Shown here piece by piece: positions 1 to 33,642 of a DNA stretch of 33,642 nt. A model generated the notes under the pieces. It was not told the origin of the DNA and ran no database searches. It saw only the letters and a list, made by a program, of their open reading frames with translations. The stretch comes from a virus: positions 1 through 33,642 of the IMG/VR virus record IMGVR_UViG_3300032116_000769; one strand, written 5' to 3'. The position numbers and the translations under genes were made by a program. Numbering within the stretch: the first letter of the stretch is position 1; each line of letters begins with the position of its first letter.

Positions 1-25
1 ATTCGGATCTCCTCGATTTTTTGTT

Positions 26-50
26 GTTCTTATCTTCGCAGTGGTGTCAC
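26..50 (-). promoter_or_regulatory. Late-gene GTGACAC motif, site 1 (copy at 33429-33453)
   Basis: The heptamer GTGACAC (44-50, minus strand) lies in the gap before the first connector-region gene, whose start is 33405, equivalent to position 2 in the repeat copy. In the shared alignment, A at motif position 15 and T at position 19 are present. Position 26 reads CAAC rather than CATG, so this copy does not abut a start codon; the gene has its own strong GAGGAG ribosome site. Five other copies occur upstream of late genes. Confidence 0.55.
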
Positions 51-84
51 GAACGGATCAAGTTGATACCAGCCAGGAAACCGA

Positions 85-111
85 ATGCCCTCCGATTTTG
101 TCGGAGGGCAT
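85..111 (-). terminator. Hairpin terminator after the major capsid gene
   Basis: A perfect 11-bp inverted repeat (arms 85-95 and 101-111, loop of 5) lies 17 bp beyond the capsid stop codon. The stem is rich in G and C. On the minus strand it is followed by TCGGTTTCC, a weak U-tract. The position directly after the most highly expressed gene and before the next operon supports a terminator or mRNA-stabilising hairpin. A second copy is in the terminal repeat at 33488-33514. Confidence 0.75.
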
Positions 112-128
112 CAGGTTTTGATTTGTTC

Positions 129-1274
129 TTAAGCGTTGTTGCTCTTCAACAGAACGACCGCATCCTTGTTCCAAGGAGTTCCACCTAGACGAGCCAAGCC
201 GTAGAAACGGACATTCGGCGCGGCAGTGTAAGGATCTCTAAGGATCGATACAGAGCGGTGAATAGCAGCGGCGTAACCCTGGCGAAGATCACCGAATGCC
301 ACAGGGAAGTTGGCGGCACCAATAGATGGAGCATCATCAACTTCAACGACCGGCTTACCTAGAATGTAGAATGAGCCGTTGCGGTTCTCAACGAGGGGAG
401 TGTTGTTTAGGTTTGGATAGGCGAAACCGATCACAGAGGCAAGAGTTGCCGGTGATAGATACCACTTAGCATTTGCGCGAAACTTCTGCGGAAGTGCGAA
501 GAATGTTGCTAGGAATGAGGTGTTGGATAGCGCACCAGCCGACCCAGATAGCTGGGTTGAGTAAGTTGAGCTAGCCACGAAGATACCAGCAGCCTGTTGG
601 TTTCCAGAGCCGGTTCCAGTTGCGATCTGGTTCTGGAATTTTTCAGCAAAGTCGCCATAGATGCTCTCTGTGACCCAAGTCTCGGCGCCTTCAACGCTGT
701 CCAAGAATTGCTGGGATGCGCGCTGGTCGGTGTAGAGGTCGAATGCTTGGAGAGTTCCATTGGTGAATGTTGGCTCTGTCTGCTGGGTTCTTGCTCCGGT
801 TTCGGTTGCGTTAGCAACGGTTCCGTGAGTGTCCTTGCGAGGTAGGAACACAGTTGTGTCGCCCGAGATGTTAAACACAGTTACATCTTCTAGCAGAGGA
901 CTAATCTTGCGGAATTTTTCGATTAGTGGAGCATGGATTGGTTCTGGAACAACGAAACCACCATTAGCATCAGTTCCGGCGATCAGTGTGGCACGATCTT
1001 CAGCACCGGTTTTGATGAATGAACGGAATGCGGTTGCTTGCTTGTCTGCCTCGGCAGTTTCACCAAGACGACGGCCATCCTGGGCAATTGCCCTGGCTTC
1101 CTCGATCTCGGCATCTCTTGCCTCAACACGTAAGCGGTCAAGCTCTTCAAGCTTGCCAGTGATTTTCATTAGCTTGTCGCGGTCTTCCTGGACAAGTTGA
1201 TCGCCCTTAGCAGCAAGATCGGCACCAATCTGGCGCAACTCCTCTGCCTGGCGGTCGATAGCACGATAGTCCAT
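129..1274 (-). CDS. Major capsid protein, HK97 fold
   Basis: This 381-residue protein forms the icosahedral shell. Residues 1-75 are highly charged and probably coiled-coil, matching the scaffold-like delta domain of HK97 gp5-type capsids, which the prohead protease normally removes. The rest has the usual pattern of this family: an 'AGTDANGGFVVPEPI' entry segment, a beta-rich centre, and a C-terminal stretch with LGKPVVEVDDAP and 'VAFGDLRQGYAAAIHRSVSI'. A longer reading frame runs up to 1394, but the start at 1274 is preferred. It is preceded by GAAAGGAAAC at good spacing and begins 1 nt after the protease stop. The gene ends before a strong hairpin. Its order after portal and protease is the standard head cassette. 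Confidence 0.95.
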   Translation of the reverse strand: MDYRAIDRQAEELRQIGADLAAKGDQLVQEDRDKLMKITGKLEELDRLRVEARDAEIEEARAIAQDGRRLGETAEADKQATAFRSFIKTGAEDRATLIAGTDANGGFVVPEPIHAPLIEKFRKISPLLEDVTVFNISGDTTVFLPRKDTHGTVANATETGARTQQTEPTFTNGTLQAFDLYTDQRASQQFLDSVEGAETWVTESIYGDFAEKFQNQIATGTGSGNQQAAGIFVASSTYSTQLSGSAGALSNTSFLATFFALPQKFRANAKWYLSPATLASVIGFAYPNLNNTPLVENRNGSFYILGKPVVEVDDAPSIGAANFPVAFGDLRQGYAAAIHRSVSILRDPYTAAPNVRFYGLARLGGTPWNKDAVVLLKSNNA

Positions 1275-1275
1275 G

Positions 1276-2145
1276 CTAGTTTCCTTTCGGTTTGTTAGGG
1301 ATGAACCCGAAACCTGGAACGAATGTCTGGGTTCGGGATTGGGTTTTTCCGGTCGCGCCGACCGATGACCGATCATTCTCTGCTGATGAGCCACCAGCCA
1401 GAATGTCGGAGCCTGTTCCGGCGTTGGCTATGATTTCAGCCTCCACCAAAGTCGTTGTGAGTGTTTCCTCTTCAAATGGTTCGATACCCTCAGCCTCAAC
1501 TTGATCTTCATCAAAGTTTGGATCAACTGATTTGATGACCGAGCCGATCGCATCGATAGCAGTTTCGATCTGGCCGACAGCAGATTTGAGAACCTGCTCA
1601 TTAGCATCAGATAGAACACGACCTGCCCGAGTTTCCAATTTAGCGGCATTAGCCAAAGTTTGAGCCTGTGATCTAGCCTCGGCAGTTGTTTCCGGGTAGG
1701 CAGGCATCGAGGTGACGGTTAGTTCGGAGATGCGAGCTTTGATGATTTCCCGACAGACGAAACCATCCTGGACGAACCAGCGGTCATCATCAACGAGCAT
1801 CCTGTAAGAACATCCCCTGATGTCGCCTCGGTCCATAGACACCCGAAGATCTTTTGCCCAAGATGTTTCCGGAGGGAATGCTGTGAATACGACACCCCTC
1901 TCATCCTGTGTGGCGATCATAGTTCCGGCCGAAACCCGACCAAGGACTTTATCGGTAGCGTGATCAAAGAGAGCAACCAGATCAGGATCTAATTCGACAG
2001 AGCCAGGGAGCATTCTCTCGCGGAAACCACCAAGATCAACCGACCAGCTGTTAAATAAGATGGCGCGACCATTGATGCGAGATTTACCTCCCTCGGTGAC
2101 GAACCGAAGTTCGCCCGAAGAATTGGCGCGGATCTCTGTGGTCAT
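1276..2145 (-). CDS. Prohead maturation protease, HK97 (U35) family
   Basis: This 289-residue serine protease would cleave the capsid delta domain during head maturation. The catalytic signature is visible: His62 in FDHATDKVLGR and Ser113 in GDIRGCSYRM, followed by an 'ISELTVTSMPAYPET' segment typical of the family. Residues after about 165 form a long acidic and polar tail (to 289) not needed for catalysis, which could act as internal scaffold. The frame opens at 2163, but I chose the ATG at 2145. GGAAGG sits about 9 nt before it, whereas the upstream ATG at 2161-2163 has no ribosome site and itself precedes that GGAAGG. The gene lies between portal and capsid genes. Confidence 0.93.
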   Translation of the reverse strand: MTTEIRANSSGELRFVTEGGKSRINGRAILFNSWSVDLGGFRERMLPGSVELDPDLVALFDHATDKVLGRVSAGTMIATQDERGVVFTAFPPETSWAKDLRVSMDRGDIRGCSYRMLVDDDRWFVQDGFVCREIIKARISELTVTSMPAYPETTAEARSQAQTLANAAKLETRAGRVLSDANEQVLKSAVGQIETAIDAIGSVIKSVDPNFDEDQVEAEGIEPFEEETLTTTLVEAEIIANAGTGSDILAGGSSAENDRSSVGATGKTQSRTQTFVPGFGFIPNKPKGN

Positions 2146-2163
2146 TTGAGTGGTTCCTTCCAT

Positions 2164-2188
2164 GGTTCTATGTTTGTCTAGGTGTCAC
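2164..2188 (-). promoter_or_regulatory. Late-gene GTGACAC motif, site 2
   Basis: GTGACAC (2182-2188) begins one base after the portal stop codon TAA. An ATG begins exactly 25 nt downstream (2163-2161). That ATG is in frame with the protease but probably is not its real start, because the better ribosome site serves 2145. A15 and T19 of the shared pattern are conserved. Confidence 0.55.
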
Positions 2189-2189
2189 A

Positions 2190-3998
2190 TTACTGATCAG
2201 CTTGATCAAGTTTTTCGGTTTCCCTGTAAGCCCAATCGCGGGCAGAGATAGCACCCTCCCGATCAGGGCCACCACCCCAGAGGAGCATGGCTACCAAGCC
2301 GGGACCAGGATAGTCCGGATCATTAGGATTAGAGTTTTTGGGAGCATCCAGATCAACCAAGTGGCGATCTATCCATGGCCCGATCTTGCGGATTTTATTT
2401 TCCGAAACTCGACCGGCAGCAAGTTCTTTGGCATCCCGAATGGTAGCCGGGACTAAACCATCTCCACCCTTGCCCTCTTCATAGTAAGCCAAGCCCCTTT
2501 TGGCATTGTTTTGGACATAGTTTGGAACGTTGATGTCCCCAATTGCCCGATCTTCCAAAGCCTGGGAAACGATTGCCGATGGATCAATCTCCAAGCCGGA
2601 GAGAGTTAGAGCTCTGATGATCGGAGGGAGGACTTGTTCCATAGCCCAAGTTTTTGTTGTTTCGATGTCCCGACCCCTTTGTTGATCTTGATCAGCCCTT
2701 AGCCGGATGCGATTGATGGCATCCTCGATGATTGGAGCTAGGGCATCCCGAGAATTAGTTGAGGGAGTTTCAGGAAGAATTTGAGCAGGAGATTGGTTAT
2801 CGGTTGAGGGAGTAATAGCCGAGGCAGCAATCATGTTGAGAGGGACTAAGTATTCATCCCCTCCCTCATAAGGATCAAGATCTTCGAATGCCCTGGCCTC
2901 ATTTCGGTTGATCACGCCAGCATTGATGAGAGTGTTATAGCCAGCGGTCCTTGTGGCATAGTCCCCTCTTAGGATCGCATCCACGTTAAACCGGACATAA
3001 AGCTCTTCCTCGCCAGTGGTAAAGAGTTTCCGGGTTGTTCTCTCGTAATCAACCGCGATCGGTGTGATTGTGTGTTGGGCGAACCAAAGTCCAGCCTGTT
3101 CGGAGTTTGTATAAGTTCCATGGGTCCAATCTTGGACAAGTGGAAGAGGCACTCGATAGATGCGACAGATTTGTTCGAGATACCATCTCATCTGGCCAGT
3201 GAGATCAGCATCTTTGAGGGACATCTGGTTTTGTTTGACTTTGATGCCCCGATCAAAGATGCGAGTTTTTCCAGCCCCGATGACCCCTTGGGTTGTTGCT
3301 AGTGATGCGGCAATAGCTTTGATGTCGTCACCGGTGAGAACGCTGTCGGTTTCCAGGTAAGTTGGGAAGTGTGTCCCATTGTTGAGGAAACGGCCAAAGA
3401 ATTGTTCGGTTGCTATTGATAGCCCGATTGTGTCCTTGATGAGATCAATTGGTGAGCTAGCCTCCAAAGGATTTTTGAGGAATGGGCCACGATGATGGAT
3501 GAGATCTTTTGTTGAGTAAGTTCCGGCGGGAGTTATTTCATCGCCCTGGTAACGATAGGCGATTTTCCCGTTTGTTGTTCTGATCTCTGGGTTTGAGCCG
3601 AAGAGTGGCCAGAGTTCGAATGGCCGGCCGTTGCGATAGATAACTCTCCAATAAGCGTTTCCAGTGATGTCCTTGCGAATTGATGTCCATCTTTGGAGTT
3701 CGCCTCCGGTCATAAGATCATTTGGGCGATCGAATAAGAGCTTGGCAACCGGATGATCAGTTATGGCCAGGCGTTTGCGATCTTGCTTTTGGAATACGCC
3801 ACCGGGAAGAGTGGAGAATGTTTCGGCCCGAACCTCAATACAAGAGGCGACAGCAACCGAGGCCAGAGCTGTTTCAGGAGTGACCCTAACACCAGAGGCG
3901 GAAACAGTGCCACCATAGAAGAACGCATTGGCAAGAGCATCCAGGGCATCACGCTTTTCACCACGACCGCGGAGAGCAGTAAAGGGATTTAGAGGCAT
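2190..3998 (-). CDS. Portal protein, HK97 type, with extra C-terminal domain
   Basis: The dodecameric portal forms the DNA gate at the head vertex. Residues 1 to about 400 match HK97-family portals: the start MPLNPFTALRGRG, 'VTPETALASVAVASCIEVRA', and LQRWTSIRKDITGNAYW. At 602 residues it is longer than the roughly 400 common in the family. The last 110 or so residues (from about 490) look like a separate module. It contains GLAYYEEGKGGDGL, a central helical stretch, and YPGPGLVAMLLWGG, resembling the 'PSAGRIAWLLWGG' module seen at the ends of other phage head proteins and proteases. The start is supported by AGAAGGA about 8 nt upstream. A promoter-like element lies in the gap after the terminase gene. 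Confidence 0.94.
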   Translation of the reverse strand: MPLNPFTALRGRGEKRDALDALANAFFYGGTVSASGVRVTPETALASVAVASCIEVRAETFSTLPGGVFQKQDRKRLAITDHPVAKLLFDRPNDLMTGGELQRWTSIRKDITGNAYWRVIYRNGRPFELWPLFGSNPEIRTTNGKIAYRYQGDEITPAGTYSTKDLIHHRGPFLKNPLEASSPIDLIKDTIGLSIATEQFFGRFLNNGTHFPTYLETDSVLTGDDIKAIAASLATTQGVIGAGKTRIFDRGIKVKQNQMSLKDADLTGQMRWYLEQICRIYRVPLPLVQDWTHGTYTNSEQAGLWFAQHTITPIAVDYERTTRKLFTTGEEELYVRFNVDAILRGDYATRTAGYNTLINAGVINRNEARAFEDLDPYEGGDEYLVPLNMIAASAITPSTDNQSPAQILPETPSTNSRDALAPIIEDAINRIRLRADQDQQRGRDIETTKTWAMEQVLPPIIRALTLSGLEIDPSAIVSQALEDRAIGDINVPNYVQNNAKRGLAYYEEGKGGDGLVPATIRDAKELAAGRVSENKIRKIGPWIDRHLVDLDAPKNSNPNDPDYPGPGLVAMLLWGGGPDREGAISARDWAYRETEKLDQADQ

Positions 3999-4025
3999 CC
4001 GATCAGTTCCTTCTCTGTGGAGATC

Positions 4026-4054
4026 GTTATAGTCAAGTTTCGCCTAAGTGTCAC
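4026..4054 (-). promoter_or_regulatory. Putative promoter before portal, containing GTGACAC motif, site 3
   Basis: GTGACA (4049-4054) is followed after exactly 17 bp by TATAAC (4026-4031), a good sigma70-like -35/-10 pair with one mismatch in the -10 box. The motif begins 1 nt after the terminase stop TAG. This is the only one of the six GTGACAC copies with a clear -10 box at standard spacing. Confidence 0.6.
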
Positions 4055-4055
4055 G

Positions 4056-5513
4056 CTATAAACTTACATCCAAAGAATAGATGCCTCCTGTTGAGGCGAA
4101 TGATGGGCCACCAATTGACCATTCACTCTCGGCGATGTGAGCAGCCATGGCCAGAGCAACGGCAGCATCGATGTTGTCGAATTTGGAAACTTTGGTCATT
4201 CGCCAGCCTGATGGTGGAATTTCCTTAGCCCCAGCATTGAGAACGTGTTTGGTGAGTAGAGGATCGCCCCCATGTTTTATTCGACCAAGCTGGATGAGAT
4301 CATAGAGGTTCATTGAGGCAGGGATCATTCTGTTGGCGTGTTGAGGGAAGTCCTCAACAGGTAAGCCCTCCCGAGAGAGTTCATCCATGATCGCGAAGAG
4401 GTGAGCCGGATCGACTACGATACGAGTGACGTTATAGTCCCGATGTAGTTCGCGGAGAATTCTTTTAAGTTCTTCAAAGTCCAGGAGGCCAGCCTCTGGA
4501 TCAGCCTCGAATGACCAAGCTTTGACGTTATGGATACCATTTTCATCTCTTTGATCAAGGACAACAGCAGTTTTATCTCGGCGAGGAGCAGCATCAACGC
4601 CGATCACGCATGGCTTTTCGAGATCAATAGTTGGTTGATCAGAACATAGTTCCCAAGCTTTTTCGTTAAATGCGCGAGCATTGACCCCAGTGGTTGGAGT
4701 GAGATTGAGATGTAGCCTCTGGAATACCGGAAGAGGAAGAGCCTGGAATTGGCTTTTGAGCATGTCCTCTGTTATCCAAGAGGCAGGATTAGCTTTGCGC
4801 CAAGTTTTAGGATCAGCAGGATCATCGGTTTCCTTAGCCCCTTGCCAATAAACGAATGCCCTTGGATCTTGCGCCCAAAGTTGCCTAAGTTCATCCAAAG
4901 TTCCACCAGGATGGGCGGCGGCCGTAGTAATAGCAACGAACAGGCCCTCTTCACGACCGACCATTCCAGTGACCATGCTCTCGATCATTTCGAGGTTTTT
5001 CATAACATGGACCTCATCCCCAGAGGCAAAGCTTGGGTGAAACCCTTGGGAAGTGTCGGCATCGAATGGCAACGCGCGGAATGTTGCGCCTGTTTCAACG
5101 ACTTCTATGACCGATCGATAGATTTTGGTTGATGCCCTCAATAGTGGATCAGCATTGATCATTCTTTTGGCAGTGTCGAAGATGATCGCAGCCTGTTGCC
5201 TGGTTGTTGCGAACGCGTATTGTTCCCCTCCATAAACCGGTTCGGCGTAAAGATGATAAAGATGGAGCATGGCCGTCAATTCCGATTTGCCATTCCATCT
5301 TGGTATTCCATAGAGAGCTCTTTTGATTTTCCTTTTACCTGATCGGTCGAGTTGCCCATAAGTTGGGAGGATCATGTTTTCCCATTGGAATGGTTCCAGG
5401 ATGAATGGTTTTCCAGCCCATCGGTCCTTCATGTGGCGGACATGAAGTTCGGAGAACCGAGCAACTCTTTGAGCTTTGGCAAGTCCTTTTTGAGAGTATT
5501 TTTTTCGGGTCAT
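4056..5513 (-). CDS. Terminase large subunit (ATPase-nuclease)
   Basis: This 485-residue packaging motor pumps DNA through the portal and cuts it. The ATPase half shows a Walker A-like GIPRWNGKS (69-77), a Walker B acidic pair in SGDEVHVM (Asp166-Glu167) and an AITTAA coupling motif (194-199). The RNase H-like nuclease half has candidate metal ligands Asp307 (VIGVDAAP), Asp368 (RIVVDPAH) and Asp449 (KFDNIDAAVAL). Length and motif order fit the HK97-like Terminase_1 family. The ATG overlaps the small-subunit stop as ATGA, suggesting translational coupling. The sequence alone does not settle cos versus headful packaging, although the redundant ends fit circular permutation. Confidence 0.95.
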   Translation of the reverse strand: MTRKKYSQKGLAKAQRVARFSELHVRHMKDRWAGKPFILEPFQWENMILPTYGQLDRSGKRKIKRALYGIPRWNGKSELTAMLHLYHLYAEPVYGGEQYAFATTRQQAAIIFDTAKRMINADPLLRASTKIYRSVIEVVETGATFRALPFDADTSQGFHPSFASGDEVHVMKNLEMIESMVTGMVGREEGLFVAITTAAAHPGGTLDELRQLWAQDPRAFVYWQGAKETDDPADPKTWRKANPASWITEDMLKSQFQALPLPVFQRLHLNLTPTTGVNARAFNEKAWELCSDQPTIDLEKPCVIGVDAAPRRDKTAVVLDQRDENGIHNVKAWSFEADPEAGLLDFEELKRILRELHRDYNVTRIVVDPAHLFAIMDELSREGLPVEDFPQHANRMIPASMNLYDLIQLGRIKHGGDPLLTKHVLNAGAKEIPPSGWRMTKVSKFDNIDAAVALAMAAHIAESEWSIGGPSFASTGGIYSLDVSL

Positions 5514-6004
5514 TTTTTAGGTTTGTCGATGGCTTGGTTGAGTGTTGAGAGCAGGGACATTCCACTAATTTCCATCAGGCCCAATCGAATGCGAGCTGCC
5601 GGAGTAAGCCCAAGAGTTTCGGCATAGCGGAGCATTGTGGCGGCAGCATCTTTTTGGATCTTGATGGATGGGTTTGGCATTGGGCCATTTGGTCCTTTGA
5701 CTAGAATGCCAAATTGTTGGATCTGATTAGAGGCTTGGGCATGAACATAAACAGCCACACAATAAGCCTCCAAAGCCGGGAGGAATGACGATCGCATGTT
5801 GTTAGCCCCTCCAAGATCTTGGACAATAGTTCGCCAGACATCATGAACCTCCTGGGGAATGTTACTTGATGGCGGGAATGTTTCCGGTGGAGCCTGAATT
5901 GCTATTGGTGAGATCTGCCGAGCTTTTTTGGCCTCGCCAGGTAGAGGTCGGTTTCCGGTTTTCCGAGTGGCTCTTTTAGGATCAGCAGGTCGCCCCTTAG
6001 TCAT
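5510..6004 (-). CDS. Terminase small subunit, P27/Terminase_4 family
   Basis: This 164-residue protein recognises phage DNA and loads the large subunit. The N-terminus is basic (MTKGRPADPKRATRKTGNRP), followed by a Pro-rich linker. The helical core has VWRTIVQDLG, LEAYCVAVYVHAQA, GPNGPMPNPSIKIQKDAA and LGLTPAARIRLG, the pattern of P27-type small terminases. An in-frame ATG exists at 6046, but 6004 is preferred for GGTGA about 7 nt upstream and for the typical MTKGRP beginning. It overlaps the methyltransferase stop by 8 bp and the large subunit by 4 bp. Confidence 0.92.
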   Translation of the reverse strand: MTKGRPADPKRATRKTGNRPLPGEAKKARQISPIAIQAPPETFPPSSNIPQEVHDVWRTIVQDLGGANNMRSSFLPALEAYCVAVYVHAQASNQIQQFGILVKGPNGPMPNPSIKIQKDAAATMLRYAETLGLTPAARIRLGLMEISGMSLLSTLNQAIDKPKK

Positions 6005-7055
6005 TAGTTTCACCGAACCATTGATCAGCAATTGCCCGAGCCACAACCTCCATCATTTTGGGAGGAACAGACATTCCGACAAGATACTTGCCGATCAATT
6101 CCCCTCTGGCCTCATAGTCATCAGGAAACGAGCCGATACGTTTAGCCTCGCGGAATGTTAGAGATCGGCAGGTGTCCCAGTGTCGCAGAACATTGGATGC
6201 TGTGAGAGTTGGAGCAGGTTGTTGATCATTGATGCGAATGATGTTAAACCCAGAATTCCGTTTTTCCAATTCGATGGTGGCCACAGAATAAGGTCGCCCC
6301 TTAGCTGTTAGAGGCCACCATTTGAGATCGAATGGAGCCGGTGAAGTGTGAGCAATTTCGGCATCAGTAAGATCTTGGACATCGGAACAAGCTTCCCCAG
6401 CAGTGACCCATTTGGATGATGGATTGAGAGTTAGAGGTGGAAGATCTAAGTCCTCCCTAGATGCTACGAAGAACACTCTCTCCCTTTTTTGGGGGACAGA
6501 ACAATCAGCAGCATTGACCAGGAACAATTGGGGACGATAACCGATCTGCCGGAGCCGTTTCATAACAGCTTGGACATAACCCCGAGCATTGCCATGGATC
6601 ATGCCCTTGACGTTTTCCGCGACAATAACTTTGGGCATTAGCCTCTCAACGAGATCAAGATAGTCGAAGAATAGGTCATCGAGAACCTGGACGGCTTGCC
6701 CCTCGCGGAAGTGTTTTTCCCGACCCCAAGCTTTTTCCCTAGAACCGGCCATCGAGAATGTTGAGCAGGGAGGAGAACCATCCAAGATGTCCAGATCAAA
6801 GAGTTCGGGAGGAAGTTCCATTGTGACCAGATCTTTGATTGGAGCCTCGATGAAGAGTTTTGGTTTCAGGTTTTTTTCATAGTGCCAGCGCATTTCAGGA
6901 TCGATGTCGTTAGCCCCGATGAGATCATAACCAGCCAATTTGTAGCCCATTGATGAACCACCACCACAAGAGAACGTTGAGAATACTTTTCGGCCATTCT
7001 TAGGGATGAGATCAAGATCGGACAATAGCCAGGAGGATGGGTTTTTAGCGGGCAT
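5997..7055 (-). CDS. C5 cytosine-specific DNA methyltransferase
   Basis: This 352-residue protein would transfer a methyl group from S-adenosylmethionine to C5 of cytosine in a specific site. Motif I is FSTFSCGGGSS (about 25-35) and motif IV is DGSPPCSTFSMAG with catalytic Cys97. Motif VI is AENVKG (about 146-151), motif VIII is QKRERVFFV (189-197), and motifs IX/X are FREAKRIGSFPDDY and VGMSVPP. No restriction enzyme is adjacent, so this is an orphan enzyme, probably shielding phage DNA from host restriction or marking it for packaging. The frame is open to 7187, but the start at 7055 matches family length and overlaps the upstream gene by only 11 bp. Its target site cannot be read from sequence. 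Confidence 0.94.
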   Translation of the reverse strand: MPAKNPSSWLLSDLDLIPKNGRKVFSTFSCGGGSSMGYKLAGYDLIGANDIDPEMRWHYEKNLKPKLFIEAPIKDLVTMELPPELFDLDILDGSPPCSTFSMAGSREKAWGREKHFREGQAVQVLDDLFFDYLDLVERLMPKVIVAENVKGMIHGNARGYVQAVMKRLRQIGYRPQLFLVNAADCSVPQKRERVFFVASREDLDLPPLTLNPSSKWVTAGEACSDVQDLTDAEIAHTSPAPFDLKWWPLTAKGRPYSVATIELEKRNSGFNIIRINDQQPAPTLTASNVLRHWDTCRSLTFREAKRIGSFPDDYEARGELIGKYLVGMSVPPKMMEVVARAIADQWFGETND

Positions 7056-7524
7056 CGAATTCGAACCCACATTCCGGACATTGATGATCAAAGTCAAAGC
7101 TATCCACATCGATCTCTTTGGTTGAGTTTTGTTGTGGTTCTGGGGAGCCTGGGAGTTCGAAACCAAGAGAGCCGGGAGTAAAGCCAAGATCGGTGAGAGC
7201 CTCTAATTGAGCAGCAAGGAGAGGTTGGTTCCATTTGGCTAGTTCGGCCGATCGATTGTCGGCGATGGCGAATGCTCTTCTTTGTTCCTCGGTCCATTGA
7301 TCAGGAACGATGATGACTTGGATCTCTTCCCATCCCAGCAATTTAGCGGCTTGGAGTGTTCCATTACCAGCCAGCACGATGTTGTCGGAAGTTATGACCA
7401 CAGGTTTCCTTTGACCGAATTGAGCCAAGCTCTCGGCCAGGAGATTGATGTTCCTCTTTGAGTGTGACCGAGCATTGTCGGGATCAGGGATCAGATCGAT
7501 AACCGGATAAGTTTGTATTTTCAT
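7045..7524 (-). CDS. ParB-like nuclease-domain protein, paralogue 2
   Basis: This 159-residue protein starts with a ParB/sulfiredoxin-like N-terminal domain: IDLIPDPDNARSHSKRNI, FGQRKPVVIT, VLAGNGTLQAAKLLGW and AIADNRSAELA. It lacks the HTH and dimerisation domains of chromosomal ParB, so it is not a plain partition protein. The end carries CPECGFEFDAR, half of a zinc knuckle. It is clearly related to the protein encoded immediately upstream. The start at 7524 overlaps that gene's stop as ATGA; the longer frame to 7575 is less likely. In phages and mobile elements, ParB-like domains commonly accompany or fuse with DNA methyltransferases, as here. Whether it cuts DNA, binds CTP or guides methylation is unknown. 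Confidence 0.88.
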   Translation of the reverse strand: MKIQTYPVIDLIPDPDNARSHSKRNINLLAESLAQFGQRKPVVITSDNIVLAGNGTLQAAKLLGWEEIQVIIVPDQWTEEQRRAFAIADNRSAELAKWNQPLLAAQLEALTDLGFTPGSLGFELPGSPEPQQNSTKEIDVDSFDFDHQCPECGFEFDAR

Positions 7525-8033
7525 TCCTGTGAGCCTCTCGCAGATCGGTTCCAATTGTGACCACATTTTGGACAAGTGATGATTGGGTTTTTAGCTGTTT
7601 TATCGGTTTGGTTTTTTTCCGTTTCAGGATCTATGTCTGCTACCGGAACAGTTGGGAAACCGATCTCATTGATGTTCCAGCCAGCATCATTGAGATCGAC
7701 AAGTTGTTTGGCCAGAACATCAGCATTCCATTCGGCTAGTTCGGCAGTTCGGTTATCAGCCAGAGCATAAGCCATGGCATCAGCATCCGACCAATCAGCC
7801 GGAGTTCTAACGACATCAATAGTTTTCCATCCAAGCCGGTGAGCAGCCGTCAAAGTGCCATTGCCAGCCAATACTTTATTGTCCTGGGTTATGACGATCG
7901 GTTTGACTTGACCAAAGTTTCGAAGTGAATTAGCTATGGCCACCAAGTTAGTTTCATCATGGAGCCTGGCATTGTTTGGATCAGGAATGAGCAGATCGAT
8001 TGAGATGTTCTCAATTTGTAGCGGTTCGGTCAT
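7521..8033 (-). CDS. ParB-like nuclease-domain protein, paralogue 1
   Basis: This 170-residue protein has the same ParB-like domain as its downstream neighbour: LLIPDPNNARLHDETNL, FGQVKPIVIT, VLAGNGTLTAAHRLGW and ALADNRTAELAEWN. A short acidic linker leads to CPKCGHNWNRS at the C-terminus. The shared order of motifs, the end-to-end position and the common CPxCG tail argue for tandem duplication followed by divergence. The start overlaps the stop of the upstream zinc-protein gene. It belongs to the operon that also makes the methyltransferase and terminase. Confidence 0.88.
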   Translation of the reverse strand: MTEPLQIENISIDLLIPDPNNARLHDETNLVAIANSLRNFGQVKPIVITQDNKVLAGNGTLTAAHRLGWKTIDVVRTPADWSDADAMAYALADNRTAELAEWNADVLAKQLVDLNDAGWNINEIGFPTVPVADIDPETEKNQTDKTAKNPIITCPKCGHNWNRSARGSQE

Positions 8034-8386
8034 TGTTGCCTCTCTGTTGGGAATAGTTCATTGATTGCCGAGGTTATAGTGTCCCCAAGTTTAGAACATC
8101 GCCAGGCAAGTTCTGGCCGAGCTTGTAAGCCAAGCCGGAGCAGAGCATTGCCGATCATAGTGGCCTCCAAGATTGACCGAGCAATTTGTTCATCGACATT
8201 GGTTGAGGAGATGGTCACAGTTACAGGAGCCGGTTGATCAGGGATGGATTGGAGATCAATAGAGTTTCGCCGGCGATGAGCTTTGAGCCGGCAATTTGGG
8301 GAGGCGTATTTAGGAGCCGGACCGGTGCGGCCAGATCGGACGACCGGTTGATCACAACCACAAGAGCATCTGGGAACCTCGACCAT
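8030..8386 (-). CDS. Zinc-binding hypothetical protein at the head of the terminase operon
   Basis: The 118-residue product starts MVEVPRCSCGCDQPVVRSG and continues with KYASPNCRLKAHRR, a small Cys-rich unit (CxCxC and a later Cys) like those seen in actinobacterial and actinophage DNA-associated proteins. Residues 60-118 are helical and end in SAINELFPTERQQ. The function is unknown; DNA binding is an inference from the basic zinc-like head. The ATG lies exactly 25 nt after the start of a GTGACAC motif and has no recognisable ribosome site, so the mRNA might be leaderless. It is the first gene of a tightly overlapping run that reaches the large terminase. Confidence 0.72.
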   Translation of the reverse strand: MVEVPRCSCGCDQPVVRSGRTGPAPKYASPNCRLKAHRRRNSIDLQSIPDQPAPVTVTISSTNVDEQIARSILEATMIGNALLRLGLQARPELAWRCSKLGDTITSAINELFPTERQQ

Positions 8387-8411
8387 GATCTAAGTCTGCC
8401 CGAAGTGTCAC
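8387..8411 (-). promoter_or_regulatory. Late-gene GTGACAC motif, site 4
   Basis: GTGACAC (8405-8411) stands in front of the packaging operon, and the start codon of the first gene begins exactly 25 nt downstream (8386). No Shine-Dalgarno sequence separates them. A15 and T19 of the shared pattern are present. Upstream are two direct repeats of TGAAACGG. Confidence 0.6.
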
Positions 8412-8416
8412 GAAAC

Positions 8417-8446
8417 CCGTTTCATCAACACGCCAAAGCCGTTTCA
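8417..8446 (-). repeat. Paired TGAAACGG direct repeats upstream of the packaging operon
   Basis: On the minus strand the octamer TGAAACGG occurs at 8439-8446 and 8417-8424, 22 bp apart, about two helical turns. It sits immediately upstream of the GTGACAC element. The spacing and position would suit a dimeric DNA-binding regulator. The rest of the 8412-8574 gap shows no gene. Confidence 0.4.
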
Positions 8447-8574
8447 CCAAATTCCCAATTTCGGGGGAGTGCGACTTCTGCTGGCTAGGGCAGGGTCGGC
8501 TTGTTGGATTGTAGTGATTACCCCTCCCCTCCCCCATGGGTTGATTTAGAGCCTGTTTAGAGGTGTTTTTGCGA

Positions 8575-8847
8575 TCATTCCCAGGAGTGTTTGAGCCATC
8601 CCTCTTCATGAGCTTGTTTCGGGTTGGTTGTGACCCAGTGATGGCATAGCCGGCAGAGCAGAGCCAGGTTGTCGCGATTTAGGATTGAGCCTCCCCTAGC
8701 GCGGGACTTGATCTCATGGACATCGGTTGCCCGAGCCTGATGGCATCTTTGGCAGGCAGGTTGATCGAGTAGGAGTTCTTTGACCAGAGGGATGCGGTGT
8801 TCGCGGTAAAGCTTGGCGGTTTTATTTGACCGGCGGCGGATCGTCAT
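8575..8847 (-). CDS. HNH endonuclease (90 residues)
   Basis: A small HNH nuclease with a zinc-binding CxxC pair at Cys32/Cys35 (CQRCH), the first catalytic His in TDVHEIKSRARGGS (His44), Asn in LNRDNLALLC and the second CxxC-H in CRLCHH (Cys65/Cys68). Its position shortly before the terminase operon is typical. In several phages such an enzyme assists terminase in cutting DNA, although free-standing homing-type HNH proteins also exist. It overlaps the upstream small gene by 26 bp. Confidence 0.88.
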   Translation of the reverse strand: MTIRRRSNKTAKLYREHRIPLVKELLLDQPACQRCHQARATDVHEIKSRARGGSILNRDNLALLCRLCHHWVTTNPKQAHEEGWLKHSWE

Positions 8848-9016
8848 TCCCTAATTCTAGGGATTGGGTAACACCGAGCCGGATGTGGTAGTTCTGGCAT
8901 TGAGAACAGTATTGGATGAATGTGGTTGTTCCAAGCTCTTCAAGCCTGTGAGAGATCTGGTTGAGGATGGATTGGGCGATTGTTTCGGTTGGGTATTTAG
9001 TTAGCCGGCAGGTCAT
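8822..9016 (-). CDS. Small hypothetical protein with a CxxC pair
   Basis: A 64-residue product beginning MTCRLTKYPTETIAQSIL, with a helical N-terminal half, then FIQYCSQCQNYHIRLG and a Pro/Asp-rich end. I do not recognise a family. The frame is open further upstream to 9163, but that part lies under the preceding gene, so the ATG at 9016, overlapping it by 20 bp, is more plausible. It belongs to a run of Cys-rich micro-proteins. Confidence 0.55.
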   Translation of the reverse strand: MTCRLTKYPTETIAQSILNQISHRLEELGTTTFIQYCSQCQNYHIRLGVTQSLELGNDDPPPVK

Positions 9017-9176
9017 TGGGTTTAGGTTCCTCCCGATCATTGAGCCATTCGCAGTTTGGGCAGGTGTAGCTTTTACCCATAGCCAGTGGTTGATCAAAGT
9101 CCTGGTGGCAGAATTCGCATTGGTATTGGAACGGATAGCATCTGGCGCAATAAGTATTTCCACAGCCGAACGTCAT
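8997..9176 (-). CDS. Zinc-ribbon micro-protein
   Basis: This 59-residue protein has three Cys pairs: CGNTYCARC near the start, CEFCHQDF in the middle and CPNCEW later. The layout is of a double zinc ribbon, with an acidic and Pro-rich tail. Its ATG overlaps the stop of the FmdB-like gene as ATGA, which fixes the start at 9176 rather than the longer open frame to 9386. The role is unknown; binding to a protein or nucleic acid partner is an inference. Confidence 0.65.
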   Translation of the reverse strand: MTFGCGNTYCARCYPFQYQCEFCHQDFDQPLAMGKSYTCPNCEWLNDREEPKPNDLPAN

Positions 9177-9346
9177 TGATCTTTTCCCCATCCTTTTCCT
9201 TGGAACACTATGCCAGGAGCTTGATAGATGCGGGTCATAAGTGTTTGGCAGTTTGGGCAGTGCGGGATTGGAAGTTCCATTGCGATCGGGATTGTTTCGG
9301 TTTGGATGGCATCGCATTTGAGGCAGGCGAATTGATAGGTTGGCAT
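9173..9346 (-). CDS. FmdB-family zinc ribbon protein
   Basis: This 57-residue gene begins MPTYQFACLKCDA, the hallmark start of FmdB-type zinc ribbons (MPTYEYxCxxCG). It has a second Cys pair in PHCPNCQ and ends with APGIVFQGKGWGKDQ, matching the family's conserved 'GIVFKGSGWY' end. The family is thought to act in regulation, but its biochemical role is not established. Its stop overlaps the next start (ATGA). It is found in full in the minus-strand frame 9346 to 9173. Confidence 0.85.
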   Translation of the reverse strand: MPTYQFACLKCDAIQTETIPIAMELPIPHCPNCQTLMTRIYQAPGIVFQGKGWGKDQ

Positions 9347-9354
9347 TTGTTTCC

Positions 9355-9564
9355 TTAGTCGAGATCTGGATCTGGTCGGAAACCAAGATGGAGTTCTGGG
9401 TTCCGGTTGTCGGTTGGTGTTAGTTCGGTTGTGGATGAGAGATTAGGTCGGTCCATTTGTTGTGGCGGGCAGGTGTGTTCTTTACGCCAAGCTCTGATCA
9501 GGTTGAGAGCATTGGATTGATCGGTTTCGAATTCCGCACCACAGGAGCATCTCTCGCGGATCAT
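9355..9564 (-). CDS. Cys-rich small hypothetical protein
   Basis: The 69-residue product begins MIRERCSCGAEFETDQSN and has LIRAWRKEHTCPP, a CxC-plus-distal-Cys arrangement similar to short zinc-binding proteins common in actinophages. The last 30 residues are polar and Pro/Asp-rich and may be disordered. The ATG overlaps the upstream membrane-protein stop. Function unknown. Confidence 0.65.
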   Translation of the reverse strand: MIRERCSCGAEFETDQSNALNLIRAWRKEHTCPPQQMDRPNLSSTTELTPTDNRNPELHLGFRPDPDLD

Positions 9565-9794
9565 GATAGATGGTTAGCCTCCCGATCATCTTTTGCCCAG
9601 GCGATGAGGTTGCGGGTTTGGACGATGATAAAGATGGCCGAGGACATTAGGAAACCATACTGTCCCGAGGTGATGGCATAGATAACCCAGAGGCCAGAGT
9701 TTATCAGAGCTACGACCCAGCCAGACTTCTTTTTGCGACCGGTTAGGATCAGGCTAACGACACCTAAGCCGGCGAGGATAAACGACCAGATCAT
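9561..9794 (-). CDS. Small membrane protein next to the NlpC/P60 hydrolase
   Basis: A 77-residue protein with three hydrophobic stretches: IWSFILAGLGVVSLILTG, a second around VVALINSGLWVIYAI, and a third around GFLMSSAIFIIVQT. A basic RKKKSG loop separates the first two. The short multi-span form and its position directly downstream of a peptidoglycan hydrolase gene fit a holin or accessory membrane factor. Similar small proteins of unknown role are common in actinophages. It overlaps both neighbours. Confidence 0.7.
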   Translation of the reverse strand: MIWSFILAGLGVVSLILTGRKKKSGWVVALINSGLWVIYAITSGQYGFLMSSAIFIIVQTRNLIAWAKDDREANHLS

Positions 9795-10369
9795 TAGATT
9801 TCAAGCCTGATGAACCGGATTTGTTTGCTGCCAAAGTCTTTGAGAGATTGGATCTTAGTAGTCCCATAGAGCCGGTTAGCGTTGATGATCTTATTGTTTC
9901 CCAAGTAGATGGCCGAATGATCAAAGCTTGTTGAGCCGGTGTTGGCGAATACTACGATGTCCCCAGGTTGAGGTTTGGAAACCCGATCACCGAGATGTCC
10001 CTGGGCATTAGCCGAATGAGGAATGTTGATGCCGAGCTGTTGATAAGTCCAGACAACAAGCCCCGAGCAGTCCCAGCCCGATGGTGTAGCTCCTTGGAAT
10101 ACATAGGGAGTTTGGTTGGCTTTTGAGATCAGAGTGTTGAGAATGTTTTGGAGTTGTTGTTGTTTGATCAGAGCCTGGATTGGGTCATGGGTTTCGCAGT
10201 TTTGGATTGCCTCCTGTTCGGTTTTGTAGTTATCCCAGCAGTTATTTGATGGAGCCGGTGTTGGTGTTGGATTGAGATAGCCGGCATTCCAGCCGATGCC
10301 CAAGAGAATGAATTGGGCGATCATTGAGATGATTAGGATCTTGCGGATAGTTTGTTCAGGATTTTTCAT
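9794..10369 (-). CDS. Membrane-anchored NlpC/P60 peptidoglycan hydrolase
   Basis: The 191-residue protein starts with one membrane segment (about residues 10-30) that may serve as an uncleaved anchor or signal-arrest sequence. A Pro-rich linker (TPTPAP) and a helical region precede the NlpC/P60 domain. The catalytic Cys101 is in SGWDCSGLVVWTY, His151 in SFDHSAIYLG, and the downstream polar residue may be Asn in KIINAN. The enzyme would cleave gamma-D-Glu to diamino acid bonds in cell-wall peptides. It is remote from the M23 lysis cassette, so the phage encodes two wall hydrolases in separate regions. It could be a second lysin, an entry-related enzyme or a superinfection factor. Confidence 0.88.
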   Translation of the reverse strand: MKNPEQTIRKILIISMIAQFILLGIGWNAGYLNPTPTPAPSNNCWDNYKTEQEAIQNCETHDPIQALIKQQQLQNILNTLISKANQTPYVFQGATPSGWDCSGLVVWTYQQLGINIPHSANAQGHLGDRVSKPQPGDIVVFANTGSTSFDHSAIYLGNNKIINANRLYGTTKIQSLKDFGSKQIRFIRLEI

Positions 10370-10634
10370 CAGGTGCCAATTCCTTGCCTAGTTTTTCCGA
10401 TTTGGCTATCCATTGGGAGAGGACTTTTCCAAGATCGAGGAGATTGAGTTGATCGTATTGAGGCCAGAGTTCTGGGGATAGAACCTCTCGGAATGCGATT
10501 TGGGTTTTGATAAAGCTGTCGAATGTTGGGGACATCATGATGTCTAAGAGAACCGGAGTTGGTAAAGCGTAAGCCCAAGGGACAGTTGCCTCGAAGTCAT
10601 CCAGGGAGATGGTGATAAGTTTGACGACACTCAT
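10356..10634 (-). CDS. Hypothetical protein (92 residues)
   Basis: An acidic, largely helical protein with no recognised family: MSVVKLITISLDDFEAT, then 'LLDIMMSPTFDSFIKTQ' and LSPELWPQYDQLNLLDLG. The second half faintly recalls tail-assembly chaperones, but its position far from the tail genes makes that weak. AAAGGAAG precedes the start. A possible -10 box (GATAAT, 10649-10654) lies in the short gap upstream, with only a poor -35 match. Confidence 0.6.
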   Translation of the reverse strand: MSVVKLITISLDDFEATVPWAYALPTPVLLDIMMSPTFDSFIKTQIAFREVLSPELWPQYDQLNLLDLGKVLSQWIAKSEKLGKELAPDEKS

Positions 10635-10681
10635 TGATCTTCCTTTGTATTATCTTCCAGAATAGTCCGAGGCTAACACGA

Positions 10682-10918
10682 CTAAGGGTTGGAGCTTTGC
10701 CCATCAGGTTTTGGGATGGTTGCTGTGTTATTGATGTCCTTGATGGTTTGTTTGACCCAGTGGCAGACATCACAATCTTCCTCTGTGACGGCTTTGTAGT
10801 TACAGACAGCAAGATGAGGTTGGATCAGGTTGATGATGCGCTGCCTCTCGGCGATCGCACCGGTTTCGAATGCTAGCTGGACCAGTGAAGATGATCTGGC
10901 TTGTTCAGGGTTATTCAT
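10682..10918 (-). CDS. Hypothetical protein (78 residues)
   Basis: The product starts [20 protein letters not shown] and continues AIAERQRIINLIQPHL, a helical pattern seen in small actinophage proteins of unknown function. It has three Cys residues (VCNYKAV, EDCDVCHWV). The start at 10918 is preferred over the longer frame to 11041 because GAGGAG sits 8 nt upstream and it overlaps the preceding gene by only 8 bp. Confidence 0.6.
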   Translation of the reverse strand: MNNPEQARSSSLVQLAFETGAIAERQRIINLIQPHLAVCNYKAVTEEDCDVCHWVKQTIKDINNTATIPKPDGQSSNP

Positions 10919-11105
10919 TTGGTTGCTCCTCTTTGATGATGATGTCCCGATCAAGTCCGATGAACGAAACGCTGTCCCAGATTTGATTGGTTTTTGGGTC
11001 CATCCAGATTTGGATGAAGAATGGATCAGAGTGCCATCCATTGGCGATGGCGATCTCTGCCCATTTGGATCGGTGGATTTCCATAGCTTCCTGGAATTTA
11101 GTCAT
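10911..11105 (-). CDS. Hypothetical protein downstream of metK
   Basis: A 64-residue protein with [19 protein letters not shown], then [17 protein letters not shown] and an acidic end. I recognise no family. The ATG at 11105 overlaps the metK stop by 8 bp and has GGGAAA upstream, so it is probably translated with metK. The longer frame to 11297 lies inside metK and is rejected. Confidence 0.6.
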
Positions 11106-12321
11106 GAGGGTTTCCCAGAGTGGCGTGTGGATAGTTGATTTGGTTGAGTAGTTGGATGATCTTTGGAGTTTGTTCCCAAGAGAATTCTGATCTCCCGAAG
11201 TGTCCTCCGGTTGCTGTTTGGAGGTAGATGGGTTTTTTGAGATCAAGTTGATCGATGATGGCAGCAGGCCGAAGATCGAATGTTTTGGAGATGGCATCGG
11301 CGATCAAGCTATCCGGGACGACACCAGTGCCGAATGTTTCAACATAAATGGCCAGAGGTTGGGCGGTGCCGATCGCATAAGCCAGCTGGATTTCACATCT
11401 TTTGGCAAGCTTTGAGGCGACAACATGTTTGGCAACCCATCGGGCAGCATAGGCGGCAGAACGATCGACTTTGGATGGATCTTTGCCAGAGAATGCCCCT
11501 CCCCCATGTCTAGCAGCCCCTCCGTAACTATCCACAATTATTTTCCGGCCAGTGACCCCAGCATCTCCCTGGGGACCACCGATCACGAAACGACCGGTCG
11601 GGTTGATGATGATGCGGGTGTTTTCGGTGTCGAGGTTTGGGTATTTATTGAGAACCGGTTGGATTACAGCTTGATGGAGATCATAAGTCATTTCCCTATG
11701 ATCGACATCAGGATCATGTTGAGCAGAGATCAGGATAGTTTCAACCCCGATTGGATTTCCTTTGAGATCATAGGAGATGGTCACTTGGGTTTTGCCATCA
11801 GGTCGAAGATAGTCGATGAAACCCGAAGTCCTAGCCGTTGTTAGCCGGTGAGCAAGCTGATGGGCCAAAGTGATTGGAAGAGGCATGAGTTCCTGGGTTT
11901 CATCAGTGGCGAAACCGAACATGATGCCCTGGTCACCAGCCCCTTGGAGATCATAAGTTTCCGACACATCTCCTTTTCGCATAGATCGCGCCTCGAATGA
12001 CCGATCGACACCCATGGCGATGTCCGGAGATTGACTACCGATTGCCAGGTTGATGCCGACAGAATTCCCATCGAAACCAAGCTTGCTGTCGGTATAACCG
12101 ATCTGGTTGATAAGATCGCGAATGATCTTGGTGGCATCCACCCAAGCCGAGGTTGTGACTTCCCCAGCAACATGGACTTGGCCAGTTGTGACCAGAGTTT
12201 CAAGTGCGACCCTAGCCTCTGGATCTTTTTCGATGATGGCATCAAGTAGAGCATCCGAGATCTGATCGGCGATCTTGTCCGGATGTCCCTGGGTTACTGC
12301 CTCGGAGGTAAATAGTTTCAT
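11098..12321 (-). CDS. metK: S-adenosylmethionine synthetase
   Basis: This complete 407-residue enzyme joins methionine and ATP to make S-adenosylmethionine. The family signatures are intact: [16 protein letters not shown] near the N-terminus, [15 protein letters not shown] (about 127-141), [17 protein letters not shown] (252-268) and [16 protein letters not shown] (273-288). Length is close to bacterial MetK, and I see no frameshift or missing catalytic segment. It is an auxiliary metabolic gene in a phage. Its product is the methyl donor for the phage C5 methyltransferase and could also counter SAM depletion in the infected cell. The start overlaps the WhiB stop by 4 bp. Confidence 0.96.
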
Positions 12322-12602
12322 TGGTTATTCCTGTTCTGTGAGTTGCGGCGGGTTTTGAGATAAGTCATGAGAGCTGGATCTTTTGGATTAGTTCTGTGAT
12401 CAGATTTGACTTTGCCATCGAGCCAGATAGAGCCACCAGCAACACCATCAAAGAACCCTCGAATGGGATCAACTCTTTGGAGGCACCAGAGGCGAACCGG
12501 GCAAGTTTGGCAGAGCGCCAAAGCTTGATCATAGAGCCATTCGTTTTCGAATAGTTCGGGATCAGAGTTTCGGCAATTAGCGCGATCAATTGGATCTTCC
12601 AT
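12318..12602 (-). CDS. WhiB-family iron-sulphur transcription regulator
   Basis: This 94-residue protein has the four-Cys cluster layout of WhiB proteins: Cys10 in [11 protein letters not shown], then Cys31, Cys34 and Cys40 in [11 protein letters not shown]. It is followed by the turn motif GVAGG (53-57), which corresponds to the usual G(V/I)WGG, and a basic tail ([20 protein letters not shown]). WhiB proteins bind a 4Fe-4S cluster and the primary sigma factor and are confined to actinobacteria and their phages, so this gene is the strongest host clue. It may steer host polymerase to phage promoters. It sits between the metallophosphoesterase and metK genes. Confidence 0.92.
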
Positions 12603-13621
12603 TAGTCGAGATGGACTTTATAGACGGCAGTTGTTCGACCCTTGATTGGATCGATGAAGTGGAGCCTCTGGGATGGGATAGCTGTGGCGGCCAGCATGAT
12701 GCCGGCATAGCGGTTATCACTCTCGGTTGAGCCGGTTTGATAAACAGCCCCAAGTCCATTAGCCATTGGGAATTCGGCATGTGTGTGATAGTGGCCGATA
12801 AATACATCTCTAAATTCCCAAGGGTAAGCCCCTGATCGCCATCGGTTCATGTGTTGGACGATTGTTGTTGGAGATGCGAAACCATTGCGACCAATTTCAT
12901 CTCCATGAAGTAGGAGCGCCCGATAGTTTCCGATTTCAATTCTTTGGACATCTTCCGGACTATCTTCCCAGGTGAGCCGTTTTTCGTTTCGTAGTAATTG
13001 CCGAGCTAGTTCATAAGCCATCCGATCAAAGTTATCCGATCGGGGGATAGTGTCCCTTTTGGAACCGATGCGCCCATGGTTGCCCCATTCGGCCACGACT
13101 TTGACTTTTTCATAGTTAGCCAAAGCCTTGCGAACAACATCAACCAAGAGCCGGCCGACATTGACGTATTGATCAAAGATGGTGGCATCGATTTCGAATG
13201 CCTGGGTTGGGAAGTTAAACAACCCCTCAACCATGTCCCCTCCGAATGCGATCACACATTCTTTGACCGGATGATCGGCTCTTTGGATGTTAGTGATCGA
13301 AACAGCTTTGTCGGTGAATTGGAGAACCCTCCGGCGCATGACCTCTGTGTTGTAAGTAGTTGTTTTTTTTGCCCCTTGCCAATCGGTCATCACCCAAAGA
13401 GCAACCTCTGGATTTCGGCGTTTGTCCTTGATTGGAGTTGTGACCGGTGGAATTGGACCAAGTGCGATCATGGCATCCATAGCAGCCTGGCGAGTTACCT
13501 CGACAAGATGTTCTGTCCGATCTTTAGCTTGGAGGAGTTGTTGTTGAGTTCGGCGAAGAGCAGATCGCAGAGCTTGGATGTCTGCCGGTTCTTCCTGTGG
13601 TGGAGTTAGATCTTCGAGCAT
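12602..13621 (-). CDS. Calcineurin-like metallophosphoesterase
   Basis: The 339-residue protein has an N-terminal coiled-coil-like segment (about 15-50) and then a metallophosphoesterase domain. Metal-binding motifs are visible in order: VMTDWQ (in place of the usual DxH), GGDMVEG, WGNHGR (GNH motif), LLHGDEIG and FIGHYHTH. The family hydrolyses phosphoesters of nucleotides, DNA ends or proteins; the substrate here is unknown. Comparable proteins recur in actinophage replication regions. Two ATGs compete (13627 and 13621); 13621 has AGGA at about 8 nt, whereas for 13627 it is only 2 nt away. Confidence 0.88.
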   Translation of the reverse strand: MLEDLTPPQEEPADIQALRSALRRTQQQLLQAKDRTEHLVEVTRQAAMDAMIALGPIPPVTTPIKDKRRNPEVALWVMTDWQGAKKTTTYNTEVMRRRVLQFTDKAVSITNIQRADHPVKECVIAFGGDMVEGLFNFPTQAFEIDATIFDQYVNVGRLLVDVVRKALANYEKVKVVAEWGNHGRIGSKRDTIPRSDNFDRMAYELARQLLRNEKRLTWEDSPEDVQRIEIGNYRALLLHGDEIGRNGFASPTTIVQHMNRWRSGAYPWEFRDVFIGHYHTHAEFPMANGLGAVYQTGSTESDNRYAGIMLAATAIPSQRLHFIDPIKGRTTAVYKVHLD

Positions 13622-13839
13622 GAGCATTGTCCTAACCGATGCCGACTTAGAGTTTTAGAGTTGATGGTCAAGCCCCTTTTGGTAAGCGCGACCGCGAGAG
13701 TTTCAGTTTTCCAAGCCTCTAAGTTAGCCAGAGCCTCTTCCAGAATTGCCCGATCTTTATCATCCAGAGATTGGAGAATGGTCCGGACTTTACAATTTAG
13801 GATTGGACTTGGTGGATTGAGATCATCGAGTAGTCCCAT
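13606..13839 (-). CDS. Small HTH-like DNA-binding protein
   Basis: This 77-residue protein ends in an apparent helix-turn-helix: TLAVALTKRGLTINSKTLSRHRLGQCSCSK. The 'xxRHRxGxCxC' end recurs in small actinophage proteins. The N-terminal half (KVRTILQSLDDKDRAILEEAL) is helical. The target is unknown. AAGGGGAA precedes the start. Confidence 0.65.
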   Translation of the reverse strand: MGLLDDLNPPSPILNCKVRTILQSLDDKDRAILEEALANLEAWKTETLAVALTKRGLTINSKTLSRHRLGQCSCSKI

Positions 13840-14050
13840 TAGCTCTTTTCCCCTTTGGTTTTAGAATGGTTAGGTTTTTGATTTTGTCCATGGCCGAGAA
13901 CCAAGGGAGATCATCTTTTTTGTAGTTTTCCAGGATCTCGATGATTTCATTGAGCATTTGTTGCCGGCCATGAAGAATGCCCGAATTGTAGGCAGCCTCA
14001 TCAGCTTTTTTGACTTGATCATAAATTGGTGTTTGAGTTTTAGTTTTCAT
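13823..14050 (-). CDS. Hypothetical protein (75 residues)
   Basis: A helical, Lys-rich protein starting MKTKTQTPIYDQVKKADEAA and containing MLNEIIEILENYKKDDLPW. I recognise no family. The start at 14050 is supported by GGA 8 nt upstream and an 11-bp overlap with the preceding gene; the longer frame to 14110 is inside that gene. Confidence 0.55.
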   Translation of the reverse strand: MKTKTQTPIYDQVKKADEAAYNSGILHGRQQMLNEIIEILENYKKDDLPWFSAMDKIKNLTILKPKGKRANGTTR

Positions 14051-14282
14051 CTTTGGGTTCCAGATCTGTGAATGAGAGATTGAGAGATAGTCCATCGGTG
14101 GTTCGGACATTGTAAGAGCCGTTAGGTTGTTTTTTCAGGATGCGCATAGCCGTCAAAGCTTGGAGGATCTCATGTTTCCCAAAGTCGATGCCCTGGCAGA
14201 ATTCGCAAGAGATGTCCTTAGAGAGTGGGAGATCATCAGGATGGCATTGAGGCAGTGGTCGAGTTTTCCGAGCCATGATCAT
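14040..14282 (-). CDS. Hypothetical protein (80 residues)
   Basis: The product begins MIMARKTRPLPQCHPDDLPL and has CEFCQGIDFGKHEILQALTA, a single CxxC plus nearby His. The C-terminal half (NVRTTDGLSLNLSFTDLEP) is probably beta-rich. Its ATG overlaps the stop of a small membrane-protein gene as ATGA, which fixes the start; a second ATG two codons later is possible. Confidence 0.6.
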   Translation of the reverse strand: MIMARKTRPLPQCHPDDLPLSKDISCEFCQGIDFGKHEILQALTAMRILKKQPNGSYNVRTTDGLSLNLSFTDLEPKDEN

Positions 14283-14458
14283 TCTTTGCCCCAAGTGTCG
14301 AAGAATACTTGGATGGCGAACCAGAACAGCCCGAAGAGGAGAACCAAAGCCAGAGGAGTTGTTACCCAAGCCGGGAGCAGGTCCATGATCAGTTGAGGGA
14401 TGGCCATGAATAGGAAGATGCCCAACATCAAGCTAATTGATTGGATTAGGAGTTTCAT
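14279..14458 (-). CDS. Small two-span membrane protein
   Basis: This 59-residue gene fills the gap after ssb. It begins MKLLIQSISLMLGIFLFMAI, has a second hydrophobic span around TTPLALVLLFGLFWFAIQV and ends in FFDTWGKE. Its ATG overlaps the ssb stop as TAATG and its TGA overlaps the next start as ATGA, a coupling pattern found throughout this operon and strong support that it is real. The function is unknown; it could be an accessory holin or an inner-membrane anchor. Confidence 0.75.
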   Translation of the reverse strand: MKLLIQSISLMLGIFLFMAIPQLIMDLLPAWVTTPLALVLLFGLFWFAIQVFFDTWGKE

Positions 14459-14892
14459 TAGAATGGGACATCCTTGTCATCGATTGTGGAGCTTTGGTTC
14501 CATGGATCGATCAGAACCGGAGCTGGTGAATTTGAGGAAACGACTTTGATGTCGGGACCAGTTCCCTTGATTACGATCGAGATGTCCTCGGCCTGGATTT
14601 CATAGCTAGTTCTTTTGGTGCCATTGGCATCAGTGAAGTCCTTTTGACGAAGATTGCCCAGGATCATGACTTTGGTTCCTTTGACCAAAGCCTTGGAAAC
14701 AGCCTCGGCCGATCTCCAAGAGATAACATCGAGGAAACAGGTGTCCCCATCTTCCCAGGAGCCGGTTTCAGGGTTCTTTTTCCGATCGGTGGCAGCCACC
14801 CGAAGAGTGGCGAATGATTTGCCAGAGTTGGTTTGGCGCAGAACAGGATCGGCAGTGAGGTTTCCGATCATTGTGACGAGTGGCAGGGACAT
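14458..14892 (-). CDS. ssb: Single-stranded DNA-binding protein
   Basis: This 144-residue SSB coats single-stranded DNA in replication and recombination. The OB fold is evident: PLVTMIGNLTADPVLRQTNS, FATLRVAATDRK, DTCFLDVISWRSAEAV, KGTKVMILGNLRQKDF and a closing YEIQAEDISIVIKG. The C-terminus ends DDKDVPF, close to the bacterial acidic tail DDIPF that recruits partner proteins. AAGGAAA precedes the start. It would serve the RecT annealase and exonuclease encoded upstream. Confidence 0.94.
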   Translation of the reverse strand: MSLPLVTMIGNLTADPVLRQTNSGKSFATLRVAATDRKKNPETGSWEDGDTCFLDVISWRSAEAVSKALVKGTKVMILGNLRQKDFTDANGTKRTSYEIQAEDISIVIKGTGPDIKVVSSNSPAPVLIDPWNQSSTIDDKDVPF

Positions 14893-14894
14893 GG

Positions 14895-15200
14895 TTAGTT
14901 TTCCTTATCTTTTAGGTTTTGGACTTCTGTTCGAAGTTCTTGGATTAGTTTGGATCGTTCGGTGTTGGTGTCCGGTTGGTTGAGTTGGATTTCAACATAG
15001 TCCTCCGAATGTGGAGCTTCCCAAGCCTGGCACTCATCGACTTGCCAGACAGTTAGCCCATCATTAGTTGTTCCCTGATAGACGATGGTTTCGCCAAGTG
15101 TCTGAATGGTAGTTGATGGAGTGATTGTTTCCCCGAGTTCCTTGGAGAGTTCGGCAGCCCATTCCTCGACTTGGATGTGGATGTCCTTGATTTTGCCCAT
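14895..15200 (-). CDS. Hypothetical protein upstream of ssb
   Basis: A 101-residue acidic protein: MGKIKDIHIQVEEWAAELSK, then IVYQGTTNDGLTVWQVDE and a likely coiled-coil end (SKLIQELRTEVQNLKDKE). I recognise no family. The start at 15200 has AGGAAGG about 9 nt upstream; the frame upstream of it overlaps the previous gene and is not credible. Confidence 0.6.
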   Translation of the reverse strand: MGKIKDIHIQVEEWAAELSKELGETITPSTTIQTLGETIVYQGTTNDGLTVWQVDECQAWEAPHSEDYVEIQLNQPDTNTERSKLIQELRTEVQNLKDKEN

Positions 15201-15243
15201 TAGGTGGTTTCCTTCCTGTTTCAGTGTAATTGGAGCCGGTGAC

Positions 15244-15486
15244 TTAGTTCTCATTGATGAGGCGAGTTGTGGCGAATGAATTGACTTTTTCAAGCCAGAG
15301 AGAGAGTTCCATGGGAGTTTCCCAGGAGGCGGTTGGTCCGATCAGGTTCATCTTTTCGAGCATGTCCTGGATCAGAGCTCGGTATTGGTTATCGGTTAGG
15401 TTGATCTGGATCTGATCAAGGATCAGGAGATGACTTCCAGGGCCATTGACGATTTTAGGTTCTGGTTTGATGTTGGTTGAGATCAT
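15244..15486 (-). CDS. Hypothetical protein (80 residues)
   Basis: The product starts MISTNIKPEPKIVNGPGSHL, then LLILDQIQINLTDNQYRALI and a helical C-terminus (SLWLEKVNSFATTRLINEN). The start at 15486 is preceded by AAGAAGGA at about 9 nt within the shared C/A-rich leader. The longer open frame to 15903 is the antisense-like shadow of two neighbouring genes and is discarded. Confidence 0.55.
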   Translation of the reverse strand: MISTNIKPEPKIVNGPGSHLLILDQIQINLTDNQYRALIQDMLEKMNLIGPTASWETPMELSLWLEKVNSFATTRLINEN

Positions 15487-15512
15487 GATTGAGGTTCCTT
15501 CTTGGTTGGTGG

Positions 15513-15803
15513 TTATTTGATTGATGTGGATGTGAGTTGGACCAGAGAATACTTTTCGGCAGCCTGGGGAAGTTGTGAGAGCCTCGCCCATGTTTTTTCC
15601 ATTGTGGTTTGATGGCCGATGTTTCGCAGTGTCCAGGTGCTTTTTGTTTTTGGATGCCAGATTGATGTTTTGATGAGGATCGCGTGAGTGTATTCCACTT
15701 CCCTCTCCAAGATGATTTTGCCCTTGTCCGGTGTTTTGGCAACCAGCTGGAATTTTGGTTGGAGGATTGTGTAAGTGATTAGGGAGCCGTTGATCTGTTT
15801 CAT
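15513..15803 (-). CDS. Hypothetical protein (96 residues)
   Basis: A probably beta-rich protein: MKQINGSLITYTILQPKFQL, GKIILEREVEYTHAILIKTS and a Ser/Thr-rich end. I recognise no family. AGAAGGAAA in the shared leader precedes the start. Confidence 0.55.
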   Translation of the reverse strand: MKQINGSLITYTILQPKFQLVAKTPDKGKIILEREVEYTHAILIKTSIWHPKTKSTWTLRNIGHQTTMEKTWARLSQLPQAAEKYSLVQLTSTSIK

Positions 15804-15832
15804 TTCGATTTTCCTTCTTGGTGGTTGGGTTT

Positions 15833-16039
15833 TTATAGTTGGATAGTGATTGCCCTGGGTGATAGAGGTTGGACTTTGTAATCATCAACATGGATCGCCC
15901 CATAGTGGATCAAGAGTTGTGCGGTCCTTGGTGTGATGTGGAGCCAGTTATTACTCAGAGGATTTTGTTTGGTCCAGAATGGTCGCCCTTTTAGGGGAAT
16001 GACTTTACGGACTAAGATTTCGCCGGTCATGTTTGCCAT
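15833..16039 (-). CDS. Hypothetical protein (68 residues)
   Basis: The product starts MANMTGEILVRKVIPLKGRP and continues WLHITPRTAQLLIHYGAIHV. I recognise no family. Its ATG overlaps the upstream stop as TAATG, and GGAG lies 8 nt before it. An internal ATG three codons later is possible. Confidence 0.55.
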   Translation of the reverse strand: MANMTGEILVRKVIPLKGRPFWTKQNPLSNNWLHITPRTAQLLIHYGAIHVDDYKVQPLSPRAITIQL

Positions 16040-16239
16040 TAGTTGATCTCCAATACTGTTAGAGCCTCGTCAAGGGCACTAATTTGTCCGAGATAGAATG
16101 CCATTTGTTTTTCGATGAATGAGATTGAGAATGGGAATTTGCTTCCTTCCTCCTGGGCGATTTTGAGATCTCTGTCCCAGTTCTTCAACATGGTTTGAGC
16201 CTTGTTTCGTTTTGCGATCAGTAGTTGTTCGATGTTCAT
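16039..16239 (-). CDS. Hypothetical coiled-coil protein (66 residues)
   Basis: A fully helical protein: MNIEQLLIAKRNKAQTMLKN, WDRDLKIAQEEGSKF and FIEKQMAFYLGQISALDEAL. It may form a short coiled coil. The start is preceded by the shared leader with AAGAAGGAAAA. Function unknown. Confidence 0.55.
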   Translation of the reverse strand: MNIEQLLIAKRNKAQTMLKNWDRDLKIAQEEGSKFPFSISFIEKQMAFYLGQISALDEALTVLEIN

Positions 16240-16272
16240 TTTGATTTTCCTTCTTGGTTGTTGGTGGTTGGA

Positions 16273-16515
16273 TTAGATGGCTAGACGGCCACATTCGCAA
16301 GTTGGGTTTTTTTCGCCGATCTCTTCGATCATGAATTGACGGAATTCGGTTCTCTCTTCAAGAGTGAAACGATAGCCTCCATCGAATGTTTTTGCCTGGC
16401 GAAGATTGTTTGAGATTTCGGAGAACATTGTGAAACCCATACAGTTGGAGCTTACGCAATAGATGTTTCCGTTTGATGATGACCAGATCTCTGTTGATCT
16501 TTTTTCGTTGATCAT
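16273..16515 (-). CDS. Hypothetical protein, first gene of the accessory operon
   Basis: The 80-residue product has MINEKRSTEIWSSSNGNIYC, 'VSSNCMGFTMFSEISNN', FTLEERTEFRQFMIEEIG and a C-terminal TCECGRLAI. Four Cys residues in two groups suggest metal binding. It is the first gene after a terminator-like hairpin and an AT-rich leader, so it probably begins a transcription unit. AAAGGA lies 8 nt upstream. Confidence 0.6.
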   Translation of the reverse strand: MINEKRSTEIWSSSNGNIYCVSSNCMGFTMFSEISNNLRQAKTFDGGYRFTLEERTEFRQFMIEEIGEKNPTCECGRLAI

Positions 16516-16650
16516 TTGTTTATCCTTTGTTCTTGGTGGTTTAGGCTTTTTGCCTATGTTTAGAATTTAGCAATTTTTTAGATCTTATGGAAGAGTTTTG
16601 GACAATTTTGTTGGGTGTGTTCGCAACGATTTTGTGACCTAAATTTGGGG
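16516..16650 (-). promoter_or_regulatory. AT-rich leader and presumed promoter of the accessory operon
   Basis: This gap is clearly richer in A and T than its surroundings and holds no gene. It lies between the terminator hairpin and the first gene of the next block. Candidate hexamers include TTGTCC with TCTAAA 17 bp downstream on the minus strand, a moderate match only. A short hairpin TAGGC/GCCTA (16541-16555) with a 5-base loop lies in the 5' leader and could be an operator or leader structure. Confidence 0.4.
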
Positions 16651-16693
16651 CCGGCCTGGGTGGTTGGATAGGCAGTTAGGCCACCCAAGCCGG
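16651..16693 (-). terminator. Hairpin terminator of the replication/recombination operon
   Basis: Arms 16651-16663 and 16681-16693 pair (CCGGC, a 2-base internal mismatch, then GGGTGG) around a 17-base loop. It lies 19 bp beyond the stop of the last gene of the operon. The tail on the minus strand is CCCCAAATTTAGG without a strong U-run, so termination efficiency is uncertain. Confidence 0.55.
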
Positions 16694-16711
16694 GGATCGG
16701 GGACATAGGAG

Positions 16712-16840
16712 CTATTTGTCCAAGTGTTGGAGCCGGTCGAGATTACGATCTCCCAAGCCGGCGGCAATTGCCAGGGCAATTGTGAAGATGCCAAGAGGTG
16801 CGCCGATGATCAGGCCGATGATAAGTCCTAGCCAGAACAT
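16712..16840 (-). CDS. Small membrane protein (42 residues) after RecT
   Basis: The product starts MFWLGLIIGLIIGAPLGIF and runs on as a single hydrophobic segment to about residue 28, ending in a charged tail (GDRNLDRLQHLDK). Short proteins with MFWxGLxxGLIIGxxLG starts are frequent in actinophages. The ATG overlaps the recT-like stop as TAATG, and the gene is followed by a hairpin. The function is unknown. Confidence 0.65.
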   Translation of the reverse strand: MFWLGLIIGLIIGAPLGIFTIALAIAAGLGDRNLDRLQHLDK

Positions 16841-17709
16841 TAGCCGATCGCATCCTTGGAGATTTGTTCTTTGAGATCATCGATGATTTGGATTGCCTCT
16901 TTTTTAGTGAGTTGGTTGAGGTGTTCGATTTCACGATTGAGGAGTTGGACGATGATGTCGTGCCGATCAGTTTGTTCTTTGTAACCTAATTTAGTGAGCA
17001 GAGTTTGGATCAGTTTGACTTGTGGAGCTGTGATTGGATCTTCCAGAATTTCACCGGTGACTTGATCGATTTGTTTGACTTCTGATGTTGTAGAGATACG
17101 AGTGACCGGAGGAGTTGGATTTTCCGATGCTGCCATTTCATCGGCAGTGTATAAACCAGCAAGATCGTTGGGGAATGCTTTTCGAAGAGCAAGAGCTTCG
17201 GCACATTTGGCGAGCATTAGTTTTGGTTTTGATTTCCAAAGTGATGTTGGATTTCCATCGCGATCAGTTTGGACGAATTCATCCCAATAAGCCACCGAAT
17301 AAAGTGGAAGATCGAAACCAGATCGAAGAACACCGACCCTGGCGGCAACCGGTGGAAGATTACTAACCCAGACATCCTTCCAGATACCATCGGGACCACA
17401 GAATTCTGGTCCGACTTGTCCAGTGTATTGACGAGATCTCTCGGCAACAATTCGAAGTCCATCGATTGATGCCTGGATGGTCCATTTGGTTATCCAATTG
17501 TCGCCAGCTTTTGATCTCCGACCGATCATGTAAATTTGTCGGGCAAATGGATCAAGTCCTGTTCTTTGGGCGAAGTTGAGGAATACGGCGAGATCAGCTT
17601 GTGGAGCATTCTCAATTCCTACTTGTCGAAGAGCAGCAAGTTGGTATTCTGTCCAGAATTCTTGTTGGGCAGTAACAGCCAGGGATTTTGTTGTTGGTTG
17701 ATTAGTCAT
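16840..17709 (-). CDS. RecT/Bet-family single-strand annealing protein
   Basis: This 289-residue recombinase would anneal complementary DNA strands at resected ends. It shows the family core: LAVFLNFAQRTGLDPFARQI, then YMIGR, WTIQASIDGLRIVAERS, YSVAYWDEFVQTDRDG and CAEALALRKAFPNDLAGLYT with a terminal ADEM. The C-terminal 90 residues (EVKQIDQVTGEILEDPI onward) are variable and helical. It overlaps the stop of the exonuclease gene (ATGA), giving the classical two-component exonuclease-annealase pair. Confidence 0.94.
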   Translation of the reverse strand: MTNQPTTKSLAVTAQQEFWTEYQLAALRQVGIENAPQADLAVFLNFAQRTGLDPFARQIYMIGRRSKAGDNWITKWTIQASIDGLRIVAERSRQYTGQVGPEFCGPDGIWKDVWVSNLPPVAARVGVLRSGFDLPLYSVAYWDEFVQTDRDGNPTSLWKSKPKLMLAKCAEALALRKAFPNDLAGLYTADEMAASENPTPPVTRISTTSEVKQIDQVTGEILEDPITAPQVKLIQTLLTKLGYKEQTDRHDIIVQLLNREIEHLNQLTKKEAIQIIDDLKEQISKDAIG

Positions 17710-18698
17710 TCTTTTTCCTTCTTGGTGTTTATTCGCAGAGTGCGAGTTGTTGTTAGGTTGTAGATACGATCATCACCGGCAGCCTCTGGGAATAGTTCCC
17801 CGAGTTTTTTGGTGTCGATACGTTTTGAGTTCGTTGTTTTATAGGTGAAGAGAGTTGCCCCTCCGGAGGTTGCGATCTCTGCCGAACCAATAGCCCCGAT
17901 CAGTTGAGTTTTGATTTCATCCTTTTCGGTTTCAAGTTTTTTGATAGTGGAAGAGATTTCATCGTAACGAACAACCAGATCGATCACCTCATAACCGACC
18001 TCGACCTCACCAGATCGATCAGGATGAAGTTGGTTGAGATAGTCATCTGTCCAAAGAGCCTCTGGAAGTTGTGGTGGTTGCCCAGATTGGACGGCCTCCC
18101 AGACTTGGAGAGCTGATGCCATTAGATCAGTTGGTTTGAGATCACCATGACCGATCTTGATGGAATGATGAACGAGCCTCTGGCCTCCGATCAGTGCGAT
18201 GACGTGGATGTGGTCCAAGCCGGAAACCAAGAGCTGCCATTGGACCTGGGCATTTACATCCTGGGGAACAGTTTTGTCCCATTCATCGCCTACGAACCCA
18301 GATCTGGTTTTGACCTCCAAAGCGCAACGACCATCCGGGCAACCCGAAACAAGCCGATCAAGAGATGCCCTAGCCCAAGGGTTAGAGGCATGTTGGATGA
18401 TGCCGATGCGCCTGATCGTGAAGTTGTTTTGTTCAGCCCAAGCTTTGGCAACTGTGTCCTCTAATTGGATGCCCCAGAATGCTGCCTCCATGTTGCCGAT
18501 AGCCGGTTCAAAGTTGCCATCAGGAGCCGAGAGTTTGTCGTTCCAGACATCGATGGCAGTTTTGTATTTATTTAGGCCGAGGATCGCAGGGATGTCGGTG
18601 GCAGTGATGCCGTTTTTACGTTCGGCAAGCCATTGTTCCCTGGGAGCATCGGCAGAGAGGACAAGGATGCCCTCTGGTGTGATTTTGCGATTAGTCAT
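17706..18698 (-). CDS. YqaJ-like exonuclease (lambda Exo-type recombinase partner)
   Basis: This 330-residue nuclease would resect double-stranded ends to feed the RecT protein. Motifs of the PD-(D/E)xK fold are visible: an N-terminal RKNGITATDIPAILGLNKYK, Glu80 in QLEDTVAKAW, Asp114 in RASLDRLV, then Glu128 and Lys130 in CALEVKTRSG, and Gln151 in VNAQVQWQLLV. The C-terminal third contains a coiled coil (ISSTIKKLETEKDEIKTQL) followed by a beta-rich end. Coupling to the annealase gene supports the role. Confidence 0.92.
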   Translation of the reverse strand: MTNRKITPEGILVLSADAPREQWLAERKNGITATDIPAILGLNKYKTAIDVWNDKLSAPDGNFEPAIGNMEAAFWGIQLEDTVAKAWAEQNNFTIRRIGIIQHASNPWARASLDRLVSGCPDGRCALEVKTRSGFVGDEWDKTVPQDVNAQVQWQLLVSGLDHIHVIALIGGQRLVHHSIKIGHGDLKPTDLMASALQVWEAVQSGQPPQLPEALWTDDYLNQLHPDRSGEVEVGYEVIDLVVRYDEISSTIKKLETEKDEIKTQLIGAIGSAEIATSGGATLFTYKTTNSKRIDTKKLGELFPEAAGDDRIYNLTTTRTLRINTKKEKE

Positions 18699-19078
18699 TT
18701 GTTTCCATTCTTTGAGGTGGAGCCATAGTTCCGGATTTCGAAGATGTCTTTGAGATCAGGATTTTCAGCCATGATTTTGCGGGCATAGAGTGCGCGATAG
18801 CTGTTGTTTAGTTTGTAGCCATCAACATCCTCAACCCCTTTGACGTGCCATTCCCATCGGAGTTTTTCGAAGAGAGTTGCGATGCCAAGTCTATTGTGAC
18901 CCGCCGACATCCATTCCCGAGCTAGTTTGACGAGCTCACGATAGACAGCCGGATGGGTTTGGTGGAAGTCCTGGAACCGATCGGCCAAGGATTTTGGTCG
19001 TGGTTTTGTTTGGAATTCATCGAAGTCCGCGAAGAGATCAGAGGTTTCCTGATCATCGATCTTGGTGGTGGTTTCCAT
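18695..19078 (-). CDS. Conserved phage protein of unknown function
   Basis: The 127-residue product has an acidic start and then RFQDFHQTHPAVYRELVKLA, AGHNRLGIATLFEKLRWEW and YKLNNSYRALYARKIMAENP. This arrangement recurs in proteins found beside exonuclease and recombinase genes in many phages, but no biochemical role is known. It overlaps the exonuclease start by 4 bp and the upstream stop by 1 bp, so it is part of the recombination operon. Confidence 0.7.
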   Translation of the reverse strand: METTTKIDDQETSDLFADFDEFQTKPRPKSLADRFQDFHQTHPAVYRELVKLAREWMSAGHNRLGIATLFEKLRWEWHVKGVEDVDGYKLNNSYRALYARKIMAENPDLKDIFEIRNYGSTSKNGNK

Positions 19079-19278
19079 TACTTAGTCCTCCCGAATGCTG
19101 GATCGTTTGGATTGAGCCATCTTATGATCACCGGAATGGTTGCGACCCAGATTGAGTTTGCGACCGCGAGCCATTCGGCAGTTGATAGTTCGGTTGGTAA
19201 TTTGCCGGTCGCGAATAGAGCAGCCAGGCAGGTTGCTAGGAATGCTCTTCCATAAGAGGCGAGGATAGCTTTGTTCAT
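19078..19278 (-). CDS. Small holin-like membrane protein
   Basis: The 66-residue protein starts MNKAILASYGRAFLATCLAA and ends with IIRWLNPNDPAFGRTK. Two hydrophobic stretches (about 8-25 and 37-53) flank an acidic loop. The 'ILASYGRxxL' start and 'RxLNPNDPAFGR' end recall short membrane proteins annotated as holins or of unknown function in aquatic phages. Its position inside the recombination operon is away from the lysis cassette. It overlaps the rusA stop (ATGA). Confidence 0.65.
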   Translation of the reverse strand: MNKAILASYGRAFLATCLAALFATGKLPTELSTAEWLAVANSIWVATIPVIIRWLNPNDPAFGRTK

Positions 19279-19718
19279 TTGATGCTCCTTGGTTTGGTTG
19301 GTATTGGATGGAATTTGATTAGGATTTCAGTTTTTGCTTCTGGGCCGTATTGTTTCCGAATTTGGGCAGAGATGATTTGACTATCATCCACCCAAGCCAA
19401 GCCATTCAACCCATCGATGATCTTGGCTAAATTGTCGAAGTCCGGTCGAATGAGATGAGGCCATTCACCGGCAAGAGCTTGATCTCTTTTCCATTGAGGC
19501 CATGACTTTGATGGTTCGAATGTTGAGATCAGAGTGAGAGTTATTGGACCAGTGTGTGGCGATCGGTTAGTGGCTTTGATTTCCCAAGCCGATCGGAGTT
19601 TAGTTTCGCCGAGCTTAGTTTTTGGATTGGTGTAAGTTCTTCCAAGCCTGGTGAAACGAGGTCGCCCTTTGGCGATTGGTTCGCCAGGGATTGTGAGCAG
19701 GATCGAATTGTTGATCAT
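19275..19718 (-). CDS. rusA: RusA-family Holliday junction resolvase
   Basis: This 147-residue endonuclease would cut four-way junctions. The family pattern is intact: TIPGEPIAKGRPRFTR near the start and RPDFDNLAKIIDGLNGLAWV with DDSQI following. Candidate catalytic acids are Asp93, Asp95 and Asp111/112, with basic residues in the N-terminal KGRPR. It would resolve branched DNA made by the exonuclease/RecT pathway before packaging. AGGA lies 8 nt before the ATG. Confidence 0.93.
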   Translation of the reverse strand: MINNSILLTIPGEPIAKGRPRFTRLGRTYTNPKTKLGETKLRSAWEIKATNRSPHTGPITLTLISTFEPSKSWPQWKRDQALAGEWPHLIRPDFDNLAKIIDGLNGLAWVDDSQIISAQIRKQYGPEAKTEILIKFHPIPTKPRSIK

Positions 19719-19721
19719 TGA

Positions 19722-20006
19722 TTAGTCCTGATCAAGAGCTATGGTTTGAGTTTCATTTTCCGAAACACATTCACAGAGATCTTGATTTTCATTAGCAGCC
19801 TCATCGCCCCATTGAGGCAAGCCACAGGGACAATCTTCCCCTGATACATAGGCAGCAAGTTTTTGTTCTGCCTCATCAGCAGAGGAGGCATTGACGAAGT
19901 AAGTTTCGCCGGTAATTACAAGGAATGATCTTTGTGCGAGGGCCGTCGGGTCCAGGGCTTTTTCATGCGTGGGATCACCGACGGCTTGGTTCTCATTGTA
20001 GTCCAT
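19722..20006 (-). CDS. Hypothetical acidic protein
   Basis: A 94-residue acidic product: MDYNENQAVGDPTHEKALDP, 'SFLVITGETYFVNASSADEA', a Cys group (EDCPCGLPQW) and a second (LCECVSEN). I recognise no family. AAAGGA lies 8 nt upstream of 20006, so I chose that start. An in-frame ATG at 20078 lies directly after the upstream stop and would add 24 residues; it remains possible. Confidence 0.55.
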   Translation of the reverse strand: MDYNENQAVGDPTHEKALDPTALAQRSFLVITGETYFVNASSADEAEQKLAAYVSGEDCPCGLPQWGDEAANENQDLCECVSENETQTIALDQD

Positions 20007-20078
20007 TGGGATGGTCCTTTCGAGGTGGTTGAGATCAGGTTTTGATCGTGAGATAAAGATAGCAAGATCTTCCGACAT

Positions 20079-20516
20079 TTAGGTATTTTGTCCCTTGGAG
20101 CGCCGGCGATCTTCCGCCGTTTTAGCTTTGTGGCAAGCCAGGCAGAGAACCCGAAGATTTGAGATGTCGTTGGTTCCACCCTTGGAGATTGGGATCAGGT
20201 GGTCACATTGCCAGGAGCCGGGTTGGAGTGGATCGCCACAGAATTCACATCGGCCATGAGCTCTCTCAAAGCGGTGTTGCCGGTTCTTGGCGTATTGAGG
20301 ATCTTTATAGTGTCGCCGATAAGGGTTCCGAAGATTTCGGATTTCCTCATCCAATTCCGGTCGATGGGTTGGGCAGTAGTTTTGTTGGGTTGGTATTCCA
20401 CAGACTAAACAGGGCCGAGGATGAGCAGAGCCTCGAAGATGAAGAGGACATCTGGATTTTCCATCAGGTGTTCTCCTGCCACAGATCACACAAGATTTGG
20501 GTCGCATCCTAGTCAT
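20079..20516 (-). CDS. HNH endonuclease with N-terminal zinc-ribbon region
   Basis: This 145-residue protein has an N-terminal Cys-rich part (SCVICGRRTPDGKSRCPLH and PCLVCGIPTQQNYCPTH), a basic helix, and then an HNH domain: CEFCGDPLQPGSWQCDHLIP, SKGGTNDISNLRVLCLACHK. Asp105-His106, Asn120 and His129 are the expected active-site positions, with two CxxC zinc pairs (CEFC, CLAC). The start overlaps the upstream stop as TAATG. It is a second HNH gene in the genome and could be a structure-specific or homing-type nuclease. Confidence 0.88.
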   Translation of the reverse strand: MTRMRPKSCVICGRRTPDGKSRCPLHLRGSAHPRPCLVCGIPTQQNYCPTHRPELDEEIRNLRNPYRRHYKDPQYAKNRQHRFERAHGRCEFCGDPLQPGSWQCDHLIPISKGGTNDISNLRVLCLACHKAKTAEDRRRSKGQNT

Positions 20517-20980
20517 TAGTCCCCTCCACAAGTTCGGCATCGATCAGTTTTGGAATTAGTTTTTGGATAGTGAGCAGAACCACAGATCGAGCAGATGCGC
20601 AGCCTGGCTTTTTGCTGCCTGATAGCCGTCAAGCGTTTTTTCCGTTCGAGTTCCAAGAGTTCTTCCTCCCTGATCTGGATGAGCTGATCAAGATGGCAGG
20701 TTCGGCAGAGGTTGGTTTTTTTCATTGATGCTAAACGAATTCCACAGAGAGAACAGACATCGAGGTTGGGAGCTTCCTGGATGCGGTTGAGAATGTAGTC
20801 CCCTCCCTTCCTGATGTCGAAGTCCTCTCCACTAGGTTCGAGGGAGAGATTGAGTTGTTGAGCTTTGTTTTTGATTGATGAAACGGATCGGTCAAGGATC
20901 AGAGAGAGAACAAGGATGCCAGCTGATTGGTAAAGCCGGAGAACCTTGATCTCCCCTGTGGTCCATTCCCTTTTGGTCAT
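20516..20980 (-). CDS. HTH and zinc-ribbon DNA-binding protein
   Basis: The N-terminal part of this 154-residue protein resembles a Myb/SANT-type or other helix-turn-helix: REWTTGEIKVLRLYQSAGI, then LDRSVSSIKNKAQQLNLSL. It is followed by two Cys-rich units, CSLCGIRLASMKKTNLCRTC and ICSICGSAHYPKTNSKTDRC, joined by a charged coiled-coil helix. It is probably a regulator or replication accessory protein. The ATG overlaps the upstream initiator gene stop (ATGA). Confidence 0.7.
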   Translation of the reverse strand: MTKREWTTGEIKVLRLYQSAGILVLSLILDRSVSSIKNKAQQLNLSLEPSGEDFDIRKGGDYILNRIQEAPNLDVCSLCGIRLASMKKTNLCRTCHLDQLIQIREEELLELERKKRLTAIRQQKARLRICSICGSAHYPKTNSKTDRCRTCGGD

Positions 20981-21495
20981 GTAAGTCCTTTTAGGATCTC
21001 CTCAATAGCATCACCGATCATGGTGAGAGAGTTATCCCCAGATTTTTTGGAATGACGGTTAACTTGATGGTTAAGTGATGGTTTGGTGGTCAAGTGTGAC
21101 CTCCTAGGTGTGTCACCGGTGGCCAGATCTAGGTGGTCATTCTCAACAATTCTCCCCAAGTCATCTGTGGATAACTTTGTGGAATTGAGGAGAGATGGTC
21201 GCCTGGTTAGAACATGAGCATGGATCTTGTAGGCGTTGGAGATGCGGATAGTTTTGCCATCCCTTTTGATGATCGTGCCTGTTCTAAGTTTGGAAACGAC
21301 CCCAAGCTCGATGAGATCATGAACATGGCGGCGAACAGTTCTCTCTGATTGGCAGGCAAGTTGAGAGATGCGGCGATAGCTTGGCCAGCAGACACCATCG
21401 GCATCAGCGTGATCAGCCAGGATCATGGCGACCAGTTTGACCGGTGGCGGAGCCGTCAAGTATTCGAGAACCAGGGAAGTGTGTTTGATGGACAT
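20977..21495 (-). CDS. Winged-helix replication-initiator-like protein
   Basis: The 172-residue protein starts MSIKHTSLVLEYLTAPPPVK and has VKLVAMILADHADADGVCWP, SYRRISQLACQSERTVRRHV and HDLIELGVVSKLRTG, a winged helix like those in phage replication initiators of the O/DnaD type. The C-terminal half is basic and probably flexible. It is the first gene of the replication operon, just after the non-coding divider. Its coding sequence contains three direct repeats and two DnaA-box-like sites, as lambda O contains the lambda origin. AAGGAAAA precedes the start. Confidence 0.72.
   Translation of the reverse strand: MSIKHTSLVLEYLTAPPPVKLVAMILADHADADGVCWPSYRRISQLACQSERTVRRHVHDLIELGVVSKLRTGTIIKRDGKTIRISNAYKIHAHVLTRRPSLLNSTKLSTDDLGRIVENDHLDLATGDTPRRSHLTTKPSLNHQVNRHSKKSGDNSLTMIGDAIEEILKGLT
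21030..21176. other. Candidate replication origin inside the initiator gene
   Basis: A DnaA-box-like TTATCCCCA is at 21032-21040 and a perfect consensus box (TGTGGATAA, reverse of TTATCCACA) at 21166-21174. Between them are three near-identical direct repeats, TGACGGTT (21053-21060), TGATGGTT (21065-21072) and TGATGGTT (21076-21083), spaced 12 and 11 bp. An AT run (GATTTTTT) lies next to the first box. Iterons within an initiator gene are the lambda-type arrangement. Confidence 0.5.
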
Positions 21496-21605
21496 TCAGT
21501 TTTCCTTTTTGGCAGTGGCGGATTGAGGTTAGGGTTCTAGCCTCGATTAGATTGTAGTCCTTTTTTTTGGATTGCCCTGTTATTGATCAAGAGCCGGGAA
21601 TAAAG

Positions 21606-21662
21606 AATGGCAGCCCCAGAGCCGTTGGGAACCGAAGTTCCGGGGATGGAGCTGCCATTTTT
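21606..21662 (-). terminator. Long stem-loop with a UUCG tetraloop
   Basis: Outer arms 21606-21614 and 21651-21659 pair perfectly for 9 bp. Nested inside is GGAAC-TTCG-GTTCC on the minus strand (21628-21641), a classic stable C(UUCG)G tetraloop hairpin. CCCC and GGGG between them can also pair. On the minus strand the outer stem is followed by CTTTATT; on the plus strand it is followed by TTTTT. It may terminate transcription in either direction. Confidence 0.65.
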
Positions 21663-21705
21663 GCCACCACCAAGATGGACAAGTAAGAGCCTAGCATAAG
21701 AATGA

Positions 21706-21748
21706 CCCTCCCATCAAGCCGAGGTTGTTGGCGTGTTGGATGGGAGGG
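21706..21748 (-). terminator. Second hairpin of the divider
   Basis: Arms 21706-21715 and 21739-21748 form a perfect 10-bp stem around a 23-base loop. On the minus strand it is followed by TCATTCTTATG, close to the CATTCTTTATT that follows the neighbouring UUCG structure. The two are therefore probably tandem terminators of the late transcript. Confidence 0.6.
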
Positions 21749-21753
21749 CCATC

Positions 21754-21774
21754 GCCGATCGAGGGGAGATCGGC
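21754..21774 (-). terminator. Short GC-rich hairpin after the last lysis gene
   Basis: GCCGATC and GATCGGC (7 bp, loop of 7) lie 11 bp past the stop of the last lysis gene. There is no U-tract. It may protect the mRNA end or act with the next two hairpins. Confidence 0.45.
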
Positions 21775-21784
21775 AGGGTTCCGC

Positions 21785-22156
21785 CTAGGGAGCAGGAGCC
21801 GGAGGCGGAAGTTTAGCGTTTCGCCAAGAACAGATTGGAGCAAGTTCGCATCGATGACGAGTTTCCTCTGATCTTAGTTTTTTGATTTGAGCTTCGAAGT
21901 CATTTCGCATTTGGGCGATTTCATCCCGATGTTTGAGTTCCAGATCAGCAAGTTTGAGTTGGAATTCTGTTCGGACGATGGAAACTTTTTTGTCTGCTTC
22001 TTTTTCGATCAGAACAATAAGTCGATCGGATGCTGCCACATCAGCTTTTCCTTTGTCGAGCCGGTAACGAATGAGGCCTCCAAGTATTCCCGAGATTACA
22101 GAGATGATGCCGATTAGAATGGCAAGTTCATTCCAAGAGGCGATTGTGAAGTTCAT
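21785..22156 (-). CDS. Membrane protein with coiled-coil tail (lysis cassette)
   Basis: The 123-residue product has one N-terminal membrane span (about residues 10-30, ELAILIGIISVISGILGG), then RYRLDKGKADVAASDR and a long charged coiled coil (to about 95). It ends with a Cys and a Pro-rich stretch (KLPPPAPAP). This layout is like a spanin-type or holin-accessory protein, although an actinobacterial host lacks a typical outer membrane. It is the last gene of the lysis cassette. AAGGA precedes the start. Confidence 0.65.
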   Translation of the reverse strand: MNFTIASWNELAILIGIISVISGILGGLIRYRLDKGKADVAASDRLIVLIEKEADKKVSIVRTEFQLKLADLELKHRDEIAQMRNDFEAQIKKLRSEETRHRCELAPICSWRNAKLPPPAPAP

Positions 22157-22159
22157 CTC

Positions 22160-22450
22160 TTAGTCCTTTTTGTCCTGTTTTTCCACAAGATCTTTGCCAG
22201 CACGAACCCAAGCCTGGGCGACCCCAGCTTTGTCGATCTTGCCGGAGAACATGATGATCGCCCCGATGATTGCCAAAGCCCCGAGAGTTGTAGCTAACCA
22301 AGTGACCCAGATACCAAGCCAGACATCACCGGCGAAACCACCAGCAGCAGCCCCTCCACCAAGAACAACCAGGAATGCGCCAAAGGATCTCCACCCGAAT
22401 GATGCGATCAGAGCCAGAGCCTCACGAATGATTGGCCAAGTTTTTTTCAT
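22160..22450 (-). CDS. Holin
   Basis: A 96-residue protein with two or three hydrophobic segments: FGAFLVVLGGGAAAGGFAG, WLGIWVTWLATTLGALAI and IIGAIIMFSGKI, then a charged tail ending EKQDKKD. Size, topology and position immediately after the endopeptidase gene fit a holin, which would form pores that trigger lysis. The ATG overlaps the endopeptidase stop (TAATG). Confidence 0.8.
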   Translation of the reverse strand: MKKTWPIIREALALIASFGWRSFGAFLVVLGGGAAAGGFAGDVWLGIWVTWLATTLGALAIIGAIIMFSGKIDKAGVAQAWVRAGKDLVEKQDKKD

Positions 22451-22926
22451 TAGAGATCAACCTCAACCGGTTTGATTGCTGATTTGATCAAAGGAATTGG
22501 ATCGATGGTTGGATTAGTTGCCAAGCCTGGTTTGGTTCCAGCCATGAAGTGAAGATGATCGCCCGAAGTAAATTTGCCAGAATTTCCAGAATGGCAGATG
22601 ACTTCTCCTCCCTTTACTTTGTCGCCGACTTTGAGTTTTGGAGCTTCGAGGAGATGATCATAGGCGAACACGAATGGTTTGGCTTTGCCATCTTTTGGAT
22701 CGATCGCATAGCAACGAATTTCAAGTTGATGACCCAAGCCATCCGACCAGGCATTGAGAACCACAGTTCCAGAACCGACCGCGATTAGTGGAGTTCCAGA
22801 TGGAATTGCGAAGTCGATGCCCCTATGTGGTCCTAGTCCAAGCTTTTTGCGCAGATCTGTGACGACACCGAAACGATCTCCGAGTTTTTTGTAATCTGCC
22901 GGCCAGTAAGTTTGGATTGTAGTCAT
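22450..22926 (-). CDS. M23-family endopeptidase (endolysin)
   Basis: This 158-residue zinc metallopeptidase would cut peptide cross-links of the cell wall. The zinc site is complete: His34 and Asp38 in HRGIDFAIPSGTPLIAVGSG, His91 in FAYDHLLEAP, and the HxH pair in SGDHLHFMAG (His124, His126). There is no separate cell-wall-binding domain and no signal peptide, so a holin must release it. The gene adjoins the holin gene. Its ATG lies exactly 25 nt after the start of a GTGACAC motif, and only a weak ribosome site is visible. Confidence 0.92.
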   Translation of the reverse strand: MTTIQTYWPADYKKLGDRFGVVTDLRKKLGLGPHRGIDFAIPSGTPLIAVGSGTVVLNAWSDGLGHQLEIRCYAIDPKDGKAKPFVFAYDHLLEAPKLKVGDKVKGGEVICHSGNSGKFTSGDHLHFMAGTKPGLATNPTIDPIPLIKSAIKPVEVDL

Positions 22927-22951
22927 GAACCTAGTTTTACCGAAGTGTCAC
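22927..22951 (-). promoter_or_regulatory. Late-gene GTGACAC motif, site 5
   Basis: GTGACAC (22945-22951) begins 2 nt after the stop of the tail-tip gene and exactly 25 nt before the endolysin start codon at 22926. A15 and T19 of the shared pattern are conserved. It separates tail genes from lysis genes. Confidence 0.6.
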
Positions 22952-22953
22952 GT

Positions 22954-23628
22954 TTAGGAGCCTGGACCTATCCACACCATCCGGAGGAGAGTATAGCCAG
23001 CACCGGTTTGAGTATTGAGTGCGGCAGTGGAGTTTTGATACGCTGCCAAGTTGATCACATCATTGATGGCTAAGTTCCAAAGTCCATCAGCTCTGTGACG
23101 GCTTATTTCTGTTCCGGTTGAGGCATTAGAACCAGAGCCATGGATGATTGTGTTTCCGTTGAGTTGGATCAGACAGTGCCTTTGACCAGTTATGTTGGTT
23201 ACGAATGAAACTTGACCGGTGATTTGATAAAGCCCTGGAACAACACAAGTCAAGCCAGAGTTCCCGACAGTAACCCCATTAGCGGCGACATCGGTTCGGT
23301 TAGCCCAAGAGAGAGCTGTGAGAGTAGCGTTTGGAATTGATTGAGCAGCAGATTGGCGCATAGCACCCCAAGCCGGTCCAGTTGGTGCGAATGTGTTGAG
23401 GATAAACCAATCACGCCCATCAGTAGCCAGGAAACAAGATGCCCCTGGAACCGGACAAGTGTGAGAGGCCACTTTGATGCCAGAGATGTTTGTAGTTGAG
23501 CCGGCGATCTGGACAGTGGCAGTTCCATTGGATTGGACAGATTGGATCACACCCTGCCGAAACCGAATTCCAGCAGGAGCAGATTGAGAGATAGCTGTGA
23601 CGAGATTGTTGAGATCAAGATTGGTCAA
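22954..23628 (-). CDS. Tail-tip protein with C1q/TNF-like receptor-binding domain
   Basis: In this 224-residue protein residues 1-85 form a small OB-like base (SNGTATVQIAGSTTNISGIK), followed by 'DGRDWFILNTF'. From WGAMRQSAAQSIPNATLTAL to the end there is a jelly-roll pattern: VPGLYQITGQVSFVTNITG, RHCLIQLNGNTIIHGSG, LNLAAY-like and YTLLRMVWIGP segments. This is typical of C1q- or TNF-like trimeric receptor-binding domains. It probably contacts the host surface. The ATG region overlaps the upstream tail gene stop by 4 bp. Confidence 0.78.
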   Translation of the reverse strand: MTNLDLNNLVTAISQSAPAGIRFRQGVIQSVQSNGTATVQIAGSTTNISGIKVASHTCPVPGASCFLATDGRDWFILNTFAPTGPAWGAMRQSAAQSIPNATLTALSWANRTDVAANGVTVGNSGLTCVVPGLYQITGQVSFVTNITGQRHCLIQLNGNTIIHGSGSNASTGTEISRHRADGLWNLAINDVINLAAYQNSTAALNTQTGAGYTLLRMVWIGPGS

Positions 23629-24716
23629 AGTGAAACCACCTGTCTAGCGTTAGCGGTCATAGGTTCTTGGGCTTGGAGTGGAATGGTTAGACTATCCAGA
23701 ACCACAAGCCAGGGAGTTCCCTTGATTGTAAGAGTTACAACATCAAGAGGTTCCAAAGCCGGATTGACTATGGATGGCCATTTTAGAGTTTCCGATCTTC
23801 CTTTGAGCAGAGCCAAGAGTAAAGTGGCGGCAGCCTGGCAGATTGCTGTTGTTGTGAGTAGAGGAGAAGAATAGAACAGAGGGACAGCCCCATAACCTCC
23901 CAGGTAATAGGTTGGACTAAGTGGATTGGTGTCCCAGACAACAGCCCTGATCGGCGTGGAAACATTTGACCCTTCACCAGAGGCGATGACCCCGTTATAG
24001 ACATTCTCAAAGCTTCCAGAGCTCTCGGCAGAGATAACCAGGTTGGTATTCCCAGAACCAAAGTCGAAGATCGGAGAATTTTGAGCAGGATCTCCGACCG
24101 GTATAGCTCTGGCAGTTCCCAAGCCATCAAAGTTGAGATCGTAACCATAGTCCGAGAATAGATCTCTGGCAGATGCCCAAGGATCAGAGTTTTCACCAGC
24201 CTCGAACACAAGTTGAGCTGTGACGGTTTCGGTGACGTTGGCGAAGTTAGTGGTCACTTGGCTCCATCGAGATTGGAGCAGAGCAGTTCCGGCAGTGGCC
24301 AAAGAGGTTCCAGCAGTTATTTGGTAGGGATCAATAAATTTGGCGCGAGAGATTTTTTTGGATCGATCAGAACCGGACCAAGAGATTGTTCCACCAGTTG
24401 CCCGATCAATAGTTGCCTCATCGGTTGAGAATACCCCCAAGGGGACAAGTTCCTCGGTTCCAGAGATGTTGAGGCCTCGATAGATAGTTATTTCCACGCC
24501 AGGCGTCATCAGATAAGTGAAGATTTCGTTGAGAGAATTGGATGCTGTTGCTGTGAATGTAACCGAGGCGGTTCGAGTTATGTTGCGCCTGGCATCCATA
24601 GTCACAGAGCCATCAACGAATGAGAGTTGTCCGATCTCTGTCCCAGTAACTTTGGAAACCGAGATCATGTTTCCGGTCAATAAAGTTGATAGGAATGTAG
24701 AGCTAACGGAATACAT
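23625..24716 (-). CDS. Minor tail/baseplate-hub protein, DUF5047-like
   Basis: The 363-residue product starts MYSVSSTFLSTLLTGNMISV and has GQLSFVDGSVTMDARRNITR, EITIYRGLNISGTEE and WSGSDRSKKISRAKF. It ends with LDVVTLTIKGTPWLVVLDSL. This matches DUF5047-type tail proteins of actinophages, which occupy the place of the tail hub below the tape measure. It probably links the tail tube to the receptor-binding parts. Confidence 0.8.
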   Translation of the reverse strand: MYSVSSTFLSTLLTGNMISVSKVTGTEIGQLSFVDGSVTMDARRNITRTASVTFTATASNSLNEIFTYLMTPGVEITIYRGLNISGTEELVPLGVFSTDEATIDRATGGTISWSGSDRSKKISRAKFIDPYQITAGTSLATAGTALLQSRWSQVTTNFANVTETVTAQLVFEAGENSDPWASARDLFSDYGYDLNFDGLGTARAIPVGDPAQNSPIFDFGSGNTNLVISAESSGSFENVYNGVIASGEGSNVSTPIRAVVWDTNPLSPTYYLGGYGAVPLFYSSPLLTTTAICQAAATLLLALLKGRSETLKWPSIVNPALEPLDVVTLTIKGTPWLVVLDSLTIPLQAQEPMTANARQVVSL

Positions 24717-26755
24717 TATGGAACCGATGCCTCAACATAGTTGATCGCAACTTCTCGGCGCGGACTTGTCTGGGTTCCATAGAGTTCAAGCTTTGTTCCT
24801 TGGATGATGCGAATGTATTTGCTCCATCCGAATGGGCTTTCCAGATAGAGGACTTTTTGACTTTCCAGAATAGCTTTGAGAGTGTTCCATTCGGTCGAGT
24901 TGGTTATTGCGATCGTAAGAGCTCCATCCCATCCACCCAGAGCACCAGCAACGATCACAGGATAGCGTCGATCAAGTGGCCGGAATACCCCGAGATCTTC
25001 ATAAAGATTTTCCTCTGGTCGGTTGATTACCGAGGCATCAAGGAAGTTGAGAGCAGCGTTTTCAGGGACTTTGATGTTCCAGGTGTTGAGCAGTGTTGGA
25101 GTGACCGAAGTTTGTGTCCAGTTAGATTGATAAGTGATGTTTGAGATTACACCGGAAGATCTGATGCGATAGTAAGCCACCGAGTTCCTGTTAGCCTCGT
25201 AGTCATAAAGTGTGAGAGTAGCTGGCTTAGTATTGGCGGCAGTAGAGTTGGCGGCCGAACCTCCTCGAACATCTGTCCAAGTGATTTGATCTGTTGATCT
25301 TTGGATCTGCCAGGTTTGTGGTCCGGCGAATGTAGTTCCATCAGTGAATGATGTGAATGCGCCGATCTGTGTCGATGTGAGATTAGCGTATAAACCGACC
25401 CCATCAAAGTATGTGAGTTCGGCAGCCGAGCAGCCGGTGACGGATAAACTTAAGCCGGCATAAGCGGCACCAGCAGGAGCTGTTCCTGTGACCGCTGTTC
25501 CGGACCAGGAGCCAGCTGGAAGTGGCCCAGTTGAGAATGTTGATTGGGACAGGAATGTTCCAGCGGAGTTATACCACAGGATCGCATGAGAGAACCCTCG
25601 CAAGCCGGCGAGATAAGTGTAAGCGTAGAGTGTATAAGATACGCCAGCAGTGACCGGGATGCCCGATGTTCCTGTTGGTGTAGTCATTGAGTTTGCGCCG
25701 GATGCTGTTGCTGTTAGCCTGGCCGAGCCTGTTCCGAATTTTGCGACAGTAGTTGATTGGGCAAGTGTTGAGTTTGCGCCAGCGGTCCATCCGGTTGTGT
25801 TTGTTTCAAAGTTGCCATTTGCCAGCAGGTTTGATGGAGCTAAGAGAGTGACCCTTTGGAGTGTTCCATCCCAAGTTGCGATCAGGTTCGGTTGTTGAGG
25901 AGCCGAAACTGATTGAGTAAGAGTTGCGGCAGTTGTCCAGGCGCTAACTGTGTCCAGGGAGGCAGTGCCATCCTCGCGGAATCGAACAGTTTGGGCATAG
26001 ACGTTATAGGTTCCATTTGGGACGGCAGTTGTTAGGGTAACATTTACAGTTTGGGAGCCGGTTGCGGTGAAGTAGGTGTCGGCGTAACCGGTGGCAACTA
26101 TTGTTCCAGTGCCAGCCCCTGTTCCACCACTCTCAACTTGGACACCGGTTCTGATCTTGCGCAAGTTTTGCCAATCGGCAGTTGATGCCTCCCAATCGAT
26201 TGTTGCTGTGGTTGTTGTTGCGATCACAGGATAAGTTTGGGAAGAGCTTTGGTTGGCGACAGTGACCGAGGCTTTTTTGAGTGTGTAGATTGTTGCCCAG
26301 ACATCAGCAGTTTGGACATAGGGGCCAGAGGATCTTCCATCGAACCATTGGATGCGCAACGAGCTGGTGTTGTAGGTATAGCCTACATTTAGGAGATTGG
26401 CTTCTGTTGAGGTAAAGGAAACCCTGCTGTCGGTGTTGATCTGGCCAGTTGATGCTGGTGGAGTTTCGAATGATCGATAAGTATTGACCCCGATGTAAGT
26501 GTTATTTAGGCCACCCTTCCATCGGATTGAGCTACCTATCCGGCAGGCGAATTCATCAGATGGAATGGATGGCGCAGCCAAGCCCAGGCGAACAGTTCGC
26601 GAGGAAGTGTTTTGGTTTTCCACATAAGTGAGATCAGAGTTATCTCCCAAGGATGTGGTTATTCCAGCAGATGTTTGAGCGCCACCTCCAAAGTTGATCA
26701 GGTTGCTGTTATAGCCGGAAACATAAGATGTTGGACGAATGACGTATTGAGGCAT
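24716..26755 (-). CDS. Large minor tail protein with carbohydrate-binding-like module
   Basis: The 679-residue protein is mainly beta-rich and low in charge. A middle region (about 150-300) resembles fibronectin-like repeats (TATIDWEASTADWQNLRKI). About 310-470 resembles a CBM4/9-type carbohydrate-binding domain (LLANGNFETNTTGWTAG, GTGSARLTATASG). The C-terminus (DRRYPVIVAGALGGWDG, LKAILESQKVLYLESPFGW) resembles the distal-tail-like part of actinophage minor tail proteins. It directly follows the tape measure gene, so it is likely a distal tail/adsorption component. Confidence 0.82.
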   Translation of the reverse strand: MPQYVIRPTSYVSGYNSNLINFGGGAQTSAGITTSLGDNSDLTYVENQNTSSRTVRLGLAAPSIPSDEFACRIGSSIRWKGGLNNTYIGVNTYRSFETPPASTGQINTDSRVSFTSTEANLLNVGYTYNTSSLRIQWFDGRSSGPYVQTADVWATIYTLKKASVTVANQSSSQTYPVIATTTTATIDWEASTADWQNLRKIRTGVQVESGGTGAGTGTIVATGYADTYFTATGSQTVNVTLTTAVPNGTYNVYAQTVRFREDGTASLDTVSAWTTAATLTQSVSAPQQPNLIATWDGTLQRVTLLAPSNLLANGNFETNTTGWTAGANSTLAQSTTVAKFGTGSARLTATASGANSMTTPTGTSGIPVTAGVSYTLYAYTYLAGLRGFSHAILWYNSAGTFLSQSTFSTGPLPAGSWSGTAVTGTAPAGAAYAGLSLSVTGCSAAELTYFDGVGLYANLTSTQIGAFTSFTDGTTFAGPQTWQIQRSTDQITWTDVRGGSAANSTAANTKPATLTLYDYEANRNSVAYYRIRSSGVISNITYQSNWTQTSVTPTLLNTWNIKVPENAALNFLDASVINRPEENLYEDLGVFRPLDRRYPVIVAGALGGWDGALTIAITNSTEWNTLKAILESQKVLYLESPFGWSKYIRIIQGTKLELYGTQTSPRREVAINYVEASVP

Positions 26756-26756
26756 T

Positions 26757-29297
26757 TTATTGAGATCTCAATTCTTTGACGAGAGCCATAAGAGCTTTGG
26801 AGATAGCATCTTCCACAACCGGACCATCAGCATTTCCCTGGATTGTAACCGAAACAGCCCCAGGGGAGATTGTGACCGGTGCGATTGGTTGAGCACCAGC
26901 TTGGATTTGACCCAAGATGCCAGTGACCCTTTGTTGTTCCGCGAAACTTGTATTGTATTGGGCGATTTGTTGTTCGGTTCCAGAGGCAAGAGCCTGGGCG
27001 ATCTCACCACCAGCAGCAGCCCCCATCAGTTTGATTTGGGAGAGAGCTGATTTGTTTAGCCCCATAGTTTTGAGGATCGCAAGATTGTTGATGAAGTTAG
27101 CGGTCGCAGTGATTTGAGATTGTAAAGCCGTCAAAGCCTGTTCGAATGAAGTGATGACCGGTTTCACGATGTCGGTCATGTTCCAAGCCTTCATCGCCTC
27201 TTTTGCTAAACCAGCACCCTTTTCGATTTTGTCTGCCAAAGTGTTTGAGGCTTTTGTAATAGCATCGCCCTGTTTTCCGATCAGAGCCTCGATTTGGTTG
27301 TTGGTTTCCGAGGTTGCGAAGTTTTCCTGGTAAATAGGCGATAAAGCTTTTAGGAATGCTTTTGAGGCAGCATCGGCAGGAGCAAGTCTGCCTCCTTGTT
27401 TATCAAGTTCGGCTTTGGTTTTACCCCATCCCTCGGCGATAACAGTATTCCAGACATCTTGATAAGCTTTGGCATCACCCATGGCGGCGCGCAGGAGATC
27501 TTTTGGATCTCCACCAAAGTTGATGAATTGATTGACCAGATCAGCATCAGCAAGCTTTTGAGCCACAGTTGTGGCATCTATGTTAAACAAGCCCTCATCG
27601 AATGCCTGGACAGCAGTGTTGGAGAGATTAGTTGCGGCAGTTCTAGCAGCCTGGGTTTTTGAGGCAATACCATTGACGAAACCCTCTCCAAAGTTAACAC
27701 CAATTTGATGAGTGACTTTTGATGGGGAGGCGATGCCTAGTTTTTCCTTTATCCAATCGATGGCATCAGTTACCGGTTTGGAAACAGCAGCCAAGAGTTT
27801 CGATCCAAAGTCCCTAAACCCATTTAGGAAACCCTGAACCGCATCATCAGCTAAATTGGTCATCCAGGTGACTAAATTACGTAACCAAGAGCCGACAGCC
27901 ATGACCGCATTCCCGACCCATTCGGTAATCGAATTCCAGACATTTTGGAATGTTTGACCAAGTTGTTTAGTGTGTTGAGCAATTAGAACAGTAACACCGA
28001 TAAGGGCAACAACCGCAATCACAACCAAGCCGATTGGGTTGGCATTTAGCGCGATGTTGAGGAGCCATTGAGCAGCGGTCCAGGCTTTGGTTGCTAGTTC
28101 CGAGGCAAAGATCGCAACCCTATGAGCAACCAGAGCAGCCGTTTCAGCCACCCAAGTGGCAATTCTTTTCACGCCGGCGGCGATGTAGGCATAAGTCGCA
28201 GTTATGGCCGAAGTTGTAGCTGTGGCAATAGATTTCAAAGCTAGTGCGAATTTGCCTCCGGCAGTGTCCGCGGCGAATGCTGCCCCTTGCGCACCTCTTA
28301 GCACGATGATCATGTTTCGCAATTGACCAGCGGCATTGATAGCCATTGAGGACATTTTGGACAAGCCTGTGGCCACAGCCCCGATCGCAGAGAATAAACC
28401 ACCAAGGATGGAAGTCATTGGGCCGAGAACAGCCAGGAAGAGGCCAGCCCCAAGAATAAAGTTCTTTTGACCCTCATCAAGTTTTCCGAACCAATCTGCG
28501 AAACGATTGATGGCCGGGACCACGTTGTTAGTAATAAAGTTAGTCACTTTGGTCATGATCGGGAGCAAGGATGTCCCAAGTGTTTCCACAGCCTCTTTGA
28601 GTTGGACATTTGCGATCTGCCTTTGACCAGCCTCTGTTTGAGCAGCCTTAGCAGCCTGGCCACCGACAACCCGATTGACCTCTTTGTAGATAGCGGCGAA
28701 GTTGCCCGATTTGAGAACAGCCTTATCAAGTCCAGGGATCATGCGGCTGAGGGCCGTTGTATTTCCAGCATAAGCTTTGGAGAGTTTAGAGGCGGCCTCA
28801 TCGACAGAGATACCCTTGGCAGCGGCGATGTCCATTGATAGAGCAGCCAATTGTTGAGCTTTGCCGACATCCTTGGTCGCAGTGATCAAAGAATTTAGAG
28901 CCGGACGAAGTTGGTCATCCGATACCCCAAGGAGTTTCCCCTGGGCAGTTATCCATTCCTCTGTTTGGGCGATCTGTTCTTTGGTTGCGTTAGCAGTGTT
29001 TTGGAATGTTGTTGCCAGGATCGTTTGAGCTTTGGCATCCTCGGCAGCGGCATCAGCGGCTTTGTATAAACCAGCCCCAAGAGCAGCAAGTGGAAGAGTT
29101 AGGTTCCGGGTCATGGATGAACCGACACGACTTAAATTTTGACCGGTTCGCGTGGCAGAGCTGCCTATTTTGGCCATGGCACCAGTGAAACCACCGGCGG
29201 ACATTAGAGCTTTTTTTTCGAGAGCATCCAGAGAGGCGCGGGCGCGATCGATCTGTCGCATGTCTGCTGTGCCATAGACAGTGACTTTGACGGCCAT
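26757..29297 (-). CDS. Tail tape measure protein
   Basis: This 846-residue protein sets tail length and is ejected with DNA. It is Ala-rich and helical, with an N-terminal coiled coil (MRQIDRARASLDALEKKALM), a core of family-typical text (QNLSRVGSSMTRNLTLPLAA) and 'LGAGLYKAADAAAEDAKAQT'. Hydrophobic spans lie near 290-320 and 420-450 (VVIAVVALIGVTVLIAQH). A C-terminal region has KLGIASPSKVTHQIGVNFGE, common in tape measures. If the family rule of about 1.5 angstrom per residue holds, the tail would be around 125 nm. Confidence 0.95.
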   Translation of the reverse strand: MAVKVTVYGTADMRQIDRARASLDALEKKALMSAGGFTGAMAKIGSSATRTGQNLSRVGSSMTRNLTLPLAALGAGLYKAADAAAEDAKAQTILATTFQNTANATKEQIAQTEEWITAQGKLLGVSDDQLRPALNSLITATKDVGKAQQLAALSMDIAAAKGISVDEAASKLSKAYAGNTTALSRMIPGLDKAVLKSGNFAAIYKEVNRVVGGQAAKAAQTEAGQRQIANVQLKEAVETLGTSLLPIMTKVTNFITNNVVPAINRFADWFGKLDEGQKNFILGAGLFLAVLGPMTSILGGLFSAIGAVATGLSKMSSMAINAAGQLRNMIIVLRGAQGAAFAADTAGGKFALALKSIATATTSAITATYAYIAAGVKRIATWVAETAALVAHRVAIFASELATKAWTAAQWLLNIALNANPIGLVVIAVVALIGVTVLIAQHTKQLGQTFQNVWNSITEWVGNAVMAVGSWLRNLVTWMTNLADDAVQGFLNGFRDFGSKLLAAVSKPVTDAIDWIKEKLGIASPSKVTHQIGVNFGEGFVNGIASKTQAARTAATNLSNTAVQAFDEGLFNIDATTVAQKLADADLVNQFINFGGDPKDLLRAAMGDAKAYQDVWNTVIAEGWGKTKAELDKQGGRLAPADAASKAFLKALSPIYQENFATSETNNQIEALIGKQGDAITKASNTLADKIEKGAGLAKEAMKAWNMTDIVKPVITSFEQALTALQSQITATANFINNLAILKTMGLNKSALSQIKLMGAAAGGEIAQALASGTEQQIAQYNTSFAEQQRVTGILGQIQAGAQPIAPVTISPGAVSVTIQGNADGPVVEDAISKALMALVKELRSQ

Positions 29298-29300
29298 TGA

Positions 29301-29792
29301 TTAGAACCTCTCCCCTGCTTGATCAAGTTTAGTTTGGAGGTCACGTTCGGCAGATTTGACGGCTTGCTCGATTTCGGTGAGAACCGATTTGCCGACTTCA
29401 TCCCAAGCCGACCACAAGAACCGGCCAGGTTGCCCATAGCGGCGCGTTAGGCTCTCGATTAGTCCTTTTGCCTGTGGAGTTGCTCCTGTGGTCGTAGAGC
29501 CGGCAAATTCGAAGATTGCGGCACGAATTCCAGGAGGAGCATCACCCCATCTTTGATCAGAGGCATTTCCACCTCCGGCAGTGGCAACGACTTGACCCAG
29601 GAGATTTTTTTGTGTGACTTTGACCTTCCAATCACCCTTTGGGTATTTAGTTTGCGCCCGAGTTTTTACTTTGTCCAAAGAGCTACGGATCTCCTTATTG
29701 AGTTTTTTTCGGAGAGCGGGTTCGAATTCTTTTAGGGCAATCATTGTTTCCTTGACCCCTATGATCTGGACATTCGTGTTTTGTCGAGCCAT
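29301..29792 (-). CDS. HK97 gp10-like tail-completion/minor tail protein
   Basis: The 163-residue product begins with NVQIIGVKETMIALKEFEPA, followed by LRKKLNKEIRSSLDKVKTRA, the typical start of HK97 gp10-like proteins. Its middle (PPGIRAAIFEFAGSTTTGA) and end (FLWSAWDEVGKSVLTEIEQA) also fit. In most phages this gene comes before the tail terminator and major tail genes. Here it lies between the tail chaperone and the tape measure, so a role in tail assembly is more likely than head completion. Confidence 0.72.
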   Translation of the reverse strand: MARQNTNVQIIGVKETMIALKEFEPALRKKLNKEIRSSLDKVKTRAQTKYPKGDWKVKVTQKNLLGQVVATAGGGNASDQRWGDAPPGIRAAIFEFAGSTTTGATPQAKGLIESLTRRYGQPGRFLWSAWDEVGKSVLTEIEQAVKSAERDLQTKLDQAGERF

Positions 29793-29793
29793 G

Positions 29794-30311
29794 TTATCGC
29801 CCTCTCATAGATTTCAAGTCGGCCTCTAAGCGTTGGCGTTGAGCCTCGCGGTTTTGATCTTCCAGGAGATCAATAAGAGCCTCGAAGATCTCTGGATCGC
29901 AAGTTTCCAAGTTCAAGCCGAACCCAGCAGCAAGCGCCACCGATGCGATCAATCGCGCGGCGCTTTTGCTTCCCCCAAGTCATCGGCTTCGATGAATGCG
30001 ATCAACTTTTCCGCCTGATCTTTGTCCATGGCACCAATAGCCACAGCCTGGTCGATCTGTTTGCGAGATGGTCGCAGATCTATCTCGGCAACGTTATCGA
30101 CCCAATCTTCGAATTTGATGTCCGAAGTGATGTCCCCTTGACGGCGACCAGCTAGATAAGCTTTGTAGGCAGTGGTTATGTTGTCATCGATAACCCAGCC
30201 GGCCTTTTCCAAAGCTGCCAGATCTCTGGGAGCTTTGATGTCCTCGCCGACCCCAATTGTGATGCCAATTGGAGCCGAGCCGTTTAGGAATGTGATGGTT
30301 CCTTTGATCAT
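29794..30311 (-). CDS. Tail assembly chaperone, long form made by -1 frameshift
   Basis: The upstream frame (30311-29949) overlaps a downstream frame that has no usable start codon and runs to 29794. Joining them by a -1 shift gives 172 residues with C-terminal text SKSAARLIASVALAAGFGLN, then CDPEIFEALIDLLEDQNREA. Slippery candidates in the overlap are the run of five G (29972-29976) and four A (29964-29967). Long and short chaperones of this sort (lambda G/GT) guide tape measure assembly, and the tape measure gene follows after one gene. Confidence 0.82.
29949..30311 (-). CDS. Tail assembly chaperone, short form
   Basis: A 120-residue product: MIKGTITFLNGSAPIGITIG, 'DLAALEKAGWVIDDN' and KQIDQAVAIGAMDKDQAEKL. 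It is the unshifted product and corresponds to lambda gpG in position. Start supported by GAGGGGAAA upstream. The C-terminus (DDLGEAKAPRD) is where shifted and unshifted products diverge. Confidence 0.82.
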   Translation of the reverse strand: MIKGTITFLNGSAPIGITIGVGEDIKAPRDLAALEKAGWVIDDNITTAYKAYLAGRRQGDITSDIKFEDWVDNVAEIDLRPSRKQIDQAVAIGAMDKDQAEKLIAFIEADDLGEAKAPRD

Positions 30312-30336
30312 TTAGTTGTTTCCCCTCTTTTGTTTA

Positions 30337-31557
30337 TTAGTAGAGTTTTTCGGTATTGATTAGGACATAGTTTAGGGCAGTTGTTCCAGAGGCTTGTGGC
30401 ACGACAGGGATGCCAGCAAGTTCGATCTCAACAGGGCCACCCTTTGGATCAGCATCAGGGAACGCGGTCAAGAATGCGATCTTGGAGCCAGTAACTGTGA
30501 GAGTGTTGCTGGCGTTGTTGTTTTCCCTGAATACCAAGTTAACTGAACCAGTTGGAGCAACTGTTGCGATTGCTGTTCCAGCAGCGCCTCCGGTTACAGT
30601 TTTGCGGAATTCGGCTAAGTCATCAGGAATGATGGTTAGTTTGATGGAATGTTCTTGGACACCCTCATAAACATCATCAGCCTCAACAGTTGCTGATGGG
30701 TTGATCGCAGTGATGTTGTTTTTGATTGTTAGTTCTCCACCGACAACCCTGGCATTTACCAAAGTTGAGCCGATCACATCGAGCTGGAATGTTCCACCAA
30801 GAGGAACAAGGAAACTCTCGGATGCTGTTTCATCAGCCCATTGGATAACAGTTCCAGCAGCACCAGCCTGGGCGACACCATTGGCGTTTGTGACCGCGAA
30901 TGTTGTTGATGTTGGAGCAGGTGATGCCAGAACAGTGAAGACACCAGAGTTTGCGAGGTTAGTTGTTCCGGTGATGGTTACAGTGTCACCAGCAGCCAAA
31001 GTTTGTGAGCTTGTTGTATAAGTTGCGGTTCCTGATGAGAATGCGATTGAGGAAACTGTGAATGATGTTGCCGGTGCGAATGCGGCCGGATAAGAGAATA
31101 CAGTTCCAGCAGCCTTGACCGATAAATTGACCGGGTTACTTCCATCCCATTTGAGAGAGAGCTCGTCGATCTTACAATCACGAATTGCCTCGTTGGTGGA
31201 TGCTAGTCCCTTAGTGAAGATTGAGAGATAAGGAAGATCACCGGTCGAATAGGTATGAGTATAGGGTCCAGGAGCCGAACCGGTAACAGTGTCGGTTCCA
31301 AGTGCGCCTAAGAGCCAAAGCCCCAAAGTGCGAGTGTAGGAGGGAGAATTGATCGCAACACCATTGGCAGCAGTGTGACGGACAACATTGTATTGAGCAC
31401 GACGGCCAGCTGTAACTTCCAGAGGATCTTGTGAGATCTCAACGGACACAGGAGTGCCACCGGTCAAGCCGTGAGCATACTTTGGAGCAGTTGCCAAAGT
31501 TCCCTTGGCTCCTTGCTTTGCGACACCGGTGACGGCAGTGATTTTTTGGATTGGCAT
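30337..31557 (-). CDS. Major tail protein with inserted Ig-like domain
   Basis: The 406-residue tail-tube subunit begins MPIQKITAVTGVAKQGAKGT and has AIRDCKIDELSLKWDGSNPV and YEGVQEHSIKLTIIPDDLAE, typical of tube proteins with a single beta-sandwich. A domain of about 90 residues (roughly 155-245) interrupts it: TVSSIAFSSGTATYTTSSQT, LAAGDTVTITGTTNLANSG and STTFAVTNANGV. This is an Ig-like surface domain that may decorate the tail and bind weakly to host surfaces. The start follows GGAGGCC. Confidence 0.88.
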   Translation of the reverse strand: MPIQKITAVTGVAKQGAKGTLATAPKYAHGLTGGTPVSVEISQDPLEVTAGRRAQYNVVRHTAANGVAINSPSYTRTLGLWLLGALGTDTVTGSAPGPYTHTYSTGDLPYLSIFTKGLASTNEAIRDCKIDELSLKWDGSNPVNLSVKAAGTVFSYPAAFAPATSFTVSSIAFSSGTATYTTSSQTLAAGDTVTITGTTNLANSGVFTVLASPAPTSTTFAVTNANGVAQAGAAGTVIQWADETASESFLVPLGGTFQLDVIGSTLVNARVVGGELTIKNNITAINPSATVEADDVYEGVQEHSIKLTIIPDDLAEFRKTVTGGAAGTAIATVAPTGSVNLVFRENNNASNTLTVTGSKIAFLTAFPDADPKGGPVEIELAGIPVVPQASGTTALNYVLINTEKLY

Positions 31558-31560
31558 GGT

Positions 31561-31788
31561 TTAGGCCTCCGAGGTTGATGGGATGGTTGGGTTCTCGGAC
31601 ACCGGAGCAGGAGCCGAAGTTTTCTTGGAGCTTGACTTGGATGTGATAGTCGCAAGTCCTTGGTTTAGGAGGAGATCAGCAATTGGATCAAGAACATCGT
31701 GATCGCCAGGTTCGAGTGATACAGATTGATCGACACCATCCAAAGTGATCGAAACTTGGATGCCATCAGTGGTTGTTATCTTTGCCAT
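31561..31788 (-). CDS. Small hypothetical protein before the major tail gene
   Basis: A 75-residue product: MAKITTTDGIQVSITLDGVD, then LEPGDHDVLDPIADLLLNQG and a Ser/Pro-rich end (PVSENPTIPSTSEA). In shape (short beta part, 'G..V' motif, disordered tail) it resembles the 64-residue protein encoded at 33211-33405. The ATG is exactly 25 nt after a GTGACAC motif start and has GGAAG upstream. Confidence 0.65.
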   Translation of the reverse strand: MAKITTTDGIQVSITLDGVDQSVSLEPGDHDVLDPIADLLLNQGLATITSKSSSKKTSAPAPVSENPTIPSTSEA

Positions 31789-31813
31789 GGTTTTATCTTC
31801 CGATAGGTGTCAC
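31789..31813 (-). promoter_or_regulatory. Late-gene GTGACAC motif, site 6
   Basis: GTGACAC (31807-31813) contains the TGA stop codon of the tail-terminator gene and precedes by exactly 25 nt the start codon at 31788. A15 and T19 of the shared pattern are conserved. It sits before the major tail protein unit. Confidence 0.6.
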
Positions 31814-32256
31814 GCCAGGAATGCCTGGCATTGGATTGAGAGTTTTAGGACACCCTCGCGGGCGTGTCCTTGTGGATCGGCGAATGCCCCTTCATAAGAG
31901 CCTCCGACAATTTCCGCGATCAGAACGACCCCTCCCAAGAATGGAGCAGAGCCGATGATGTTGGCGATCTCGGCGGCAGCCGTTTTGATTTCATCCCTGA
32001 TCTCTTTGGCATCAGCGCCGGTTTTTTTGTCGTAGATGTAGATAGAGAGTTGGAATGTTTCGTTGCGGGTAACGACCCCAGTGGATGCCAAAGATTGTTC
32101 CCAATTTCCGACCTCCTCATCAACCCAGATGTGTTGTTCTTGTGGCCGGCCAGCAGGAATGCCAAAGTCTATTTGCCAAGCCGAGAGATTAGTTGAGGCT
32201 TGGAGAGCTGTGACCAGAGCATCCTGGGCATCGAATGAAGCGGTTTGGAATGCCAT
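31810..32256 (-). CDS. Tail terminator-like protein
   Basis: The 148-residue product has a short N-terminal helix (DAQDALVTALQASTNLSAWQ), then QEQHIWVDEEVGNWEQSLAS and the beta strand RNETFQLSIYIYDKK, with an acidic helix and a strand-rich end (EGVLKLSIQCQAFLA). Size, layout and place between connector and major tail genes fit the tail terminator (gpU-like). No strong catalytic motif is expected. Alternative: head-tail joining protein. Confidence 0.7.
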   Translation of the reverse strand: MAFQTASFDAQDALVTALQASTNLSAWQIDFGIPAGRPQEQHIWVDEEVGNWEQSLASTGVVTRNETFQLSIYIYDKKTGADAKEIRDEIKTAAAEIANIIGSAPFLGGVVLIAEIVGGSYEGAFADPQGHAREGVLKLSIQCQAFLA

Positions 32257-32259
32257 GAT

Positions 32260-33186
32260 TTATCCGATGCCATAACCCTTCCGACCGAATTGATCGATCG
32301 CAGCATCGACATCAGGGATGCCTGTAATACCATCCCGACCGGCAATTGTAAGCCGGAAGAGTTGATCGCCGATTGATGTGGCAGTTGCTCTTCCAGGGAG
32401 ATCGGATTTGATGAGGTATTCCCTAGCTAGGATCAAGCCGGCGCGAATGATTGCCCCAGGAGGACGATCATAGCCGTGAGAATAGTGAAGAGAGATGTTC
32501 CTTTTGCCCCATGGCCAAGCCGGGAAGTCGTTATTTGCCGATCGGTGAAGAATGTTGTCATCGATTTCAACATCATCGATTTCCGTTTGAGTTAGAGCAG
32601 TTCCATTGATGCTGGCCGAATAGAGGGATCGGATTTCAAAGTCTGGGCAGATGAGATCACGATAGTCGTTTCCATAGAGGAGTGGATGATAGCCCCTGTT
32701 CAGATCGGGAGCAGTTCCATTGAGTGTTGTTCTCCGACCACGTGGCACGAATGCCACCGAGGCAGCCCTTGGCCCTTCAATTACATCTTCAACCCAGTTC
32801 CTGACTTGTTGGAGAGCAGTTGTTGGGTATTTGACGAGATCAAGGAATGCCCTATCCATAGTCCGAAGATCAGAGATCTCAAAGAGATAACCTCCGACCA
32901 ATTCGATGGTGTCTGTCCAGCTTACAGATTGGCCTCCTGGTTGAGTGACCGCTGTGTAGATAACCGAATAAGTGTCGAGTTTAGGCAGAGAGGCATAAGG
33001 GATCGAAGCTTGGACATGACCAGATTGGTTGGTTGGTGTAGCTGTATAAACCAAAGAGCCAGCCCCATTATAGACGAGGCAAGTGACCGGTGTTGTGACG
33101 TTGGTGTGTGTTCCAGTGTCGTCTGTGTAAATTCCTGTTATGGCATAGGAGCCGGTTGTTAGTTGTTTGATGCGATAAGTTGCCAT
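32260..33186 (-). CDS. Head-tail connector protein with N-terminal Ig-like domain
   Basis: The 308-residue product has an N-terminal beta-rich region (1 to about 95, ITGIYTDDTGTHTNVTTPVT), then a helical adaptor-like part: DRAFLDLVKYPTTALQQVRN, WVEDVIEG, PWGKRNISLHYSHGYDRPPG and AIIRAGLILAREYLIKSDLP. The second half matches gp6/gp15-like connectors that seal the portal. The leading Ig-like domain is additional and could decorate the neck. The start at 33186 has AGGAGAGG upstream at rather long spacing. Confidence 0.75.
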   Translation of the reverse strand: MATYRIKQLTTGSYAITGIYTDDTGTHTNVTTPVTCLVYNGAGSLVYTATPTNQSGHVQASIPYASLPKLDTYSVIYTAVTQPGGQSVSWTDTIELVGGYLFEISDLRTMDRAFLDLVKYPTTALQQVRNWVEDVIEGPRAASVAFVPRGRRTTLNGTAPDLNRGYHPLLYGNDYRDLICPDFEIRSLYSASINGTALTQTEIDDVEIDDNILHRSANNDFPAWPWGKRNISLHYSHGYDRPPGAIIRAGLILAREYLIKSDLPGRATATSIGDQLFRLTIAGRDGITGIPDVDAAIDQFGRKGYGIG

Positions 33187-33210
33187 CAGATTGGATGAAC
33201 CTCTCCTGGG

Positions 33211-33405
33211 TTATTTGGTGGCCGTTTCGCCTTTGGATTTAGTTGCTCTCTCGGCAGTAGCTGGAACAGCAACCCCAGCCCCGATGAAGTAAGCGGCAAC
33301 ATCTTCGGGAACCGATGCTGTTGTTCCTGCCTGGTATTCGTAGGATTGAGGTCCATCAGCTGTGGCGATCTGGTAGTTGCCATAAGAGTTAAACGTGATC
33401 TTCAT
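33211..33405 (-). CDS. Small protein at the head of the connector/tail operon
   Basis: A 64-residue product starting MKITFNSYGNYQIATADGPQ, with SVPEDVAAYFIGAGVAVPAT and a Lys/Thr-rich end. Similar small proteins (short beta part and charged tail) often follow the capsid gene in actinophages, but the role is not known. The ribosome site GAGGAG is 6-7 nt from the ATG. It follows the capsid hairpin and a GTGACAC element. Confidence 0.65.
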   Translation of the reverse strand: MKITFNSYGNYQIATADGPQSYEYQAGTTASVPEDVAAYFIGAGVAVPATAERATKSKGETATK

Positions 33406-33642
33406 TCGGATCTCCTCGATTTTTTGTTGTTCTTATCTTCGCAGTGGTGTCACGAACGGATCAAGTTGATACCAGCCAGGAAACCGAATGCCCTCCGATT
33501 TTGTCGGAGGGCATCAGGTTTTGATTTGTTTTTAAGCGTTGTTGCTCTTCAACAGAACGACCGCATCCTTGTTCCAAGGAGTTCCACCTAGACGAGCCAA
33601 GCCGTAGAAACGGACATTCGGCGCGGCAGTGTAAGGATCTCT
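33404..33642. repeat. Terminal direct repeat, copy 2
   Basis: This copy matches 1-239 except for T at 33531. It includes a second copy of the GTGACAC element (33447-33453) and of the hairpin (33488-33514). Confidence 0.93.
33532..33642 (-). CDS. Major capsid protein, 3' fragment (contig overlap)
   Basis: This is the last 36 codons and stop of the capsid gene, identical to 129-239. It is cut by the contig end and is not a separate gene. Confidence 0.9.
   Translation of the reverse strand, partial: RDPYTAAPNVRFYGLARLGGTPWNKDAVVLLKSNNA

Follow-up and report, generated by a model that had tools for sequence, protein, structure and literature searches.

A putative lambda-like replication origin with DnaA boxes inside the O-like initiator gene of a metagenomic phage

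The phage genome analysed here, a virus record of 33,642 bases referred to below as the window, quite probably carries its replication origin inside its own initiator gene. The putative origin spans 147 bp (21030-21176, minus strand), as delimited by alignment to a relative, synonymous conservation and codon mapping, and would occupy the linker codons of an O-like protein in a lambda-like arrangement to which host DnaA has been added and in which the host helicase and polymerase are used. This reading, drawn from sequence comparison, provides a precise predicted origin for a phage known solely from metagenomic sequence, and it would combine an O-type initiator and host DnaA boxes in one origin within coding sequence.

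The two ends of the record, 1-239 and 33404-33642, form a terminal direct repeat of about 239 bases each with one mismatch, and the map is therefore probably a complete circle of about 33.4 kb (or that of a terminally redundant genome). The principal genes lie on the minus strand. Structural genes (terminase, portal, capsid protease, capsid and tail) are present, together with recombination and nuclease genes (RecE-like, RecT, RusA, HNH and an SbcD-like nuclease), and the phage also encodes a single-strand DNA-binding protein (SSB; 14458-14892, minus strand; Pfam SSB, 4e-23), an S-adenosylmethionine synthetase and a WhiB-like protein. To our knowledge, WhiB proteins are restricted to Actinobacteria and their phages; the WhiB-like protein thus indicates a probable actinobacterial host. 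Pfam and PHROG scans, applied to the genes apart from some small ORFs, revealed no helicase, primase or polymerase, in agreement with the proposal of the first-pass annotation that this phage replicates without a polymerase or helicase of its own. The S-adenosylmethionine synthetase (11098-12321) occurs in the same phage as a C5 cytosine methylase (5997-7187), perhaps for self-methylation. In addition, 7521-8033 encodes a ParB N-terminal-domain protein, and plasmid-like partition genes were not noted in the phage.

The initiator gene (20977-21495, minus strand) encodes a protein of 172 aa that matches HTH_36 in Pfam (E = 9.5e-13) and the 'replication initiation (O-like)' families of PHROG (best E = 9.3e-20). 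A plasmid-type Rep identity is not supported, as the protein gave HTH_36 and O-like matches only and a match to the RP-C N-terminal domain fell under its cut-off. AlphaFold2 predicted a winged-helix fold confidently to about residue 70 and with lower confidence to about residue 100, followed by a disordered segment (residues 102-154) and a C-terminal helix (158-171). The closest viral structure models were O-like and helix-turn-helix phage proteins, and a fold search of the PDB returned generic winged-helix matches only, none with E < 0.001. The earlier placement of the site in the coding sequence of a winged-helix initiator is thus borne out, and codon mapping further assigns the putative origin to codons 107-156, coinciding with the disordered segment. 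The protein ends at residue 172, shortly after codon 156, and has no lambda-like C-terminal partner-binding domain. No match to a P-like helicase loader was found for the phage in Pfam and PHROG; the next gene (20516-20980, minus strand), which overlaps the initiator gene by ATGA, encodes a 154-aa protein with zinc-finger-like CxxC pairs and without a Pfam match above the cut-off. A CxxC gene also lies beside O in the relative L002, and because the O protein of Arthrobacter phage Decurro has a CxxC-rich C-terminal stretch, this CxxC protein may be a partner of the initiator.

L002, one syntenic relative found by a RecE search, has homologues of O, the CxxC protein, HNH, RusA, RecE, RecT and SbcD, and its initiator is 48% identical to that of this phage. 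From box to box, the 147 nt of the two phages align without gaps, with 96 identical positions (65%), and the elements stand at offsets 1, 38, 73, 85, 94, 105, 117 and 137 in both. Amino-acid identity is lower in the origin than upstream of it (44% vs 56%), and third-position identity is higher (62% vs 34%). Among identical residues, identical codons were used at 17 of 23 positions in the origin and 18 of 53 upstream (Fisher p = 0.002), so that synonymous conservation in the origin is about twice that in the rest of the gene. Conservation beyond protein constraint, which the first-pass annotation had set as a test, is therefore observed. Just before O, L002 (3947-5743) has integrase-like, XRE-like regulator and small HTH/excisionase-like ORFs, as read from the sequences; this phage has only a 289-bp gap (21496-21784) in their place, and lysogeny may differ between the two.

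Two inverted DnaA boxes frame the putative origin. Box 1, TTATCCACA, is perfect (21166-21174, minus strand) and has the same offset in L002, and box 2, TTATCCCCA, matches the consensus with one mismatch (21032-21040, plus strand), so the repeats do lie between a near-perfect and a perfect box, as first described. The 11-nt box blocks are 125 nt apart in both phages. Single one-mismatch boxes are not unusual across the window (12 observed vs 6.5 expected); none of 300 dinucleotide shuffles of the whole 33,642-nt stretch contained two inverted boxes, one of them perfect, within 160 bp, and codon shuffles that keep the protein yielded the box pair in 3 of 5000 cases here and in none of 5000 with the L002 gene. 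The departure of box 2 from the consensus is counted against the origin reading, as is the GC skew, a check that had been suggested earlier and was run as GC3 skew: it did not single out the putative origin (rank 24%) and was uninformative. The boxes adjoin the candidate initiator repeats, as in the DnaA-dependent origins of iteron plasmids. The adjacent A/T run that had been pointed out, ATTTTTTGG at about 21042-21050, does exist; it was dropped as an unwinding element because it is not conserved in L002.

Three copies of TGACCACC, each defined by the L002 alignment, appear likelier than TGAYGGTT to be the initiator's own sites. Candidate sites 1 (TGACCACCTAG; 21129-21139, minus strand) and 2 (TGACCTCCTAG; 21097-21107, plus strand) are the left and right arms of an inverted repeat, 11 bp each with a 21-nt spacer, and candidate site 3 (TGACCACC; 21085-21092, minus strand) adjoins a run of 11-mers. 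The L002 counterparts of sites 1 and 3 are TGTCCACCTAG, at the same offset, and TGTCTACC. All three copies changed from TGACCACC in this phage to TGTCCACC in L002, and the A>T difference that site 2 shows at position 3 in L002 is matched by a compensating change in the other arm. The inverted repeat is found at the same place in both phages, a co-occurrence seen in 0 of 500 protein-preserving shuffles. These concerted and compensatory changes fit repeats that track the specificity of a binding protein, which, with two sequences compared, is suggestive. The sites are short, three copies of 8-11 bp with two as an inverted repeat, compared with the four annotated 18-bp iterons of lambda.

The 11-mers are three tandem copies of AACCRTCA (21053-21083, minus strand) in the position of an unwinding element. 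On the other strand they read TGAYGGTT, and the three spaced repeats of the first-pass annotation are indeed present, starting at 21053, 21065 and 21076 (plus strand; spacing 12 and 11) and exceeding chance, with no such triplet within 40 bp in 300 dinucleotide shuffles of the whole stretch. L002 keeps the offsets with the version AATCNTMA, AACC having become AATC in all three 11-mers. In L002, which is GC-rich, this stretch is 68% AT vs 40% overall (top 0.14% of windows); in this phage it is moderately AT-rich (61% vs 51%, a value reached by 5% of windows).

A tandem element of 10-13 bp also directly follows phage-specific iterons in the O-like genes of other phages of Actinobacteria and Pseudomonadota. 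It reads AAACCATCACTAAACCATC in Decurro, AAACCATCCATTAACCATC in Curtobacterium phage Root and AAACCATCATTAACCATCAAAGAACCATC in Vibrio phage 1.042.O, and related AACCRTC or AACCAGTC tandems are found in ST64B, SfV, Abidatro and Pseudomonas TC7; the iterons immediately upstream are unrelated in each of these phages, and the initiators of tandem-bearing phages share about 35-50% identity. Among 32 diverse O-like genes, 9 contained an AACCRTC pair within 9-18 bp vs a mean of 0.5 (max 3) in protein-preserving shuffles, none contained the pair in reverse orientation, and only 2 of 2323 other ORFs had it. The tandems use all three reading frames. As the O-like genes were mostly recruited by N-terminal domain matches, the motif was not selected by the search; the pattern was set after part of the data had been viewed, a bias that is reduced, though not eliminated, by the shuffles, the 2323 ORFs and the reverse orientation. 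Exact 7-mer enrichment was overly strict for a clear signal. The tandem sits where lambda has its AT-rich region and where plasmid and bacterial origins have their 13-mers (PMC7466680, PMC5043065), and no description of it was found in the literature searched, which lay mostly outside subscription journals. We tentatively suggest, as a possibility somewhat short of even, that the AACCRTCM tandem (10-13-bp period, coding-strand oriented, in any frame) is a general, previously undescribed cis-element of O-type origins in phages that infect Actinobacteria and Pseudomonadota, which, during helicase loading, might be read either in melted, single-stranded form or by a host factor that is conserved, with the neighbouring iterons diverging with each initiator. 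If O-type origins that are otherwise unrelated share such a repeat, phage origins could be located from sequence, and the sharing would suggest that they have a step in common, either melting or helicase loading.

These comparisons bear on the function first assigned to TGAYGGTT, that of iterons bound by the initiator, with the TGACCACC sites accessory or due to chance. Three copies spaced 11-12 bp apart and flanked by the boxes, with kept positions and a concerted change in L002, would suit such a role. However, iterons vary from phage to phage, whereas the AACCRTC tandem recurs beside unrelated iterons of initiators about 35-50% identical, and the iteron position here is taken by TGACCACC. 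Because the same tandem trails unrelated iterons in many O-like genes, TGAYGGTT probably does not serve as this initiator's iteron; the earlier assignment is unlikely and TGACCACC, a repeat absent from the first-pass annotation, is the candidate in its place.

Two further explanations would deny the segment a role as an origin. DnaA also acts as a transcription factor, and the sites might form an operator through which the initiator and DnaA regulate the gene from within while replication begins elsewhere; the noncoding 289 bp upstream (21496-21784) could house an origin. Yet the sites lie about 320-470 bp into the gene with no promoter-like site nearby, and iterons plus a melting element are the established layout of origins (PMC7466680, PMC5043065), which makes an operator improbable. 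It is more improbable still, to the point of being hardly credible, that protein-level constraint on a low-complexity linker (KPSLNHQVN, SGDNS) yields the repeats and boxes by accident. The linker peptide is partly conserved, but the elements surpass protein-preserving codon shuffles, the repeats occupy differing frames, synonymous sites are kept and the layout is mostly noncoding in relatives with shorter ORFs; as a full explanation, protein constraint is refuted.

For the preferred reading, an intragenic origin, we infer the following assignment of proteins to elements, starting point of melting and requirement for DnaA. The winged-helix domain would bind the TGACCACC sites, namely the 11-bp inverted pair and the third copy beside the 11-mers, and host DnaA would occupy the inverted pair of boxes at its two ends. 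On the lambda analogy, binding of the initiator to TGACCACC would put strain on the neighbouring 11-mers and cause them to open, such that initiator and DnaA jointly open the AACCRTCA tandem stretch, and DnaA on its boxes may stabilise the opening or recruit host DnaB. Host DnaB and the replisome would then be loaded for theta replication, with the phage SSB coating single strands.

In lambda, the origin lies inside the O gene, where repeated sites are followed by a melting region and the host helicase and polymerase are used (PMC7466680, PMC5043065). As judged from layout and conservation, the present origin likewise falls within the stretch coding for the flexible linker of a winged-helix, O-like initiator. 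Unlike this phage, lambda has neither a DnaA box within one mismatch nor an AACCRTC tandem in the region of its origin that was examined, and it has a P helicase-loader gene, whereas none was found here and the initiator ends 16 residues past the origin. Of the lambda O/ori layout first proposed, an intragenic origin with DnaA boxes is well supported by L002, by colinear relatives and by the lack of a helicase, primase or polymerase among the genes scanned; the boxes themselves set it apart from lambda. The O-like genes of Decurro and Root resemble the present one in that intragenic iterons run straight into tandem AACCATC 11-mers with the same spacing. They differ in their iterons and in an extra C-terminal region, and the region retrieved contains no DnaA box with at most one mismatch; DnaA is therefore not general to these origins. 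The iteron origins of RK2, pSC101, P1 and F also bring DnaA boxes together with sites for the initiator and with an unwinding element that carries repeats (PMC5043065), whereas here the origin is inside the initiator gene, the initiator is of the O-like HTH_36 type, and the iterons and repeats are others.

The full intragenic arrangement was found in one close relative only, L002. No second full member of the lineage came from searches with the initiator, RecE, RecT and HNH proteins, a genome scan returned only distant O-like genes, and the last viral scan gave no other case. A viral scan for the DnaA-box pair returned 68 loci, of which L069 is the L002 contig and the others are mainly noncoding DnaA-box clusters; in L021, L057 and L042 an O-like ORF lies beside the site. 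In L106, L107, L021 and L057 the O-like ORF is shorter, at about 125 aa, and stops soon past box 1. Box 1 sits in LST codons there, close to the KLST position of this phage's protein, in which box 1 also codes for LST. After box 1, these four loci show 22-bp repeats, an inverted half-site, an AT-rich stretch and an inverted box 2, mostly in noncoding sequence. In L118 and L119, 22-bp repeats lie in the coding 3' end and such a box pair is absent. At least three 22-bp repeats, CACGACCCGACATTTACGCCGT, are found at L118:8764-8851 in the 3' end of a 152-aa O-like ORF, a candidate intragenic origin. Finally, L033, L073, L075 and L070 contain many DnaA boxes in about 150 bp and are possible DnaA-driven origins or DnaA-titrating clusters.
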